From contig NZ_CP147917.1 in NCBI RefSeq assembly GCF_039645965.1, forward strand, positions 1,178,001 through 1,242,000: a stretch of DNA of 64,000 bases. The letters run 5' to 3'. The notes under the pieces are model-generated. The model did no database searches and was not told the DNA's origin. It worked only from the letters and a program-made list of their open reading frames with translations. Below, piece by piece: positions 1 through 64,000 of the stretch (positions within the stretch are counted from its first letter, which is position 1; every line of letters starts with the position of its first letter). The position numbers and the translations under genes were made by a program. This DNA comes from Sulfurimonas sp. HSL3-2. GTDB taxonomy: Bacteria; Campylobacterota; Campylobacteria; Campylobacterales; Sulfurimonadaceae.

Positions 1-2
1 TT

Positions 3-2213
3 TCATCGCCGCGTGCTTTAGTGATACGAGACGGCAAAAAGATGCGTATTGCAGGACAGGATGTCGTCCCTGGAGATCTGCTTATACTGCATGAAGGTGA
101 CCGCATTCCAGCAGATGCTACTCTCATAAACGGTCAGCTTTCAGTTGACGAATCACTCCTTACGGGAGAATCCGTACCCGTAAATAAAATGGTAAGCGAA
201 CCCGGAGATGAAAGCTCTTCACTCTTTGCCAGTACTATCGTCACAAAGGGTTACGCAAAAGCACTGGTACAGCAAACCGGTAATGCGACAGCAGTAGGAG
301 GCATCGGCAAAGCACTCTTGGAGACATACGAGACTACGTCAAGACTACAACGGTCCTCTCGCGTCATCATAAAAAATCTTGTTATGATCGCTTTTGCGAT
401 GGTAGTACTGCTTGTACTTGTAAACTGGCTGTTAAACGAGCAGTCATTTTTACAGAGTATCCTTTCAGGCATCACATTGGCGATGGCAATACTGCCTGAA
501 GAGATCACGGTTATTCTAACAGTGTTCTTGGCACTCGGTGCATGGCGCATCTCCAAGATAAACGTCCTTACCCGTGATATCACGGCAGTAGAAGCACTTG
601 GGACGACCACTGTCCTTGCAGTTGACAAGACAGGGACATTGACGCAGAACTCTATGCAGGTCGCAGAACTCTCAATAGACGAAAATTCATTTATATCATC
701 AGAGGAAACGCTTGAAGAGGAGTTCCACTCACTTGTAGAGTTCGCCATGCTCGCAACACCGCAAAACCCTTTTGATCCGATGGAAAAAGCGATACAGTCC
801 TTTGGACATGAACTTCTAAGCGGTACCGAGCATATACATGATGACACTGTTCCCCATTTTGAGTATGAACTCTCTCCTGAGATCCTCGCGATGACGCGCG
901 TTATATCTACCGAAAGACCTTCGCTCTATCTGCTGGCTACAAAAGGAGCTCCCGAAGCCGTAGCAGATTTGTGTCATCTTCCTGAAGAAAAACTGCAGGA
1001 TATCCAGCAAAGAGTAGAAGGGATGGCCAAACGCGGACTACGTGTCCTTGGAGTCGCACGCGGTGAGTGGAAAAAAAAAGATCTGGCAGAGGAGTGGCCA
1101 AAAAGTCAGCATGATTTTGATTTTACTTTTCTTGGTCTGGTCGGTTTCATAGACCCTATCCGCCCAGAAGTACCCGCTGCCATACAAGAGTGTCAAAATG
1201 CAGGTATCAAAGTGCTTATGCTTACAGGCGACCATCCGGCGACGGCACAGGCGATAGCAAGAGAAGTCGGCTTGGCTTATGATGCTCAAATCATCTTAGG
1301 TGATGAGATAGAATCTCTCAGTGACGATGTTTTAAAAGAGCGCTTAAAAAACATTACGGTCTGTGCACGTATGAGGCCTGAACATAAACTAAGACTTGTA
1401 CAGGTATTGCAAGACAGCGGTGAAATAGTCGGTATGACTGGAGACGGTGTCAATGATGCTCCAGCACTCAAAGTATCAAATGTAGGGATTGCAATGGGAC
1501 AAAGAGGTACCGATGTCGCCCGTGAAGCGGCATCTCTTGTTCTGCTTGACGATAGCTTTGCAAGTATAACAGCCGCTATATCGCAGGGAAGACGCATCTA
1601 TGACAACATCACAAAAGCTACACGTTTTGCTTTTGCCGTGCATCTGCCCATTATCATACTCACACTTTTGCCTGCACTTTTACAGTGGCCTATACTTTTG
1701 ATGCCTGCGCATATCGTACTTTTACAGCTTCTTATCGACCCTGCCTGCTCCATCGTCTTTGAGTCAGAACCTGCATCAGCCGATATTATGAAACGTCCGC
1801 CTAGGCATATCGATGCCAGTCCGTTTGCTCTTTCAAATGTCGGACATGCACTTATTCAAGGCAGCGGGATAGCTTTTATACTGATAGCGGGAGATTATGT
1901 TTTACAGCAGATGGAATGGAGTGATGCGCAGATACGTATCTCTGTGTTCATCGCATTTGTCTTGACACTCTTTTTTCTGGTCTTGGCGAACAGAACCTTT
2001 AGAGATCCGATCAGGCTAAAGATAAAAGAGAGCAATCCGTGGATAATCTATATGCTGGGCGGTGTGGCTCTCATCCTAAGCGCCGTGATATTTGTCCCCT
2101 TGCTGCGTGATATCATGAAATTTTCACCGATAGATGTTCAGACAGCTGCGGCTTCTTTGATACTTTTAACGGCTAGCGGAATATGGCTGCAGATACTGCG
2201 TTATCGATCTTGA
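3..2213 (+). CDS. cation-translocating P-type ATPase, 3' part
   Basis: The reading frame is open to the left edge of the window, so the N-terminus and first membrane helices are missing. Counting from the GTG at 21, the actuator motif TGES lies at residues 48-51, PEE in the ion-binding helix at about 159, the phosphorylated DKTGT at 202-206 and the hinge GDGVND at about 474-479. Hydrophobic C-terminal helices follow. The family pumps cations across the inner membrane using ATP. A CPC motif is absent and a PEE helix is present, which fits a P2-like (Ca/Mn/Mg class) pump rather than a Cu/Zn P1B pump; the substrate cannot be read. Its stop abuts the stop of the convergent cyclase gene with no gap. 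Confidence 0.9.
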   Translation, partial: SSPRALVIRDGKKMRIAGQDVVPGDLLILHEGDRIPADATLINGQLSVDESLLTGESVPVNKMVSEPGDESSSLFASTIVTKGYAKALVQQTGNATAVGGIGKALLETYETTSRLQRSSRVIIKNLVMIAFAMVVLLVLVNWLLNEQSFLQSILSGITLAMAILPEEITVILTVFLALGAWRISKINVLTRDITAVEALGTTTVLAVDKTGTLTQNSMQVAELSIDENSFISSEETLEEEFHSLVEFAMLATPQNPFDPMEKAIQSFGHELLSGTEHIHDDTVPHFEYELSPEILAMTRVISTERPSLYLLATKGAPEAVADLCHLPEEKLQDIQQRVEGMAKRGLRVLGVARGEWKKKDLAEEWPKSQHDFDFTFLGLVGFIDPIRPEVPAAIQECQNAGIKVLMLTGDHPATAQAIAREVGLAYDAQIILGDEIESLSDDVLKERLKNITVCARMRPEHKLRLVQVLQDSGEIVGMTGDGVNDAPALKVSNVGIAMGQRGTDVAREAASLVLLDDSFASITAAISQGRRIYDNITKATRFAFAVHLPIIILTLLPALLQWPILLMPAHIVLLQLLIDPACSIVFESEPASADIMKRPPRHIDASPFALSNVGHALIQGSGIAFILIAGDYVLQQMEWSDAQIRISVFIAFVLTLFFLVLANRTFRDPIRLKIKESNPWIIYMLGGVALILSAVIFVPLLRDIMKFSPIDVQTAAASLILLTASGIWLQILRYRS

Positions 2214-4562
2214 TCAATCTTTTTTTTCTTCAACTACCACAACATTTCTTCCTTTAGCTTTCGCCTTGTAAAGAAGTTCATCGGTGTGGTTATAAAGAGC
2301 AGATTTATCGGTCGTCACTTTACTATTTTTACTAAAATCTATAAAACTGACCCCGATCGAGACGGTAACATAAGGTGAAATATTATTTGTTTTGTGCTCG
2401 ATCTTTTTCTCTTCTACCGACTTACGTATCTTATCCGTAAAGTCGTATATACTGTTCTTATCCTCTTCACTAAAGATCGCGCTAAACTCTTCTCCGCCTA
2501 TTCTAAAAGCGAAATCACCTGCCCTTTTCATATACTCTTTTAGTATATGTGCGATCATTTCAAGCACTTCATCACCCATCTGGTGTCCGTAAGTATCGTT
2601 ATACATCTTAAAGTTATCTACATCCAAAGAGAGCAGACAAAAAACTTTTTTCTCTCTTTTTACTCTCTTTATCTCAGTGTCAAATATATCATCAAAATAG
2701 CGTCTGTTATACAGTTTAGTCAAAGGGTCCGTGATCGAGATCGCCTCTAACTTCTTCCTGTTGGTAATATCTTGACGGATCGCGTTATAACCGATGATGT
2801 TTTTGTCATCGTCAAAATCCGGATATATACTCGTCTCGACCCAGTAGGACTGACCGTCTTTAGTTTGATTTTTAATCTCTCCGCGCCACATCTTGCCTTT
2901 TTGAATCGTCGCCCACAGGTCTTCATAGGTAGTCGCCGGCATATCCGGATGTCTGATAATATTGTACTCTTTGCCTATAAGCTCTTTAGCCGTATAACCT
3001 GTAAGTTTACAAAAAGCCTTACTGACACTTGTCGTTATCCCTTCAGTATCCGTATGGGAGATGATGACGTTCTCATCAACAAGTCTGATGTATTTATCAA
3101 GCTCTTTTTGTGCTTTTTTAAACTCGGTGATATCATGAGAAAAGATAGATATCTGAAGAACATTTCCGTCATTGTCGAGTATCGGGTAAAGATGATTTTT
3201 AAATATTTTCCCGTCTTGTTTCTCCTCATACATCAAAGGTTTTTTAGTTATAAGAAGTTCATTTATATATCTTCCTCTTAACTGTGAACTTTCTGCTGTA
3301 GAGAAATCAGAGATATATTTACCTTTTAGTCTGTCAGGAGTATTGTTTAAACGTTTGGAAGCTATATCATTTATTTCCAATATCCTTTCATCGACAGATA
3401 TCAGAATAATAGAGACGACAGGTGAGTTAAGAAGCGTTTTAATCGTCTGCTCGGTCTTGTTTCTTTCAGTAATATCGATACCGATAGCTATGATATATTC
3501 GATATTTCCATTTTCATCCAAAACACAGGAATTTGACCATGTAAAAGGGATGTGTGTTCCGTCTTTTACGATCCATGTATTCTCGTACGTATTTGGAAAA
3601 TCTCCTGTGACAAGACATGAAAATACCCTTTTTACCCTTTCTTGTTCTTCTTTGGGTATAAACATCTCCCAAGCCACCTTCCCTATGACTTCATTTTGAG
3701 TATAGCCTGTGAGTGTTTCTACTACTTTATTAGAAAGAACGACTTCGCCTTTAGGGTTCATAACAAGAACTATGCTGCTGGCCTGATCAAGCAGAGCACT
3801 GTGAAAGTCTCTCTCTTTTTTGAGTAAAGCAGATGAGTCTTGCAGTTTTTGCACTACATCATTGAGATTCCTGTTTCTCTGTGCTATCTGTTCTTGCATA
3901 ATACGCATTGCTTTTGACAAAATGGACATTTCATCCCCGTCTCTTCCCAGATTGGGGATTATGACTTGATCATCTTCTGCTATCTTCTCAGCAGATGATG
4001 TCAGTCTTTCCAATGAATGCGTCAATCTGTTTCCGATTATATAGACCGACATTGCACTCAATATAATCCCCAATAGACTGACTAAAAAAGTAAAGTTCCT
4101 GTTGTCCTCTATCGTCTTTAAACTGTCGGTGACCTCAAAGATGATCTTTGCACTGCCGATGGCTTTATCATGCATCTTGATAGGTAAAACACTCAGTATA
4201 AATGTCCTTCCCTCAGCTTCTACCTTCTTTGATCTTGCATCGAATATCTTTTTAGAAAGTTCTGCATCAATATGAACATGAGAGATGACTCTATTTTCTT
4301 TATCTAGTATCTCAACTGCGACTATGTTCTTGATATTTGTAAAGCTGTCGATCGCGTTATCAAGCGTTTTTTTATCATAGACTACAAGCGGTGCCTGTAT
4401 CAGTTCCGTAAAAAGCTTATTTGCAGTTTCGACCTTCTCATCGATCAATGATTTTGACAAGTTGTGTAATGATGAAAAATTATAAAATACGATAACAGAG
4501 ATAAATAGGACCTCCGTTACTATAAATGATAAAATAAACTTGTATTTTAATGATAATCTCAT
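2214..4562 (-). CDS. membrane PAS-PAS-PAS diguanylate cyclase
   Basis: This 782-residue protein should make cyclic di-GMP. Visible order: a membrane segment at about 8-28, a periplasmic region, a second membrane segment at about 158-178, a HAMP linker, three PAS domains between about 255 and 615, and a C-terminal GGDEF domain. The active-site motif is GGEEF at 689-693. The product-inhibition motif RxxD (RAGD, 680-683) sits five residues before it, so catalysis and feedback look intact. The third PAS contains IIRHPDMP, typical of Aer-type PAS domains that often bind FAD or haem, which suggests redox or oxygen sensing (inference). It is last in a tight operon after a GGDEF-EAL protein and a periplasmic binding protein. 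Confidence 0.9.
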   Translation of the reverse strand: MRLSLKYKFILSFIVTEVLFISVIVFYNFSSLHNLSKSLIDEKVETANKLFTELIQAPLVVYDKKTLDNAIDSFTNIKNIVAVEILDKENRVISHVHIDAELSKKIFDARSKKVEAEGRTFILSVLPIKMHDKAIGSAKIIFEVTDSLKTIEDNRNFTFLVSLLGIILSAMSVYIIGNRLTHSLERLTSSAEKIAEDDQVIIPNLGRDGDEMSILSKAMRIMQEQIAQRNRNLNDVVQKLQDSSALLKKERDFHSALLDQASSIVLVMNPKGEVVLSNKVVETLTGYTQNEVIGKVAWEMFIPKEEQERVKRVFSCLVTGDFPNTYENTWIVKDGTHIPFTWSNSCVLDENGNIEYIIAIGIDITERNKTEQTIKTLLNSPVVSIILISVDERILEINDIASKRLNNTPDRLKGKYISDFSTAESSQLRGRYINELLITKKPLMYEEKQDGKIFKNHLYPILDNDGNVLQISIFSHDITEFKKAQKELDKYIRLVDENVIISHTDTEGITTSVSKAFCKLTGYTAKELIGKEYNIIRHPDMPATTYEDLWATIQKGKMWRGEIKNQTKDGQSYWVETSIYPDFDDDKNIIGYNAIRQDITNRKKLEAISITDPLTKLYNRRYFDDIFDTEIKRVKREKKVFCLLSLDVDNFKMYNDTYGHQMGDEVLEMIAHILKEYMKRAGDFAFRIGGEEFSAIFSEEDKNSIYDFTDKIRKSVEEKKIEHKTNNISPYVTVSIGVSFIDFSKNSKVTTDKSALYNHTDELLYKAKAKGRNVVVVEEKKD

Positions 4563-4564
4563 AC

Positions 4565-7066
4565 TTACTCTTTACCTTTTGACAGATTCTCTTTTATAAA
4601 TATCTTCAACTCTTCAAGCGACAAAGGTTTAGAGTAGACATACCCTTGTATATCGTCGCAGTATTTGTCTTTAAAGAACTCTAACTGCTCTTCATTTTCT
4701 ACACCCTCTATGGTTATCTTAAGTCCGAAAGTGTTTGCCAGGGCAAGGATGGCTTTTACGACTGCGACACTCTCTATTGAATACGGCAGGTCGTCTACAA
4801 ATGCCTTGTCAACTTTTAAACGTGTGATCGGAAGTCTTTGCAGATAACTCATAGAGGAGTATCCTGTCCCAAAATCATCGATAGCAAGCTCGACACCCAT
4901 CTCTCTAAACTTTCCTAGAGTATCTATAGCTTTTATCTCGTTTGTAGCGATATAACTCTCGGTGACTTCAAGCTCGAGCTCGTGTGTGCCGATGCCGGTT
5001 TCTGCGATGACATCGCTTAGTGTCTTATAAAGATCACTGTAATGAAGCTGGATAGAGGAGATATTGACACTGATGTGTTCTAATATATAGCCCTCTTTTT
5101 TAAGTTTCATAAAGTCTTCACAGGCTTTATCCAATACCAATTTTCCGATCTCTATGATCATATGGGTATCTTCTGCGATCCCTATAAATTCACCGGGACT
5201 TACATGTCCTAAAGTAGCGCTGTTCCATCTGACAAGCGCTTCAATACCGACTATCTTCTCAGTCGCTATAGATACTTTCGGTTGATAGACCAGCATAAAC
5301 TCATCTTTGTTTTTAAGTGCATATTTCAGCGCATTTATTGTCTTTGTACGTTTTTCCAAGAACTCTGCAAGTTCCACAGAGAAAAAGCTGTAGTTGTTTC
5401 TTCCCTTGTCTTTTGACCTATACATCGCCAAGTCGGCATTTTTTATAAGCGTGACGGAGTCTGTCCCATGATCGGGATAAATCGCGACGCCTATACTCGC
5501 CGTAGTACTTATCTCAAAATCGCCGCATTGAAAGATCTTTTCAAACTGTCTTAACAGATTTTTTGCGAGATCTTCTACATATTGGATATTATCGAAATTT
5601 TCAACATATAATTTGAACTCATCTCCGCCAACTCTGGCAAACACCGCTTTGTCTACCAAAAATTCTACTAATCTGTCCGAGACTTTCTGCAGCAGTTCAT
5701 CTCCTACATTGTGTCCTAACGTGTCGTTTACCTGTTTAAACTGGTCTAAGTCTAAAAAGAAAAGTGCGACTTTATGCCCTTGATGTTCAGCCGCATAAGT
5801 AAGAGCTTCGTTAAAACTGTCATCAAATGCCCTTCTATTGAGCAGATTTGTAAGTTCATCATGATTTGAAAGATATTCCAATTTTTTTTGCGACTCTTTC
5901 AGCTCTTTTTCACGGTTATGTACAGCTTTTGCCAGATCATTTATATTGACGGATATCTCTTGTAGCTCATCTCCGCTTTTTATTATCTCGGATTCGGAAT
6001 AATCACCGCTTTCGATTTTAAAAATATTTTTCATCAACCTGTTTAGAGGTTTAGATAGATTGAAGTTCAGCAGATAATAAAGCACTATCAACGTGACCAT
6101 CGTTATCAAGATCAAAAAGAGTACCAGCTCTATCCTGTTTTTATTAAGTGCACTGTTTAGTATCGATTTATCCAGCGAGATGACTATATTTAAAGGCAGT
6201 TCTTTAGTGACTACGATAAAAGAGCTGTAATACTGTAGATCCGACTGAGTAATATCGATATCATCCAGATCCGATTTATCTAAAAGGCTTAGTCTATCAT
6301 TTGTATATTTGCTGTCGGGAGTCATAAATACTTTCATATTCAGATTTTTTGAAATGTTCTGAAAGTAGTTGTCATCTATCTTATAAGACATCTCTATGTG
6401 CGATGTAGAGACACCTTTTTTATCAAACATGCTTTTATGCGACTTTATATAGAGACTGCCGTTTATATAGTGATATGTGATAAGCGTTCTGTCTTTTAGT
6501 TCAGGCTGTTTATAATACAGGATATGTTTATAGTTGATATCCTTTGTATAGTCATCGAGAGAACTCTTTTTATAAAGATCCTCAAACTCGTATTTTGAAT
6601 ATATGACCGGTTTGGAGTTTTCATAGGAAACATAGTTTAACTTGTAGTCTTTGTCATCTTTAAAGACAAAGGCTATGAGTTCTGCATTTTTATCATATAA
6701 CGCGATATCTGAGTTAAAAGATATCTTCACCCTTCTTAAAAGCTGAAGGGCTATATCTTTTTTCTCTTCATCAAGCAATACGGCATTATAATGTTTTTTA
6801 TTTTGGTAATTATTTATCAGTGCTATAGATGCCTTCATAGTCCTATCGTCTTGGATAAAACTCACCCCTTTTATAAGGTCCTGTTCTTTGTTTTTTATAT
6901 CAAAATAGATCTTCTCTTTAGCATTGCTTATGCGCTGTTTTGCATCCTCAAAATAGATATTTTTTAAAAACTCGTCAAAGTAAAAACCCAATACGCCGAT
7001 CGACGTAATTATTGAAAAGAGTGTTATTAAAGATATTTTAGTCGTTAGTTTAAATTTCATTATCAA
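4565..7066 (-). CDS. membrane GGDEF-EAL bifunctional c-di-GMP protein
   Basis: This 833-residue protein has a membrane segment at about 8-25, a periplasmic sensor region of about 275 residues, a second membrane helix at about 306-328, HAMP, GGDEF and EAL domains. GGDEF is intact (residues 480-484), but no RxxD inhibition site precedes it. The EAL domain keeps E609-A-L, SVNISSIQL, EVTES and IDDFGTGYSS, so phosphodiesterase activity is plausible; the net activity cannot be read. Its start overlaps the upstream binding-protein stop by 4 bases and its stop lies 2 bases before the cyclase start, so the three genes are probably one transcript. The periplasmic region may read out the binding protein (inference). 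Confidence 0.9.
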   Translation of the reverse strand: MIMKFKLTTKISLITLFSIITSIGVLGFYFDEFLKNIYFEDAKQRISNAKEKIYFDIKNKEQDLIKGVSFIQDDRTMKASIALINNYQNKKHYNAVLLDEEKKDIALQLLRRVKISFNSDIALYDKNAELIAFVFKDDKDYKLNYVSYENSKPVIYSKYEFEDLYKKSSLDDYTKDINYKHILYYKQPELKDRTLITYHYINGSLYIKSHKSMFDKKGVSTSHIEMSYKIDDNYFQNISKNLNMKVFMTPDSKYTNDRLSLLDKSDLDDIDITQSDLQYYSSFIVVTKELPLNIVISLDKSILNSALNKNRIELVLFLILITMVTLIVLYYLLNFNLSKPLNRLMKNIFKIESGDYSESEIIKSGDELQEISVNINDLAKAVHNREKELKESQKKLEYLSNHDELTNLLNRRAFDDSFNEALTYAAEHQGHKVALFFLDLDQFKQVNDTLGHNVGDELLQKVSDRLVEFLVDKAVFARVGGDEFKLYVENFDNIQYVEDLAKNLLRQFEKIFQCGDFEISTTASIGVAIYPDHGTDSVTLIKNADLAMYRSKDKGRNNYSFFSVELAEFLEKRTKTINALKYALKNKDEFMLVYQPKVSIATEKIVGIEALVRWNSATLGHVSPGEFIGIAEDTHMIIEIGKLVLDKACEDFMKLKKEGYILEHISVNISSIQLHYSDLYKTLSDVIAETGIGTHELELEVTESYIATNEIKAIDTLGKFREMGVELAIDDFGTGYSSMSYLQRLPITRLKVDKAFVDDLPYSIESVAVVKAILALANTFGLKITIEGVENEEQLEFFKDKYCDDIQGYVYSKPLSLEELKIFIKENLSKGKE

Positions 7067-7965
7067 AATATCGGTTCCACTCTTTCAACGTTTTCCTTTG
7101 TGACCAGTTTCACCGGTATAAAAATATGTTTTGGTATTTTCTTATCGGCAAATATCTTCACCGCTATATCCACCGCCTGCTTAGAACCAAGCGGAAAGAG
7201 GATCGAACCTGTCTGTGTCCCGTTTCTGATCGCTTCTTTGGCTTCACTCGTATAATCGCAACCGATCATTATGATCTTTGAAGGGTCCATGTCAAATCTT
7301 AAAAGTGCGCTTCGTACTCCGCTTAACATACTGTCGCTTTCTGAAAAGATCGCATCTACATGTACGCCCTCTTGTATAAGCTTCTGCATCTCCACAATAG
7401 CATCGCGTCTCAGATAGTTTCCTGTTCGTTTGATGACTTTTATATCTTTATATTTTGATATCTCATCCAAAAAACCCTTACTTCTCAGGTGTGTGACATC
7501 GGCTTTTTGCAGACCTTCAAAAAGTAAGACCATCCCTTTATAGTTCAGTTTTTTCGCTATATACTTAGCACCGATAGAACCGATTTTTATATTATCGGAG
7601 TTTATAAAGGTGGTGTACTCCTGAGAGTTTATACCTCTATCCAATACTATGACAGGTATCCCGCTTTTATAGGCTTTTGTCACGACAGGTACAACAGCAT
7701 CAGCATCGTTTGTCCCTAAAATGATAAGATCGACCCTCTTTTCTATAAACTCGTTTATCTGATAAATAAGAAGTGAGGTCTTCCCTTTCGCGTCTGAATA
7801 TACGAACTTCCAGTCTTTATGTTTTAACACAGCGTCTCTGGCTTCGAAGACCTGGGCCTTACGAAAGTCGTTTGCCATATTGTCCTGAGCGAATGCGATG
7901 AATTTTACTCCACTTGCATAAGTCGATATAAAGAGTAGCAAAAGCGTGAAAATAACCCTTAGCAT
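7063..7965 (-). CDS. periplasmic sugar-type binding protein, no transporter nearby
   Basis: About 300 residues resembling the RbsB/LuxP class of periplasmic binding proteins (type I fold). An N-terminal signal peptide (MLRVIFTLLLLFISTYASG) is followed by sequence with the alternating pattern of two Rossmann-like lobes, including VDLIILGTNDADAV and VIVLDRGI. I chose the ATG at 7965, which has a GGAG ribosome site about 10 bases upstream; a TTG at 7989 would add eight residues before the signal peptide. No ABC permease or ATPase is adjacent. It is co-transcribed with two c-di-GMP enzymes, so a sensory role like LuxP with LuxQ is more likely than uptake (inference). Ligand unknown. Confidence 0.8.
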   Translation of the reverse strand: MLRVIFTLLLLFISTYASGVKFIAFAQDNMANDFRKAQVFEARDAVLKHKDWKFVYSDAKGKTSLLIYQINEFIEKRVDLIILGTNDADAVVPVVTKAYKSGIPVIVLDRGINSQEYTTFINSDNIKIGSIGAKYIAKKLNYKGMVLLFEGLQKADVTHLRSKGFLDEISKYKDIKVIKRTGNYLRRDAIVEMQKLIQEGVHVDAIFSESDSMLSGVRSALLRFDMDPSKIIMIGCDYTSEAKEAIRNGTQTGSILFPLGSKQAVDIAVKIFADKKIPKHIFIPVKLVTKENVERVEPIF

Positions 7966-8133
7966 ATAATTTAAACTCCAATCACTCAAAACTCATACAA
8001 TATTGTCTATATAATATCTATATCTTTGTAAATCTATACTTTAAAAATCGTCGTGGAATTTTAGCATAAAGTAAAATATGTAACTAATTTTGTTATTATT
8101 CTGAACAATCATCTTTTTTACTGGAAAAGTTCT

Positions 8134-9378
8134 ATGAAATATGAAGATACGCATTTATTATTGACGGATTCTCTTACCTATTTAAAAAGCAGAGTATCTT
8201 TAGTCCAAGATGTTTTAAATATGCGTATCGGAAACTTGATCTTAATAGATATAGACAACTTCAACTCCATTAACAATCTTTACGGCATGGAATCAGGGGA
8301 TACGGTCCTTATAGAGACGGCAAACTATATTAAGCAGGTCGCCCAAGAGAGAGGATATGAAGCGTACCGTGTCACTTCCAATGAGTTCGCTCTGTTGGAC
8401 TATGATGCAAAAATCGATTTTGAAGACATCTATGAGGATGTTCAAAATATAATAGAACAGATGTCAAAGTATGATATATACTTAGATGCTATCAGCGACA
8501 TCATAAACATACATGTCACCATAGGCTTTGCAACAGCAGAAGATATGATACTTGAAAAAGCCAGCAGCGCCTTGCAGCATGCTAAAAAGAACTACCTTAA
8601 ATTTTCGGCGTATTCAAATATAACAAACGACATCAAGACTCTCTCAAACTATATCTACTGGAACAACGAGATCAAAAAAGCGATCGAAAACGACAATATA
8701 CAGCCATTTTTTCAGCCGATCCTCAACAGAGACGAGAAGATCATAAAGCATGAAGTACTTATGCGTCTTGTCCAAGATAACGGAGCGGAAAAGACCTACG
8801 TCTCGCCTGTCCAGTTTTTAGATATATCCATACAGACCAAAAGATATAACGAACTCTCCAAGATCATCATCTTTAAAGCACTAAATATGCTAAAGACCAG
8901 TGAGAACTCTTTTTCCATCAACTTCGCCTATCAGGATATAAAAAACAAAGAGCTTATCCACTCACTTTATAGATTTTTAGAAGAGAATCCCGATGTGGCA
9001 AAACGCTGTACATTCGAGATACTAGAAAGCGAACTCATCGAAGACACTCAGATGCTGCTTTCGTTTATAAACAAGGTCAGAAAGTACGGTGTACAGATAG
9101 CCATCGATGATTTTGGAATCGGGTTTTCAAATCTTGAGATGATACTTTCAAGCCAGCCTGACATCATAAAGATAGACGGCAGTCTGGTTAAGAATGTAGA
9201 TATAGACTCCAAAGCTCTTACTTTAGTCGAAGCGATAGTCGCATTTTCACATAAGATGGGCATAAAAGTCGTTGCTGAATATGTCCACAGCAAAGAGGTA
9301 TACGACATCTTAAAAAATACGGATGTTGATATGTTTCAAGGATATTACTTTTCTAAACCCGTGTTTACTCCTAATTAG
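8134..9378 (+). CDS. cytosolic degenerate-GGDEF / EAL protein
   Basis: A 414-residue soluble protein with an N-terminal GGDEF-like domain and a C-terminal EAL domain. The cyclase signature is replaced by TSNEF (81-85), so synthesis is probably lost; such domains often only bind GTP. The EAL domain has E207-V-L-M-R, a FEILESE motif, IDDFGIGFS and KIDGSLVK, so the main metal-binding acidic residues are present and phosphodiesterase activity is plausible. No membrane segment or separate sensor domain is visible. It diverges from the three-gene c-di-GMP operon across a 168-base AT-rich gap, which suggests shared control. A GGAAAAG ribosome site precedes the ATG. Confidence 0.88.
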   Translation: MKYEDTHLLLTDSLTYLKSRVSLVQDVLNMRIGNLILIDIDNFNSINNLYGMESGDTVLIETANYIKQVAQERGYEAYRVTSNEFALLDYDAKIDFEDIYEDVQNIIEQMSKYDIYLDAISDIINIHVTIGFATAEDMILEKASSALQHAKKNYLKFSAYSNITNDIKTLSNYIYWNNEIKKAIENDNIQPFFQPILNRDEKIIKHEVLMRLVQDNGAEKTYVSPVQFLDISIQTKRYNELSKIIIFKALNMLKTSENSFSINFAYQDIKNKELIHSLYRFLEENPDVAKRCTFEILESELIEDTQMLLSFINKVRKYGVQIAIDDFGIGFSNLEMILSSQPDIIKIDGSLVKNVDIDSKALTLVEAIVAFSHKMGIKVVAEYVHSKEVYDILKNTDVDMFQGYYFSKPVFTPN

Positions 9379-9391
9379 CTACAATTTTGGT

Positions 9392-10081
9392 ATGCAGTCA
9401 AATAACATAATCGAGATCTCATCTTGTAGCTTTAAATACCAGCAAAATGAAAAAAATACATTAGATATGGAACCCTTACATGTAAGAAGCGGTGAACATA
9501 TCTTTTTGCATGGTAAAAGCGGAAGCGGCAAGACTACATTTTTAAACATACTATGCGGTATTATCGAACCCGATGAGAACGATATCAAGATACTTCAAAC
9601 AGATTTTACAAGACTTTCAGCATCACAAAAAGACAGATTTCGCGCCGATAACTACGGGACGATATTTCAACAGTTCAATCTTCTGCCTTATCTCAGTGTA
9701 AAAGAAAACATATCTCTTGCCTGTGGGTTTTCAAAACAAAAATCCTTACATGTAAGCGATATGGACTCTGAAATAAAAAGACTTCTTGATGCCTTAGATC
9801 TCTCACCTGCTCTGCTACATACTCCCGCTATGAACCTAAGTGTGGGTGAACAGCAGCGTGTGGCAGTCGCACGCGCACTTATCGGCTCTCCTAAGATCAT
9901 CATCGCGGATGAACCGACCTCCGCACTAGACAGCGATACAAAAGAGAGGTTTATGGAACTGCTTTTTGCACAAGTAGAGGCGCAAGACTCGACGCTTATC
10001 TTCGTAAGCCACGACAGATCACTCTCTTCATACTTTGAAACACATTACGATTTTGCAGATATAAACAGGGCTGTCAAATGA
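9392..10081 (+). CDS. ABC transporter ATP-binding protein, LolD/MacB class
   Basis: About 229 residues. Walker A is GKSGSGKT (residues 41-48), the Q-loop is in FQQFNLLPYLS, the signature is LSVGEQQR and Walker B is [12 protein letters not shown]. This composition fits ATPases that drive FtsX-like permeases (LolD, MacB, DevA). I start it at the ATG at 9392, just after the stop of the EAL gene; an upstream start would overlap that gene. The next gene overlaps by 4 bases and encodes the matching permease. It carries two exact TTACATGTAA palindromes, both read as Leu-His-Val. Confidence 0.88.
   Translation: MQSNNIIEISSCSFKYQQNEKNTLDMEPLHVRSGEHIFLHGKSGSGKTTFLNILCGIIEPDENDIKILQTDFTRLSASQKDRFRADNYGTIFQQFNLLPYLSVKENISLACGFSKQKSLHVSDMDSEIKRLLDALDLSPALLHTPAMNLSVGEQQRVAVARALIGSPKIIIADEPTSALDSDTKERFMELLFAQVEAQDSTLIFVSHDRSLSSYFETHYDFADINRAVK
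9476..9485. repeat. TTACATGTAA palindrome family, first exact copy
   Basis: Exact copies start at 9476, 9746, 15212, 17665, 30489, 37410, 48878, 50330 and 60914. Copies with one end base changed start at 15158, 38804, 49855, 54980, 59689 and 59701. They occur in genes on both strands and in gaps. Confidence 0.8.
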
Positions 10082-11325
10082 GAATATTATGGCTGCTTAC
10101 TTTTAAAAGTATCTACAACCGAAGAACGGCATTTATACTCTCTATCATCTCTATCGCTATAAGTGTCGTACTGCTTTTAGGCATAGACAGAATCACTAAA
10201 GCAAGTAAAGAACATTTCTTAAACACCATAAACCGTACGGATCTCATTGTCGCGGCACCAAACGGCTCGCTTGACATACTTTTAAACCTTATCTTTCATA
10301 TGTCTGACCCTCTTAAAGAGGTAGATTACAGTGCATATGAGAGCGTGTCAAAACTTGAGGGAGTCAAATGGGCGGTACCGCTCTCTGTCGGAGATTCATT
10401 TAAAAGCTATGATGCAGTTTCTACGACAAACGGCTATTTTCAATACTACAGATACTCGACATCAAAAAGATTAGAGTTTGCCCAAGGCGGAGATTTTAAA
10501 AAGTTTTTCGATGTAGTTGTCGGAAGCGATGTGGCAAAGACACTGAAGCTGCAGATCGGAGAGACTATCCATCTCTCGCACTCAAGCGGTCCAGATGCGC
10601 ATGCCCATGCCAACCGTGATTTTCATATCTGCGGGATACTAAAACCTACGGGTACGCCAAATGACGAAAGCGTGTTTTTTCAGCTAAAAGCGGATGAAGC
10701 GATCCATATAGAGTGGCAAAGCGGACATTTTGTAGATATGCATATCTCATCAGATAAACTCGCACATATGGGTATAGTTCCAAAACATATAAGCGGTATC
10801 TTAGTAGGCTTGAAAAACCGCAGCGATGTACTTGGTGCCGCAGAAAAAATAGAACATCTTAAAGGCCACAACCTAAAAGCAGTCATACCTGCTAAAGCAC
10901 TCTCAAAACTCTATAAGTTGATGAAGAATATGCAGGACATACTCACAGTGATATCCGGTATGGTCTTCATCGCTGCGATCTTTGGGATGATATCCACAAT
11001 GCTTGCGACTCTAAATGACAGAAGACGCGAGATAGCCATACTGAGAAGTCTGGGTGCGACTGTTAAAAGCATCTTCTTTCTTTTTGCCATGGAAGCTTTT
11101 ATCATCGTCACAGGCGGTATTATTTTGGGAAATATAGTCTTGGGAATGCTGATCTTTGCTAACAACACATTTTTAAATAAAGTACTGCAGATCGGCTATC
11201 TGCCTGATATCTATGAGAGCTCTTTACTGCTTGTTATGATAATAGCAGCGATCATAGTCAGTGTGATACCGGCTATAAAGTCATACAAGAACTCGCTTCA
11301 AGACGGACTGATGGTGAAGATATGA
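10078..11325 (+). CDS. FtsX/MacB-type ABC permease
   Basis: A 415-residue membrane protein with an N-terminal helix (about 17-35), a large extracytoplasmic domain (about 40-275) and three C-terminal helices beginning near residue 285, the layout of LolC/MacB/DevC permeases. The cytoplasmic loop LNDRRREIAILRSLGA is the usual coupling helix for the ATPase. A His-rich stretch (HSSGPDAHAHANRDFH) lies in the periplasmic domain and could bind metal (inference). It overlaps both neighbours by 4 bases, so the three genes are translationally coupled. It probably moves a lipid, lipoprotein or protein substrate rather than a small solute. Confidence 0.85.
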   Translation: MRILWLLTFKSIYNRRTAFILSIISIAISVVLLLGIDRITKASKEHFLNTINRTDLIVAAPNGSLDILLNLIFHMSDPLKEVDYSAYESVSKLEGVKWAVPLSVGDSFKSYDAVSTTNGYFQYYRYSTSKRLEFAQGGDFKKFFDVVVGSDVAKTLKLQIGETIHLSHSSGPDAHAHANRDFHICGILKPTGTPNDESVFFQLKADEAIHIEWQSGHFVDMHISSDKLAHMGIVPKHISGILVGLKNRSDVLGAAEKIEHLKGHNLKAVIPAKALSKLYKLMKNMQDILTVISGMVFIAAIFGMISTMLATLNDRRREIAILRSLGATVKSIFFLFAMEAFIIVTGGIILGNIVLGMLIFANNTFLNKVLQIGYLPDIYESSLLLVMIIAAIIVSVIPAIKSYKNSLQDGLMVKI

Positions 11326-11852
11326 TAAAAAGAACCCTGCTTCTAACTCTTATACTGTTACTCTCAGCATGTTCAGGTGAACCGAGCTATGAACTTGATG
11401 ACTGGTCAAAACTCATCGATCCCAACTTCGACCAGGCGAAGATAGTCAGTTTTTACAAACAAAAAGTCTCAAAAGTAAAAGAGGGAAGCAAAGAGGAACG
11501 TGCCATCTATGCACAGATGCAAAAAGCACTTAAGGCAGCCGGCAACAACAAAGCCGTAGACGGTAAGACAGTAAAACTCTCAGGCTATTTAGTACCCATA
11601 GATATAGACGGAGAGATGGTAAACAAGTTTCTCTTTTTTCCAAATGCAGCTGCATGTATACATGTTCCGGCATCTCCGGCGAACCAGACTATCTTTGTAA
11701 CGACGAAAAAGGGTAAAGGGGTGATGATGGAAGATGCGTATGAGAACATCACTGTTTGGGGGACGTTGAAGTTACAACATACAGAAGTCGCAAACGGGAC
11801 TGCCTCATACGTCATAGATGACGCCATAAGCAAAGTCCGTCCGCGTCTTTAA
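11322..11852 (+). CDS. DUF3299 lipoprotein
   Basis: A 176-residue lipoprotein: a hydrophobic N-terminus ends in the lipobox LLSAC, so Cys-17 should be lipidated. The C-terminal half has the DUF3299 pattern: a KLSGYLVPID stretch, then FFPNAAACIHVPASP. Function is unknown. From general knowledge, DUF3299 proteins often sit beside this ABC ATPase/permease pair, and related clusters have been linked to zinc limitation; that link is not shown by this sequence. The gene overlaps the permease by 4 bases and ends against the rhlE terminator. Confidence 0.8.
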   Translation: MIKRTLLLTLILLLSACSGEPSYELDDWSKLIDPNFDQAKIVSFYKQKVSKVKEGSKEERAIYAQMQKALKAAGNNKAVDGKTVKLSGYLVPIDIDGEMVNKFLFFPNAAACIHVPASPANQTIFVTTKKGKGVMMEDAYENITVWGTLKLQHTEVANGTASYVIDDAISKVRPRL

Positions 11853-11873
11853 AAAAGAGGTTATCTGCCTCTT
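11851..11873 (-). terminator. rhlE intrinsic terminator, stop codon in the loop
   Basis: On the minus strand a 6-bp stem (AAGAGG/CCTCTT) encloses CAGATAA and is followed directly by six T residues. The loop contains the rhlE TAA stop. The opposite strand also folds but lacks a T-run. Confidence 0.7.
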
Positions 11874-13105
11874 CTGTTTGAAGAAGAAGCTCTTTTGTTT
11901 CTTCCGTTTGAGTTGCCTCTAGAGTTATTGTTTCTAGAGTTTCCTCTTTGCTGTATCGGTTCCGCTTTTATGAAAGGATCCGGTGTAAACTCTTTAAATG
12001 TGTGTTTTGGGATCTCCTGCTTTATCAGCTTTTCGATACTTTTGAGATATTCATGCTCATCTACACAGACAAGTGATACAGCCTGGCCGCCGTTACCTGC
12101 ACGTCCAGTCCTGCCTATACGGTGGACATAGTCCTCTGCGATATTTGGCAGTTCGAAGTTCACGACATGAGGGAGCTGGTCTATATCTATCCCGCGTGCT
12201 GCGATATCCGTCGCGACCAGTACACGCACTTCACCGTTTTTGAAGTCGGCTAATGCTTTTGTTCTTGCATTCTGGCTTTTATTACCGTGAATAGCTGCAG
12301 CTGTGATGCCATCTTTTTCAAGTTGACCGGTAAGCTTGTTGGCACCATGCTTTGTTCTTGTAAAGACCAAGACCTGTTTCCATTTTTCTGTCGTGATAAG
12401 ATGCGTCAACAGCTCTTTTTTTCTCTCTTTATCGACAGGGTGGATGATCTGTTTTACGTTCTGTGACGTCGTATTTCTCTTTGCTACTTCTATAAGTGCA
12501 GGAGTGTTTAAAAGTCCGTCCGCCAATCTTTTTATCTCATCTGAGAATGTAGCCGAGAAAAGAAGGTTTTGTCTGTTTTTCGGCAAAATCGAGAGTATCT
12601 TTTTGATATCGTGTATAAAACCCATATCAAGCATTCTGTCCGCTTCATCGAGGATCAAAAACTCTACTTTAGAGAGGTCTATGTTCTTTTGATTGGCATG
12701 GTCAAGCAGACGGCCCGGTGTAGCGATAACTATATCCACACCTGCTTTAAGCTGTCTGATCTGTGAGTTTATATTGACACCGCCGAAGATGATGCTTGAT
12801 CTAAAAGGAAGATGTTTCCCGTAAAGTTCAACGCTTTCGCCGACTTGTGCCGCGAGTTCACGTGTCGGAGTCAGGATAAGTGCACGCACTCTGTGGTCAG
12901 TGACTTTTTTTTCAGATAACATCTGAAGTAACGGCAGAGTAAATCCTGCTGTCTTGCCTGTTCCTGTCTGAGCACCCGCGAGAACGTCGCGCTTACTTAA
13001 GATGACCGGAATCGCCTGTTTTTGTATAGGAGTAGGCTCGCTATACCCTTGTTCTTGGATGGCTTTTAATAAAGGAGCCCCTAAACCTAATGTAGAAAAT
13101 GACAT
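11861..13105 (-). CDS. rhlE: DEAD-box RNA helicase
   Basis: A 414-residue DEAD-box helicase. The Q motif (about 22-33), Walker A AQTGTGKT (45-52), PTRELAAQ (80-87), DEAD (153-156), SAT, a VATDIAARG motif and [10 protein letters not shown] are all present. It should unwind short RNA duplexes in ribosome assembly or mRNA turnover. The tail after about residue 375 is rich in Asn, Ser, Arg and Gly, as in RhlE proteins, and probably binds RNA nonspecifically. The gene is transcribed alone, with about 150 bases upstream before the CLC gene, leaving room for the long leader common in helicase genes. The subfamily name is by resemblance. Confidence 0.9.
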
Positions 13106-13261
13106 ATGATAATGTACCTTGTGTGTGTCAGCCCGCTGTAAGTGTTTAAAACAAGTGTCGATTTAGGCTAATGAAATATAATAGTTAGAGTTAAATAGTA
13201 GAACAAAAACGAAGTCAGTTGTGAACCGAAGCACAAATAAATTTAACGTATTATATCACAA

Positions 13262-14668
13262 TTATTCGTTTTTACTCTCATCCTCGGGTCTTGACTTCAC
13301 TTTCCACTCAAAAGGCTTGTAACGGAGTCTGCTTCTGATATGCTTTATCTTGTCTATATCTTTCATATTGATGCTTATGGAGGTGTGCTCTATATCTTCA
13401 CCCTCCTCGATGTTTATGTTGTCCGCCTTTTTAAACGCGAGTTTTTGAGAGTGGAATACGCTTCTGTGCCCTGTGATCAAAAATGCGATGACAACGCTTA
13501 GTGCCGCATAGTTTGCCATATTGGTACCAAAAAGCTCGACCGCCATGATGATAGATGCTATAGGCGTGTTTGTCGTCCCTGCAAGAACACTTACAAATCC
13601 AAGAGCCGCAAACAGTGCGACATTGTCCCCCATAATATTTCCGATAGCGACACCGCTTGTAGCCCCAACATAAAAGATAGGTGTGATGATCCCGCCGCTT
13701 CCGCCGACACCGAGCGTGATAGAGGTAAAAAATGTCTTCACGATAAAATCATACCAATGAATATTTCCAGCAATAAGCAGATGCGGATCAAGCGCTTCAT
13801 TGATAGTGTTTAATCCAAGACCCAGATACTTATCGGACATCAGCAAAGATACGATGACCATAATAACACCTGCGACAAAAGCTTTTAAATAACGGTTGTA
13901 AGGTATCTTGCTTATTAATGACTGTGTTTTATTTACCGTCGTGATAAAACTATCTGAAACGATCCCGAAAAATATCCCTGCTATGACGACCTGCCCTATA
14001 AGTGTCAGATCAAGGTTGATAGATCTGTAAAAGTTGATGTCGTAGTACGGGTACTTGACGCCGAAGAACTGAGCAGTAGTAAAAGCCGCAAATCCTGAAA
14101 TAAAAGACGGTAAAAGTACATCATACATGATAACACCGACGATAAGGACTTCGATCCCAAATATTGCACCTGCGATCGGAGTACCGAAAACCGAGGCAAA
14201 TCCGGCACTGATACCGCAGATAACGATCTTTTTCCTATCTTTTTTAGAGAATTTAAGAAGAGTAGCCACAAAAGAAGCAGCGCCCCCGCCTATCTGCGCA
14301 CCGGGCCCCTCTTTACCTACTGAACCGCCTGAGAAAATCGTAATGACCGTAGCGACAAGCTTGACAGGTATCACTTTGGCATTAATATATCCATCCTCTT
14401 TATGCACGGCTTCAATGACTTTCTCAGTACCGTGACCAGTTGCATTTTTATCGAATGTCCTGATGATCCAGATCGTCAGCATAAGACCTAAAGGAAGAGT
14501 AAGGTAGTAAGCAAAAGGAAGCGTCCCCTGCGTCTTCTCCGCTATCTGTAAAGTTTTTAGAAAGAGAGACATCAAATAGCCGATCATGATCCCTGTCGCC
14601 GAGGAGAGAATCAACCATTTAAAAACACTAAAAAAAATGACGGTCTGTTCAGTGATATGTTTTTTCAA
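13262..14668 (-). CDS. CLC-family chloride channel/transporter
   Basis: A 468-residue polytopic membrane protein of the CLC family. The selectivity-filter motif GSVGKEGP (115-122) contains the gating glutamate E120, and GSGGIITPIF near residue 320 matches the second filter segment. At the position of the proton-path glutamate (E. coli ClcA E203, in IIEEM) this protein has Val-173 (GIEVL), as channel-type CLCs do. It may therefore be a channel rather than a Cl-/H+ exchanger (inference). The last 60 residues form a charged cytoplasmic tail with no clear CBS pair. Single-gene unit. Confidence 0.88.
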   Translation of the reverse strand: MKKHITEQTVIFFSVFKWLILSSATGIMIGYLMSLFLKTLQIAEKTQGTLPFAYYLTLPLGLMLTIWIIRTFDKNATGHGTEKVIEAVHKEDGYINAKVIPVKLVATVITIFSGGSVGKEGPGAQIGGGAASFVATLLKFSKKDRKKIVICGISAGFASVFGTPIAGAIFGIEVLIVGVIMYDVLLPSFISGFAAFTTAQFFGVKYPYYDINFYRSINLDLTLIGQVVIAGIFFGIVSDSFITTVNKTQSLISKIPYNRYLKAFVAGVIMVIVSLLMSDKYLGLGLNTINEALDPHLLIAGNIHWYDFIVKTFFTSITLGVGGSGGIITPIFYVGATSGVAIGNIMGDNVALFAALGFVSVLAGTTNTPIASIIMAVELFGTNMANYAALSVVIAFLITGHRSVFHSQKLAFKKADNINIEEGEDIEHTSISINMKDIDKIKHIRSRLRYKPFEWKVKSRPEDESKNE

Positions 14669-14788
14669 AATAATACTTTAAGGAAGATATTTTCCGATTA
14701 TAACTTAATTTTTTAAACATGTGAAGATTTATAAAGATAAATTAACAAATTAAATTAGATACAATTTTAATCTTAATAAAGGTTGTAA

Positions 14789-16024
14789 ATGAATAGATAT
14801 GATGTGATCGTTGTCGGTTCCGGAGCTGCGGGGATGATTGCTGCCATACAAGCAGGCAGAGACGGTAAAAAAGTCCTTCTTTTAGAGAAGCTCTCAAAAC
14901 TCGGGAGTAAGCTAAAAGCTACGGGCGGCGGACGATGCAATCTTACAAACACACTTAATAACGAAGAGTTTATGGCAAAGTTTGGTCGTAACGGACGCTT
15001 TATGCAAGATGCTCTTCATCTTTTAGACCATAATGCACTTATAGAATTTTTTAACGGTATTGGCGTTGAGACTCATGCTCCTGATGGATTCAGAGTATTT
15101 CCCGTCGGACATAATTCACAGACCATACTCACTGCTTTGGAAGATGAATTAAACCGCTTACATGTAGATATAAAAACCTCGCAAAAAGTCACGGAACTAC
15201 TAAGCGAAGAGTTACATGTAAGCGGTGTCAAAACCGACACTGATATCTACCATGCGCCAAACGTCATCATAGCAACAGGAGGGCTTGGTTACCCTACCCT
15301 TGGAGCTGAAGGTGACGGCTATACTCTTGCCTCGTCGCTCGGGCACAAGACGACTGAACTTTTTCCAGCTATGATGCCCCTCATAACGAAAGAAAACTGG
15401 GGTACAAACTGTAGAGCAGACACTCTTGCAAAGGTCGAACTGCGCGTTGATATTAAAAAATATAAAAACCTCAAAGCGGTAGGTGATCTTATCTTTACAA
15501 AGAACGGTATCAGAGGTCCTGTCGTACTCGATTTTGCACGTGAGATCACACCGATTTTGAGCAAACTCGGAGAGGTTCCCATCATCGCAAATCTGACAAA
15601 AGGGATGAATGAAGATGATATTCTCCGTCATTTTAAAAACGAAATTCTGAAAGACCCCGATGCAAATATAGAGCAAAATCTCTTGAGTATTTTGCCAAGT
15701 TCTGTCATACGTGAACTCTGCAAATTAGCAGATGTAGACCCATCCATGAAGTTTAACAAAGTGGAGGGAAAAAACCGCGCGGAACTTGTAAAGATACTCG
15801 CTTCTACTCCGCTCACTATTACAGGGCATGAAGGCTTCAAAATGGCGATGATAACAAGAGGCGGTATCAGTCTTAAAGAGATCGATCCCCGCACGATGCA
15901 GAGCAAGCTTATAAAGGGTCTGTACTTCTGCGGAGAGGTGATGGACCTAGACGGCCCATGCGGAGGCTATAACCTGCAGTGGTCGTTTGCAAGCGGTTAC
16001 TTGGCAGGTCATCTTTTAGACTAA
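14789..16024 (+). CDS. NAD(P)/FAD-dependent oxidoreductase, HI0933/YhiN family
   Basis: A 411-residue flavoprotein. The N-terminal dinucleotide fold VIVVGSGAAGM is followed by the family marker TGGGRCNLTN (about 46-55), and the C-terminus has GLYFCGEVMDLDGPCGGYN, which closes the FAD site. The family is widespread, but its physiological reaction is not settled. An AATAAAGG ribosome site precedes the ATG at 14789, and a TACAAT box lies about 25 bases further up. It contains one exact and one near-exact TTACATGTAA word. Its TAA overlaps the stop of the convergent transporter gene. Confidence 0.88.
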   Translation: MNRYDVIVVGSGAAGMIAAIQAGRDGKKVLLLEKLSKLGSKLKATGGGRCNLTNTLNNEEFMAKFGRNGRFMQDALHLLDHNALIEFFNGIGVETHAPDGFRVFPVGHNSQTILTALEDELNRLHVDIKTSQKVTELLSEELHVSGVKTDTDIYHAPNVIIATGGLGYPTLGAEGDGYTLASSLGHKTTELFPAMMPLITKENWGTNCRADTLAKVELRVDIKKYKNLKAVGDLIFTKNGIRGPVVLDFAREITPILSKLGEVPIIANLTKGMNEDDILRHFKNEILKDPDANIEQNLLSILPSSVIRELCKLADVDPSMKFNKVEGKNRAELVKILASTPLTITGHEGFKMAMITRGGISLKEIDPRTMQSKLIKGLYFCGEVMDLDGPCGGYNLQWSFASGYLAGHLLD

Positions 16025-16920
16025 GCTATAAATCCATAGAGCAGACTTGTGGTTAAAAACGAAAAAAGTATGCCGTAACCCACGATCGCTGAACTGAGCT
16101 TTGGTGCAAGCCCCGTCATAGATGCCATCGCACCGGCAGTTACCATCGGAGCCATTCCGGCCTCTAAAATAGCTACTTGTGCAGCCTCATTATCCCAGCC
16201 AAAGAGTTTTGCAGCCATGATGGCGATAAGCGGTGCCAATAGAAGCTTTATGACAAGAGATGTACTAAACGGCTTTAACTCATCACGCGTGAGACGTAGT
16301 TTTAGTTGCAAACCTACCGCTACAAGACCTACAGGTATGATGGTACTTGCCATATGAGAAAGCACCTTCGTGATATTATCATTGAACTCCACGCCCATGA
16401 GACAAAGGGCGATAATAAGTGCTATAAAAGGCGGGAAAGTAAACACTTTGACAACTATCATCTTTGCACTCATCTCGCTTTTATGAGAATAGTATGAGAC
16501 GATAAAAGTACCGTAAATAGAAAGTGCGAAGAATGTTCCTAGCTGGTCATACACCAAGACATAAGGCAAGACTTTCTGTCCCATATAAGCACTGATAAGC
16601 GGGATACCCATAAACGAGGAGTTTGTAAGTACCGTTACAAGCATCAAAGCACCCGTAACCTCTTTAGTAAAAGCGAACCATCTGCTTACGTAAAAAGTGA
16701 TGAGTGCAGTAAGTGCCATTACCGTCCAAGCTATGACGATGGGGATGATAAGCTCTACTGAGAATGTCAGTTTCGGTATCTGCAACAGTATCATCGCGGG
16801 AAGCGAGAAATAGATGACAAACTGGTTTAATGTGATAGCTGCATCATCTGAAAAGATATGAAATTTTTGGATGGCATAGCCCAGAACTATACACAGCAGG
16901 ATGAGGATAAAGTTTTCCAT
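16021..16920 (-). CDS. AEC-family transporter
   Basis: A membrane protein of about 299 residues with roughly ten hydrophobic segments, matching the auxin-efflux-carrier/malonate-transporter family (Mem_trans). MENFILILLCIVLGY begins the first helix. I use the ATG at 16920, which has an AAGG site 8-9 bases upstream; an upstream ATG at 16950 would add ten residues before the helix. Substrate unknown; bacterial members move carboxylates or amino acids. It ends tail-to-tail with the flavoprotein gene, with overlapping stop codons. Confidence 0.82.
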   Translation of the reverse strand: MENFILILLCIVLGYAIQKFHIFSDDAAITLNQFVIYFSLPAMILLQIPKLTFSVELIIPIVIAWTVMALTALITFYVSRWFAFTKEVTGALMLVTVLTNSSFMGIPLISAYMGQKVLPYVLVYDQLGTFFALSIYGTFIVSYYSHKSEMSAKMIVVKVFTFPPFIALIIALCLMGVEFNDNITKVLSHMASTIIPVGLVAVGLQLKLRLTRDELKPFSTSLVIKLLLAPLIAIMAAKLFGWDNEAAQVAILEAGMAPMVTAGAMASMTGLAPKLSSAIVGYGILFSFLTTSLLYGFIA

Positions 16921-16962
16921 TATATATTTACCTTGGAAGTAAAGAGGCAAAAGCCTCCTATA

Positions 16963-17529
16963 TTAGTAGTTTGTCAGTTTTGAGACGATATCGTTTATAC
17001 TGTTTGAAAACATAGCATATAAAAACGGTTCGATATCTTTTGAGTCATATGAAGGCGATATCCATTTACCGTTTCTCTCTTTAAAGTTCAAGATCGTCAC
17101 TGCAGCATTTTTTCTGATCATGACCTCGACATCTATCTCCCCTACAAGATTTTCATCAAAAGTCTTATTGTTATAGATCACTGTAATCTTCTTGATATGG
17201 ACGTCGATCGTTAAAGATGCCTTTTGAGGATCGCCGTCAGTTTCAAAATGAGCCATTTTAAGTGCACGGACAAGTCCCTCTTTATATCTGTCTGCAAAGT
17301 CCACATCACTGTACAGTGTCACATCTTTTTTACCGTTTGCCTCAGTAAAACCGATGTCACGTTTATCTGCTCTTATATCCTTTACTATTCTGATATAGAC
17401 ACTCTTTTTCTCTTTTGAAAGTGCTCCCGCATAATCAGATTCATAAGGTTTAAGTCTTATGGCTTCATTTTTATATGAACACCCTGCAAAAAACAGGCTA
17501 ACGGCAAGAAAGTAGAAAAGACTCTTCAT
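16963..17529 (-). CDS. YajG-like outer-membrane lipoprotein
   Basis: A 188-residue protein with a lipoprotein signal (SLFFAGC, lipidated Cys-17). The mature part, with VYIRIVKDIRADKRDIGF and a later DVEVMIRKNA segment, resembles the YajG/LPS-assembly-like lipoprotein family, whose role is poorly defined. It is followed after about 40 bases by the AEC transporter gene and preceded by the end of the rpoN operon, so it may have its own promoter in the 56-base gap. Confidence 0.65.
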   Translation of the reverse strand: MKSLFYFLAVSLFFAGCSYKNEAIRLKPYESDYAGALSKEKKSVYIRIVKDIRADKRDIGFTEANGKKDVTLYSDVDFADRYKEGLVRALKMAHFETDGDPQKASLTIDVHIKKITVIYNNKTFDENLVGEIDVEVMIRKNAAVTILNFKERNGKWISPSYDSKDIEPFLYAMFSNSINDIVSKLTNY

Positions 17530-17585
17530 AGAAACACTCCTCTTAGTATTAAGAAATTATACATTAGAGATTTTAAGCTGACCTT

Positions 17586-18359
17586 TTAAAAAAGTTTTTC
17601 CTGCCCTATGCGGTACAGTGCAAAGTCATACTTGAGCGGATCTTCTGCATCAAACTCTTTAAGCTTACATGTAAGCTCTACGGCAGCCTCAAGATCGTAT
17701 CTCTTTCGTGTCAGGAGCCCAAGTCTACGAGAGACATTAAAAGTGTGTGTATCAAGCGGGATGATAAGGTCTTTTGTGTCCACTCCGCTCCAAAGTCCCA
17801 TATCGATATTATCATCTCTTACCATCCAGCGAAGATACATCATCCAGCGTTTTAGGGCCCCTGTTCCCTTTGTCTTCATCGTGACGCGGGAAAGCAGAAA
17901 ATCATACCCTTTTGATGAGTGCGGATAAAGAGAATTCAGCGTTTTTATAAGCTCGTTTATCCCATCAATGACACTGTTTTCTCTGCTGTATCCGCTTTTA
18001 AACACATCTTCTAAACTTGTCTGTTCTTTTAGACGTTTTAGCGCTATAAAAAGGGCTATGACATCTTCACTTTTTTGAAAACGATAGTAGTGCTTTTTAA
18101 GAGCTCTTTTTATCTCATTATCGCTACTATGTAAAAGAGAAAAATCAAGAGAATCTAGAAACTTCACTATCTGTTTTACGTTTCCGTAGGCAAATAGAGC
18201 GCAGACAAGCGAAACGGCTTCGTCATTATGACGGTGGGCGACTATGATGGGATCAAGTCTCTCTAGACAGATCTCTCCATCACAGTCACGTTTTAAGACC
18301 TCTGCATCAAGCAGTCTTTTTATGTCAGACATTGAGGTGGTAAAGTTTTTTTCTTTCAC
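17586..18359 (-). CDS. TIGR02757/DUF2400 family protein
   Basis: A 257-residue protein matching the DUF2400 (TIGR02757) family: an early VAHRHNDEAVSLVCALFAYG stretch, SKGYDFLLSR, GALKRWMMYLRWMVR, and a Leu-Asp-Thr-His-Thr-Phe segment near 205. The helical pattern recalls HhH-type DNA glycosylases, but no activity is established. It overlaps the end of rpoN by 35 bases if the ATG at 18359 is used; an internal ATG at 18332 would shorten the overlap to 8 bases. It ends the rpoN operon. Confidence 0.8.
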   Translation of the reverse strand: MKEKNFTTSMSDIKRLLDAEVLKRDCDGEICLERLDPIIVAHRHNDEAVSLVCALFAYGNVKQIVKFLDSLDFSLLHSSDNEIKRALKKHYYRFQKSEDVIALFIALKRLKEQTSLEDVFKSGYSRENSVIDGINELIKTLNSLYPHSSKGYDFLLSRVTMKTKGTGALKRWMMYLRWMVRDDNIDMGLWSGVDTKDLIIPLDTHTFNVSRRLGLLTRKRYDLEAAVELTCKLKEFDAEDPLKYDFALYRIGQEKLF

Positions 18360-19596
18360 TTGAGCCTGCGATATTGAGCTGTTTTCTGTATTTTGCGATA
18401 GTACGGCGTACCATCGTGACTTTGAACTTCTCTTGTATCATCTCTAAAAGCTTCATATCGCTAAGCGGTTTTTTAGGGGATTCCTCTTTTACTATCTGAA
18501 GCAGATAATCTTTAATAGCAGAGTTTGAAACATCCTCATCGATCGCAGTGGTAAAGAACTCTTTCATAGCATAGATCCCGCGATCACAGGCGATGTATTT
18601 GTTAGCTATAGCACGTGAAATGGTCGAAGGGTTGTGCCCGAACTCATCTGCCAAAGTCTTAAGTGTCAAAGGCATGATGTTTCCGCCGGTAAAGAACTCA
18701 TACTGATACTCGACTATCATCAGCCCTACTTTGTACAGGGTGGCTTTTCTCATATCAAGCGCATCGACAAGACTTTTTGCCTCTTTTATCTTCTGTGAGA
18801 TAAACTCATGTTCTACTGCATACTCCGTGTTGATGTTTATGGTCGGATAATAGGCATCGTTTAGCTTTACCTCTATACCGCTTTCCTCATCAAAGAAGAT
18901 CATCAGATCCGGGATGACCTGTGTCGAATCTTCAAGGTACTCGATGGCAGGAGGATTTTTAAAGCTTCCTATAACCCTCATAGCTTCTTCAAAATGCTCA
19001 TTATCACTATGGGTATGCATCTCTTGGAGGTTCTTTATCAGCTTGACTGCCAATTCATAACCATTATCACTGATCTCTGAATTTTCAAGTTGAAAGAGAA
19101 AAGATTCGGAAAGATTTTGCGCACCGATGCCTACCGGTTCTACATGAATAAACCTTCTTCTTACACGTTCAAACTCATCTATAGAGATACCGTTTTCGTC
19201 GCAGAATGCTTCACTATCTCCCTCATAGTAACCGTTTTCATCAAGGTTTTGTACTACAAACTGTGCGATTTTTTGAGAGATGGGTGTTGGAAAGAGCGGA
19301 GCTTCAAGCTGTTCGTCTAAGACGTCGTATAAAGATCTTGACTGGATCGTCAGAGCTTCTATCTGCTCTGTCCTAGAATTTGAAACACTACTTGAGATTA
19401 TCTTTCTTGGGATCTTACTTTCAAAATCCTCTTCAAATCCGGAGCTGACTTCGACTACAGGATTTGACTCGACAAACGGTGACATCGCTTCACCGAGTTC
19501 GCTTAGACTCGAGTGCAGTATCGGCAGCCAATTGCGCAGAGTGTTAGAGAGTTTGTTTTTGGTCTCAACACTTTGACTGACTCTTAAAGTTGCCAT
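18325..19596 (-). CDS. rpoN: RNA polymerase sigma-54 factor
   Basis: A 423-residue sigma-54. The C-terminal RpoN box reads VRRTIAKYRK (about 402-411), the helix-turn-helix region precedes it (FGHNPSTISRAIANKY), and core-binding sequence lies in the middle. The N-terminal activator-interacting region I (about 1-50) is short and not very Gln-rich. In Campylobacterota sigma-54 mainly drives middle flagellar genes under FlgS/FlgR, and an FlgS-like kinase is encoded at 52619. It follows lptB after about 20 bases. A close sigma-54 promoter match lies near the head of this operon at 22041. Confidence 0.95.
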   Translation of the reverse strand: MATLRVSQSVETKNKLSNTLRNWLPILHSSLSELGEAMSPFVESNPVVEVSSGFEEDFESKIPRKIISSSVSNSRTEQIEALTIQSRSLYDVLDEQLEAPLFPTPISQKIAQFVVQNLDENGYYEGDSEAFCDENGISIDEFERVRRRFIHVEPVGIGAQNLSESFLFQLENSEISDNGYELAVKLIKNLQEMHTHSDNEHFEEAMRVIGSFKNPPAIEYLEDSTQVIPDLMIFFDEESGIEVKLNDAYYPTININTEYAVEHEFISQKIKEAKSLVDALDMRKATLYKVGLMIVEYQYEFFTGGNIMPLTLKTLADEFGHNPSTISRAIANKYIACDRGIYAMKEFFTTAIDEDVSNSAIKDYLLQIVKEESPKKPLSDMKLLEMIQEKFKVTMVRRTIAKYRKQLNIAGSSERKKLYHLNV

Positions 19597-19618
19597 ATAC
19601 CGCCATTAATTTCAAGTC

Positions 19619-20341
19619 CTAGAACTTGAAATCCTCTCCAAGATAGTGTGTTCTTACATCGGCGTTTCTACCGATCTCATCACTGGTACCGCTTGCTAAA
19701 AGCGTTCCTGATTTGATGACATAAGCCCTGTCACACACAGCAAGCGTCTCACGTACGTTGTGATCGGTTATAAGTACGCCGATACCGTACTCGACCAGCT
19801 GTTTTATAACATTTTGTATATCCAGTACCGCGATAGGATCGACCCCGGCAAAAGGCTCATCCAGAAGCAGGAACTTAGGCTTGTTCACAAGTGCTCTTGC
19901 TATCTCCACACGACGGCGTTCTCCACCGCTTAAGCTGATCCCTTTTCTGTAACGGATAGGCTCGATGTTAAACATATCTAAAAGCTCCGATATACGCTCT
20001 TCTTGCTCCTCTTTACTCATATTTGAGGCTTGTGCAGCGACTAAAAGGTTATCCTCGACACTTAAGTCCTTAAAGATAGATGCTTCCTGCGGAAGATATC
20101 CTATCCCTTTGACGGCACGTTTATGAAGCGGTAGCTTTGAAAGGTTTTCCCCGTCAAAGAACACATCACCGCTGCTGACCTCTACGAGTCCGCATATCAT
20201 ATAAAACGTCGTTGTCTTGCCGGCACCGTTTGGTCCCAAAAGCCCGACGACCTCGCCGCTTTTCACTTCAAGAGATATACCTTTTACTATCTCTAAAGAT
20301 TTTATCTTTTTTACCAGTTTCTCAGCTCTTAATGTGTGCAT
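19619..20341 (-). CDS. lptB: LPS export ABC ATPase
   Basis: A 240-residue ATPase with Walker A GPNGAGKT (36-43), the Q-loop segment LPQEASIFKDLSV typical of LptB, signature LSGGERRR and Walker B FLLLDEPFAGVD. It should power LptFG in moving lipopolysaccharide from the inner membrane to the LptC/LptA bridge. Its partners are not in the window. The lptB-rpoN order is common in Proteobacteria. Its start overlaps the end of tsaE by 20 bases. Confidence 0.93.
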   Translation of the reverse strand: MHTLRAEKLVKKIKSLEIVKGISLEVKSGEVVGLLGPNGAGKTTTFYMICGLVEVSSGDVFFDGENLSKLPLHKRAVKGIGYLPQEASIFKDLSVEDNLLVAAQASNMSKEEQEERISELLDMFNIEPIRYRKGISLSGGERRRVEIARALVNKPKFLLLDEPFAGVDPIAVLDIQNVIKQLVEYGIGVLITDHNVRETLAVCDRAYVIKSGTLLASGTSDEIGRNADVRTHYLGEDFKF

Positions 20342-20747
20342 CGTCTACCCTATATAATCTTTTATCATCCAGTTTTTCTATACTTATCACCACTAAAGGT
20401 ATCTCGGCACTATCGAGTATCTCTATAAGCGTATTGTCGCCCCACTCTACAAAGTGATAGCCTTCGCGTTCCAGCTCTTCGAGCATCCCAAGCGCCATAA
20501 AATGCTCTATACCGTGATTATAGATATCGTAATGAAATATATTATCACCATAACATTGCTGCAAAGAAAACGTAGGAGAGGTAACGGCCTCTTCTACCCC
20601 GAACTCCTTGGCAAATGCTGAGACAAATGTAGTCTTTCCGGCAGCTAGATCTCCGCGCAGGATGATAACACCGCCGTTTGGCAGAAGATGCATCACCTCA
20701 TTTGTAAGTCCCGATAAGTTCTCTTTATCTAATATAAACTCTTTCAC
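20322..20747 (-). CDS. tsaE: tRNA threonylcarbamoyladenosine biosynthesis ATPase
   Basis: A 141-residue P-loop protein. Walker A is GDLAAGKT (32-39), followed by the TsaE markers SPTFSLQQ and FHYDIYN, and an FVEWGD segment near 105. With TsaB and TsaD it completes t6A modification at position 37 of ANN-decoding tRNAs. It overlaps trpD by 4 bases and lptB by 20, so translation is coupled. The tsaE-lptB-rpoN order matches what I recall from C. jejuni. Confidence 0.92.
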   Translation of the reverse strand: MKEFILDKENLSGLTNEVMHLLPNGGVIILRGDLAAGKTTFVSAFAKEFGVEEAVTSPTFSLQQCYGDNIFHYDIYNHGIEHFMALGMLEELEREGYHFVEWGDNTLIEILDSAEIPLVVISIEKLDDKRLYRVDDAHIKS

Positions 20748-21730
20748 AGTTTTGTCGATACCTCTATGATCTGTTGCAGCTTCGCTTTTGCATGACCGGA
20801 TAATAAAGCATCTCTGGCTATCTCAAGACCGTCTTGGATATCTCTTGCCATACCATCGACTACAAAAGCAGCTGCCGCGTTTACTAAAACGATATCCCTT
20901 TGTGCGTCTGTCGCACGGTTATCGAATATATCCGTAAGTATCTTGGCATTCTCATCTGCATCACCGCCTATGATAGCTGCTAAAGGTGCTTTTTTGATAC
21001 CGTAGACCTGCGGATCGATGATGAACTCTTCTATCACATCATTTTTAAGCTGTGCCGCATATGTGATATCGGATATACTGATCTCATCCATGCGCTCTTT
21101 TGAAGAGACGACCAAAGCGTCAGTCGAACCGTTTATCTGCAGGGCATCCGCCAGTTTTCTTACAAATGACTTGTCAAAGACACCTAGCAGTGTTTTTTTC
21201 ACTCCTGCAGGATTTGTCAGAGGTCCCAGAATATTAAAGATAGTCTTATCAGGAATACTTTTTCTAACAGGCATGATAAACTTCATAGCGGGATGATAGT
21301 TTTGTGCGAACATAAACGTAAATCCCGTCTCTTCTAATAGTCTGGCACTCTTGTCCATGCTAAGATCTAGTCTGACACCAAGTCTTTCAAACATATCCGC
21401 ACTTCCCGATTTTGAAGTGACGGAACGGCTTCCGTGCTTTGCGACATAAGCACCCATAGAAGCGACAAGCAAAGAGACAGTCGAGGAGATATTAAAACTT
21501 CCTATCTTGTCTCCTCCCGTTCCTACGATGTCTATGAGTTTATCTTTCAACTCCTCTTTTACAGGCAGGTGTAAAGAGTGCCCTCGCATAACATGAGCTG
21601 CAGCCGCGATGGTTGCAACGCTTGTTGACTCATCCAGATGCAGACCTATCAAGAACTCTCTCATCTGTTCGTCATTCATCTTATGATTGAAAAGAAGTTC
21701 AAACATCTCTATAGACTCTTTGTAGTTCAT
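20744..21730 (-). CDS. trpD: anthranilate phosphoribosyltransferase
   Basis: A 328-residue enzyme that joins anthranilate to PRPP in tryptophan synthesis. The PRPP-binding motif GTGGD is at 70-74, KHGSRSVTSKSGSADMFE follows, and a GPLTNPAG segment lies near 160. No other trp gene is nearby; here trpD is embedded between an S4-domain gene and tsaE, with 4-base overlaps on both sides. Confidence 0.93.
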   Translation of the reverse strand: MNYKESIEMFELLFNHKMNDEQMREFLIGLHLDESTSVATIAAAAHVMRGHSLHLPVKEELKDKLIDIVGTGGDKIGSFNISSTVSLLVASMGAYVAKHGSRSVTSKSGSADMFERLGVRLDLSMDKSARLLEETGFTFMFAQNYHPAMKFIMPVRKSIPDKTIFNILGPLTNPAGVKKTLLGVFDKSFVRKLADALQINGSTDALVVSSKERMDEISISDITYAAQLKNDVIEEFIIDPQVYGIKKAPLAAIIGGDADENAKILTDIFDNRATDAQRDIVLVNAAAAFVVDGMARDIQDGLEIARDALLSGHAKAKLQQIIEVSTKL

Positions 21731-21975
21731 GCTATCTCCTTTACATACTTATCCTGCTCAGATTTTGGAGTCGACTTTACAGTCGGTATGCTCAGCACGC
21801 TGTATTTTTTCACACCGTTTAAGTAAGAGATGCTGATCACGTCTCCGACAGCCACATCTTTACTCGGTTTTACTACTTTATCATTGATACTTACAACGCC
21901 ATTTGCTATCATATCTTGAGCGACTGAGCGTCTTTTCGTTATATTTACGCTATTTAAAAATTTATCGATTCTCAT
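21727..21975 (-). CDS. S4-domain RNA-binding protein, RqcP/Hsp15-like
   Basis: An 82-residue protein made almost entirely of one S4 domain (MRIDKFLNSVNITKRR, then GVVSINDKVVKPSKDV and GDVISISY). Length and pattern resemble RqcP (YabO) and Hsp15, which bind ribosomes or 50S-tRNA complexes in rescue of stalled translation. Assignment is by resemblance only. It is the first gene of the trpD-tsaE-lptB-rpoN operon and overlaps trpD by 4 bases. Confidence 0.8.
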   Translation of the reverse strand: MRIDKFLNSVNITKRRSVAQDMIANGVVSINDKVVKPSKDVAVGDVISISYLNGVKKYSVLSIPTVKSTPKSEQDKYVKEIA

Positions 21976-22040
21976 AAACTCAAATACCTATTCTTTGTTT
22001 TCTTTATTTTAGACAAAAGAACCTAAAACAGATGTAAAAA

Positions 22041-22056
22041 TGGAACAATTTTTGCA
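22041..22056 (+). promoter_or_regulatory. sigma-54 (-24/-12) promoter match
   Basis: TGGAAC-N5-TTGCA: GG at 22042-22043 and GC at 22054-22055 with exactly ten bases between, as sigma-54 requires. Transcription would start near 22067 and run antisense into the 3' end of the PiT gene. No convincing protein gene lies downstream, so a small or antisense RNA is possible. Confidence 0.55.
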
Positions 22057-22123
22057 TTATTTTTAAATAGATGGGGATTATAGGTGAAAGAGTGGAAATT
22101 TGGGGAGGGAAAGAGCCTAAATT

Positions 22124-23707
22124 CTAGCTCATTATCCCTTTTATCATGAAGAATACCGCAGCACTAAGAACTGCCGCAGCAGGAACAGTAATGATCCATG
22201 CAGCGACGATCTTTTTCACTGCATCTCTTTTTACGTACTTGATCTTTTTAGCACCTTTGTACTCTTTTTTCTCCAGTTTGACAAGTTCTTCCTTCTCATC
22301 GATACTTTTGAAGAGTTCTACGATCCTCTCGTAGTCTTGCTGGTTTTTATTTTCCAGTTTATCAAGGCTTTTCAGTTCATCACGCATGTCGTCAAGCTCT
22401 TTTTTGTCAGCTTTGAACTTCTCTTTGACGCTCTCTAAAAACTTCGATTCGCCGCGGTCAAGATACTCTCTTAAAAAACCGACACCAAATACGCCGCCTA
22501 CTGCGATATGAGTAGAAGAGACAGGAAGCCCCAGCTGAGAAGCGACAATAACTGTGATAGCTGCTGCCATAGCGATACTAAAGGCTCTCATCTGATCAAG
22601 TTCAGTTATCTCGTTTCCTACAGTCCTGATAAGCTTAGGGCCGTAAAGTGCAAGACCTATCACTATACCGATAGCACCCACACTCATTACCCAAAACGGG
22701 ATGCCGACTGCCTTATTAATAGCGCCTCCGATAACAGCATCGTTAATAGCCGCCAACGGCCCGATAGCATTTGCGACATCGTTTGCACCGTGTGCAAAAC
22801 TTAACAGTGCAGCTGCAAAGATGAGCGGAATAGTAAAAAGCGTATTGACGCCTAATCTGTTTTTTTCTACTTTATCCGCAGCTTTTATGATCATCGGTTT
22901 TACAAAGAAAAAGATTATGATCGAAGATACGACACCGATACCAAGAGCAGTAATGAAGTTTACTTTGACAAGATGCTTGACACCTTTTAGCATCAAGTAT
23001 GTAACAAATGCCATAGCCATGACAGAGATAAGAAAAGGCACCACTTTCTTAGCACTTTGTACCATATCCTCTTTATAGACGATATTTTTCTTTATGTAGT
23101 ATAAAAAGGAGGCGGCTATGATTCCTCCCAGTACCGGAGAGATGATCCAGCTTGCTACGATCTTCCCGACCGTCATCCATGAGACTATGCCAAATCCGGC
23201 AGCTGCGATCCCTGCACCCATGACACCGCCGACTATCGAGTGTGTAGTAGAGACAGGCGCACCAAAATATGTAGCAAGGTTCAGCCATAAAGCAGCGCTT
23301 AAAAGTGCAGCACTCATAGCCCAGATAAAGATCTCAGGATTTGCGATCATACCCGGATCGATGATCCCTTTTTTGATCGTCTTAACAACATCACCGCCGG
23401 CGATAAATGCACCGCTCGCTTCAAAGATCGCCGCAATGATAATAGCACCCATCATAGTCAGTGCTTTAGAACCGACAGCCGGTCCTACGTTATTTGCAAC
23501 ATCATTAGCACCTATATTCATAGCCATATAAGCACCAAACACAGCACCTATGATCAAAAAGGTGTTATCGTGTGCCCCGTTATGTGAAAAAGTTATCCAA
23601 AAAAACACTAATGCAATAAATAAAAATGCAAGTGCCAGTCTCGCATAACCGCTAGGCTGTGTTTCTATCGTAGCCTTTTCCATACTTCTGATCGTCTTTA
23701 TATCCAT
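22124..23707 (-). CDS. PiT-family inorganic phosphate transporter
   Basis: A 527-residue membrane protein with the two inverted PiT signatures: GANDVANNVGPAVGSKA near residue 66 and HGANDVANAIGPLAAI near 308. These form the phosphate/cation site. A long charged cytoplasmic stretch between about 425 and 505 (rich in Lys, Glu and Asp, probably coiled coil) precedes the last helix. It should give low-affinity phosphate uptake coupled to H+ or Na+, complementing the Pst system next door. A TATAAT box lies about 33 bases before the ATG, on the minus strand at 23741-23746. Confidence 0.9.
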   Translation of the reverse strand: MDIKTIRSMEKATIETQPSGYARLALAFLFIALVFFWITFSHNGAHDNTFLIIGAVFGAYMAMNIGANDVANNVGPAVGSKALTMMGAIIIAAIFEASGAFIAGGDVVKTIKKGIIDPGMIANPEIFIWAMSAALLSAALWLNLATYFGAPVSTTHSIVGGVMGAGIAAAGFGIVSWMTVGKIVASWIISPVLGGIIAASFLYYIKKNIVYKEDMVQSAKKVVPFLISVMAMAFVTYLMLKGVKHLVKVNFITALGIGVVSSIIIFFFVKPMIIKAADKVEKNRLGVNTLFTIPLIFAAALLSFAHGANDVANAIGPLAAINDAVIGGAINKAVGIPFWVMSVGAIGIVIGLALYGPKLIRTVGNEITELDQMRAFSIAMAAAITVIVASQLGLPVSSTHIAVGGVFGVGFLREYLDRGESKFLESVKEKFKADKKELDDMRDELKSLDKLENKNQQDYERIVELFKSIDEKEELVKLEKKEYKGAKKIKYVKRDAVKKIVAAWIITVPAAAVLSAAVFFMIKGIMS

Positions 23708-23740
23708 GCTTTGTCTGCCCTAATTTTATAGTAGTCGCAG

Positions 23741-23746
23741 ATTATA
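23741..23746 (-). promoter_or_regulatory. -10 box for the PiT gene
   Basis: Perfect TATAAT on the minus strand about 33 bases before the start codon. No clear -35 is seen, which is usual for Campylobacterota vegetative promoters. Confidence 0.4.
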
Positions 23747-23816
23747 TATAAAGTGCCGTGAAAAATAGATTAAATTGTGGAATATGAGATATCTAAAAAA
23801 AGAAGTGAGTATGAAG

Positions 23817-23838
23817 CAGACCTCTTATTAGAGGTCTG
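23817..23838 (-). terminator. hairpin downstream of phoU
   Basis: A perfect 9-bp stem (CAGACCTCT/AGAGGTCTG) with a 4-base loop, 10 bases after the phoU stop. No strong T-run follows on the minus strand, so it may be a terminator or an mRNA 3'-end stabiliser. Confidence 0.5.
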
Positions 23839-23848
23839 GAATTTTGTT

Positions 23849-24514
23849 TTATTCGACTAGACCTAATTCCCCGCCCATTCTTGCAAAAAGAAGCAGACTG
23901 CCGACATCTAATGCACGGTCTGCGATCTTTTCGCTTTTTCTTAAAGCGCTTAGTATCTTGGTAAATTTACCGAAATCTTCTATGTTAGGAGCTTGCTTAA
24001 AGATATTATCTTGTAAAAGCTCATACAGATCATCTGTCTTGCTTTCAGAGATAAGAACTTTATTGAAAAGTTCTTGTGTCTCATCTGTGCATGTAGTCTT
24101 GATCATATTGACGACCGCAGTCAGACACTCAACAGTTGATTTTTGCATAGGCACTGCAAACTCTTTGACTGTAGTCTCATCCAGTTCAGAACAGTAGTTG
24201 CTAAGACCTGAAATGAAACTTCTTGTGTTTGAAGAAGCACGTAAAAGTTCGTTTGTGATCTTAAAAAATGATACTATCAGACGCAGGTCTCTAGCTTCGG
24301 GAGAATAAAGCGCCAATATTTTAACGATCGTATTGTCTATCTCCGTAGTCTTTGAACTCATGTTTTTCAAGCTCTCTTTTGCTCTTGACAATATATCTTT
24401 GTCACACTCTTGCAGTCCTGTAAGAATCGCGATATTTGCTTCTAGTATATTCTCAGCGATCGTCGCTATTTTCTCATTGATATCGTCTAGTTGGTTGCTG
24501 TAAGTCTTTAACAT
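23849..24514 (-). CDS. phoU: phosphate uptake regulator PhoU
   Basis: A 221-residue all-helical protein with the two PhoU repeats; acidic metal-binding positions fall in segments such as TEIDNTIVKILALYSPEARD and SRFFKITNELLRASSN-like helices. PhoU links the Pst transporter to the phosphate two-component system and limits uptake. No phoB/phoR-type pair is encoded in the window. Its ATG overlaps the pstB stop by one base (TAATG), so it is the last gene of pstSCAB-phoU. Confidence 0.9.
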   Translation of the reverse strand: MLKTYSNQLDDINEKIATIAENILEANIAILTGLQECDKDILSRAKESLKNMSSKTTEIDNTIVKILALYSPEARDLRLIVSFFKITNELLRASSNTRSFISGLSNYCSELDETTVKEFAVPMQKSTVECLTAVVNMIKTTCTDETQELFNKVLISESKTDDLYELLQDNIFKQAPNIEDFGKFTKILSALRKSEKIADRALDVGSLLLFARMGGELGLVE

Positions 24515-25296
24515 TATCCAAATCTCCCCGTAATATAATCTTCTGTTCTTTTTTCTTTAGGATTTAAAAAGATCTTCTCTGTTTCATCATACTCTATTAA
24601 GTCACCTAAATACATAAATGCAGTGTAGTCGCTAATACGGCTTGCCTGCTGCATATTATGCGTTACTATGGCGATACTGACATCTTTTTTAAGTTCTACT
24701 ATAAGCTCTTCGATAGCTGCAGTTGAGATAGGGTCAAGTGCAGATGTAGGCTCATCAAAAAGTAGAAGCTCAGGTTTAAGTGCGACCGCTCTTGCGATAC
24801 AAAGACGCTGCTGCTGTCCGCCGGAAAGTCCCATTGCACTTTTGTTGAGTCTATCACTTACCTCGCCGAAAAGCGCACTGCCTTTTAAAGCGATCTCGAC
24901 TCTGTCAGCAAGTTCCGTCTTATTTTTGATCCCGGCAATACGCAGACCATAAGCGACATTATCAAAGATACTCATAGGAAACGGTGTAGGTTTTTGAAAG
25001 ATCATCCCGACACGCTGGCGTAAAGAGATGAACTCATTCTCTTTTTTGATATCAAGAATGTTTTCCATCTCGCCTGTACCCTCGTTTAAGAGCATAAGCT
25101 TACCCTCATACTCATTACCCGGATAGAGATCATGAATTCTGTTTAAAGATCTTAAAAGTGTCGACTTTCCACATCCGCTGGGACCTATTAAAGCTGTTAT
25201 AGAGTTCTTCATAATCGGTAAATTGATAGTGTTTAATGATCTAGCTTGTGCCGAAGCATATGTAAAACTAAAATCTTCTATACTCATTATTGGCAT
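24514..25296 (-). CDS. pstB: phosphate ABC transporter ATPase
   Basis: A 260-residue ATPase with Walker A GPSGCGKS (38-45), a [15 protein letters not shown] segment that is diagnostic for PstB, signature LSGGQQQR and Walker [14 protein letters not shown]. It powers high-affinity phosphate import through PstCA. The ATG at 25296 has an AAAGGAT ribosome site. It lies 5 bases after pstA. Confidence 0.95.
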
Positions 25297-25301
25297 AAAT
25301 A

Positions 25302-26105
25302 TTATCCTTTGTGTCTTGTAATGTATCTTCCGATCAGGTTAATCATTAAAACCATGACCGTTAATATGAATGATGCTGCCCAAGCCAGATCACGGCTTGA
25401 TTGGACAGGGTCGTTTGCAAGGTTGTAAATACTGACCGTTAAAGATGGAAAAGCTTCTGTCAGATCCAGACTAAAGTAGTTACTTGTCTCACTTGTAAAA
25501 AGAAGCGGAGCAGTCTCACCTATTATCCTTGCGAAAGAGAGAAGCAGACCTGTCATGATCCCTACTTTCGCAGCCTTGATGATAATATCCAAGATAACAC
25601 GGTATTTACTTGCACCCAGTGCGATCCCCGCTTCACGCAGCTCTCTTGGAACAAGTGAAAGCATATTGTCCGTCGTGTTGATAACGATAGGAATCATCAT
25701 GATAGCCAGTGCTATACTTCCCGCAAATCCGCTTGTCCCGCCAAACGGAGCGACAACAATAGCATACACGAAAGCACCGATGACGATCGATGGAGCACTC
25801 ATCATGATATCGCTAAGATCACGTATAAATCTTACATACTTGCCGCGTCCATATTCTTGAAGATAGATACCCGCAAGCATACCGATAGGAATACCGATCA
25901 ATGATGCGATACCTGCAATAATGAATTGTCCTATGATCAGGTTTCTAAGTCCGCCGTCGATAAGATCTTTAAAGAACAGGCTTAAATGAAAAGAGGTAAG
26001 ACCTTTTGCGATCAAAGTCACTAGAATCCATCCTAAAAATGCCAGACCTATTAAAGCGGAGATCGTCGATAATAACAGGACGATCTTATTTATCGTTAAT
26101 CTCAT
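25302..26105 (-). CDS. pstA: phosphate ABC transporter permease PstA
   Basis: A 267-residue inner-membrane permease with about six helices. The coupling-loop motif [22 protein letters not shown] is split over residues near 160-182 and contacts PstB. With PstC it forms the phosphate channel. Its start overlaps the pstC stop by one base. Confidence 0.93.
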
Positions 26106-27073
26106 TAGTCAGCCTTTCTTAAGAAGTAAAATTTTGCAACCGAAATAACCACAAAACTGATTATGAAGAGTAAGAATGCAAGATAAAAGAGTGATGACAA
26201 CGTAAGACCTGTCGCTTCACCGAAATTGTTCGCCATTGCGACCGGAATCGATATAGTCGGATCATTAAGTTTATGCGGCATAACGAATACCGAACCGATC
26301 AAAAATGCAACTGCCATTGTCTCACCTAAAGCACGTCCAAGTGCAAGTATGATAGATCCGATAATACCCTTTTTAGAGTATGGGAATATAACATCTTTTA
26401 TGACTTCAAACTTTGTAGCACCAAGTGCATAAGCAGACTCTTTTAAGACATCGGGTGTCGTTCTCATACTGTCTCTTGTGATCGCCGCCATAAACGGAAG
26501 GATCATAACGCCCAGCACTAGCCCCGCCGTTAGAAGTGAGACCTGATAACCGCCGACAACGCTTTGGATGATAGGAGCGAAATAAAACAATCCCCACATA
26601 CCGAAGATGATACTTGGTATCGCCGCAAGAAGTTCGATCGCTATACCGACGATATTTGATACTTTTTTTGGAGCAATCTCTGCCAAGAAGACTGCGATCC
26701 CCATTGCGATAGGCAGTGCAAAGACCATAGCTATCAAAGTTGAAAGAAGAGTACCTACGATAGGGATAAGTCCACCGTAAATAGTTCTCATAAGAGGTTC
26801 GTCCTCATCTTCATATGCTGCTAATATATCATCTTCATATGCATCTTCGGAAACTGCAGGTTCAGGTTTGATCTTTTGCGCATCTGTAGCCAAGTGAGTG
26901 ACGCTGTTTTCAATAGGAACATCTTTTTCCCATGCTGATTCAGTTATAAATCCTAATCCAAACTCATCAATGGATGGTTTAGCAGAATTAAACAGACTAA
27001 TAAATATCGATACCAAGAGTACCAATACAAATGTAGCACTTATCAGAGAGAGGTTCTTAAAGATTTTTTCCAT
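26105..27073 (-). CDS. pstC: phosphate ABC transporter permease PstC
   Basis: About 322 residues. One helix at the N-terminus is followed by a roughly 90-residue extracytoplasmic stretch with an acidic patch (YEDDILAAYEDEDEP), longer than the short loop in E. coli PstC; then the usual permease core with the coupling motif ESAYALGATKFEVIKDV. I use the ATG at 27073, right before the first helix; an upstream ATG at 27118 would add 15 residues. The ribosome site is weak. It lies about 170 bases after pstS, separated by a hairpin. Confidence 0.9.
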   Translation of the reverse strand: MEKIFKNLSLISATFVLVLLVSIFISLFNSAKPSIDEFGLGFITESAWEKDVPIENSVTHLATDAQKIKPEPAVSEDAYEDDILAAYEDEDEPLMRTIYGGLIPIVGTLLSTLIAMVFALPIAMGIAVFLAEIAPKKVSNIVGIAIELLAAIPSIIFGMWGLFYFAPIIQSVVGGYQVSLLTAGLVLGVMILPFMAAITRDSMRTTPDVLKESAYALGATKFEVIKDVIFPYSKKGIIGSIILALGRALGETMAVAFLIGSVFVMPHKLNDPTISIPVAMANNFGEATGLTLSSLFYLAFLLFIISFVVISVAKFYFLRKAD

Positions 27074-27201
27074 ATATATACCATGCTTTATAAATTCTAA
27101 AAAATGCAAACAATGCACTTTTAAAAATCTATCACTATTTTGAAATGAGATTATAAACTAGATAAGATACAAGCTTTATTAAACGAGGAGTTTTTTTACA
27201 A

Positions 27202-27219
27202 CTTGAACAGAAGTTCAAG
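27202..27219 (-). terminator. hairpin between pstS and pstC
   Basis: A 7-bp stem CTTGAAC/GTTCAAG with a 4-base loop in the pstS-pstC gap. In the direction of the pst operon it is not followed by a T-run, so it is more likely an mRNA stabiliser or partial attenuator than a full stop. It would fit a higher level of pstS than of the downstream genes (inference). Confidence 0.45.
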
Positions 27220-27241
27220 CTGTTTTTTTGTAGCAGAGGTA

Positions 27242-28249
27242 TTAGTTAATACCTTTTTCTGCCCAGTATGTTCTAATTTTGTTTGTTAATGCATCTGGAA
27301 GTGGAACATAACCTAGTTCACTTGCAAGCTCTTGACCGTTTTTGAATGACCAGTCATAGAATGCTGTAACTTTTTTGTTCATTGCAGCTTTTTCTTGAGG
27401 CATTAAGATAAATGTCGCAGCAACGATCGGGTATGCGTCTTTACCAGCTGGATCAGCGATTACAGCATAGAAATCTTTTTTAGGATCAAGATCAGCTTTT
27501 GCAGCAGCAGCTTGGAAAGCTTTTAACTCAGGTTTGATGAAGTTACCCTCTTTGTTTTCAACAACAGCCATTTGAAGGTGGTTGTTTTTAGCATCAGCAT
27601 AGTCAACATAACCTACAGAGAAAGGAGTTTGTTTGATAAGTGCAGCAACACCAGTGTTACCTTTACCACCAACGTGGTGATCACCTGGCCAGTTAAGTGC
27701 TTTTTTAGCTCCGTATGCTTGTTTCCAGTCATTTGAAATTTTACTTAGGTAGTAAGTAAAGTTAAATGTAGTTCCTGAACCGTCAGCACGGTGAACGAAA
27801 GTAATTTTTTCATGTGGAAGTTTTACACCTTTGTTTGCAGAAGTGATAACTTTGTCATCCCAGTATGCTATTTTACCAAGTGCGATTCCAGAGATAGCAT
27901 CACGGCTTAGGTTTAATTTAGGAGTGTTTGGCATATTGTAACTCATTGTAATAGCACCAACAACACCAGGGAATTGGTAAAGTTTGTCTTTAGAAAGTTT
28001 GTTAGGGTTTAAAGGTGCATCTGTACCTGCAAAATCAACAGTTCTAGCTTCAGCATCTTTGATACCAGCTGAACTACCTTTAGAGATATAATCGATCTCA
28101 GTTCCGTTTGCTTTGTGGTAAGCACCTATCCAAGATTGGTAAACGCTATATGGAAAAGAAGCTCCACTTCCTTTTAAATCCGCAGCAGACACTGAACCAG
28201 TTGTAACCATTAAAGCAGCTAATGGTGCTAATAACGCAAGTTTTTTCAT
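27242..28249 (-). CDS. pstS: periplasmic phosphate-binding protein
   Basis: A 335-residue protein with signal peptide (cleavage expected after GSVSA, about residue 22) and the PstS start GSGASFPYSVYQSW. Phosphate-ligand segments include SKGSSAGIKDAEARTVDFAG and HRADGSGTTFNFTYYL. It delivers phosphate to PstCAB. An AAAGG ribosome site precedes the ATG. Upstream, an 11-bp direct repeat resembling a Pho box sits 7 bases before a TAAGAT -10 box, which suggests induction under phosphate limitation. Confidence 0.95.
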   Translation of the reverse strand: MKKLALLAPLAALMVTTGSVSAADLKGSGASFPYSVYQSWIGAYHKANGTEIDYISKGSSAGIKDAEARTVDFAGTDAPLNPNKLSKDKLYQFPGVVGAITMSYNMPNTPKLNLSRDAISGIALGKIAYWDDKVITSANKGVKLPHEKITFVHRADGSGTTFNFTYYLSKISNDWKQAYGAKKALNWPGDHHVGGKGNTGVAALIKQTPFSVGYVDYADAKNNHLQMAVVENKEGNFIKPELKAFQAAAAKADLDPKKDFYAVIADPAGKDAYPIVAATFILMPQEKAAMNKKVTAFYDWSFKNGQELASELGYVPLPDALTNKIRTYWAEKGIN

Positions 28250-28282
28250 TTGATGTTACCTTTGTTTAATTTTGATAGCGGT

Positions 28283-28316
28283 ATCTTAAACTCTTTTGAT
28301 TACAAGTTGATTACAA
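28283..28316 (-). promoter_or_regulatory. Pho-box-like repeat and -10 box of pstS
   Basis: On the minus strand TTGTAATCAA occurs twice with 11-base spacing (28307-28316, then 28296-28305), followed 7 bases later by TAAGAT (28283-28288). PhoB-type regulators bind 7-bp direct repeats spaced by 11 (CTGTCAT-like), replacing a -35 box. The spacing fits; the sequence match is partial. Confidence 0.6.
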
Positions 28317-28335
28317 AGAGAGTAAATGTTATAGT
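28307..28335 (+). promoter_or_regulatory. promoter of the small membrane-protein genes
   Basis: TTGATT, a 17-base spacer and TATAGT, about 24 bases before the start codon at 28360. The -35 hexamer lies inside the Pho-box-like repeat of divergent pstS. Confidence 0.5.
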
Positions 28336-28359
28336 TACAGTAAAAAATCGGGAGTCAAT

Positions 28360-28455
28360 ATGGATGAAGCATCTGCAGTCGGCGAAAATATCATACTTTT
28401 TTTGGTAATACTGGGCATAGTTGGTATAATACTTACAAGAAAAAAAGAGAAATAA
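28360..28455 (+). CDS. 31-residue single-helix membrane protein
   Basis: A very short gene with a good ribosome site (GGAG, 5 bases before ATG). It begins MDEASAVGEN, continues as one hydrophobic helix (about 11-25) and ends in RKKEK, so the C-terminus should face the cytoplasm. Family not recognised; size and layout recall small subunits such as CcoQ or KdpF, but nothing links it to them. It stops just before the next small membrane gene and diverges from pstS. Confidence 0.6.
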   Translation: MDEASAVGENIILFLVILGIVGIILTRKKEK

Positions 28456-28462
28456 GGTGAAA

Positions 28463-28654
28463 ATGATGAAACAAAGTCAAATAGATAAAAACTGGTTTGT
28501 TATATATAGTGTAATGCTTGTATTTGGTTTAGTATGGGCTATGATCGGTGACAGCAATATGAAAATTGTATTTGTAACTGCTGCATTCGGACTCTTTTTA
28601 TACTCTGGTATAAAAATGGAACTAAACGCTCTTCACGCTAAAAAAGCACACTAA
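28463..28654 (+). CDS. small two-helix membrane protein
   Basis: About 63 residues with two hydrophobic helices (about 11-29 and 34-51) and a basic, His-containing end (HAKKAH). The start could be the ATG at 28463 or 28466; an AAGGTG site precedes both. Function unknown. It follows the 31-residue gene within about 8 bases and both probably come from the promoter at 28307, so a role connected with phosphate supply is possible but unproven. Confidence 0.6.
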   Translation: MMKQSQIDKNWFVIYSVMLVFGLVWAMIGDSNMKIVFVTAAFGLFLYSGIKMELNALHAKKAH

Positions 28655-28678
28655 TATAAAGGGGGAAATCCCTTTATA
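28655..28678. terminator. bidirectional terminator-like hairpin
   Basis: A perfect 9-bp stem TATAAAGGG/CCCTTTATA with a 6-base loop lies between two converging genes. Short T-rich sequence follows on the plus side. Confidence 0.6.
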
Positions 28679-28688
28679 AACTCTTTCT

Positions 28689-29183
28689 TTATTTAATATA
28701 CTCCGGTAACAACTCTTTAATACGATTATATATCTTTTCAAAATCTGTAGAATACACTCTCGTACTTGCGATCGATGTAATAAAATTCGTATCTCTGCTC
28801 CATCTTGGGACAAGATGCATATGGATATGTTCAGCTATCCCTGCCCCGCCGCTCTCGCCCAGGTTCATACCGATATTTACACCGTGAGCTTTAAACCCCT
28901 CTTTTAAGAGTCTCACGCTTTTTTGCGCCAGATCGCTCATATGCAGCCAAGTCTCACTCGGCAGCTCTTCAAGCTTGTCCGTATGAAGATGCGGGATGAT
29001 CATAAAATGCCCCGGAGTATAAGGGTATTTATTCATGACCATAAAGCAGTGTTCGTCTCGGTAAAGAACATGCAGGTCACTGTCATCTTGTGCATGCGAG
29101 CTTATATGACAGAACACACATCCCTGCACATCTTTTTGACTGACATATTCACTTCTCCATGGAGCGTATAGTATCTCTTCCAT
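28689..29183 (-). CDS. HIT-family nucleotide hydrolase/transferase
   Basis: About 164 residues. The histidine triad HIHMHLV (HxHxHxx) is present near residue 117, and GHFMIIPHLHTDKLEEL is the upstream family motif. Bacterial HIT proteins of this size often hydrolyse Ap4A or similar dinucleotides. I use the ATG at 29183 with an AGGAT site; a GTG one codon upstream is less likely. It lies 9 bases after the TRAP permease gene and ends the minus-strand run that begins with the FapA-domain gene. Confidence 0.88.
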   Translation of the reverse strand: MEEILYAPWRSEYVSQKDVQGCVFCHISSHAQDDSDLHVLYRDEHCFMVMNKYPYTPGHFMIIPHLHTDKLEELPSETWLHMSDLAQKSVRLLKEGFKAHGVNIGMNLGESGGAGIAEHIHMHLVPRWSRDTNFITSIASTRVYSTDFEKIYNRIKELLPEYIK

Positions 29184-29192
29184 CACTATCCT

Positions 29193-30473
29193 TTATAAAA
29201 ATGCAAACACAAGGTCTGGGAAAAATATCACGATACAAAGAGCTGCAAGCTGCAGAAGTATAAAAGGGATGATCCCTCTATATATCTGCATCGTCGTTAT
29301 CTCTTTACTTGCTCCTTTTAAAAAGAAGAGTGCCAGCCCAAACGGAGGTGTTAAAAACGATGCCTGAAGATTGAGTGCTATTAAAACCGCAAACCAGATA
29401 GGGTCTATGCCAAAAGCGTGCATTATCGGTACTAAAATAGGCACGATGATAAAAGAGATCTCTATAAAATCGATAAAGAAACCAAGTATAAACACAGCAA
29501 ACATCGCAACGGCGATAAACACCCAGACATCGCCGATATCGTTACTGAAAAACTCCAAGATCATGTCCGTTCCGCCGAGTTCGTTAAAGACAAGACTAAA
29601 CGCAGTAGCACCGAAAAGTATCATAAAGATCATACCTGTCAGTTTTACAGTCTCTAAAGATGCGTATTTGACCATTTGCCAGTCAAGAGAGCGGTTTATG
29701 AAGCTGAGCAGCAGTGCACCGACTACTCCAAACGCAGCCGATTCTGTAGGAGATGCGATCCCTGCAAAGATGGAACCAAGGACACTCACCATCAAAAGAA
29801 GCGGCGGGAACAGAGAGATAAGAAGCTCTTTAACCGATATTTTTTCATCCACTTCATAGACCGGTGCTACTTCAGGCTTTATATACGAGATAAAAAGGAT
29901 ATAGACGATATAGAGTCCCACAAGCACAAGCCCCGGTAATATCGCAGCTTTAAAAAGGTCACCCACACTGACACTCATGACATCGCCAAGGATGATAAGT
30001 ATGATTGAAGGCGGGATAATCTGTCCAAGTGTCCCGCTTGCCGCGACTGTTCCCGCTGCAAGACTTTTGTCATACCCCGCTTTTAACATCAAAGGCAGCG
30101 CGATAACACTCATCATGACGACAGATGCACTCACGATCCCCGTAGATGCAGCAAGCATCGCACCCACAAGCACGACGCTTACTCCAAGTCCGCCGCGTAC
30201 ACCGCGAAAGAGCATACTCATAGAGCTTAAAAGTTTCTCAGCCATCATCGATTTTTCAAGTATAAGACCCATTGCGATGAAAAGCGGGACAGCCATAAGC
30301 GTCGTGTTGTTCATGATCCCGTAGATCCTAAACGGAAGAATGTCAAACACCTCAAATCCAAGTCCCGGTATAAACGCCGCAAAGACTATGGCGACAGTAC
30401 CGAATGCAAACGCGACAGGTATGCCGATAAGTAAAAGGATCAGTACGACTGCAAACATTAAAAGAGCTATCAT
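29193..30473 (-). CDS. dctM: TRAP transporter large permease (DctM)
   Basis: A 426-residue protein with about twelve membrane helices and DctM-type motifs (PLFIAMGLILEKS, ASGTLGQIIPPSIILIILGD, FLTPPFGLALFFLKG). It should carry an organic anion with Na+ or H+ using a periplasmic binding protein. It overlaps the small permease gene by 4 bases. No DctP-type binding protein is encoded beside it, and the substrate cannot be inferred. Confidence 0.9.
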   Translation of the reverse strand: MIALLMFAVVLILLLIGIPVAFAFGTVAIVFAAFIPGLGFEVFDILPFRIYGIMNNTTLMAVPLFIAMGLILEKSMMAEKLLSSMSMLFRGVRGGLGVSVVLVGAMLAASTGIVSASVVMMSVIALPLMLKAGYDKSLAAGTVAASGTLGQIIPPSIILIILGDVMSVSVGDLFKAAILPGLVLVGLYIVYILFISYIKPEVAPVYEVDEKISVKELLISLFPPLLLMVSVLGSIFAGIASPTESAAFGVVGALLLSFINRSLDWQMVKYASLETVKLTGMIFMILFGATAFSLVFNELGGTDMILEFFSNDIGDVWVFIAVAMFAVFILGFFIDFIEISFIIVPILVPIMHAFGIDPIWFAVLIALNLQASFLTPPFGLALFFLKGASKEITTMQIYRGIIPFILLQLAALCIVIFFPDLVFAFL

Positions 30474-30955
30474 TTTGTCAGCTCCTCTTTACATGTAAGC
30501 ACCTCTTTGAGTGCCTGCATGATCAAAAATATAAACCCGAGCGGCATCAAAGATTTGACTATAAAACGGTAAGGAAGTCCTCCCGGATCGGATGAACCCT
30601 CCATCTGAATGAAACTCAGCTCCACAAAATGCAGCCCTTCATAGACTATAAGAAGCGAGAAAGGAATAACAAAAAAAAGTGCCGCGATAAGGTTGATAAT
30701 AGTTTTAGTTCTGTGAGAGTAGGAGTTGTAAAAGATATCCACTCTTACGTGTGCACTCTTTTTAAGCGTATAAGCGATGGAAAAAAGCATGATAAGGTCA
30801 AACAGATGCCATTCTAGCTCTTGCAGTGCCGTCGAGCCCTCGGAAAAGATATATCTAGCCAACGCATCGTACACGATCAAAAATACAAGCAGCGACAAAA
30901 CGAATGCCGCAAAGTATCCGATGTAGAGCGTAAACTGATCTATCTTTTTTTTCAT
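30470..30955 (-). CDS. dctQ: TRAP transporter small permease (DctQ)
   Basis: A 161-residue membrane protein with four helices, the usual DctQ size. The family segment ELEWHLFDLIMLFSIAYTLK and HVRVDIFY are visible. It scaffolds the large permease. It follows murF by 9 bases and couples to dctM by a 4-base overlap, so a transporter sits inside a cell-wall operon. Its C-terminus contains an exact TTACATGTAA word read as Leu-Thr-Cys-Lys. Confidence 0.88.
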   Translation of the reverse strand: MKKKIDQFTLYIGYFAAFVLSLLVFLIVYDALARYIFSEGSTALQELEWHLFDLIMLFSIAYTLKKSAHVRVDIFYNSYSHRTKTIINLIAALFFVIPFSLLIVYEGLHFVELSFIQMEGSSDPGGLPYRFIVKSLMPLGFIFLIMQALKEVLTCKEELTK

Positions 30956-30964
30956 CGTTTCCTC

Positions 30965-32410
30965 TTATATAAAGTTCGGTGCGTCGTTGGCAAAAAGGAT
31001 GATGTCACCCGCTTTCGTCGTCGTGCCTAAAAGCTCTGTGAGTTTTGTCTTGTCTTTGAGTATTATCTTGTTTGCTACACTCAAATGTTTATCAAAAAGC
31101 TCTGCATTGAGTGAACTTGTGACAATGGCTATGTCAAACACTTCATTTACTGCTTCTATGAACTTCAGGTTCAGTTCGTCACTGCTCTCAACAAGTCCCG
31201 GTGTAACTATCACTTTTCTGCCTTCATGAAGCGAGCACAGACGCACAGCTTCGAGCATACCGTCTATATTTCCGTTGTAACCGTCGTCAAGTATGATCTT
31301 TCCGCCTGCATCGATGCGCTGCAGTCTATGCTCGACAGGTTTAAGTTCTTCTACTGCTTTTACTATCTGCTGTGTATCCAGACCCAAATGCATAGCGACC
31401 ATTACCGCAGCATCGATGTTTATCGTCTGAAACTCTCCGAGTATCTTTGTATGAAGATTGAGATTTTTTTCTCTTCTTGTATGCAGAACGAATGAGGTTC
31501 CCTCAAGCGTTGCTTCTACATTAGAGATGTTCTCTCCGAAAAATGTCACTTTCTCATGCGGCTCATCGGTCACAGAGTCATGGATAAAAGCTTTTTGCAG
31601 TCTAGGAGACTTCATGATCTGCAGTTTTGTAAAGATGATATTTTTCATCGTCTTGAAATACTCCAGATGCTGAGGACCGACTTTACCGATCACGACCGTC
31701 TGAGGCTCTAAAAACTCCGCGATAATACGGATATCATCGACTTCGCGGGCACCTGCCTCACATACATATATCTCTGTGTCTTCTGGCAGAGACTCGTTTA
31801 TATCTCTTACGATCCCGCCGATCGTATTGACACTTCTAGGAGTCGCGTAGACTTTGTATTTTGTTGCAAGTATGCTGGCTACAAAGTTTTTGATACTTGT
31901 CTTTCCGTAACTTCCCGTTATACAGACAATCTGAAGCTTGTCTAATGACTTGAGTTTGTTTTTTGCCTCTTTTTTGTAGGCAGTAAACAGGAACTTTTCA
32001 ACCAGAGTCGAACCTATGTAAGCAACGGCAAGAGGTAAAAATACACCGTAGACCTCACATCCGTGTTTTAAAGTACACAGTATGTCTTGAAACAGTGTCA
32101 AAGAGATTAGAAGGATCAGAAATCTTTTGACTCTCCATGTCAGTACGAGCTTTTTATCAAGTTTTCTGTGCCACATAAATAAAGACGGTAAAACGGCAAA
32201 ATAGAAAAATATCGCAAAAAACTTATCTGTCGTATAGTAAGCGATAAACGGGATAATGAAATATATAAGATGCCACCACGTCTTATGATGGTTTAGTACG
32301 ACTCTTTGGATCTTGTAGTCGTACCACTGCAGATTTGTTATAAGATACCAACCGAGTGTCGTCACAAAAAGGATATTCGTTACAAATGAGACTAAAAGTG
32401 TATAATCCAA
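30965..32410 (-). CDS. murF: MurF ligase with membrane N-terminus
   Basis: A 481-residue UDP-MurNAc-tripeptide D-Ala-D-Ala ligase. The ATP-binding loop TGSYGKT is at 165-171, later followed by VCEAGAREVDDIRII and HRLQRIDAGGKIILDDGYNGN. The first 150 residues differ from the E. coli enzyme: they hold about four hydrophobic segments (near 5-25, 48-80, 98-112 and 122-140), so the enzyme should be membrane-anchored. It adds D-Ala-D-Ala to the peptidoglycan precursor; the dipeptide maker Ddl is two genes upstream. Confidence 0.88.
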   Translation of the reverse strand: MDYTLLVSFVTNILFVTTLGWYLITNLQWYDYKIQRVVLNHHKTWWHLIYFIIPFIAYYTTDKFFAIFFYFAVLPSLFMWHRKLDKKLVLTWRVKRFLILLISLTLFQDILCTLKHGCEVYGVFLPLAVAYIGSTLVEKFLFTAYKKEAKNKLKSLDKLQIVCITGSYGKTSIKNFVASILATKYKVYATPRSVNTIGGIVRDINESLPEDTEIYVCEAGAREVDDIRIIAEFLEPQTVVIGKVGPQHLEYFKTMKNIIFTKLQIMKSPRLQKAFIHDSVTDEPHEKVTFFGENISNVEATLEGTSFVLHTRREKNLNLHTKILGEFQTINIDAAVMVAMHLGLDTQQIVKAVEELKPVEHRLQRIDAGGKIILDDGYNGNIDGMLEAVRLCSLHEGRKVIVTPGLVESSDELNLKFIEAVNEVFDIAIVTSSLNAELFDKHLSVANKIILKDKTKLTELLGTTTKAGDIILFANDAPNFI

Positions 32411-32411
32411 A

Positions 32412-33146
32412 TTATTTCTCCAATCTTTTTAGAAATGTATCTTCGATAAGTTTTGAGATAGACTTGGCATTTTGCATAAAGAAATAGTGGTCTCCCGGGT
32501 AAACGATCAACTGAGAGTCTTTCATCAACTCATCTATCTTTTCTCCGCTGCTAAGAGGTGTCGCCGTATCATCTTCACCCCAGCATAGAAGCGCTTTAGA
32601 GTTCGACTCTTTAAACTGAGTCGAAAAGTCCTCGTTGACGACGTTTTTAAACGTTTCATACATATGAGAGTTTAAGCTCTTTGCATCTTCTGCTACAAAA
32701 TACTTTCTTATCTTTGAAAAACCGAAAATCTTAAGCATCTTAAACAAAGCGATCTTGAGTTTCACTTTGAGACTTTTTTTGGTATATATCCCTGCACTTG
32801 AAAGCAGTACCAAGACATCAGGCTGAAGCAAGACTGCCACTTTACCGCCGAAAGAGTGCCCCATAATGATATCTTTTGAAGCATTGATATGAACCATAAA
32901 AAGTTCGATTATACGTGCATAGTCAGACGTCTTCAGTGTCATATTGCACGGTGAGTTTCCAAATCCCGGAAGATCGATGTAGATATGGCGGAACTTGTTT
33001 AGATACGGCGAAAATGCCTGTTTCATAAGGTTTTTATTCGACCCCCAGCCGTGTAGGACGATCATATCTATCTTCGCTTCGGGATTGACTATCTCATAAC
33101 TGATGTCAAAAGTGTGTCTATCGTATTGTATAGATTTAATCGCCAC
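32412..33146 (-). CDS. alpha/beta-hydrolase
   Basis: A 244-residue hydrolase: oxyanion segment VLHGWGSNK, nucleophile elbow GHSFGG, acid in CWGEDDTATP and His in YPGDHYFF form a complete catalytic set. Substrate unknown. It lies 1 base from murF and abuts ddl, an arrangement I recall as conserved in Campylobacter, which suggests a link to cell-wall metabolism (inference). Confidence 0.82.
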   Translation of the reverse strand: MAIKSIQYDRHTFDISYEIVNPEAKIDMIVLHGWGSNKNLMKQAFSPYLNKFRHIYIDLPGFGNSPCNMTLKTSDYARIIELFMVHINASKDIIMGHSFGGKVAVLLQPDVLVLLSSAGIYTKKSLKVKLKIALFKMLKIFGFSKIRKYFVAEDAKSLNSHMYETFKNVVNEDFSTQFKESNSKALLCWGEDDTATPLSSGEKIDELMKDSQLIVYPGDHYFFMQNAKSISKLIEDTFLKRLEK

Positions 33147-34184
33147 TTACTTGCCCTTTGCACTTGAAATAGAGTGGATATACTGATAACTTACACTTGC
33201 TCTTTTCTCTTTTGGAAGTGAGCTTAGAAGTCCGCTTATAGTCTTTGAAAAATCATCAAAGAGATAGTTTGCCATAGAGCCTGGGATCGGGTTTATCTCA
33301 TTTAGATACACTTCACCGTCAACTACAAAGAAGTCACATCTGATAAGTGCACCTTCAAAAAGATTTGTATATATCTTTGCAAAAGTGTTTTGAAGTTCAG
33401 ATACCAGTTTATCGTCTATCTCGGCTGAAGAGACTGTCGCCGAACGAGAGAAGTCCATATATTTTTTCTCAAAATCCAGGAACTCGTTTTTCTGAGGTTC
33501 CTCTACAATAGAGAACTTGATCTCGCCGTCTATCATACAACCTGCAAGATTGTACTCTTTGACACCGACTATAAACGGTTCGATTATGACGTTTTCATCA
33601 AACTCAAAAGCGACATCCAGTGCATAGTCAAGCTCTTTTTCCTCTTTGACAACACTCACCCCGATAGAACTTCCAAGACGTGCAGGCTTGATGATAAACG
33701 GATAAGACACATCGACTTTACGCTCATCATTTTTATTTAACGTCTGATACGCTACACTTTTTACACCTATGGCATCACAAAGATACTTTGTATAACGTTT
33801 ATCGAAACTGAATACACAAGCAGAAGTACGGGGACCGATAAACGGTATGCCGTAGAAATCAAGCATAGAAGCGATAATGCCGTCTTCGCCGTCAGCTCCG
33901 TGTATAAGGTTTAATACAGCAGTTCCCACAAGCTCTTTAGAGAAAAGTGATTTTTTGACAAACCCGCCGTTGTCCAAAGTAAGACGAGGCATCTTTTTAT
34001 GCTCACCTTTTGAAAAAGTCACGGCCTTCATACGTGAAGGTTCTATTAAATAAAAATTATGGTCTTGGTCACAAAATATAAACTCTAAATCAAATCCGAC
34101 CAACTTCTCTTTTACCGTGATAGCACTTACGATGCTGATCTCATGCTCAAAACTTGCACCACCGAATAATATAGCTAATTTCAA
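33147..34184 (-). CDS. ddl: D-alanine--D-alanine ligase
   Basis: A 345-residue ATP-grasp enzyme. It starts with LFGGASFEHEISIVSA, has HGADGEDGIIASMLDFYGIPF and the ATP-grasp stretch PFIIKPARLGSSIGVS, and ends the active site with RCDFFVVDGEVYLNEINPIPG (read in pieces). It makes the dipeptide used by MurF. Confidence 0.95.
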   Translation of the reverse strand: MKLAILFGGASFEHEISIVSAITVKEKLVGFDLEFIFCDQDHNFYLIEPSRMKAVTFSKGEHKKMPRLTLDNGGFVKKSLFSKELVGTAVLNLIHGADGEDGIIASMLDFYGIPFIGPRTSACVFSFDKRYTKYLCDAIGVKSVAYQTLNKNDERKVDVSYPFIIKPARLGSSIGVSVVKEEKELDYALDVAFEFDENVIIEPFIVGVKEYNLAGCMIDGEIKFSIVEEPQKNEFLDFEKKYMDFSRSATVSSAEIDDKLVSELQNTFAKIYTNLFEGALIRCDFFVVDGEVYLNEINPIPGSMANYLFDDFSKTISGLLSSLPKEKRASVSYQYIHSISSAKGK

Positions 34185-34193
34185 TCTTTTCCT

Positions 34194-34760
34194 TTAAATC
34201 TTTTGTAGTTTTTTCAATGCTTCTTTTACGAGTGAAGCCGTATCTTCGCTTGAACAGTCACTAAGCACTTTTGATATATGCTCTTTTTTAAATCCTAGAC
34301 TCTCCAGTGCAAGTGAAGCTTCATTCACAGCAGTCGAACTTGTCGCCGACTCGTTTGAGACCAGTACGGCATCAAAACCGCTAAGTTCCACCAAGATGCG
34401 CCCTGCACTTTTAGGACCTATTCCCGGTACTTTTTTTAGTCCTGTCACATCATTGTTGTTGATGACAGTTGCAAATGCAGATGCCGTAAATGTCGAACAG
34501 ATCGCCATGGCTACCTTTGGACCGACACCGTTTATCTTTATGAGCCTTTCAAACATAACTTTTTCCGATCTGTCTATAAAACCGAAAAGAAGTTGAGCAT
34601 CCTCACGGATGATATGAGAGGTAAAAAGCTTCACTCTCTCCTTTTGAAGTGCCGAATATGACTGTAAGGAGATAAACACCTCATATATCACACCGTTTAC
34701 ATTTACATGTACGACACTGGGGTCTTTATACTCTATCGTGCCTTCTACGCCTACTATCAT
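34194..34760 (-). CDS. ruvA: Holliday junction DNA helicase subunit RuvA
   Basis: A 188-residue RuvA: N-terminal OB fold ([19 protein letters not shown]), two helix-hairpin-helix motifs ([12 protein letters not shown] near 77 and [12 protein letters not shown] near 110) and a C-terminal domain that would contact RuvB. It binds four-way junctions in recombination. Its start overlaps the FapA-domain gene by 4 bases. Confidence 0.94.
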
Positions 34761-36664
34761 TCTTTTACAGCCTTAATTATATATTCATCATCATCAGTTT
34801 GAAACAGAGCATACACAGTATTGAAAGAGCCCTCTATCGGTGTATAGACAACATCTATAGGAGGATCAAGCAGCTTGAACTTGATCTCGTTGTATCCGAC
34901 CCATTTATCCCTGTTTATGATCCTAGCTGCAAAGATATCATCTTGAACGGTACCTATAGACACGTTTAGACGCTCTTTTTTCATCTTTTGCTGTTCTAGT
35001 TCTTTTTCTACACTATCGAGGTGTGCCTGCAGCTTTTGAAACTGTTTATACTGCTTGACAAATGCTTCTGGCATCTTTATGTTGTTTTTCTTGTAGTGCA
35101 TAAGTCTTTTTTTGATCTCCAGAAAAGTACTTTCGTTCTTTTTAAGCATCTCGGTATACTTGTCTCTATCTTGTTTTAATCTCTTGATTTTCTGGTCAAG
35201 TTCATCGAGCTTATTCTCTTTTCTACCTACATCTTCATCTACGCTCTCAACAGCAAGAGGATCGATGACAAACCTGTTCTCACTTCCCTGCATCTTTTTG
35301 ATTTCGATGATATGAGACGCGGTAACAAGCGCATTGGAACCAAGAAGGTCGACGACTACCTCTTTGGCCGTGATGTTTCCGCCTATGGCCTGTTTTATAT
35401 CCACGCTATTTGCTACTACGACACCCTGCTCTAATCTTGTTATATGGACTTCATCACCACGAGCCGTACCTTTATGGACATTTATAGTCAGGTCTGCCGC
35501 ATCGATATATGAGGTCTTATGCGTCTGACCGTCGATTTTTACTCTTTTGCCTATAACTCGTGCTTTTGGACCGATGTTGCCCTCGACATCCAGTTCGCTT
35601 ACTTCGACTTCCATGCCTGTTCCTACAGCATCTTTCATCGCATCCGTCTCTTTGACTTTTAAGCTGACATCCGCATCAAGTTCCGTCTCGATAGAACCCG
35701 TAGTCTTAAAGCTTATCTCAGTGACATCAAGTTCATCTTTGATCTCATAAGTCTCATTTTCAAAAACGATATAACCGTTTTTATTCGCTCTATATTCGGT
35801 TGTGTCTTCAGTTTCTACGACAGAGATATTATCACTTACTTTAAATGTAGGCACATTATTAGCCGTCGGTTCTGGAACATCTATGAACTCTCCTCTGCAG
35901 TTTCTGCCCGGAGTCCCTTTTTTTGGCTTAATATACTCTATTAAAAGTTCATCTTTAACGACACTTTGAATAAAGTTACGTTTTGAATAATCTACCTTAT
36001 CCGTATCCTCTTTTTTATTTTTCTCTCTAAAATGCAAGATCACTTCATCATTGATCGTCGGCACCGGTTCGATACTCTCTGCTACTAAAATAGGCTCTGT
36101 CTTTCCAAAAGTCATACGCTCATTGACCAGAAGTGAAGAGTTCAGCTTTTTAATGACATCGGGAACCATATCATCAAAGATACCGACTAAAATATTTGCA
36201 CGGATCTTTTTCTTGTTTAAAAGTCCTAAAAATTCCTCTTCGAAGTTTTGATGGTGAGCTAGAAAAGATCCCTCTTTTATCGTTAGATAGACCTTACACA
36301 TGGTAGCATTTACGCCTATTGAGAAATGAAATTTATCATAAAGGGGGTTCTCTTTTTTTGTAAAGACCTCGATCTCATAGTTTTGTTTGATCTCAAAGTT
36401 TTGATCCAGTAACAGGTTGCTTTTACCTATTTCTTTAAGTTCTTGTTCCGTGATCTCACTAAACACTTCCTCTTTCGAAGCTGATTTTTTACGAGTCAGT
36501 GTTTCCATCTCTAAAAGATTAAAATCGAGAGTAGACAGATCGACTCTGTTGGAGGCTGCAATATGAATGAGCTCTTTTGCTACATTCTCAGTACTTATTA
36601 CGGTAGGACGTATAGATTTGTTTTTATCAATATCAGTCTCTTTTTTTGAACCAAAAATAGCCAT
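34757..36664 (-). CDS. FapA-domain (DUF342) protein
   Basis: A 635-residue protein of the FapA/DUF342 family. The middle (about 210-470) has the Gly- and Val-rich beta-helix pattern ([30 protein letters not shown]). Residues about 480-570 form a long coiled coil rich in Lys and Glu. The family is a polymer-like scaffold of uncertain function, in some bacteria tied to cell-surface or flagellar processes. It heads the ruvA-ddl-hydrolase-murF operon and diverges from murJ. Confidence 0.8.
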
Positions 36665-36752
36665 AATAATCTCTCTTTCTTTTTAAGAAGTTCTATTTTA
36701 GTATCAAATTGGTTAAACTATTGTAAAATTTACAAAAAAATTAAAGAATATT

Positions 36753-38159
36753 ATGTTTAAAGCAATTTTTACTAACAGTTTTGGGATACTTTTTTCCAGA
36801 ATATTGGGATTTATAAGAGATCTTTTAACTGCTTCCGTCCTTGGAGCAAACGTTTACAGCGATATATTTTTCATCGCTTTTAAACTCCCTAACCTTTTTC
36901 GCAGAATATTTGCCGAAGGTGCTTTTACTCAAGTCTTTTTACCCTCATTTACGCGTTCGACTAAAAAAAGTCTTTTTTCCGTTCATATATTTGTCATATT
37001 TTTATCCATAATCCTTTTTATCACCCTGCTTGTCAACCTAGTTCCTGAACTTGCGACAAAAGCTTTGGCTATAGGGTTTGATGACAAGACCGTTGAACTT
37101 GCCGCACCGTTTGTTGCTATAAATTTTTATTATCTCTCTTTCATATTTATAGTCACTTTTTTAAGCACACTTTTACAGTACAAACACCACTTCGCTACGA
37201 CCGCTTTTGCAACAGGACTTTTAAACATCTCCCTTATCGGCGCATTGCTTCTTTCAAAAGGCTCAGCCGATGACGTAATAGTCTATTATCTAAGCTGGGG
37301 AGTCGTCGTAGGCGGGGCTTTACAGCTTGTCGTGCATATTATCGCCATACAGAGAGTCGGTCTTTTAAAGATCATCATCGGCGGTTTTAAATACTTCAAC
37401 AAAAAAGCTTTACATGTAAAAGAGGAGACGAGAGTCTTTCGCAAGCAGTTTTTTCCCGCTATCTGGGGAAATTCTACTGCACAGGTCTCTGCATTTTTAG
37501 ATACATGGCTGGCATCGTTTTTGGCAGCTGGTTCTATCAGTTATCTTTACTATTCAAACCGTGTCTTCCAGCTTCCTTTAGCACTCTTTGCCATTGCGAC
37601 TTCTATCGCGATCTTCCCTCGCGTCGCAAGGTTCATAAAAAATAATGAGCATGAAAAAGCACTTGCATATATGCAAAAAGCATTTTGGTTCTTAGCAACT
37701 ATTTTGATGCTCAGTACACTTGGAGGTTTTATCCTCTCGGATGAAATAGTCAAGATATTATTTCAACGCGGTGCCTTTAGCGAAGTGGATGCGGTAAACA
37801 CCTCTTTTGTCTTGCAAATGTATCTTATCGGTCTTCTTCCTTTTGGTTTAAATAAGCTTTTTTCACTCTGGCTCTATGCTTCACAGCTACAGATAAAAGC
37901 CGCTAAAATAGCTTCATACTCATTAATATCAAATATAGTTTTATCACTTGCTTTGATCTCTCCTATGGGAGCGGGCGGGCTTGCTCTTGCAAGCACGATA
38001 AGCGGTTTTTTAAGCTTCATACTTACAGTGAAAGTGTTCGGTACAAAACAGTTTTTAGATATAATCACGTCCAAAAAAGCTCTTTACTGGCTTCTTGCAG
38101 CTGTGCTTTTTACTTTTTTCTTACTATGGTTCAAGGATTTTATAAATGGTTATATTTGA
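36753..38159 (+). CDS. murJ: lipid II flippase
   Basis: A 468-residue polytopic protein of the MurJ/MviN family with about 13 helices. The N-terminus reads GILFSRILGFIRDLLTA and the signature PNLFRRIFAEGAFTQVFLPS is present. It flips lipid-linked peptidoglycan precursor to the periplasm, and it faces the ddl/murF operon. It overlaps cysS by 14 bases. One exact TTACATGTAA lies in a cytoplasmic loop. Confidence 0.94.
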   Translation: MFKAIFTNSFGILFSRILGFIRDLLTASVLGANVYSDIFFIAFKLPNLFRRIFAEGAFTQVFLPSFTRSTKKSLFSVHIFVIFLSIILFITLLVNLVPELATKALAIGFDDKTVELAAPFVAINFYYLSFIFIVTFLSTLLQYKHHFATTAFATGLLNISLIGALLLSKGSADDVIVYYLSWGVVVGGALQLVVHIIAIQRVGLLKIIIGGFKYFNKKALHVKEETRVFRKQFFPAIWGNSTAQVSAFLDTWLASFLAAGSISYLYYSNRVFQLPLALFAIATSIAIFPRVARFIKNNEHEKALAYMQKAFWFLATILMLSTLGGFILSDEIVKILFQRGAFSEVDAVNTSFVLQMYLIGLLPFGLNKLFSLWLYASQLQIKAAKIASYSLISNIVLSLALISPMGAGGLALASTISGFLSFILTVKVFGTKQFLDIITSKKALYWLLAAVLFTFFLLWFKDFINGYI

Positions 38160-39552
38160 TAGTGTCACTAAAACAAAAAGAGAGTTCAAACCTCTAAAAG
38201 AGGGAGAAGTGTCTCTGTATGTCTGCGGACCCACAGTATATGACGACGCTCACTTGGGACATGCAAAAAGTGCACTTGTCTTTGACCTGCTCTCCCGCGT
38301 TTTAAGAGCCCAAGGCTATCATGTAAAATACGCTAGAAACATCACTGATATCGATGACAAGATCATAAAAAAAGCGCAAGAACTCGGCGTAAGTATCAAA
38401 GAGATCACGGACAAATATACTGAAGCTTACCATGCAGACATGGCTCATCTGGGAATAAAAAGACCTGACATAGAACCAAAGGCGACAGAATCACTTGATG
38501 CGATGTTCAAGATGATACAAGACCTTATAGACAAAGGGCACGCTTATCAGATAAGTAACGGTGACGTCTATTTCGATACACAAAGCGACAATAAATACCT
38601 AAGCATCTCGCACAGAGTCCAAGATGAGGATGAAAAGCAAAACCGCGTCGCAAACTCTGAGGAGAAAAAGAACAGCGCGGACTTTGCTCTTTGGAAAAGC
38701 GTGAATGACGGCGATGTCAGTTTTGATTCTCCGTTTGGAAAAGGTCGTCCGGGATGGCACTTGGAATGTTCTGCGATGATAGAGAAGCATCTCGTGGATG
38801 AGCCTACATGTAAGTATGCCATAGACATCCACGGAGGCGGAGCCGACCTGCTCTTTCCTCACCACGAAAACGAAGCAGCACAGACAAGATGTTCTACAAA
38901 CCATGAGATAGCCGCTTACTGGATGCATAACGGCTTTGTAAACATAGACGGTGAAAAGATGAGTAAGAGTCTGGGTAACAGCTTTTTTATCAAAGACGCC
39001 CTCAAAGCGTATGACGGAGAGGTACTTCGTTTTTACCTTCTCTCGACGCATTACAGAGGCAACTTTAACTTCAATGAAGAGGATCTTATCGCTTCAAAAA
39101 AACGTCTTGACAAGCTTTACAGACTGAAAAAACGCCTTTTTGGCTTAGAGGTTCACTTAGATGCAGACACAGCTTTTAAAACAAAACTGCTTGACGCGCT
39201 CAAAGATGATCTGAACATCTCACAGGCACTTTCCGTCATAGATGAGATGGTATCTACCGTCAATGAGACACTTGACACTCCGGGCAAACATAAAGAACTT
39301 AAACGCGAAGCCGTCATCGACTTAGCTTACATAGAAGAAGTTCTCGGATTCGGCGTAAAAAACCCGTTTGAATACTTTCAGACAGGGGTAGACAAAGAGA
39401 CTAAAGAGACTATACACGAACTGATAGAAAAACGAAATGAAGCTAAAAAAGTCAAGGACTTTGAAGCATCAGACCGCCTCAGAGACGAGATACTCAGCTT
39501 CGGTGTTTCCATCATGGACACTCCGCAAGGCACTTTCTGGGAGAAAGTGTAA
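38146..39552 (+). CDS. cysS: cysteinyl-tRNA synthetase
   Basis: A 468-residue class I synthetase. Zinc ligand Cys-27 precedes the HIGH-type motif HLGH (36-39), HGGGADLLFPHHENEAAQ follows, and KMSKS is at 271-275. It charges tRNA-Cys. It starts inside the end of murJ. Confidence 0.96.
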   Translation: MVIFDSVTKTKREFKPLKEGEVSLYVCGPTVYDDAHLGHAKSALVFDLLSRVLRAQGYHVKYARNITDIDDKIIKKAQELGVSIKEITDKYTEAYHADMAHLGIKRPDIEPKATESLDAMFKMIQDLIDKGHAYQISNGDVYFDTQSDNKYLSISHRVQDEDEKQNRVANSEEKKNSADFALWKSVNDGDVSFDSPFGKGRPGWHLECSAMIEKHLVDEPTCKYAIDIHGGGADLLFPHHENEAAQTRCSTNHEIAAYWMHNGFVNIDGEKMSKSLGNSFFIKDALKAYDGEVLRFYLLSTHYRGNFNFNEEDLIASKKRLDKLYRLKKRLFGLEVHLDADTAFKTKLLDALKDDLNISQALSVIDEMVSTVNETLDTPGKHKELKREAVIDLAYIEEVLGFGVKNPFEYFQTGVDKETKETIHELIEKRNEAKKVKDFEASDRLRDEILSFGVSIMDTPQGTFWEKV

Positions 39553-39573
39553 TCCTTGCCTAAAAGCCTTACT

Positions 39574-39613
39574 TGAAGGGCTTAGCTAAAGTTTACCTTT
39601 TTTTTTGTATAAT
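39574..39613 (+). promoter_or_regulatory. cysS 3' hairpin and pyrD promoter
   Basis: A weak stem (AAGCC/GGCTT) is followed by nine T residues (39598-39606) and then TATAAT (39608-39613), 34 bases before pyrD. A T-tract directly upstream of -10 without a -35 is typical of Campylobacterota promoters; the T-run may also serve termination after cysS. Confidence 0.45.
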
Positions 39614-39647
39614 CACGTACTTTATAAACTGAATGGATGACTGATTT

Positions 39648-40706
39648 ATGATAAATTATGAGATGATAAAACCTTTGTTATTTAAACTAGAGCCTGAAAA
39701 TGCACACCATTTAGCTGAATACTTTTTAAGAATGCCCAACATCTGCCCGAACCTGTTCAACGGCTTCTTAAACGATCATTTCATAACCAGTCCTGTTCTA
39801 CAGCAGAAGGTGTTTGGAATCGACTTTTTAAACCCTATCGGTCTAGGGGCAGGATTTGATAAAAATGCCACTATGATACGCGGTATCCAGGCACTTGGTT
39901 TCGGTTTTACGGAGATAGGAACACTTACTCCAAAACCCCAACCTGGCAATCCGAAACCGAGAATGTTCCGCCATATAGAGGAAGAATCTCTTCAAAACGC
40001 GATGGGCTTTAATAATGACGGTCTTTTAAAAGCACAAAAAAGACTGCAACAAAGATATCCGTTCTCAACGCCTATCGGGATCAACATCGGAAAGAACAAG
40101 ACGACATCCGAGCGTGATGCGATAAGCGACTATACGACGCTTATCAAAGCGCTTCACGAGCTTGGAGATTACATCGTCATCAATATCTCTTCTCCAAATA
40201 CGCCGGGTCTTAGAGACCTTCAAAATGAAGAGTTCATCACATCTCTTTTCGCTGAGGCAAAAGAGCTGACGAATAAGCCGATTTTGCTAAAGATAGCTCC
40301 CGATATGAGTGAAGCCCAAGCGGTCGATCTGACAAGTCTTGCAGTTGAAAAAGGTGCCGACGGGATCATCGCTACAAACACGACGATCGACTACTCTTTA
40401 GTAAAAGAACCTAAAGATATCGGCGGACTCAGCGGTGCAGTCTTAAAACAAAAAAGTTTTGAGATATTCGACGCTGTCGCAAAAGAGCTGTTTGGAAAGA
40501 CTACACTTATATCTGTCGGCGGGATAGACTCTGCTGAGGAAGCATATAGACGTATCAAAGCGGGTGCATCTTTAGTACAGATATACAGCGGTCTAGTGTT
40601 TCACGGTCCCGATATGATAAGAGACATAAACCTTGAACTGATCAACCTTATCCAAGCGGATAAATATACAAATATCACTCAGGCGATCGGTGCAGACAGA
40701 AAATGA
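39648..40706 (+). CDS. pyrD: dihydroorotate dehydrogenase (quinone)
   Basis: A 352-residue class 2 enzyme with the N-terminal membrane-associated extension. FMN/orotate motifs include GLGAGFDKNA, INIGKNKTT and NISSPNTPGLRDLQ, with the catalytic Ser in the last, plus SVGGIDSAEEAYRRI near the C-terminus. It oxidises dihydroorotate to orotate and passes electrons to quinone. It overlaps the M16 peptidase gene by 4 bases. Confidence 0.95.
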   Translation: MINYEMIKPLLFKLEPENAHHLAEYFLRMPNICPNLFNGFLNDHFITSPVLQQKVFGIDFLNPIGLGAGFDKNATMIRGIQALGFGFTEIGTLTPKPQPGNPKPRMFRHIEEESLQNAMGFNNDGLLKAQKRLQQRYPFSTPIGINIGKNKTTSERDAISDYTTLIKALHELGDYIVINISSPNTPGLRDLQNEEFITSLFAEAKELTNKPILLKIAPDMSEAQAVDLTSLAVEKGADGIIATNTTIDYSLVKEPKDIGGLSGAVLKQKSFEIFDAVAKELFGKTTLISVGGIDSAEEAYRRIKAGASLVQIYSGLVFHGPDMIRDINLELINLIQADKYTNITQAIGADRK

Positions 40707-42082
40707 GAACTATATTTGCAATCATTGCAGTCTTAGCTATTGCCATGACGATAGCATATAATATAAAAGATACAAAATCACAGATAAAAGAGAGCAAAGT
40801 GAGTAAAAAAAATAAAAATTCATCACTTCCGGAGTATGAAACAAAAACATTAGAAAACGGCTTACAGATAGTCGTGATCCCTATGCATAACGATTCAAAC
40901 GTCATCTCTACCGATATCTTTTATAAAGTCGGCAGTAGAAATGAGATCATGGGTAAAACAGGTATCGCACACATGCTTGAGCACATGAACTTCAAATCGA
41001 CTAAAAACCTGGCTGCGGGTGAGTTCGACAAAGAGGTAAAAAGTGTGGGCGGTGTAAACAACGCATCGACTGGGTTTGACTTTACGCACTACTACATCAA
41101 GTCAAGCACCCAAAACCTTGGCAAGTCACTCTCTCTTTTTGCAGAGCTGATGAAGAACCTGAATCTCAAAGATGACGAGTTCCAGCCTGAGCGTAATGTC
41201 GTAGCAGAAGAGAGACGTTGGAGAACGGATAACAATCCTCTTGGATATTTATATTTCAGACTCTTTAACAACGCGTATGTCTACCATTCATACCACTGGA
41301 CGCCGATCGGTTTTATGAACGATATCCAGACATGGACTCTAAAAGATATCCAAGATTTTCATAAGACATACTATCAGCCGAAAAATGCCATCCTGATCGT
41401 TACGGGTGACGTAAAAGCGGATGATGTCTTTAAAGCTGCCAAAAAAGAGTTCGAACAGATCAAAAACAGTGTTGTGATCCCTGAAGTCAAGTTCATCGAA
41501 CCTGAACAGGATGGTCCAAAAAGAGTAACGATCTATAAAGAGAGCGAAGTTGAGATGGTCGCGATCGCGTTTCATATCCCGAACTTTCAAGATCCTGACC
41601 AGATCAAGCTTTCAGCTATCAGCGAGATGCTAAGCAGCGGTAAAAGTTCAAGACTTTATTCTGAGCTTGTAGATAAAAAACATCTTGTAAACCAGATCTA
41701 TGCTTACAACATGGAAAACAAAGATCCGGGAATATTCCTGTTTTTAGCATCATGTAATCCGGGTGTAAAAGCGGAAGATGTCGAAAAAGAGATACTCTCA
41801 CAAATAGAACTTATGAAAGAGAAAAAAGTCTCTCAAGCAGAACTTGACAAAGTGAAGATAAATACAAAATCCGAGTTTATCTACTCGCTGGAAAGCTCTA
41901 CATCTGTAGCAAACCTCTATGGAAGCTATCTTGCCCGCGGAGATATAAAACCGCTAGAAGAGTATGAAGAATCGATTAACAAGCTTAACGTTGATGATAT
42001 ACAAAAAGCAGCGCAAAAATATTTTGACTTTTCAAAATCAACGACAGTGATATTAAGAAAACAACCTCAAGGAGAGAAATAG
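40703..42082 (+). CDS. M16-family zinc peptidase
   Basis: A 459-residue peptidase. The inverted zinc motif HxxEH is H90-M-L-E93-H94 and the third ligand is in ERNVVAEERRWR. A hydrophobic N-terminus (about 3-20) suggests export or membrane anchoring. This is a single M16 unit of about 450 residues, so it may act as a dimer. Substrate unknown. It lies 1 base before dapA, in an order I recall from C. jejuni. Confidence 0.88.
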   Translation: MRTIFAIIAVLAIAMTIAYNIKDTKSQIKESKVSKKNKNSSLPEYETKTLENGLQIVVIPMHNDSNVISTDIFYKVGSRNEIMGKTGIAHMLEHMNFKSTKNLAAGEFDKEVKSVGGVNNASTGFDFTHYYIKSSTQNLGKSLSLFAELMKNLNLKDDEFQPERNVVAEERRWRTDNNPLGYLYFRLFNNAYVYHSYHWTPIGFMNDIQTWTLKDIQDFHKTYYQPKNAILIVTGDVKADDVFKAAKKEFEQIKNSVVIPEVKFIEPEQDGPKRVTIYKESEVEMVAIAFHIPNFQDPDQIKLSAISEMLSSGKSSRLYSELVDKKHLVNQIYAYNMENKDPGIFLFLASCNPGVKAEDVEKEILSQIELMKEKKVSQAELDKVKINTKSEFIYSLESSTSVANLYGSYLARGDIKPLEEYEESINKLNVDDIQKAAQKYFDFSKSTTVILRKQPQGEK

Positions 42083-42083
42083 T

Positions 42084-42977
42084 ATGAATATAGTAACCGG
42101 TTCTACGACCGCACTTATCACCCCGTTTAGAAACGGGAAACTAGACGAGCAAAGCTTTGCCGCACTGATCAAACGTCAGATAGACAACGGCATCGATGCA
42201 GTTTGCCCGGTCGGAACTACGGGAGAGAGTGCTACTCTTACACATGATGAAGACAGAAGATGTATGGAGATCGCCGTAGAAGTATGTAAAGGTACAAATA
42301 CAAAAGTCCTGGCAGGTGCAGGAAGCAACTCGACTGCAGAAGCGATACAAACGGCTAAGACTGCACAAGAATGCGGTGTCGATGCGATCTTCTCAGTAAG
42401 TCCATACTATAATAAACCATCTCAAGAGGGACTTTATCAACACTATAAAGCCATAGCCGAGTCGGTACCAGAGTTACCGTTTATGCTTTATAATGTTCCG
42501 GGACGTACAGGTGTTGATATCCAAGCAGATACTGTGATAAGACTTTTTGACGATGTAAAGAACATCTACGGTATCAAAGAAGCGACAGGGAGTATTGAAA
42601 GAACAATAGAACTTCTTTCTCTTAGACCGGAGCTTAAAGTGTTCAGCGGTGACGATGCGATCGACTATCCTATTTTGGCAAATGGTGGTGCGGGTATTAC
42701 ATCAGTTACCAGCAACCTGCTTCCTGACCTTAAAAGTGACCTTGTAAAAAAAGCGTTAGCAGGTGACTTTGCAGGTTCAAAAGCTATCAACGATATGCTT
42801 TATCCTATAAACAAAGTCTTGTTTATAGAATCAAATCCTGTCATGATAAAAGCTGCGATGTATGTAGCAGGACTCATAGACACGTTAGAGTACAGGCTTC
42901 CGCTTGTAGCACCAAGTGTCGAAAATATGAAAAAACTTGAATCTGTTATGAAAAACTATACTATCAAAGGACTGTAA
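42084..42977 (+). CDS. dapA: 4-hydroxy-tetrahydrodipicolinate synthase
   Basis: A 297-residue class I aldolase. GTTGESATL near 45 is the pyruvate-binding motif, YNVPGRTG is present, and the Schiff-base Lys lies in YGIKEATGS near 162. It starts the lysine/diaminopimelate branch and so feeds peptidoglycan. It overlaps the next gene by one base. Confidence 0.95.
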   Translation: MNIVTGSTTALITPFRNGKLDEQSFAALIKRQIDNGIDAVCPVGTTGESATLTHDEDRRCMEIAVEVCKGTNTKVLAGAGSNSTAEAIQTAKTAQECGVDAIFSVSPYYNKPSQEGLYQHYKAIAESVPELPFMLYNVPGRTGVDIQADTVIRLFDDVKNIYGIKEATGSIERTIELLSLRPELKVFSGDDAIDYPILANGGAGITSVTSNLLPDLKSDLVKKALAGDFAGSKAINDMLYPINKVLFIESNPVMIKAAMYVAGLIDTLEYRLPLVAPSVENMKKLESVMKNYTIKGL

Positions 42978-43747
42978 TGTTAAAAGGAAAAACTCTATTT
43001 ATTAGTGGTGGAACTCGTGGTATCGGAAAAGCTATCGTTTATGCTTTTGCTAAAGAGGGTTGTGATGTAGCATTTACTTATGCTTCAAGTGCAGATACTG
43101 CAAATGAGATGGTCGCTGATATCGAATCTAACTGCGGTGTAAAAGCGAGAGCTTACAAACTGAATATTTTAGAGCCTGAGACTTATAAAGATGTTTATGA
43201 ACTGTTTGACCAAGATTTCCAAAGACTGGATTTCTTCATCTCAAACGCTATTATCTCCGGACGTGCAGTCGTTGGCGGATTCGGTCCGTTTATGCGTCTT
43301 AAACCAAAAGGTCTGAACAACATCTATATAGCTACAGTCGATGCTTTCGTTGTAGGTGCACAGGAAGCTGCTAAGAGAATGGAAAAAGTCGGAGGCGGAA
43401 GCATCATAAGCATGAGTTCTACCGGTAACCTTGTATACACTCCAAACTATGCAGGTCACGGAACGAATAAAGCGGCAGTTGAAGCGATGGTGCGTTATGC
43501 AGCAGCGGAACTAGGTGAAAAAGGGATCCGTGTAAACGCTGTAAGCGGCGGCCCGATCGATACTGATGCATTAAAAGCATTCCCTAACTACGAGGAAGTA
43601 AAAAGCGAAGTCGTATCTCGTTCTCCGCTTAGCCGTATGGGTGAAGCTGAAGATCTTACAGGAGCATGTCTGTTCCTATGTTCAAACGCTTCATCATGGA
43701 TGACGGGTCAAACTGTCGTTATCGACGGCGGGACAACATTTCAATAA
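42977..43747 (+). CDS. fabL: FabL-type enoyl-ACP reductase
   Basis: A 256-residue short-chain dehydrogenase with GGTRGIGKA near the N-terminus. It lacks the classical YxxxK pair; instead Tyr-158 and Lys-165 have the Yx6K spacing of enoyl-ACP reductases. NAVSGGPIDTDALKAFPNYE closely resembles Bacillus FabL. It should reduce enoyl-ACP in fatty-acid synthesis. Databases may label it a generic SDR. It follows dapA with a one-base overlap. Confidence 0.75.
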   Translation: MLKGKTLFISGGTRGIGKAIVYAFAKEGCDVAFTYASSADTANEMVADIESNCGVKARAYKLNILEPETYKDVYELFDQDFQRLDFFISNAIISGRAVVGGFGPFMRLKPKGLNNIYIATVDAFVVGAQEAAKRMEKVGGGSIISMSSTGNLVYTPNYAGHGTNKAAVEAMVRYAAAELGEKGIRVNAVSGGPIDTDALKAFPNYEEVKSEVVSRSPLSRMGEAEDLTGACLFLCSNASSWMTGQTVVIDGGTTFQ

Positions 43748-43754
43748 ATAGAAC

Positions 43755-43779
43755 GTAAGAGGAACAAAGTCCCTCTTAC
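43755..43779 (+). terminator. hairpin after fabL
   Basis: An 8-bp perfect stem GTAAGAGG/CCTCTTAC with a 9-base loop, 7 bases after the fabL stop. No T-run follows, so termination is not certain. Confidence 0.4.
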
Positions 43780-43835
43780 AAAGACTCTACCTCTACCCTA
43801 ATCCACAAATACTATCTTTGTATTATTTAAAAAGA

Positions 43836-44894
43836 TTACTTTTGTCTAAACACCCATAAATGACTGTACCAGTACCATTTACCATCTTCGGCTTTTGCAG
43901 TACATGTGTAGTGATCACGCGGAAGTTTTAGTCTTTTTCTTGATTTTATCTCCACTTCTGTATCAGATATCCACTTCATATCTATTTTATCACCGTTTGA
44001 TTTATAACACAGCATATCTTTATGCGGTTCTTTTAACTTGATGCGAAGCGTCGGTGGATTATTGCCCTTTAGCATCGTTTCTTCCGGTTTAATAGATACA
44101 ATAGGCAGAGGAACCGTATTTAACTTTAATAAAAAACCTTTTTTTGTAGCGTATGTCTCAGACATTGGAAACCTTGGGACTCTTGTCAATAAAGTATCTT
44201 TTCCAAAAGGACCGGAAACCTGAGATATCCCCACATAATCCATACTTACAAGTAATCTCTCAAGCTCTACGCTGTACTCTCCAAACGGATATGCAAGCAT
44301 TTTTGGATTTGTATTTACACTCTCACCCAACTCTTTACGCATCTTGTCATCTGCTTTTTCGATCTCTTTTCTTACACGTTTATCCCACTGCTCTTTGTTT
44401 TCAGATCTTTTCTGTGTCAGATAAGCATGAGAATATGTATGGTTTGCAAAGTATGCGCCGTGAGCACTCATCTCGCGCATCTGATCCCAGGTCATATAGC
44501 GTTTTGATTTATGGATAACGGGCATCGTATTTACAAACACCGTAAAAGGAAAGTTCTTCTTTTTTAACATTGGATAAGCGTTGGTATAAACAGTCACATA
44601 AGCATCATCCATACAGATCGCGACTGTTTTTGGAGGAATGTTTTTATTCTCTTTCATATAGTTGACTATCTTAGACAGAGGCCAGACGTTATAATTATTA
44701 TCTTTTAGATAATCCAATTGATACGCGAACTGCTCAAGACGGATATTTGTAGAGGGATATTTTGTTTCACCGAACCGATGATAGGTAAAGACAACCGCAT
44801 AGTTGCTATCTTCACTATTTTTATCGGTAGCAGCTGCAAATAAAAGAGTTTCAAATAGATATAAAAAAAACAAAAAAGATGTAACTAACTTCAT
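43836..44894 (-). CDS. exported polysaccharide deacetylase family protein
   Basis: A 352-residue protein with a signal peptide (about 1-22). The deacetylase core has TYHRFG, the catalytic/metal pair in CMDDAY (about 94-99) and the metal motif NHTYSHAYL. YPFGEYS is the later motif. It probably removes acetyl groups from a periplasmic or surface glycan; after about residue 240 there is a separate beta-rich region. A GGAAGG ribosome site precedes the ATG. Single gene. Confidence 0.87.
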   Translation of the reverse strand: MKLVTSFLFFLYLFETLLFAAATDKNSEDSNYAVVFTYHRFGETKYPSTNIRLEQFAYQLDYLKDNNYNVWPLSKIVNYMKENKNIPPKTVAICMDDAYVTVYTNAYPMLKKKNFPFTVFVNTMPVIHKSKRYMTWDQMREMSAHGAYFANHTYSHAYLTQKRSENKEQWDKRVRKEIEKADDKMRKELGESVNTNPKMLAYPFGEYSVELERLLVSMDYVGISQVSGPFGKDTLLTRVPRFPMSETYATKKGFLLKLNTVPLPIVSIKPEETMLKGNNPPTLRIKLKEPHKDMLCYKSNGDKIDMKWISDTEVEIKSRKRLKLPRDHYTCTAKAEDGKWYWYSHLWVFRQK

Positions 44895-45059
44895 TCAACG
44901 GACCTTCCTATATAAAGTTTGTTCCATATAGTATCATTAAGAGGTAAGATATTTTATTAAATAGTTTTTTTATTATGAATTTATATCATGGGGAAAATGA
45001 TCATCTCCCTTGAATATCTGAAGTTTTCAAGAGTGTGAGATCTTTATATGTCTCATACG

Positions 45060-45086
45060 ATAATCTCCAAATAGCTTGGAGATTAT
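45060..45086 (-). terminator. strong hairpin after cytochrome c gene
   Basis: A perfect 11-bp stem ATAATCTCCAA/TTGGAGATTAT with a 5-base loop, 9 bases after the cytochrome stop. No long T-run follows on the minus strand. Confidence 0.5.
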
Positions 45087-45095
45087 ATGTTCTTA

Positions 45096-45488
45096 CTACC
45101 AGCCTCTTGTTATTGCGTGGCAGTGTGTACAACTACGGACTACACCAGAGTAAGCGTCAGAAGCATTAACGATGCTACCCTCTTTTACGTAATCTTTCAT
45201 CGTCTCTAAATAAAGATTTAAATTTTTTGTGCTGATATAAGCTATTTTAGAAAATTTCTTTTTTTCTTGTGGTAAAAAAGATGCAGCAGACTTTTCATCA
45301 TGAAAGACATTGTTTGCTTTAGTGATTTTTTCAATACCGCTTAATATAGAGTCTTTATTGTTATATAAGAAACCGTCTTGAACTTCTACTAAACCATCTC
45401 TCATGTCTTTCATACTTACCTGAATATTATCACTTGCCTGTAATCCAAGTGCTGCAAACAAGCTCAAACCTACTAATACTTTTCTCAT
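45096..45488 (-). CDS. small periplasmic monohaem cytochrome c
   Basis: A 130-residue exported protein (signal peptide about 1-18). Its single haem site CTHCH (120-124) is very near the C-terminus and is preceded by helices, as in the cytochrome c'-like four-helix family. It may carry electrons or bind a gas ligand; the partner is unknown. It diverges from a PAS/chemoreceptor pair that probably senses redox state. Confidence 0.82.
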   Translation of the reverse strand: MRKVLVGLSLFAALGLQASDNIQVSMKDMRDGLVEVQDGFLYNNKDSILSGIEKITKANNVFHDEKSAASFLPQEKKKFSKIAYISTKNLNLYLETMKDYVKEGSIVNASDAYSGVVRSCTHCHAITRGW

Positions 45489-45581
45489 CCAATCATCCTT
45501 ATATTTTTATACTAACTATGTTATCAAAAATTATATTAAAAATAAATTGTATTCTTGAAATTAATTTGATAAAAACATGCA

Positions 45582-45669
45582 TTTATCACATATATTTAAC
45601 AATATATACCAAAATACATTACAAAAAGTAACAGCATAACAAATAATACCCATTTTGCTTTATCACATA
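45582..45669. repeat. two direct copies of an 11-bp word in a divergent gap
   Basis: TTTATCACATA occurs at 45582-45592 and 45659-45669 in the 233-base AT-rich gap between the cytochrome and PAS genes. Around the first copy, TGATAAA and TTTATCA also form an inverted repeat. These could be operator sites; no more can be said. Confidence 0.4.
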
Positions 45670-45721
45670 ATTATTCGTGAATATGAATAGAGTTAATATG
45701 ATTAGACAGCAAGGAGTGACC

Positions 45722-46231
45722 ATGCCAAAACCTAATCCGACGCAGACTGAGCGTTCTTTAAATAATGATGATTTTATTGTCTCTAAAACAGATACCAAGG
45801 GCAAGATCATATATGGAAATAAAATATTTATTAAAATATCCGGTTACGGTGAATCCGAACTCATCGGACAGCCCCACTCTATTTTACGCCATCCGGATAT
45901 GCCCAAAGTGATCTTTCAACTTTTATGGCAGCGCATACAAAATAAACAAGAGATATTTGCCTATGTAAAAAATCTATGTAAAGACGGTGCATATTATTGG
46001 GTTTTTGCCAATGTGACGGTAACACAGGATGAAAAAGGCAATATTCGTGACTTTCACTCGGTTAGACGAAAACCCTCTCAAAAAGCGATGGAAACGATAC
46101 CAAACTTGTACAAAGAGCTCGTTTCTGCAGAGATATCCGGTGGCATTGATGCTTCGAGTAAACTGCTTGAGAAAATTCTAGATGAAAAAGGAGTTGATTA
46201 TGATAACTTTATCCTCAGCCTTCAACAATAG
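45722..46231 (+). CDS. PAS-domain energy-taxis protein (CetB/Aer-like)
   Basis: A 169-residue soluble protein with one PAS domain (about 15-130) bearing the Aer-type motif ILRHPDMPK; such domains commonly bind FAD. I start it at the ATG at 45722, which has an ideal AAGGAG site; an earlier ATG has none. It overlaps the following chemoreceptor gene by 32 bases. In C. jejuni, CetB (PAS) and CetA (signalling) work together in energy taxis; this pair matches that design. Confidence 0.82.
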
Positions 46232-47657
46232 ACAGACCCTGCTTTACTTTTTACTTTCTCTCTTTGCGGCTGTACTACTTGGTGTTTACGTCTCTTGGGC
46301 GGCAGCTTTATTGATCATCGCTATCACTGTCGCCATACCGTTTATTTCGAATGCACCGGCTAAAGAGAATATCTATAAGGACAGTCTTATCCGCCAGATA
46401 CATGATGTCGTAGTAGAAGCAGGCAAAGGAAATCTCTCAAAACGCATAACAAATATCAATGAAGAGCATATGATGCAGGACGTCGCTTGGGGAGTCAATG
46501 ATATGCTAGATCAGATCGAACAGCTGATGCGTGATGTCAACTCATCGATTACCGCTTCAAATCATGGAAATGCAAAAAGGATAATATTTCAAGATGGGTA
46601 TAAAGGTGACTTTTCATCTATCTGTCCTAATCTAAATAAAGCGATCGAGTCAATAGCCAAAGCTCAAAAAGGAAATTTTAAAGCCCAACTTGCAAGAGAA
46701 TTTGAAAAAGCAAGCGGAGGTATTTCAAGCGGTTTAGCAGCTATTCAAAACGATATCATCAAAAACACCGGTTTTACTCAGACCATTAACAACTCAACTG
46801 TAGAGGTAGCACAAAAAGTAGAGAGTTCACAAAACAGTGTCTCGATCATCATCGAAAATATAGAGCACCTTTTAGAAAATATCAGCAACTCCAATACTGC
46901 GATCAACTCATTAAACGAAAGAACAAATGAGATCAATGCTATTGCAAGTCTTATTAAAGACATTGCAGACCAGACTAATCTTCTTGCTCTTAATGCAGCT
47001 ATAGAAGCGGCGCGTGCCGGTGAACACGGTCGCGGATTTGCTGTCGTTGCAGACGAAGTAAGAAAACTTGCCGAACGTACTCAAAAAGCGACTCAGGAGA
47101 TATCTATGACGCTTCAGACTCTGCAGCAAGAAGCAAACGACATCCTTACAAACTCAGAGAGCATGACCGAACTTGCTTCAAGTTCTAAAGAAAACGTCAA
47201 CAGTTTTGAAGATGTCATAAGCGATTTTTCTCAAACGGTCTCTGAGACGGCGACCATGTCTCAACTGATCAACAGTTCGCTTTTTACCACACTTGTTAAA
47301 GTCGATCATATTATCTTTAAACATAATGCTTACGCGACTGTATTTAATGAAGATGCCGAAAAAGCCGCTTCATTTGCAAATCATCATAACTGCAGAATGG
47401 GTAAATGGTACTATGAGGGTGACGGAAAAAGATTATTTTCTCATACAGAGGCTTATAAAAAAATGGAACTCCCTCATCAAAATGTCCATAACAGTGTGCA
47501 TCGTGCAGTCGAATGTGCTGTTAAAGGTAATTGTCTGTCACAAGAGAATTTTGACAAACTTATCGGTACTATGAAGATCATGGAAGACAACAGTCATCAG
47601 CTTTTTATCTATCTGGATGATATGGTAAAAGAAGCCAATCCGCATATCAAAATCTAA
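46200..47657 (+). CDS. chemoreceptor with C-terminal CZB zinc domain (CetA-like)
   Basis: About 485 residues. Two adjacent hydrophobic helices (about 10-50) have almost no periplasmic loop; a HAMP-like region, the receptor signalling hairpin ([20 protein letters not shown]) and a C-terminal CZB domain follow. CZB zinc ligands are visible: a His near 370, Cys in [13 protein letters not shown], and His in [17 protein letters not shown] use the ATG at 46200 with an AAGGAG site. Without its own sensor it probably reads the upstream PAS protein, while the zinc domain may add metal or oxidant sensing (inference). Confidence 0.88.
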
Positions 47658-47673
47658 ATCACATACATTGTAA

Positions 47674-47708
47674 GCAGCAAACTCTTAAGATTTAAAAAAG
47701 TTTGCCGC
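47674..47708 (+). terminator. hairpin between chemoreceptor and pgsA
   Basis: GCAAACT/AGTTTGC with two further GC pairs beyond one mismatch. No T-run follows; TATACT just after it could be a -10 box for pgsA. Confidence 0.35.
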
Positions 47709-47778
47709 TATACTCCTAAAATCAAGTCCAAATAAGTAAGAACAAGCTAAAATCTCAAATAAAAAAAGAAGGACTTTT

Positions 47779-48330
47779 TTGTTAAATCTACCGAATCTTT
47801 TAGCCTCTTTACGAATACTTATCGCTCCTGTGATGTTTTGGGTGATCTTAAACCCGCAGGTTTTTACGCAAAACGGATACGATGTTACTTGGAACTACTA
47901 CTTTGCATCACTGCTTTTTGTACTTGCATCAGTTACAGATTTCTTTGACGGATATATCGCCAGAGAGTGGGATCAATCGACGCTTCTTGGTGCTATTTTA
48001 GACCCGCTTGCAGACAAGATGCTCACAATAGCAGCATTTTTGGGACTTATGATGATCGGCGAGGCTTCCGTGTGGGCTGTGTATATCATCATCATCCGCG
48101 AGCTTTTCATCACGGCGCTTAGAACAGTTGCAGTGGGAGAGAACATAAGTGTCAAAGCTTCGTTTGCAGGAAAAGTAAAAACGGTGTCTCAGATGTTTGC
48201 CATAGGTTTTTTGCTTATGCATTGGCCATACGGCACACTGCTTTTATGGATAGCGGTCGCATTGACGCTCTATTCTGGTGCAGAGTATGTCTGGAATTTT
48301 AGAAAAGCGATCTTAAAGGATGGTATATAA
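47779..48330 (+). CDS. pgsA: phosphatidylglycerophosphate synthase
   Basis: A 183-residue membrane enzyme. The CDP-alcohol phosphotransferase motif is complete: DFFDGYIAR, then G and the two Asp in GAILDPLADK. It makes phosphatidylglycerol phosphate from CDP-diacylglycerol. The start codon is TTG at 47779, with AAGGA about six bases upstream. It overlaps the start of rseP. Confidence 0.92.
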   Translation: MLNLPNLLASLRILIAPVMFWVILNPQVFTQNGYDVTWNYYFASLLFVLASVTDFFDGYIAREWDQSTLLGAILDPLADKMLTIAAFLGLMMIGEASVWAVYIIIIRELFITALRTVAVGENISVKASFAGKVKTVSQMFAIGFLLMHWPYGTLLLWIAVALTLYSGAEYVWNFRKAILKDGI

Positions 48331-48331
48331 C

Positions 48332-49387
48332 ATGAGTTGGTTAGTATCATTATTAGTCCTATCGGCACTTATATTTTTTCATGAACTCGGTCACTATGCG
48401 ATGGCTAGATTTTTCGGTGTATATATAGAGATATTCAGTATCGGTTTTGGAAAGAAGATAGCATCTTTTAGAATGTTTAACACCGAATGGAGGATCGCTA
48501 TGATCCCTCTTGGCGGGTATGTAAAGATGAAAGGTCAGGATGATGCCGACCCATCAGTCAAAAGTTACGACAAGGACAGCTACAACTCAAAGACTCCTCT
48601 TCAAAGGATATTGATCCTGCTTGCCGGTCCTGCGGCGAACTTCATTCTGGCATTTTTTCTCTATGTTTTCATCGCTTTGGGCTCTCCGGGGATCTTGTCT
48701 CCTGTTATCGGTGCCGTAAAAAAAGACTCGCCTGCATTTGTAGCAGGACTTGAATCAAACGACACTGTTACTGCGATAGACGGCAAGTCTGTGGCGACAT
48801 GGGAGGAGATGGCAGAGATCATCTCTCAAAACAAAGGCGAGACGCTTGACCTTACCGTCAAAAGAGGGGAAACTCTCTTACATGTAAGCCTGACTCCAAA
48901 ACTGACGCTTACAAAAAGTATGTTTAACGAGGATATCTACAAGCCTATGATAGGGATCGGAAGTGCCGGTGTCACACATAAACTGGAACTTACTCCTGTA
49001 GAAGTACTGAAGTATGCGACAAATCAGACCATCTTCGCTTCGACAATGATCTTTAAAGGTGTAGAAAAGCTGATAACAGGCGACGTACCAGCCAAAGAGA
49101 TGGGCGGTGTTATCTCTATCGTCAAAATAACATCCGATGCTACGGCACAGGGGTGGATGGCAGTCCTCTTCTTTGCAGCACTTATCTCCGTGAACCTCGG
49201 TGTCTTAAACCTGCTTCCGATCCCGGCTCTTGACGGCGGACATATCATGTTCAATCTGTATGAGATGATAACACGACGTGCACCGAGCGAAGCGGTACTT
49301 GTACGTCTTACCGTAGCAGGATGGGTGATTTTATTTGGTCTTATGGGACTTGGACTGTATAATGATATAAATAGACTGATAGGATAG
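48332..49387 (+). CDS. rseP: site-2 zinc metalloprotease RseP
   Basis: About 351 residues. The zinc motif HELGH is at 17-21, in the first helix; one PDZ domain (about 115-190, GLESNDTVTAIDGKS) and the second active-site motif PALDGGH follow. It cleaves membrane-embedded substrates such as anti-sigma factors or signal-peptide remnants. The ATG at 48332 is favoured over one at 48320, whose ribosome site would be too close. pgsA-rseP is a conserved pair. Confidence 0.92.
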   Translation: MSWLVSLLVLSALIFFHELGHYAMARFFGVYIEIFSIGFGKKIASFRMFNTEWRIAMIPLGGYVKMKGQDDADPSVKSYDKDSYNSKTPLQRILILLAGPAANFILAFFLYVFIALGSPGILSPVIGAVKKDSPAFVAGLESNDTVTAIDGKSVATWEEMAEIISQNKGETLDLTVKRGETLLHVSLTPKLTLTKSMFNEDIYKPMIGIGSAGVTHKLELTPVEVLKYATNQTIFASTMIFKGVEKLITGDVPAKEMGGVISIVKITSDATAQGWMAVLFFAALISVNLGVLNLLPIPALDGGHIMFNLYEMITRRAPSEAVLVRLTVAGWVILFGLMGLGLYNDINRLIG

Positions 49388-49391
49388 AAAG

Positions 49392-50072
49392 ATGACGCAA
49401 CTAGAATATAAACTTCATATAGATTCCATAATTGAAAGAGTCGAAAAAGCAAGACTCGGTGTTGGCATGAACGGCCATCACATTGTAAAGATAGTGGCTG
49501 TCAGCAAGTATTCTACATCAGAGGAGATAAAAGCTCTGTATGAGATAGGTCAGCGTGCTTTTGGAGAGAACAAAGTCCAAGACCTCGCTAAAAAAGCCGA
49601 AGAGCTTGATGAACTTCCTTTAGAGTGGCACTTTATCGGCAACTTACAAAAAAATAAGATAAACCAGCTTATCAAGATAAATCCGTTTCTTTTCCAGTCT
49701 CTTGACTCACTGGATCTTGCTCTTGAACTCGACAAACGTCTAGAAGCTCACGGAAGTAAGATGGAAGCCCTGCTCCAGATAAACTCTGCGTATGAAGAGA
49801 CAAAATCAGGTGTGATGCCCGAAGCTGCCATCGACACATACAATGAGATAGCATCTACATGTAAGAATATCCATCTTAAAGGGGTGATGAGCATAGGTGC
49901 GCATACCGATGATAAAGATATCGTCAAAAAAAGCTTCGAGACGACTCATGACATCTATACAAAACTTGACGGTGCTACGATCTGTTCTATGGGGATGAGC
50001 GGGGATTTTGAACTTGCTATCTCATGCGGCTCAAACATGGTACGTATCGGTTCATTGATGTTCAATAAGTAG
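49392..50072 (+). CDS. yggS: YggS/PROSC pyridoxal-phosphate homeostasis protein
   Basis: A 226-residue PLP-binding protein. The PLP lysine lies in IVAVSKYST (about 36), WHFIGNLQKNK and the C-terminal SMGMSGDFELAISCGS are family markers. It buffers PLP and has no known catalysis. It follows rseP by 4 bases and ends in a hairpin shared with the convergent gene. Confidence 0.93.
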   Translation: MTQLEYKLHIDSIIERVEKARLGVGMNGHHIVKIVAVSKYSTSEEIKALYEIGQRAFGENKVQDLAKKAEELDELPLEWHFIGNLQKNKINQLIKINPFLFQSLDSLDLALELDKRLEAHGSKMEALLQINSAYEETKSGVMPEAAIDTYNEIASTCKNIHLKGVMSIGAHTDDKDIVKKSFETTHDIYTKLDGATICSMGMSGDFELAISCGSNMVRIGSLMFNK

Positions 50073-50087
50073 AGTTTTTCTACTTAT
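50065..50087. terminator. hairpin spanning both convergent stop codons
   Basis: A perfect 9-bp stem ATAAGTAGA/TCTACTTAT with loop GTTTT contains the TAG of yggS in one arm and the TAG of the opposite gene in the other. Confidence 0.6.
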
Positions 50088-50418
50088 GTGAACTTTTTAA
50101 AAGCAAGTCTCCATTTTTACAATAAAACTTATCCTCTATCAAAGAAAATGCTTTTTGTACCAATGTCTTTTGGTTCTCTTGTGAGTATATCATGATCGGC
50201 GTATGATAGTATCTATCCCAGGATTTTAAGGGATGAAGCAATACGTCCTTGTAGGTAAGCTCTATCTTACCGTCATAAGGTTCAAATGGAAGTGTTGAAA
50301 GGATATGTCTCTCTTTATCACTTTCATCTTTACATGTAAAATAGCAATATACATTAAACTTATCTACATGTACACGTTCAAGGTGACTTAGAATCTGTTC
50401 ATATGGTATATGACCCAT
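50080..50418 (-). CDS. conserved-looking protein of unknown function
   Basis: A 112-residue soluble protein, aromatic-rich, with a VYCYFTCKDESDKERH segment and a basic end. No domain is recognised. It is the last gene of the dnaE-led minus-strand run, about 40 bases after a methyltransferase gene. One exact TTACATGTAA is read here as Phe-Thr-Cys-Lys. Confidence 0.65.
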   Translation of the reverse strand: MGHIPYEQILSHLERVHVDKFNVYCYFTCKDESDKERHILSTLPFEPYDGKIELTYKDVLLHPLKSWDRYYHTPIMIYSQENQKTLVQKAFSLIEDKFYCKNGDLLLKSSHK

Positions 50419-50457
50419 GCTTGTTCCTCTTTATATAATATAGAGTATTTAAGCAAC

Positions 50458-51342
50458 TTATATTCCAATCTTTCTCGCAGTTAAAAAAAGATAGTCTTTT
50501 CCCGTTATGACGACTCTGTAGCCTTTTTGCTGCAGATATTTTTTGCAAAAATGAATATCTTTTAAAACAAGGCTCATCTCTGAAAACGGGTAATTGGGAG
50601 CTTTTGCACCGTAGATCATCTCCCCGTCAATCCATCTGCAGTTTGGAAAGCCCAGAATGATAGAACCTCCCTTTTGCAGATAGTTTTGATATAGGTTCAT
50701 AAAGGTAAGATTGAACTCGATACCGCTGCTTTGAAGCGTCCCGATAGAGACGATCAAGTCAAACTCTCCCAGATCCAGCTCGTCCAGCTTGTTTATATCG
50801 TGACAGATAAACTCGGTGTTTGCGTATGCAAAACTCTCTTTTGCATACTCTATGGCACTGCTTGAGTAATCTATGCCGATAAACTCTTTTGCTGCAAACT
50901 CATCATCTTGCAGCATCTCTTTTATGACACTAAACTCATCTGCTTTATTTATGCCGAGATTTAAAACTCTTTTTTTCTCTTTTATATTTACAAACTTTAA
51001 CGCCTGTCTGTAGTGGTACAAAAAACTAAACTGAGCCGTCTTGTCTATTTTAAAGAACTCACTCTCTACGCCGTACTTCTCATCACTCTGCTCGGTTTTA
51101 TGAAACGAGGTCGCTTCATTGAGCTTATAAAAACGCAAGAGGGTAATCTCATCATCTAATATATGTGGAGTGATCATCTTCATAAAAAACAGCTGTGTAA
51201 GGTCTATAAGAGCTTTATAGCCTATCTTATCGATATCCGTGTTTAACAGCTCGACTTCCAGTGTCTTACCCTCTTCGACTCTGTTGTTCTCAAACCACTC
51301 TAAGATCGCAGTGGAGTCTTTTGCTTTTAGATCGACTCTCAT
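50458..51342 (-). CDS. class I SAM-dependent methyltransferase
   Basis: A 294-residue protein. The SAM fold begins near 130: motif I VLNLGINKADE, the acidic motif II in FIGIDYSSSAIEYA and motif IV in GEFDLIVSIGTLQSSG. The first 125 residues form a separate domain without recognised motifs. Substrate unknown. It overlaps upp by 4 bases. Confidence 0.78.
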   Translation of the reverse strand: MRVDLKAKDSTAILEWFENNRVEEGKTLEVELLNTDIDKIGYKALIDLTQLFFMKMITPHILDDEITLLRFYKLNEATSFHKTEQSDEKYGVESEFFKIDKTAQFSFLYHYRQALKFVNIKEKKRVLNLGINKADEFSVIKEMLQDDEFAAKEFIGIDYSSSAIEYAKESFAYANTEFICHDINKLDELDLGEFDLIVSIGTLQSSGIEFNLTFMNLYQNYLQKGGSIILGFPNCRWIDGEMIYGAKAPNYPFSEMSLVLKDIHFCKKYLQQKGYRVVITGKDYLFLTARKIGI

Positions 51343-51959
51343 AAAGTGTTGTATGCACGGTCTCCCGCATCTCCAAGACCGGGCATGATGAACTTGTCTG
51401 CACTAAGACCCTCGTCGATCTGCGTTATGTATATATCTACATCTTTATGAGTTGATTGTATCAGTTCGATCCCTTCGGGAGAACCGATGATATTTAACGC
51501 GATGATACGCTTAGGCTCTCTGCTTTTTATCAATTCTATCGCATCGTTCATAGAACCTCCCGTTGCAAGCATCGGATCAACCAGAAGTATAGTCTTACCT
51601 TTACAGTCCGGAAGTCTGTCATAATACAACTTGCTTTTGTGCGTGACTTCATCTCTTTTCATAGCCAAAAATCCGGCAGTTACATTGGGCAAAAGCTCCA
51701 TAACACTGTCAAGCATAGGCATACCGGCTCTTAAAACCGTAGTGACGATGATATTTTTCTCATCCAAAGAGGTAAAACTGTTCTCACCCTGCCAGGTCGT
51801 TACTTTTTTTTCCACTAAGGGAAACTCTTTTAGCGCTTCATAGACAAGCTGTTTTGTAAGTTCTGCGATCGTATGCCTAAAACGGATAGCATCGGTTCTT
51901 TGATCTCTTAGATTTGTTATCAGAGTCTTTGTCACTGGATTTTTTAGTTCATAAACCAT
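51339..51959 (-). CDS. upp: uracil phosphoribosyltransferase
   Basis: A 206-residue salvage enzyme converting uracil and PRPP to UMP. The PRPP motif LLVDPMLATGGSM is at about 124-136, and the uracil-binding C-terminus PGLGDAGDRAY is present. Confidence 0.95.
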   Translation of the reverse strand: MVYELKNPVTKTLITNLRDQRTDAIRFRHTIAELTKQLVYEALKEFPLVEKKVTTWQGENSFTSLDEKNIIVTTVLRAGMPMLDSVMELLPNVTAGFLAMKRDEVTHKSKLYYDRLPDCKGKTILLVDPMLATGGSMNDAIELIKSREPKRIIALNIIGSPEGIELIQSTHKDVDIYITQIDEGLSADKFIMPGLGDAGDRAYNTL

Positions 51960-51985
51960 TTTTTAGAGCCTTTTATTTAAACTGT

Positions 51986-52615
51986 CTATTCTTCAAAGAT
52001 AAGCGGTACAAAAGAAAAACCGTAATGCTCTATGACATCAAGCTTTTCATTCTCTTTTTTTGTGACCTCAAAGATATAATCGCCTACGGGGATCACAAGT
52101 TTTCCTCCGACTTTTAGCTGATCGGCAAGTTCCACTGGGAACTCATCTGCTGCAGCCGATACCAGGATACGGTCAAATTTTTGACCCGCTATCCCGAGTC
52201 TGTTTCCCGCCTGCATGATCTCTGCATTTTTAAATTTGTACTTTTTGAGATTATCTCTCCCAAAGCGCACAAGATGGGGGACTCTTTCAAGTCCGATGAC
52301 CATTCCCTTTTCACCTACGATGTAGGCTAAAAGTGCCGTCGTCCAGCCTGAACCGCTTCCGATATCCAAGACTTTATCACCTTTTTTAGCCTGAAGCATC
52401 TCAAGCATAAAAGCGACCGTTGTGGGCTGAGAGATAGTTTGACCGTATCCAATCTGAAGAGGATAGTCCCCGTATATATCTGCACGACCTGCATCTCCGA
52501 CAAAGTCGATTCTATCGACATTTTCAAACGCCTCGGTGATCCTGCTTGAACGCAGCACACCTGAGTTTATAAGATGGTTTATCAATGCATGGTTGTCTAG
52601 AAAGCTGTAGATCAT
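51986..52615 (-). CDS. pcm: protein-L-isoaspartate O-methyltransferase
   Basis: A 209-residue repair enzyme. GYGQTISQPTTVAFMLEML and the SAM motif VLDIGSGSGWTTALLA are characteristic. It methylates damaged aspartyl residues to allow repair. It lies 3 bases after the histidine kinase gene. Confidence 0.93.
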   Translation of the reverse strand: MIYSFLDNHALINHLINSGVLRSSRITEAFENVDRIDFVGDAGRADIYGDYPLQIGYGQTISQPTTVAFMLEMLQAKKGDKVLDIGSGSGWTTALLAYIVGEKGMVIGLERVPHLVRFGRDNLKKYKFKNAEIMQAGNRLGIAGQKFDRILVSAAADEFPVELADQLKVGGKLVIPVGDYIFEVTKKENEKLDVIEHYGFSFVPLIFEE

Positions 52616-52618
52616 CTG

Positions 52619-53596
52619 CTATATCTTTATTTTTATCTCAAAGAGTTTTTTCTCATCCTCTACCAAAAAGACATCTCCGTCATGCACGTTCGCTATCTGT
52701 TTTGAAAGTATGAGTCCAAGACCGTTGCCTTTTACCTTTGTACTTTTAAAAGCTTCAAAAAGAGTACGTTTATTTTCGATAGGCACACCCGAATCGTAGA
52801 TATAAAAGTTATGAAACTCCCCGTCGTTGTTATAACTTAATTCTACCACACCCTCATCTTCATCATCAAGTTCAATGGCATCTATGGCATTTATAATGAA
52901 GTTTGAGAACATCATCAAAAGCAGGTCCGCATCCCCGTTAATGTCAAAGTCATCCTCTATAAAACTGAACTTTATATCTTTTGAGTAGCTGTAATATCCG
53001 ATAATATCTTTTAAAGCCTCTTGAAGCTGACTCCATTTTAGCGGTTTTTTATCTGCCTGTACCCCTTTAGAGAACATCAGAGTCGCTTTTATGATCCTGT
53101 CTATGCGGAAGATCGACTTCTCTATCTCTGTGACTATGGCGATGTTTTCTGGTTTTACACGCTTTTTTAGTGTAGAGGTCAGAAGTGAGATAGAACCTAT
53201 GGGGTTTCTTATCTCGTGAGAAAGATGAGCTGCCATCTGTCCCATGGTAGCCAAGTTCTCTTTGCGTTTTTGCTCTGTGATGTCAGTGGCGCTTACAAGA
53301 CGTTTATCCTGATAATTACTTATCTTTACAAGGTAAGACCTGTCTTTGAAGTTTATCTCGTAATCATCCATATCGAGCTTTAAGATAACCATCAGCTCAG
53401 ATAACGCCTTTGCCTGAGAGTTCTGCAAAAACACCTTCCCGTCACTTTCTAGTATCCAGATAGCATTTGGCAGGAACTCCACGACCTTTTCTATCGTGTC
53501 TTGAAGATGATTATAGGAGTCTTTGAGGTCCTTAAAATCATTTTCGATTTTATAGGTCTGCTCGATCAGGTGTTGGAGTTCCTCAGGTGTTATCAT
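52619..53596 (-). CDS. flgS: FlgS-type cytosolic histidine kinase
   Basis: A 325-residue soluble kinase. A coiled coil and a PAS-like region (about 1-105) precede the H-box HLSHEIRNPIGS (His-127), and the ATPase domain has an N-box (NFIINAIDAI) and G-box (GNGLGLILS). The exact H-box context matches FlgS of Campylobacterota, which phosphorylates FlgR to activate sigma-54 flagellar genes. rpoN is in the window, but flgR is not. Assignment by resemblance. Confidence 0.72.
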   Translation of the reverse strand: MITPEELQHLIEQTYKIENDFKDLKDSYNHLQDTIEKVVEFLPNAIWILESDGKVFLQNSQAKALSELMVILKLDMDDYEINFKDRSYLVKISNYQDKRLVSATDITEQKRKENLATMGQMAAHLSHEIRNPIGSISLLTSTLKKRVKPENIAIVTEIEKSIFRIDRIIKATLMFSKGVQADKKPLKWSQLQEALKDIIGYYSYSKDIKFSFIEDDFDINGDADLLLMMFSNFIINAIDAIELDDEDEGVVELSYNNDGEFHNFYIYDSGVPIENKRTLFEAFKSTKVKGNGLGLILSKQIANVHDGDVFLVEDEKKLFEIKIKI

Positions 53597-54829
53597 CTAT
53601 ATCCCTAGCAATATTTTATACAGATCATAAGCATCATCCGTACCCGCACTCTCTCTAATGGAATGCATCGCATAAGTAGGTATGCCGATATCTATGGTGT
53701 CAATGCCTATTTTAGCCGCTGTAATAGGTCCGATGGTCGATCCGCAGCCCATGTCGCTTCTTGTCACGAACATCTGCACGGGTGCTTCAACGCTTTGCGC
53801 CGCGTCGATAAACCTCGCAATAGTCTCCGAATTTGAAGCGTAACGCTGGTTCGAGTTCACTTTCACGACGACGCCTGCATTTAATTTTGGAGCGTGAGAA
53901 GGCTCATGTTTATCCGCATAGTTGGGATGGATGGCATGAGCATTATCAGCTGAGATAAGCAGTGAGCTTCTGGCAAACTTTGCTTTGGCATCAGGAGTTC
54001 TAAATATCCTCTCGATCACGCTTGCCAAAAATGAACCCCCTGCTCCTGAAGTACTGACGCTTCCGACCTCTTCATGATCTGAACAGACTATCATCATAGG
54101 CTTCTCAGTCGAGCATATAGTGATAAGAGCGACATAACAGCTTAGAAGGTTGTCGATCCTCGCACTTGCCATAAACTCATCGTTAAAACCTACATATGAG
54201 GCTTTTTGTGTGTCGTAAAGGCTTAGGTCGTATGAAAGTACCTCTTCACAATCGCTTATCATACTTTTGATCTCATCTTTTAGTGAGAACTCTTTACTCG
54301 TAGAGACGATAGGAGGCAGATGGTTCTGCTCGTTTATAGTCTTTGATGCGTTAGACTCTCTGTCTAAGTGTATAGCCAGTGAGGGGATGATGGCTACGGG
54401 CTTTTGCATATCCAGTATTGCTGATGTAAGAGTCTTGTTTGTTGCTCTGTAGCTTACACGCCCTGCAATGCTCAGGTCCCTGTCAAACCATGTATGCAGA
54501 AGCACTCCGCCGTAAGGCTCGACTGCAAGCTGGTTTATCCCCTCTTTTTTGACATCGGCATTTGGCTTTATCTTCAGGTTTGGTGAATCGGTATGTGCAC
54601 CGACTAAGACATACTCATACCCTTCGTAGTAATTAAAAGCGATAATAGAGCTGTCGTTTCTTCTGATGTAGTACTTTTCACCCGGTATAAGATCAAAGTC
54701 TTCTCTCTCGTCTATTCTTATAAACCCTGCATTTTCAAGCATCCCTGCCATATTCAAAACCGCATGAAACGGTGTCGGCGAAGCGTCTAAAAATCCTAAA
54801 AGTGCGTCATTAAAACTATTTTTGTCCAT
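53597..54829 (-). CDS. M18-family aminopeptidase
   Basis: A 410-residue aspartyl-aminopeptidase-like metalloenzyme. It starts with FLDASPTPFHAV and has metal and catalytic motifs GAHTDSPNL, DHEEVGS, SADNAHAIHPNY and AMHSIRES. It should trim N-terminal acidic residues in the cytoplasm. It overlaps the ankyrin gene by 14 bases and the kinase gene abuts it. Confidence 0.93.
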   Translation of the reverse strand: MDKNSFNDALLGFLDASPTPFHAVLNMAGMLENAGFIRIDEREDFDLIPGEKYYIRRNDSSIIAFNYYEGYEYVLVGAHTDSPNLKIKPNADVKKEGINQLAVEPYGGVLLHTWFDRDLSIAGRVSYRATNKTLTSAILDMQKPVAIIPSLAIHLDRESNASKTINEQNHLPPIVSTSKEFSLKDEIKSMISDCEEVLSYDLSLYDTQKASYVGFNDEFMASARIDNLLSCYVALITICSTEKPMMIVCSDHEEVGSVSTSGAGGSFLASVIERIFRTPDAKAKFARSSLLISADNAHAIHPNYADKHEPSHAPKLNAGVVVKVNSNQRYASNSETIARFIDAAQSVEAPVQMFVTRSDMGCGSTIGPITAAKIGIDTIDIGIPTYAMHSIRESAGTDDAYDLYKILLGI

Positions 54830-55436
54830 TTAAATTTTTCCTTATCATCTCAATAATATCCCTGTCCCTGCCGTAGATAGCATAGTAAAGAGCATCCCTG
54901 TACTCTTTATCTTTTACTTTTGCATCTGCGCCGTTTTCTAAAAGGAATTTTACAATCTTTTTTGCTCTATTTTTTGCTGCTACATGTAAAAATGTCACAC
55001 CGTTTTTATCTTTTGTGTTGAGATCAAGTCCATTTTTTGCTAAATCTTCAAAAGATTGTATATCATCTTTTAAAATCACATTGTAAACATCTGAGTTTTT
55101 ACTCTTTTTCTTTGAGGTTCTTTTTTTATAATCTAAGATCAGATTGACCGATGAGATATGATTTTTTGCTATAGCGATGGAAAGCGGTGTATCGCCTTTT
55201 TTATTTTTTATGTCTACATCGGGCTTACATCTTAAAACTGCTCTTATGATGCTAAGACGCCCTACTTTCATGGCTGCATGTAAAGGCGTGTTCCCCCATT
55301 TATCTTGAAGGTTTATATCTTTACACTCTTTTAAGAGCTCTTTGACTTTTCTCTCATTAACATCTTTTATGGCACGGTTGAGAGGGGTAGCACTCAGTGT
55401 TAATGCTAACAACAAAACAAATGCTACGACTCTCAT
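54816..55436 (-). CDS. exported ankyrin-repeat protein
   Basis: A 206-residue protein with a signal peptide (about 1-16) and five or so ankyrin repeats (for example DKWGNTPLHAAMKVGR and DKNGVTFLHVAAKNRA). It probably binds a protein in the periplasm; the partner is unknown. It lies 9 bases after dnaE. A CTACATGTAA word encodes the Leu-His-Val of one repeat. Confidence 0.85.
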   Translation of the reverse strand: MRVVAFVLLLALTLSATPLNRAIKDVNERKVKELLKECKDINLQDKWGNTPLHAAMKVGRLSIIRAVLRCKPDVDIKNKKGDTPLSIAIAKNHISSVNLILDYKKRTSKKKSKNSDVYNVILKDDIQSFEDLAKNGLDLNTKDKNGVTFLHVAAKNRAKKIVKFLLENGADAKVKDKEYRDALYYAIYGRDRDIIEMIRKNLNGQK

Positions 55437-55445
55437 AAATGCTCC

Positions 55446-58400
55446 TTACAAGATATTTATATATTCAAGCTTCTGCAACTCTTCTAAAATGGAGTTGTCG
55501 ACTCGTATCGCCGACTCGATCACGACATTTTGAAGTTTTGAAACGATTGTCAGTTTCAATGCACGTTTTCCCGGATGACGTCTTACAAGTGTATAAAGTT
55601 CCTCCAACTCTCTTGTCGCAGAGTTAAGATGGATACTGATATTGAGCGGTTCCTGCGGTTTTTCCATAATAGTCGTCTTCACTTTCTTCGACTCTTTTTT
55701 TACATCTTTTAAAGTCAGTACCTTCATAACAGAGATACGCGTAAACATCTCGGTATGTGTGACTTTCACTTTAAAAGCGACAGGTTCATTCAGATCCATC
55801 GCCTGCAGCTCTTCAAGTTTATCGGAAAAGAGCATCATCTCGATATTTCCGTGAAAGTCCATCAAAGTCACGATACCAAAAGCATTCCCTTTTTTAGATA
55901 CTTTCTTCTGTATCTCTTCGACTTTACCGATAAAGATCGCCGTTGAACCGTCCCCTATGTTCTCTATATCGGAAGAAAGAGTATAGGTCAGACCATCCAT
56001 CTCTTCACGGTAACTGTCAAGCGGGTGACCGGATACATAAAATCCTAGCGTATTTTTTTCAAACTCCAAAATCTCTCTAAGTTCATACTCATCTGAATTT
56101 TTTAGATCAAGCTTGACCTGAGTTATCTCGGCATCATCTCCAAAAAGACTGCCCATCGCATTTTTCTTTGCATCACTCGCTTTTTTAGCAGTATCTACAA
56201 GAAGATCTATCTGATCAAGCAGCGCTTTTCTGGAATATCCGAATCTGTCAAATCCGCCCGATTTTATAATAGACTCGATAACTCGCTTGTTGACCTTGCT
56301 CGGCTCGATTCGGTTCACGAAATCTTCCATCGAACTGAATTCTCCACCCTCTTTGATGACTTCTAAGATGGAGAGGACCGCTGCTTTTCCGACCCCTTTG
56401 ATAGCTCCCAGTCCAAAAAGGATGACATCCTGATCGTCCTTCGTGATCGCCGAGAACTCTAACTGCGAGTCATTGATATCAGGCGGTGAAAGCGTGATGC
56501 CCATGTGTTTGACTTCGTCAATATATTTTACGACTTTGTCAGTATTGTCTTTCTCACTTGTCAGAAGTGCCGCCATAAACTCGTTTGGATAGTAGGTCTT
56601 CAGCCATGCCGTCTGAAATGTGACCATCGCGTAAGCCGCCGAGTGGGATTTGTTAAATCCGTAACCCGCAAACTTCTCGATAAGGTCAAAGAGCTTAGAA
56701 GCTTTAGCATAATCGTGACCCTGCTTTTGCGCACCCTCACTGAACTCGGCATTGTAGACAGCCATATCTTTCTTTTTACCCATCGCACGACGGATAATAT
56801 CTGAGTATCCCAGAGAGAAACCGCCGATCGTCTGAACGATCTGCATGACCTGTTCTTGGTAAACGATGACCCCGTATGTAGGTTTGAGTATCGGTTCCAT
56901 CTCGGCAAATGTGTACTCGATCGCCTCACGCCCGTGTTTACGTTCGATGAAGCTGTCAAGCATCCCCGACTCCATCGGACCCGGACGGTAAAGTGCCAAG
57001 ACCGCGATCAGGTCTTCGAAGCTGTCAGGCATAAGACGGCGGTTCAGGTCCTGCATCCCTGAAGACTCTATCTGAAACATCCCCACCGTGTCTCCGCCGC
57101 GGATCACGTCATAGACCTTAGGATCGTTCTCATCTATGGCATGCCAGTTTACATCTACGTCATAACGCGCTTTTACCAGCTTGATCGCATTGTCGATAAC
57201 GTCAAGGGTCTTCAGCCCCAGGAAGTCGAACTTGATAAGATCGACATCTTCAAGGTAGTTTAGCGAGTACTGAGTGACGAACGTCTCCTCGCCTGATGGT
57301 TTATAGATAGGCGTCTTTTTCCAAAGCTCTTCGTTTGAGATAACCACACCCGCGGCATGCATTCCCGAGTTACGTTTCAATCCTTCAAGTTTTTTAGAAA
57401 ACTCCCAGACACGCGCAGCCTGCGGATCTGTCTCTACAAGTTCTACGAGTTTCGGCTCTTTTTGGTAAGCACCCTCGATAAACTCGCCTTTTTTACTCTT
57501 TCCGTTAAGTGTGATACCAAGCTCATCGGGGATCAGTTTTGCCATCTTATCAGCTTGTGAAAGCGGCATATCAAGTACGCGTGCGACGTCACGGATGACC
57601 CCTTTTGCAAGAAGCGACCCGAAAGTGATAATCTGTGCGACCTGATTACGTCCATACTTTTTAACGACATAGTCGATGATCTCGCCGCGGCGCGCCTGCA
57701 TAAAGTCCATATCGATATCGGGCATACTTACACGTTCAGGGTTCAAGAAACGCTCGAAAAGCAGATCATATTTCATAGGGTCGATATCGGTGATCTCCAA
57801 GCTGTAAGCAACAAGACTTCCAGCAGCAGAACCACGTCCCGGTCCTACGGCAATACCCATGTTTTTAGCCTCTTTAACGAAGTCCCAGACGATAAGCATA
57901 TATCCCGGGAATTTCATAGAGTTGATGACCTCTATCTCAAACTCCAGCCTTTCTCTATACTCTGCATGACGTTCCTGCGGTACATGTACAAGTCTCTCTT
58001 CAAGTCCCACGCGGCAGCGGTGGATAAAGTACTCTGCATCGTTTTTATCCATAGCCGTTTTGCGCTCTTTTGCAGGAACACTCTCATCGTCATCGACGTT
58101 GTCTATGCCCAGTCCCTCTTTTTGTGCATACTCTTTGGTAAACTTGAAGTTCGGCGGTGTCGGGTTTCCGAGGTTCAGTTCAAGCTGGCACTTCTCGACT
58201 ATCTCCTGCGTATGCTCCAGCGCTTCAGGGATATCCGCAAAAAGACGTGCCATCTGTTCAGGCGACTTGAGATAAAACTCATGTACCGAGTGGCGCATAC
58301 GGTTTGGATCGTCATAAAGTTTATTCATCCCGATACACATAAACGCTTCATGGTACTGTGCATCGTCAGGATATGTATAGTGAGTGTCGTTTGTAGCGAC

Positions 58401-59033
58401 GACTTTAATATCAAGTTCTCTTGCAAGAGTCAAAACCTGTTCGTCGATAAACATCTGGTCAGAGATGCCGTGACGCATAAGCTCTAGGTAAAAATCCTCA
58501 CCGAAGATCTCTTTGTACTCCAAAGCCGCTTTTTTTGCGCCTTCGTACCCTAATGCACCGTTTTTGACATTACGTTCGTTTTGGGTGTTAAGATGCCAGT
58601 TGACTTCGCCTTGAAGACATGCAGAGGTACATATAAGTCCTTCAGAGTGTTCGCGAAGCTCTTTTTTGTTGATACGAGGAAAGTAATAAAAACCGTCAAT
58701 GAAAGCTTTTGACGAAAGATACATAAGATTTTTGTATCCGATCTCGTTCTTTGCAAAAAGACAGATATGAAAACGCTGCTTTGTAGACTTATCGTCAATA
58801 TCTTCACCGTTATGGATGTACCCTTCCATCCCGATGATAGGTTTCAGTCCCGCGCCTTTCATCTGATGATAGAAATCTATCGCGCCGAACATATTTCCGT
58901 GGTCTGTCATCGCCACAGAGGTCATGCCGAGCTCTTTTGTACGTTCTACTAAATTTGATATCTTGTTTGCACCGTCTAAAAGTGAATATTCCGTATGAAG
59001 ATGAAGGTGCGTAAATGCTGGTTCTTTACTCAA
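55446..59033 (-). CDS. dnaE: DNA polymerase III alpha subunit
   Basis: A 1195-residue replicative polymerase. The PHP domain starts at FTHLHLHTEYSLLDGANKI, the catalytic palm contains PDIDMDFMQARRGEIIDYV, GYGFNKSHSAAYAMV is in the fingers, and an OB fold lies near 1010-1080. Length is normal for DnaE1. It heads the long minus-strand run to 50080. Confidence 0.97.
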   Translation of the reverse strand: MSKEPAFTHLHLHTEYSLLDGANKISNLVERTKELGMTSVAMTDHGNMFGAIDFYHQMKGAGLKPIIGMEGYIHNGEDIDDKSTKQRFHICLFAKNEIGYKNLMYLSSKAFIDGFYYFPRINKKELREHSEGLICTSACLQGEVNWHLNTQNERNVKNGALGYEGAKKAALEYKEIFGEDFYLELMRHGISDQMFIDEQVLTLARELDIKVVATNDTHYTYPDDAQYHEAFMCIGMNKLYDDPNRMRHSVHEFYLKSPEQMARLFADIPEALEHTQEIVEKCQLELNLGNPTPPNFKFTKEYAQKEGLGIDNVDDDESVPAKERKTAMDKNDAEYFIHRCRVGLEERLVHVPQERHAEYRERLEFEIEVINSMKFPGYMLIVWDFVKEAKNMGIAVGPGRGSAAGSLVAYSLEITDIDPMKYDLLFERFLNPERVSMPDIDMDFMQARRGEIIDYVVKKYGRNQVAQIITFGSLLAKGVIRDVARVLDMPLSQADKMAKLIPDELGITLNGKSKKGEFIEGAYQKEPKLVELVETDPQAARVWEFSKKLEGLKRNSGMHAAGVVISNEELWKKTPIYKPSGEETFVTQYSLNYLEDVDLIKFDFLGLKTLDVIDNAIKLVKARYDVDVNWHAIDENDPKVYDVIRGGDTVGMFQIESSGMQDLNRRLMPDSFEDLIAVLALYRPGPMESGMLDSFIERKHGREAIEYTFAEMEPILKPTYGVIVYQEQVMQIVQTIGGFSLGYSDIIRRAMGKKKDMAVYNAEFSEGAQKQGHDYAKASKLFDLIEKFAGYGFNKSHSAAYAMVTFQTAWLKTYYPNEFMAALLTSEKDNTDKVVKYIDEVKHMGITLSPPDINDSQLEFSAITKDDQDVILFGLGAIKGVGKAAVLSILEVIKEGGEFSSMEDFVNRIEPSKVNKRVIESIIKSGGFDRFGYSRKALLDQIDLLVDTAKKASDAKKNAMGSLFGDDAEITQVKLDLKNSDEYELREILEFEKNTLGFYVSGHPLDSYREEMDGLTYTLSSDIENIGDGSTAIFIGKVEEIQKKVSKKGNAFGIVTLMDFHGNIEMMLFSDKLEELQAMDLNEPVAFKVKVTHTEMFTRISVMKVLTLKDVKKESKKVKTTIMEKPQEPLNISIHLNSATRELEELYTLVRRHPGKRALKLTIVSKLQNVVIESAIRVDNSILEELQKLEYINIL

Positions 59034-59214
59034 TTTGACTGCCTAATAATATATATGTTAATAACTTTTTTATTATAGTATGTTGTTAATAAAATCTAGT
59101 TGTAAGAAAAAATAAATAGTAATATTAACAGTTTTCTAGCATATTTCTTTCGATTGTAGTAAACTTATACATTATGCCTCTATTTTTTTATTTCATGTAA
59201 AAAAAGGATGAAAG

Positions 59215-59667
59215 ATGGACATCAAATATAGTGAGATCTATAATGTGCTTTCTAAAGAAAGAAAAAGCATTGAAAAACTGGTCGAACCGTTTTGGTACAG
59301 GTTTACGCGTTACAAACTGCAGTTTTGCCTGCTTATCATATATGCCGAAAATCTGGAAAAAGAGTACTTTAATATCCATATAAGAGAGACCGATGAAGTC
59401 GTTATCTTGGATAAAAACCTTCTGTGTATCGTGTTTGAGGCCAATAACGATACTAAAGTGACAGACGGGATAGAAAAGCTGTTATACAATCAAGACGGTG
59501 AGTTTCATAAGGCGAATAACTTCTATTACAGTTCAATGGTCTGTGCATCTGAAAGTGAAGGTCTTGAAGAAAATATAATAAATAGAAGTTTTATGATCTT
59601 AGAGTATGCTTTTGAATATCAAAGAACCAATGAAGTGTTAAATTATAGTGCTATCTTTATGAAATAG
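59215..59667 (+). CDS. stand-alone degenerate GGDEF-like protein
   Basis: A 150-residue soluble protein without a database-level match that I recognise. The order of its motifs follows a GGDEF fold: a strand like FCLLIIYAENLE where cyclases have LLxIDIDxFK, then IRETDEVVILDKNLLCIVFE in the place of RxSDxxxRxGGDEFxxxL, then YYSSMVCASES. GGDEF itself is gone (DKNLL), so it cannot be a cyclase; it may bind a ligand or a partner (inference). Single gene. Confidence 0.55.
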   Translation: MDIKYSEIYNVLSKERKSIEKLVEPFWYRFTRYKLQFCLLIIYAENLEKEYFNIHIRETDEVVILDKNLLCIVFEANNDTKVTDGIEKLLYNQDGEFHKANNFYYSSMVCASESEGLEENIINRSFMILEYAFEYQRTNEVLNYSAIFMK

Positions 59668-59679
59668 AGTGTTTTACTA

Positions 59680-59710
59680 AAAAAATCCCTACATGTAAAG
59701 CTACATGTAA
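59680..59710 (-). terminator. terminator built from two TACATGTA palindromes
   Basis: On the minus strand TACATGTA-GCTT-TACATGTA can fold as an 8-bp hairpin and is followed by GGGA and seven T residues, just past the DJ-1 gene stop. Confidence 0.6.
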
Positions 59711-59719
59711 GAGATCGAC

Positions 59720-60277
59720 TTACTCACAATAATCTGCTAAAAGTCCGCCTTTTGCTTTCTCTTTTGCATCATTTCCAAGTAGTATCTTTATGATCTCAAG
59801 TCCAAAACAGATAGCTGTTCCCGGACCGCGTGAAGTCAGGATATTTTTATCGCTTACTACCTTTTGAGTAGCATCGTATCCTTTATGGTCTATATCTGCT
59901 TCAACAGACGGATAACAGGTAAACTTCTCTTTAAGAACTCCTGCTTTATCTAATGCAAACGGAGCGGCACAGATAGCGCCTATCTGCTTGCCTTTTGCAT
60001 CCATCTCTTTGATAAGGGATTGCACTTTCGCATCTTCAGCCAGAATCTTTGTTCCGCCCCAGCCTCCCGGAAGTACGATCATGTCGATATCATCGGCAGT
60101 TATGTTTTTTATACTTTTATCTGCTTTGACGGTTATGCCGTGTGCACCTCGCACATCTGCATTTCCGTCGACTGAAGCCACTATGACCTCTATCGAAGAG
60201 CGTCTTACCGTATCGATGATAGATATCGCTTCGATCTCCTCAAAACCGGTCGCTAAAGGTACTAAAACAGTTGCCAT
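59720..60277 (-). CDS. DJ-1/PfpI-family protein
   Basis: A 185-residue protein of the DJ-1/YajL subfamily. The reactive cysteine lies in the nucleophile elbow GAICAAP (about 104), with the conserved Glu in FEEIEA near 14. Members act as glyoxalases, chaperones or oxidative-stress proteins. It lies about 20 bases after efp and ends in the palindrome-pair terminator. Confidence 0.88.
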   Translation of the reverse strand: MATVLVPLATGFEEIEAISIIDTVRRSSIEVIVASVDGNADVRGAHGITVKADKSIKNITADDIDMIVLPGGWGGTKILAEDAKVQSLIKEMDAKGKQIGAICAAPFALDKAGVLKEKFTCYPSVEADIDHKGYDATQKVVSDKNILTSRGPGTAICFGLEIIKILLGNDAKEKAKGGLLADYCE

Positions 60278-60297
60278 AATATCTCCTTCTAAAAAGA

Positions 60298-60864
60298 TTA
60301 TTTTACTTTTTCTAAGTACTCGCCTTCTACTGTATTTACTTTAACAACATCACCCTCAAGGATATGGTAAGGTACTTGAACAACTGCACCAGTCTCTAAA
60401 GTAGCAGGTTTTTTACTTCCGCTTGATGTATCGCCTTTAAAGTTTGGAGGAGTATCTGTTACGACAAGCTCCATTGTCTCAGGTGCGCTTACAGAGATAG
60501 CATCGCCTTTGTAGAAGATCATATCTACGTTGATACCGTCTTTTAACCATTTCATTGCGTCTTCACACTGATCGTAAGTCAGACCGATCTGATCATAAGT
60601 GTCGTTGTCCATGAATTGTAGCATTTCGCCGTCATCGTAAAGATATTGCATAGTTTTGTATTCGATCACAGGAACTTCGAATTTATCACCTGCGTGAACA
60701 GTTTTCTCGATAACTTTTCCGTTCATAAAACTTTTGACCTTCATACGTACGAAAGCTGCACCCTTACCCGGTTTAACGTGTTGGAACTCAACTACTTTGT
60801 ATGGTACGTCAGAGATCTCTAAACGTACATTTTTTTTAATATCACCCATACCTATTGTTGCCAT
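60298..60864 (-). CDS. efp: elongation factor P
   Basis: A 188-residue EF-P with three beta-domains. The tip lysine is in HVKPGKGAAFVR (about 31-42). It relieves ribosome stalling at polyproline. I start at the ATG at 60864 (MATIGMGDIKKN) with AGG sequences upstream; a further ATG at 60942 would add an unlikely 26-residue extension through a repeat-rich gap. Confidence 0.94.
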   Translation of the reverse strand: MATIGMGDIKKNVRLEISDVPYKVVEFQHVKPGKGAAFVRMKVKSFMNGKVIEKTVHAGDKFEVPVIEYKTMQYLYDDGEMLQFMDNDTYDQIGLTYDQCEDAMKWLKDGINVDMIFYKGDAISVSAPETMELVVTDTPPNFKGDTSSGSKKPATLETGAVVQVPYHILEGDVVKVNTVEGEYLEKVK

Positions 60865-60931
60865 ATACCTGACCTTCTTAAAAAAATTTTGTGCAATTTT
60901 ACCGCAAAGCACCTTACATGTAAAGATACGC

Positions 60932-61039
60932 AAAATGAGCAAAGCCCATTTCTGCTACGCTAGCCGCTTTGGCACTGAAGTTTGCCTCTTTCGAGGCAGA
61001 TACAGAAACGTAAAATGAGCAAAGCCCATTTCTGCTACG
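60932..61039. repeat. 80-bp partial tandem repeat
   Basis: A 28-bp identical segment starting AAAATGAGCAAAGCCC occurs at 60932-60959 and again at 61012-61039, so the unit is 80 bp and is repeated 1.35 times. Within the unit TGCCTC/GAGGCA (60983-60998) forms a hairpin whose minus-strand loop is GAAA, a GNRA tetraloop. The gap is between efp and the SQR-like gene, both on the minus strand. A 27-codon open frame on the plus strand is probably incidental. Confidence 0.75.
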
Positions 61040-61054
61040 ATAACCAAAGAACTA

Positions 61055-62482
61055 TTAAAAAAGTCCTCTAAGCATTAGATGCCAATACATAGGCTCTAAC
61101 ATATAGCGGTCAAACTCCCACCACATCCATCGAGGTTTGTAGTACTCTATGAACGGAATAGTCGGTTTTGGCCCTTCGTAGTTAAACTCTGCCATCAATA
61201 TCTTTCCATATTGCGTTTTAAGCGGACATACCGTGTAGCCGTCAAACTTCTCTTTCAGTTCTTTATTCTGCATTACCGCTAAAAGGTTATCCATCACTAT
61301 AGGAGACTGATGACGCGCTGTTCCTCCGGTTTTTCCCATAGGGATGCCGCAGACGTCGCCGATGCCGAAGATGTTTTTGTATTTGTTGTGCTGCAGCGTG
61401 TATTTGTCTACATCAAGCCATCCCTCACCGTTGACGAGTTTTGACTTTTCAAGTGCTTCAGGTGGGCTCATAGGCGGTACGACATGGATAAAATCATACT
61501 TCACGACGACCTCATCGGCAAAACTCTGCATCATTTTTTCGCCGAAATCTTCATCTATCACCTCTTTTTCATAAGCATGAACAAACGTAGCCTTTTTCGC
61601 TTTTACATCTATGGCACGTAAGAAGTGGGAAAATTTCGTCTCGATCTTGTCGTATTGTTTTTGAACTTTAGTAAGCTCCTCATCCACTTTTGGCAAATGG
61701 AACAGTTTTTTAAGTCCCGTATAAAAGTAGTAGTCTGCACTAAGCCCGTCTTGTTTGAGGTAATCGGCACTGAGGTAGAGCATCTTTTGCGGTGCACCGC
61801 CGCATTTTATAGGAGTGTCTGGTTGTGTGTAGAGCACTGTCGGTCTTTTAGTCTTTGCCGCTTTTTTAAGATCGTTGTACCAGTCCCAAGTCGCAGTCGC
61901 TCCGCGAGCCGTACCTTTTTCGAGATCACTTAAGTAAACACTGGTGATACCGTTGGTCCCGATATCTTCCTCTTTTAATCCCGCGATCTTGTCAAAACGG
62001 TTCACGACGCCTGTAGCAACGATCATATAGTCATATCCGACCGTCTGACCACAGCGTGTGACCACGACATTGTTATCAGGGTCAAAGCTCTTGACCTCAT
62101 CTTTGATCCAGTTAACATTTTTAGCGATAAAGTCGCTGTTTGGTTTTTGAAGGTCCTCTTGTTTCATCAGTCCCGCAGCGACAAATACCTGTCCCGGCTG
62201 GTAAAGATGCGTCTCATTTGGAGCAATAACCGTGATATCGGGATTTGATATCTTTCTGTTAAGTCTGGCCAGGGTCATGATAGCACCGCTGCCCCCTCCG
62301 ACTATAAGGATCTTGCCTTTGACATCGATAGCTTCTGCCTCTGTGTAGCTTCCACTTCCCGCCGAAGCGATCACGGATGCAGCGATGGGAGAGATACCCA
62401 GCAGCCTGATGGCTTCACGTCTTGAAATCGGCCCTTTATCGGCACTCGCTTTAAACAACTCCAGCAGCTTCTCAGTCTTCAT
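61055..62482 (-). CDS. sulfide:quinone oxidoreductase-like flavoprotein, Tat-type leader
   Basis: A 475-residue flavoprotein. An N-terminal SRREAIRLLGI (Arg-21, Arg-22) and a hydrophobic stretch look like a twin-arginine signal, followed by the FAD fold ILIVGGGSGA (58-67). Cysteines at 144, 227 (IKCGGAPQK), 378 and 419 are candidates for the redox disulfide; the KCGGAPQK segment is typical of SQR. The C-terminus is Trp- and Tyr-rich (PRWMWWEFDRYMLEPMYW) and may sit on the membrane. It should pass electrons from sulfide, or another sulfur donor, to quinone. FCSD-type flavoprotein is the alternative. Confidence 0.78.
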   Translation of the reverse strand: MKTEKLLELFKASADKGPISRREAIRLLGISPIAASVIASAGSGSYTEAEAIDVKGKILIVGGGSGAIMTLARLNRKISNPDITVIAPNETHLYQPGQVFVAAGLMKQEDLQKPNSDFIAKNVNWIKDEVKSFDPDNNVVVTRCGQTVGYDYMIVATGVVNRFDKIAGLKEEDIGTNGITSVYLSDLEKGTARGATATWDWYNDLKKAAKTKRPTVLYTQPDTPIKCGGAPQKMLYLSADYLKQDGLSADYYFYTGLKKLFHLPKVDEELTKVQKQYDKIETKFSHFLRAIDVKAKKATFVHAYEKEVIDEDFGEKMMQSFADEVVVKYDFIHVVPPMSPPEALEKSKLVNGEGWLDVDKYTLQHNKYKNIFGIGDVCGIPMGKTGGTARHQSPIVMDNLLAVMQNKELKEKFDGYTVCPLKTQYGKILMAEFNYEGPKPTIPFIEYYKPRWMWWEFDRYMLEPMYWHLMLRGLF

Positions 62483-62546
62483 CGGCTTATCCTTTTTTTT
62501 GACTTGAAAATATTATAACGAAATATGATAACAAAGAAAATAGTAA

Positions 62547-63296
62547 TTATGCTTTAACTACACTCGTCTCCCATCCGTCATACTCACCGCCGTAGCTCTT
62601 GGCATTGTCTATCAGGTTCATCGTAAGCTCGTCTATCTCGTAGTAGTACGGTACGTCGATGCGGTAAAACTGAAGTCCGTACATAGAGACCTCATCACTG
62701 GGTTCCATCTCTTTTTGGATCGTAAAACCGTCACTTTTTATAAACTCTTTGTATATCTCTCTGTCTTGCGGAGTGTTAAAGTAGATCTTATGTTCTATGG
62801 CACGTCCCAGTCTCAGGTTATCGCCCGCTTCTTGAAGCATGTTACATGTACGGTGGTTTTGAATGATCTGCCACTGTTTTGCCGTAGGAAGAAGGAGTTT
62901 GTTATACACCTCCCACTCCATGTCTGTACGCGCACCGAACTCGTACCTGTAATCCTCGAACTTTCTCATAGCATCGTTTACGGCACTGTCCCATTCAAAA
63001 TCATACTTGAGGTAGTAGATGAAGTTCACACTCCCCTGTGTGATGATGCGTCCGACATACTTTCCTATACGGTAGCGCAAAGACTCCATCTCGATGGAAT
63101 CCTCTATGAAGGAGATATCTTCCTGCTCCTCTTCGCCTAAGAGACCGTCATCTTTTGGAGCATGCAAAAACACCTTCACAAAACCGACATAACCGTACTC
63201 ATCATTCAAGCTGCCGTCTGACACATCGACATTGAACATGACAGCCGAGGGATGTCCCTCCATCGGCTTCATATATGCTTCCCAGTACTCCTGCAT
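62547..63296 (-). CDS. DUF695 / RraB-like protein
   Basis: A 249-residue protein. The first half (EYWEAYMKPMEGHPSAVMFN, then a TDMEWEVYNKLLLP segment) resembles DUF695; the end, with IEHKIYFNTPQDREIYKEF and LQFYRIDVPYYYEIDELT, resembles the RraB domain (inhibitor of RNase E in E. coli). Function here is unknown. It lies 12 bases after hypA, so it may be co-expressed with hydrogenase maturation genes. Confidence 0.65.
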   Translation of the reverse strand: MQEYWEAYMKPMEGHPSAVMFNVDVSDGSLNDEYGYVGFVKVFLHAPKDDGLLGEEEQEDISFIEDSIEMESLRYRIGKYVGRIITQGSVNFIYYLKYDFEWDSAVNDAMRKFEDYRYEFGARTDMEWEVYNKLLLPTAKQWQIIQNHRTCNMLQEAGDNLRLGRAIEHKIYFNTPQDREIYKEFIKSDGFTIQKEMEPSDEVSMYGLQFYRIDVPYYYEIDELTMNLIDNAKSYGGEYDGWETSVVKA

Positions 63297-63308
63297 CCTC
63301 TTCTCCTT

Positions 63309-63650
63309 TTACTTCATCTCTAGGCTCATAAGGAACATGTCTTCCCCGTCCACCACACTTACATCTACACTCTCACATTTTGGACAGCAGTAGTGTCTTG
63401 ACTCCAGCTCGCTTGTAGTACCGCACTCCCTGCAACTTATGGTCAGAGGCTGTATATGCATCACAAACTCTGCGCCGTCACAGACACTGGCTTCTTTAAA
63501 TGTGTTGAACGCCGTCTCTAAAAGATAAGGTTCGACACCACTCATCACCCCTATCTTGACCACAAGCTTTGTCACCTGCGTCGCATCGTTTGCCTTGGTG
63601 TACTCTTCACATTGATCGAGCAGAGCTTGGACTACGCTGTATTCATGCAT
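63309..63650 (-). CDS. hypA: hydrogenase nickel-insertion protein HypA
   Basis: A 113-residue metallochaperone. Met-His-Glu at the N-terminus gives the nickel site (His-2), and Cys-73, Cys-76, Cys-89 and Cys-92 form the zinc site. It loads nickel into NiFe hydrogenase with HypB. It follows hypE by about 10 bases. Confidence 0.95.
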   Translation of the reverse strand: MHEYSVVQALLDQCEEYTKANDATQVTKLVVKIGVMSGVEPYLLETAFNTFKEASVCDGAEFVMHIQPLTISCRECGTTSELESRHYCCPKCESVDVSVVDGEDMFLMSLEMK

Positions 63651-63660
63651 CTTTTACCCT

Positions 63661-63999
63661 TTAACAGATTCTCGGCAGCAGTTCGCCGCTTGGAGTCTCC
63701 AAAAACCTTGAAGTCCCCCATCCGCTTTTTAGTATCACTTTCTTTTTATGTTTCTCTGTCACACTTCCTATAAGCGCAGCTTTTGAACAAACATCAAAAC
63801 CTTTGAGTATCTCTACGGCTCTTTTCGCATCCTCTTTTTTAACGGCAAGCACAAACGTCCCCTCGTTTGCCAAAGAGGTCGCTTCAAACCCGAGCATCTC
63901 GCATATCCCTTTTACTTCATCGCTTACGGGGATACTATCCTCTTCTACTTCTATGCAGATATCCGACTGTTTTGCCCACTCGTTCAGTACTGCACCCAC
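63661..63999 (-). CDS. hypE: hydrogenase maturation protein HypE, C-terminal part
   Basis: The 3' end of hypE; the frame is open to the window edge. It ends in RFLETPSGELLPRIC, the conserved HypE tail whose last Cys carries the thiocyanate that becomes the cyanide ligand of NiFe hydrogenase. GEMLGFEATSLANEGTF-like sequence upstream fits the AIRS C-terminal domain. Confidence 0.92.
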   Translation of the reverse strand: MGAVLNEWAKQSDICIEVEEDSIPVSDEVKGICEMLGFEATSLANEGTFVLAVKKEDAKRAVEILKGFDVCSKAALIGSVTEKHKKKVILKSGWGTSRFLETPSGELLPRIC

Positions 64000-64000
64000 A

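Follow-up and report, generated by a model that had tools for sequence, protein, structure and literature searches.

An orphan sugar-type binding protein and its neighbouring membrane GGDEF-EAL sensor in Sulfurimonas look like a reusable periplasmic sensing unit

Positions 2214 to 9378 of the window, by which we mean the whole 64,000-nt stretch of Sulfurimonas sp. HSL3-2 DNA that was analysed, contain four genes, three on the minus strand and one diverging from them. The gene for a periplasmic binding protein (SBP) overlaps that for a membrane GGDEF-EAL protein by 4 nt, a gap of 2 nt separates the latter from a PAS-cyclase gene on the same strand, and the divergent gene encodes an EAL protein, which is the arrangement described in an earlier reading made from the letters alone (the sequence-only reading). 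The genes and their parts are:

7063-7965, minus strand: SBP gene, 300 aa with signal peptide, ATG start at 7965, PF13407 (Peripla_BP_4) at E 7e-43; a type-I Peripla_BP_4 protein, ribose/fructose/galactofuranose-like, orphan and periplasmic, putative sensory ligand-binding partner
4565-7066, minus strand: GGDEF-EAL membrane sensor gene, 833 aa
6152-6976, minus strand: periplasmic domain of the sensor, about residues 31-305, predicted divergent dCACHE and predicted SBP-docking domain
6692-6832, minus strand: sensor residues 79-125, ASxxLINxYQxKxNYNxxLxDEEKK, the part of the sensor domain with the strongest conservation
5918-6061, minus strand: HAMP-like linker of the sensor, residues 336-383
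5393-5869, minus strand: GGDEF domain of the sensor, RVGGDEF intact, RxxD I-site absent
4625-5335, minus strand: EAL domain of the sensor, full catalytic motif set (EAL, N, E, DDFGTG, K, EGVE, QGY)
2214-4562, minus strand: PAS-cyclase gene, CHASE8-like/PAS3/GGDEF, GGEEF with RAGD I-site; outside the core unit
8134-9378, plus strand: EAL protein gene, degenerate GGDEF (TSNEF) and EVL-type EAL domain, phosphodiesterase candidate; outside the core unit

Besides PF13407 the SBP matches PF13377 weakly in Pfam; no PotD-type match was found in Pfam or NCBIfam, and the NCBIfam TorT model, at 34 bits against a cut-off of 200, does not identify it as TorT. The neighbouring ABC ATPase frame (window 9323-10081) has its first ATG inside the EAL gene, and its true start is probably near 9395, since relatives begin later (227-230 aa).

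To find out how widely the SBP occurs with its neighbour, we took the SBP family as the sole query and searched about 85,000 species genomes, obtaining 80 loci. In 79 of these the gene that follows on the SBP gene's own strand encodes a sensor with a homologous periplasmic domain; the gap is at most 70 nt in 76 loci, and overlaps of 1 or 4 nt are frequent. The single SBP relative without an adjacent sensor (L152) counts against the two-protein unit that we propose below. Within the order (299 genomes), SBP homologues (E<1e-50) adjoin a membrane sensor wherever the contig permits, except for one Campylobacterales locus (L052), which likewise counts against our proposal. In the reciprocal search of the same 299 genomes, all 12 strong matches to the periplasmic domain (E<1e-20) lay beside an SBP homologue. 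Gene order rules out a chance adjacency of the SBP and its GGDEF-EAL partner and shows their pairing to be near-obligate; the co-conservation that the sequence-only reading had asked for is thus seen from both sides. The pair occurs in Campylobacterota, beta- and gammaproteobacteria and cable bacteria, with Sulfurimonas, Sulfuricurvum, Sulfurovum, Gallionella, Sideroxydans, Rhodoferax, Hydrogenovibrio, Oceanospirillum and Candidatus Electrothrix among its carriers; because many of the carriers are metagenome-assembled genomes, single names (for example the Chitinophaga bin L120) may result from faulty binning. Mirror-tree comparison of the SBP with the periplasmic domain gave r 0.91 overall and r 0.68 for 64 close pairs, and none of 2000 within-phylum permutations reached the observed value (maximum r 0.45); by this measure the two trees track each other beyond phylum. 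In both trees the gammaproteobacterial carriers L094 and L098 group with the lineage of the window, which suggests that the pair moved together by horizontal transfer.

Several observations were made alongside. In Candidatus Electrothrix aarhusensis (L100:5974-9615) the sensor gene consists of two open frames of 270 and 567 aa, broken past the periplasmic domain, which may reflect a frameshift, an assembly error or a genuine split. One locus (L081:2328-5817) carries, divergent from the family's own pair, a second pair made of a distant Peripla_BP_4 protein (24% identity) and a PAS-GGDEF-EAL protein. GltX, phosphomannomutase and some other genes upstream were considered as parts of the unit and rejected, each being present in few loci only.

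What lies behind the membrane is less constant than the pair itself. Among the 79 relatives the sensor output is GGDEF-EAL in 64 (some with PAS, two seen in part only) and a histidine kinase in 15 (some hybrid). On the SBP tree (87 rows) the output label switches at least 10 times, five of these switches being required by well-supported branches; the periplasmic-domain tree shows 10 changes, six of them forced; both trees come from quick searches. As read from these trees, the output is exchanged behind a conserved SBP and sensor domain, and the unit of inheritance is the SBP-sensor pair, not the output. The motif calls of the sequence-only reading, GGEEF with RAGD in the PAS protein and complete GGDEF and EAL motifs in the sensor, were correct, and both catalytic motif sets are intact at sequence level in the window's sensor as well as in nearly all relatives, from which we infer that the sensor may switch between both activities. 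A precedent for such switching is the NspS-MbaA system of Vibrio cholerae and Sinorhizobium meliloti, in which an orphan SBP, depending on whether its ligand is bound, shifts a bifunctional GGDEF-EAL enzyme between cyclase and phosphodiesterase activity (PMC8967002, PMC9993111). The alternative that we take most seriously is that the GGDEF-EAL output works one way in the cell, as phosphodiesterase only or cyclase only, with the other domain serving as a nucleotide-binding regulator. It would agree with the general experience that many GGDEF-EAL proteins work in one direction in vivo although their motifs are intact, with the phosphodiesterase DibA being the best-scoring curated model for the window's protein, and with the missing RxxD I-site, which 36 of 61 relatives have and whose absence here counts against our own proposal. 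Set against this, the motifs of both domains are preserved almost throughout the family and NspS-MbaA is switchable, and we regard one-way output as a real possibility with a less than even chance.

We then considered how the SBP might act on the sensor. An AF2 model of the periplasmic domain with its TM helices, built from 75 sequences, reached pLDDT 93 and pTM 0.83, and its Foldseek matches are dCACHE domains (vpHK1S-Z8, Mlp24, TlpQ and DctB, with LuxQ, 3c30, at rank 46). The Pfam dCache models and the LuxQ-periplasm model did not match the sensor domain, and its sequence-level matches among solved structures were, apart from noise, confined to the HAMP/TM2 region. Known dCACHE structures align with the domain at modest TM-scores, none above 0.5, and it is therefore predicted to be a divergent dCACHE member at the level of fold. 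Residues 79-125, with the NYNxxLxDEEKK motif, are kept in kinase and GGDEF-EAL versions alike and would be a candidate docking or switch element. For the complex, whose modelling the sequence-only reading had suggested as a check, we used the ortholog from Oceanospirillum beijerinckii (L134), an in-frame locus that can be read through its intergenic stops as one SBP-linker-sensor chain. We had fixed beforehand that a pTM of about 0.45-0.52 would indicate undocked and at least 0.65 docked partners; the co-fold reached a pTM of 0.82, where undocked domains would be expected to give about 0.48, and a pLDDT of 90, while the linker (316-372) was disordered. This model of an ortholog supports docking of the SBP on the dCACHE domain of the sensor, short of proof, because the tether is non-native and the alignment rows are mostly unpaired, with nine truly paired. 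A different arrangement, in which the dCACHE domain binds a small ligand of its own and the SBP is an accessory (scavenger or sensitizer), or each receives a different signal, would be in keeping with the fact that most dCACHE domains themselves bind ligands, and the conserved motif at 79-125 could line a pocket. We consider it unlikely in view of the absence of strong sensor-domain matches without an SBP neighbour (0 of 12), the correlated trees and the high confidence of the predicted docking.

The sequence-only reading had treated all four genes as one c-di-GMP module, which synteny does not bear out: the conserved unit is the SBP and the sensor, and the PAS-cyclase and EAL genes are separable from it. 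When we searched for PAS-cyclase homologues (E<=1e-60; N-terminal half), each of the 11 other loci with checked flanks had a PF12974 SBP upstream, and the PF12974 proteins at these loci share 57-70% identity with that of the same-genus genome G323, used as reference. This second conserved pair, in which a phosphonate-binding-type SBP gene immediately precedes the PAS-cyclase sensor gene, is found at L187:10689-13848, L186:5230-8410 and L177-L185. In the window, the SBP-sensor pair and the PAS-cyclase are present and the PF12974 gene is missing; elsewhere in the genome a single strong PF12974 match remains, as part of an HD-GYP/GGDEF protein. This natural fusion of PF12974, GAF, HD-GYP and GGDEF (871 aa; L191:475-3090, in the own genome C1:1533474-1536089) has an SBP wired to c-di-GMP within a single chain. 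Because of the PF12974 gene upstream in 11 of 11 other loci, the PAS-cyclase is, going by gene neighbourhood, the sensor of another SBP-sensor pair, the SBP of which was lost here; as a sensor left without its SBP, it may be signal-blind or constitutive in the window's organism.

Within the genus, G148 has the EAL gene (75%), the PF12974 protein and the PAS-cyclase (67%) in the absence of the SBP-sensor pair, and G334 and G339 have the EAL gene alone, without the other three. The EAL gene is syntenic with an ABC/FtsX/DUF3299 cluster in the genus, and the ABC/FtsX neighbours are kept with or without the pair in all cases seen. Since both genes occur without the pair in the genus, their position beside it may be due to chance. 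That the SBP, the bifunctional enzyme, the PAS-cyclase and the EAL protein nevertheless form one integrated circuit would fit the 2-nt spacing between the sensor and PAS-cyclase genes and the co-occurrence of all four genes in the window and in one genome of the same genus (G323, identical with L101, which also has the PF12974 gene). Given the separate occurrences in G148, G334 and G339, the PAS-cyclase's own SBP in all other homologues checked, and the fact that no relative besides L101 has both neighbours beside the pair, we hold a four-gene circuit to be improbable.

The genome is a single contig of 2.24 Mb (99.98% complete), in which we found no match to the CUT2-type permease family PF02653 (BPD_transp_2), while the same search was positive in 12 of 14 control genomes; the SBP of the window is the only PF13407 match genome-wide, with no second Peripla_BP_4 protein. 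By this census the SBP is a true orphan, as the sequence-only reading had maintained, and an ABC transporter elsewhere, which that reading had named as grounds for abandoning its view, is absent for the CUT2 class, since there are no BPD_transp_2 permeases and most controls were positive. Although Peripla_BP_4 proteins are mostly SBPs of ABC transporters and the type-I fold fits CUT2 systems, we find it scarcely credible that the SBP is a component of a transporter whose permease lies elsewhere and which is merely co-regulated with the sensor, given that the cognate PF02653 permease is missing from this near-complete genome and no transporter gene was recognised among the pair's examined neighbours except one MFS gene (L131). 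A separate group of SBPs in Campylobacterales (L068-L077, about 25% identity) mostly adjoins sensor kinases or GGDEF-EAL proteins, and orphan sensory SBPs seem to be common in this order.

As to the ligand, the nearest solved relatives of the SBP bind ribose, fructose (the BT1754 sensor), galactofuranose or arabinose. Eleven residues that we take, from alignment with RbsB and YtfQ, to be of pocket type (Q27, D28, N32, D33, R35, D109, R110, R161, N183, D211 and D237) are nearly invariant among 68 close relatives, and this near-invariance suggests one ligand class for all of them. No LuxP or LsrB model matched the SBP, though the library may not include a LuxP model. In 10 loci from two phyla the SBP gene has a LamB-type sugar porin gene as its neighbour, which lies directly upstream on the same strand within 45 nt in L080, L085, L087-L091, L115 and L116 and on the opposite strand in L086; the resulting porin-SBP-sensor cassette is seen in Campylobacterota and Gallionella relatives. 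LamB was not found in the window's own genome, which counts against our proposal. Our best guess is that the ligand would be a sugar, perhaps in its furanose form.

Taken as a whole, the evidence makes it quite probable that the SBP and the dCACHE sensor form a two-protein periplasmic sensing unit gating c-di-GMP. In the periplasm the SBP would capture a small, sugar-like ligand, and one of its conformational states would dock on the dCACHE domain carried by the membrane protein encoded next to it; the signal would be relayed via TM2 and HAMP and shift the cytoplasmic GGDEF-EAL part between cyclase and phosphodiesterase activity, so that external sugar would set c-di-GMP. By analogy with NspS-MbaA, the docked SBP may favour the cyclase state. 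The SBP and the dCACHE domain would travel as one cassette with an exchangeable output behind the membrane.

It is established that SBPs act on receptors of diverse kinds (PMC9602780). NspS-MbaA, a transporter-less SBP and a TM-periplasmic-TM-GGDEF-EAL protein encoded by overlapping genes (PMC8967002, PMC9993111), resembles the window's orphan SBP gene with its 4-nt overlap onto a membrane GGDEF-EAL gene, and is our working model and the nearest functional precedent. However, NspS is PotD-like and binds polyamines, whereas the window's SBP belongs to the type-I sugar family, and the window's sensor-domain family also drives histidine kinases and spans several phyla; since its SBP is of another class, the family is no member of the NspS-MbaA system. 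The LuxP/LuxQ-like logic proposed in the sequence-only reading holds for the combination of a type-I SBP with a dCACHE-type sensor domain, at the level of fold, and for the predicted docking; LuxPQ is thus a fold analogue and not the nearest functional precedent, with LuxQ feeding a phosphorelay and the window's sensor c-di-GMP through GGDEF-EAL, a kinase being found in 15 of the 79 relatives. In XylFII-LytS, ChvE-VirA and TorT-TorS, sugar-family (XylFII, ChvE) or related SBPs also act on a sensor, and 5xsj, 5xss and 5xsd, which we take to be XylFII-type entries, are among the profile matches of the SBP; these three systems have kinase outputs only and different sensor domains. Of the two solved structures closest to the SBP, one is the Peripla_BP_4-like sensor domain of the fructose-responsive hybrid two-component system BT1754 (2x7x), but there the binding domain is inside the kinase chain, whereas the window's SBP is a separate secreted protein. 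We found no described pair of a sugar SBP and a GGDEF-EAL protein in the open-access literature, and this family is a new and unusually well-delimited variant of SBP-receptor signalling.

Studied examples of a pair linking an SBP to c-di-GMP are few, and our literature search brought up a single one, NspS-MbaA, which senses polyamines. Being spread over several phyla and sometimes joined to a kinase output, the pair described here looks like a reusable, undescribed sensing unit, carried by dozens of sulphur- and iron-cycling and related water bacteria. This large and taxonomically broad set keeps the SBP and sensor domain while the output changes, and docking and signal passage can therefore be tested apart from the output. 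A general lesson is that annotation of Peripla_BP_4 proteins as transporter parts by default is unwarranted. Many of the carrier chemolithotrophs probably do not live on sugars, and the data suggest that sugars are nonetheless sensed by oxidisers of sulphur and iron, of which at least one has no sugar-uptake permease of the CUT2 class. The chances seem evenly balanced that the pair is a horizontally spread sugar-SBP/dCACHE cassette with interchangeable outputs, sometimes with its own LamB porin, by which aquatic chemolithotrophs would detect sugar or carbohydrate released by neighbours in the decision between biofilm and motility; sugar sensing by such oxidisers is relevant to the way in which autotrophs settle within mixed biofilms.

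Follow-up and report, generated by a model that had tools for sequence, protein, structure and literature searches.

The pst operon and the small genes beside it

The window, meaning the whole stretch of 64,000 nucleotides that was analysed, carries a phosphate uptake operon on the minus strand, headed by pstS (27242..28249), which encodes the periplasmic phosphate-binding protein and matches the NCBIfam model TIGR00975 with 336 bits, above the cut-off. The remainder of the operon, 23849..27118 (-), is presumably made up of pstC, pstA, pstB and phoU, named by order and appearance, and the gene directly after phoU, at 22124-23707, is taken by its appearance to be a PiT-like phosphate permease, so that two types of phosphate uptake would stand together. 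Upstream of the pstS ATG at 28249, direct reading of the minus strand gives TTGTAATCAA-C-TTGTAATCAA at 28296-28316, that is, TTGTAATCAA twice with 11-base spacing, followed by seven bases (AAGAGTT) and the -10 box TAAGAT (28283..28288, -), just as an earlier note on this DNA had described. Read as a Pho box, this interval (TTGTAATCAACTTGTAATCAA, 28296..28316, -) faces pstS and holds the core TGTAATC-N4-TGTAATC at 28298-28315, which ends 9 bases before the -10 box. With up to 3 mismatches allowed, the repeat has one match in the window versus 0.02 expected, and the 2.24-Mb genome contains no other perfect copy, just three further matches with 3 mismatches each.

Divergent from pstS are two small genes, p31 (28360..28455, +) and p63 (28466..28654, +), with a HIT-domain protein (28689..29186, -; PF01230) as convergent neighbour, which lies near the pair in 15 of 20 loci. 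The product of p31, a gene recognized from its open reading frame, dN/dS, hydropathy and relatives, has 31 residues with a single hydrophobic stretch (best window 7-25), a predicted transmembrane helix, and a basic C-terminal end, RKKEK. The frame of p63, a gene supported by distribution, dN/dS and AlphaFold2, ends at 28654 and could start at GTG 28457, ATG 28463 or ATG 28466, giving 65, 63 or 62 residues, respectively; ATG 28466 is favoured as the start, since the corresponding codon in G016 is GTG and the codons ahead of it are unconserved. An AlphaFold2 model built with 10 sequences predicts a membrane hairpin of helices 3-26 and 31-61 (mean pLDDT 89.8). In the six genus genomes that carry the pair (15 pairwise comparisons), dN is 0-0.10 and dS 0.10-0.59 for p31, while the ungapped core of p63 gives dN of 0.04-0.26 and dS from 0.29 to saturated; judged by these substitution patterns, together with hydropathy and the structural model, the tiny membrane proteins of 31 and about 63 residues proposed earlier are real genes, with purifying selection acting on both. 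Synonymous divergence of p31 (28360-28455) is below that of p63 in the same genomes, perhaps because a promoter of p63 lies inside p31. Neither protein has a Pfam or NCBIfam match over the cut-off, in agreement with the earlier description of both as belonging to no recognized family; the sub-cut-off matches to FeoB_associated (E 0.09), MASE10 (E 0.003), Loki-CTERM (E 0.002), LPXTG_anchor (E 0.04) and weaker ones were rejected as short hydrophobic look-alikes.

The promoter assigned to p31 in the earlier note, TTGATT, a 17-base spacer and TATAGT, was found as described, and a TG at 28327-28328 ahead of TATAGT (28330-28335) completes an extended -10, TGnTATAGT (28327..28335, +). The -35-like TTGATT (28307..28312, +) lies within the Pho box and, like the extended -10, is invariant in 6/6 genomes, with a spacer of 17 bases in four of them, the window included, and 18 in two. 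In the direction of p31, the cores read in reverse (GATTACA), and 14 bases (four genomes) or 15 (two) separate the nearer core from the -10, versus the 9 at pstS; a Pho box in their own orientation at activating distance is thus absent from p31 and p63. The AA next to each half-site core, which completes TTGATT, is kept in 6/6 genus members and is variable at other pstS loci, so that p31 may be adapted to the box, a suggestion that is weak with six related genomes. For p63, a promoter-like site lies within p31 (TTGGTA-17-TATAAT with TGn, 28402..28430, +), and it recurs in relatives: TATAAT or TATACT stands ~30-70 bases upstream of p63 in most of them, inside p31 in the genus, with no clear hexamer in L109, L112 and L124 and with a mis-anchored row for G038 that refers to a different site. 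This recurrence is to be read with the frequency of such hexamers in AT-rich DNA in mind, and with the fact that the 31 codons of p31 are few.

The Pho box at pstS and elsewhere in the genome

Of the 121 genomes of the family, 100 gave a match to pstS, and the upstream sample consists of the best 30 of these 100, 29 of them with upstream DNA (L052 has none). Because the pattern TGTAAYC-N4-TGTAAYC was picked after the upstream regions had been inspected, and because the 29 are the nearest relatives by pstS and a non-random sample, the figures are descriptive and no independent-sample test: within 150 bases upstream and in the right orientation, 28/29 regions have the pattern with two mismatches or fewer, 15 of them without any, the exception (L055) having 3 mismatches, and 200 dinucleotide shuffles yielded a mean of 0.065 of 29 and a maximum of 1. 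From the second core of the best-scoring box, a TANNNT -10 hexamer is reached after precisely 9 bases in 28 of the 29 regions, at a TANNNT background of 2.1% for any given position (window), and L058, the exception in spacing, also fits by way of an overlapping 2-mismatch box of equal score. This family-wide box with its 9-base spacing argues that the box belongs to pstS, where its distance to the -10 of the putatively activated gene is fixed. In all six genus members with the p31-p63 pair, the core is invariant. At some pstS loci, a second box lies in the opposite orientation (0 mismatches in L039; 1 in L038, L040, L048, L049 and L056), the arrangement expected of a divergent gene under Pho activation.

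In genome G000, the pattern has 56 matches with at most 2 mismatches versus 26 when read backwards; inspection covered 30 of the 56 as loci and 19 in stretches, and many matches fall within genes because the pattern is short. The search for the repeat at other phosphate genes, which had been proposed as a check on the earlier note, was productive among the intergenic matches: a two-mismatch box lies ~40 bases upstream of the gene for the best PhoB-like regulator, and one-mismatch boxes precede ppk (polyphosphate kinase) and a gene called porin-like by eye, which no library names. At the PhoB-like gene and ppk, a -10-like hexamer, likewise judged by eye, starts 10 bases on versus the usual 9. 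The regulator (G000:C1:10035-10703) scores 188 bits on TIGR02154, whose cut-off is 296, and is therefore PhoB-like, unconfirmed as PhoB; a sensor-like open reading frame follows, the start of which, the part that was read, gives weak kinase matches. Two further matches combine a box with the 9-base spacing, namely a one-mismatch box at G000:C1:2103907 (-) (L160 ~2108) with TAAAGT and then an open reading frame of 54 acidic residues, and a two-mismatch box at G000:C1:1466454 (+) (L159) with TACAAT upstream of a sensor histidine kinase-like open reading frame. Two direct repeats of 11 bases, each with a conserved core of 7, recurrence at the PhoB-like gene, ppk and the porin-like gene, and the position at pstS identify the repeat in the window as the Pho box that serves the pstSCAB-phoU operon in a Sulfurimonadaceae bacterium.

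Outside the window, a perfect Pho box, TGTAATCAAGATGTAATC, is followed after 9 bases by TAAAAT at G000:C1:23875-24040 (+) (L135 ~1582-1745), and downstream of it lie ~120 apparently non-coding bases. The 5' hairpin of this stretch, ATCGTG...CACGAT, is nearly unchanged in six genomes, while the sequence of the 3' hairpin varies by lineage; the locus and a box of 0-2 mismatches were found in the same six genomes. Two genomes have folding z-scores of -4.7 and -4.9, another two have -1.8 and -1.6, a search of Rfam returned no match (best E 0.57), and the RNAalifold consensus from five of the six genomes (G038 omitted) is weak, with 6 pairs, because the 3' hairpins align badly, the single folds (4/6) being stronger. 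The locus is a candidate for a phosphate-regulated small RNA that is conserved in the genus.

Distribution and neighbourhood of the p31-p63 pair

Of the 121 family genomes, 25 carry p63, six of them among the 8 of the genus and 19 outside it; an order-wide profile search recovered it in 6 of 298 genomes, five from the same family and a marginal one (E 9.9e-4) from another; and a scan of genome contigs confirmed 9 loci among 124 candidate stretches, all titled Campylobacterota bar one labelled just 'bacterium'. In the genus, p31 and pstS adjoin p63 in 6/6 genomes with the box in between, as the earlier note would predict for relatives, but beyond the genus no such association was seen. Within 1.5 kb of p63, pstS was found in none of the 19 outside-genus genomes (3-kb loci). 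Wider stretches were available for 18 of these, and p63 was relocated in 17, L116 being lost at the cut-off; none of the 17 has pstS within 5 kb of p63, several lying on short contigs, and none has a box with at most 2 mismatches on either strand in the 500 bases upstream of p63, 3-mismatch matches occurring in 3/17. A link of the pair to a phosphate gene or a Pho box past the close relatives was thus seen at 0/17 loci. A lone TTGTAATCAA just upstream of p63 in L021, being a single half-site, was taken as chance.

A p31-like open reading frame lies upstream of p63 in 12 of the 17 outside loci, with order and size kept, and is missing in L106, L113, L117, L119 and L124; a short hydrophobic frame in L124 was left uncounted since it has no doubled lysine after the helix at the equivalent place. 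The neighbours recurring among the 17 loci are a thiamine-binding-like protein (15), HIT (12), FliL (8) and Crp/Fnr with cytochrome c (6). Contact with pst was seen in this genus alone, and by this distribution, not by a tree, the pair together with the neighbours on its right seems to predate that contact. In genus g11 (L108, L115, L118, L120, L121, L125), Crp/Fnr, cytochrome c, p31 and p63 are co-directional, a gene order that offers a clue to what the pair may do. With the Crp/Fnr regulator and cytochrome c as recurring co-directional neighbours, the best guess, held with low confidence, is that p31 and p63 form a small membrane complex, accessory to a respiratory complex, that is tied to respiration more than to phosphate.

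Proposed phosphate control at the overlapping promoters

From the box, its spacing and distribution, the gene neighbourhoods and the coding selection, all of which are read from the DNA, we infer binding, the direction of regulation and function. It is probable that PhoB acts as an activator of pstS and has, on p31, a repressive effect at most or none at all, the pair being older and independent. Under phosphate shortage, the phosphorylated form of a PhoB-like regulator of the OmpR family, for which the product of G000:C1:10035-10703 is the best candidate, would sit in tandem on the two 11-base half-sites, facing pstS, and once bound would bring RNA polymerase to the -10 that lies 9 bases beyond. 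The pst operon would have come alongside the pair in an ancestor of the genus; as the operon now adjoins the pair, the -35 of p31 lies inside the Pho box, and consequently bound PhoB should hinder p31 or be neutral, and should not activate it. For p63, transcription probably begins at a promoter of its own within p31, with little effect of PhoB. The earlier expectation that binding would affect both directions is accordingly to be divided: the box overlaps the p31 promoter, and bound PhoB should touch both pstS and p31, but p63 has its own promoter-like site, which would uncouple it from the box.

A further reading, somewhat less likely than not, is that the 22-base box acts as a two-way switch, being at once the activating site of PhoB for pstS and the -35 region of p31, so that phosphate starvation activates pstS and turns p31 off. 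Such an arrangement would have arisen in one genus as pst met an unrelated pair, and would have been kept for its usefulness. It is somewhat unlikely that p31 is simply unregulated by phosphate, with adjacent promoters, reliance on the extended -10 and a neutral PhoB, which corresponds to the neutral half of the preferred explanation. The invariance of TGnTATAGT in 6/6 genomes is consistent with this, but the -35 position just ahead of p31 is occupied by the box. A protein bound over the -35 normally hinders polymerase. Sigma-70 promoters of Campylobacterota often have no clear -35, and for this reason the argument from the overlap would weaken. In E. coli, moreover, some PhoB sites lie near active promoters that show no PhoB dependence, according to passages in PMC10294691.

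The proposal of the earlier note, in which a bidirectional box lets PhoB activate p31 and p63 alongside pstS and makes them new small Pho proteins, is distinctly unlikely. The box does stand between the divergent genes in all six genus members with the pair, and both the extended -10 of p31 and the TTGATT in the box are invariant there, but the box faces pstS, the p31 -10 lies at 14-15 bases and not at 9, p31 has no separate opposite box of the kind seen at L039, L040 and others, and none of the 17 loci outside the genus has a box near the pair. A box that covers the p31 -35, is reversed and is off-spacing makes PhoB repression, or no effect, likelier than activation. The original observation was hence sound and the Pho box name correct, being borne out at 28/29 pstS upstream regions, the PhoB-like gene and ppk, while the proposed new phosphate genes are unsupported by comparison, with neither pstS nor a box at any of the 17 outside loci. 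That the repeat is a chance occurrence or the site of another tandem-binding regulator, a reading to which a regulator no more than PhoB-like would lend itself, is very improbable: 0.02 matches are expected in the window, and the repeat recurs, at a nearly constant spacing, at pstS, the PhoB-like gene and ppk.

A full-text literature search returned no paper containing both 'Pho box' and 'Sulfurimonas', and the Sulfurimonadaceae now gain a Pho box consensus, with its spacing, that can be put to the test. In addition, the locus illustrates how misleading the adjacency of genes within a single genus can be, since the small proteins resemble phosphate genes only through their place in this genus. 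The p31-p63 pair keeps its own order and size at 12 of 17 outside loci, whereas adjacency to pst is found just in the genus. In the same phylum, PhosS/PhosR of Campylobacter jejuni is a phosphate two-component system that regulates pstSCAB, according to passages in PMC3197622 and PMC4415409, the likeness concerning the system and its target. A Pho box is defined in PMC4415409 as two 11-base direct repeats, each of 7 conserved and 4 loose bases, and passages in PMC10294691 describe E. coli PhoB as an activator or a repressor depending on where its site lies, activated promoters requiring strict spacing. The box here resembles that of E. coli in that direct repeats replace the -35 at a fixed distance from the -10, at pstS, the PhoB-like gene and ppk, with TGTAAYC as the conserved unit in contrast to CTGTCAT in E. 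coli (PMC4415409). Unlike in the E. coli Pho system, the regulator falls below the cut-off of the PhoB model, and the promoter of an unrelated gene on the opposite strand overlaps the box.
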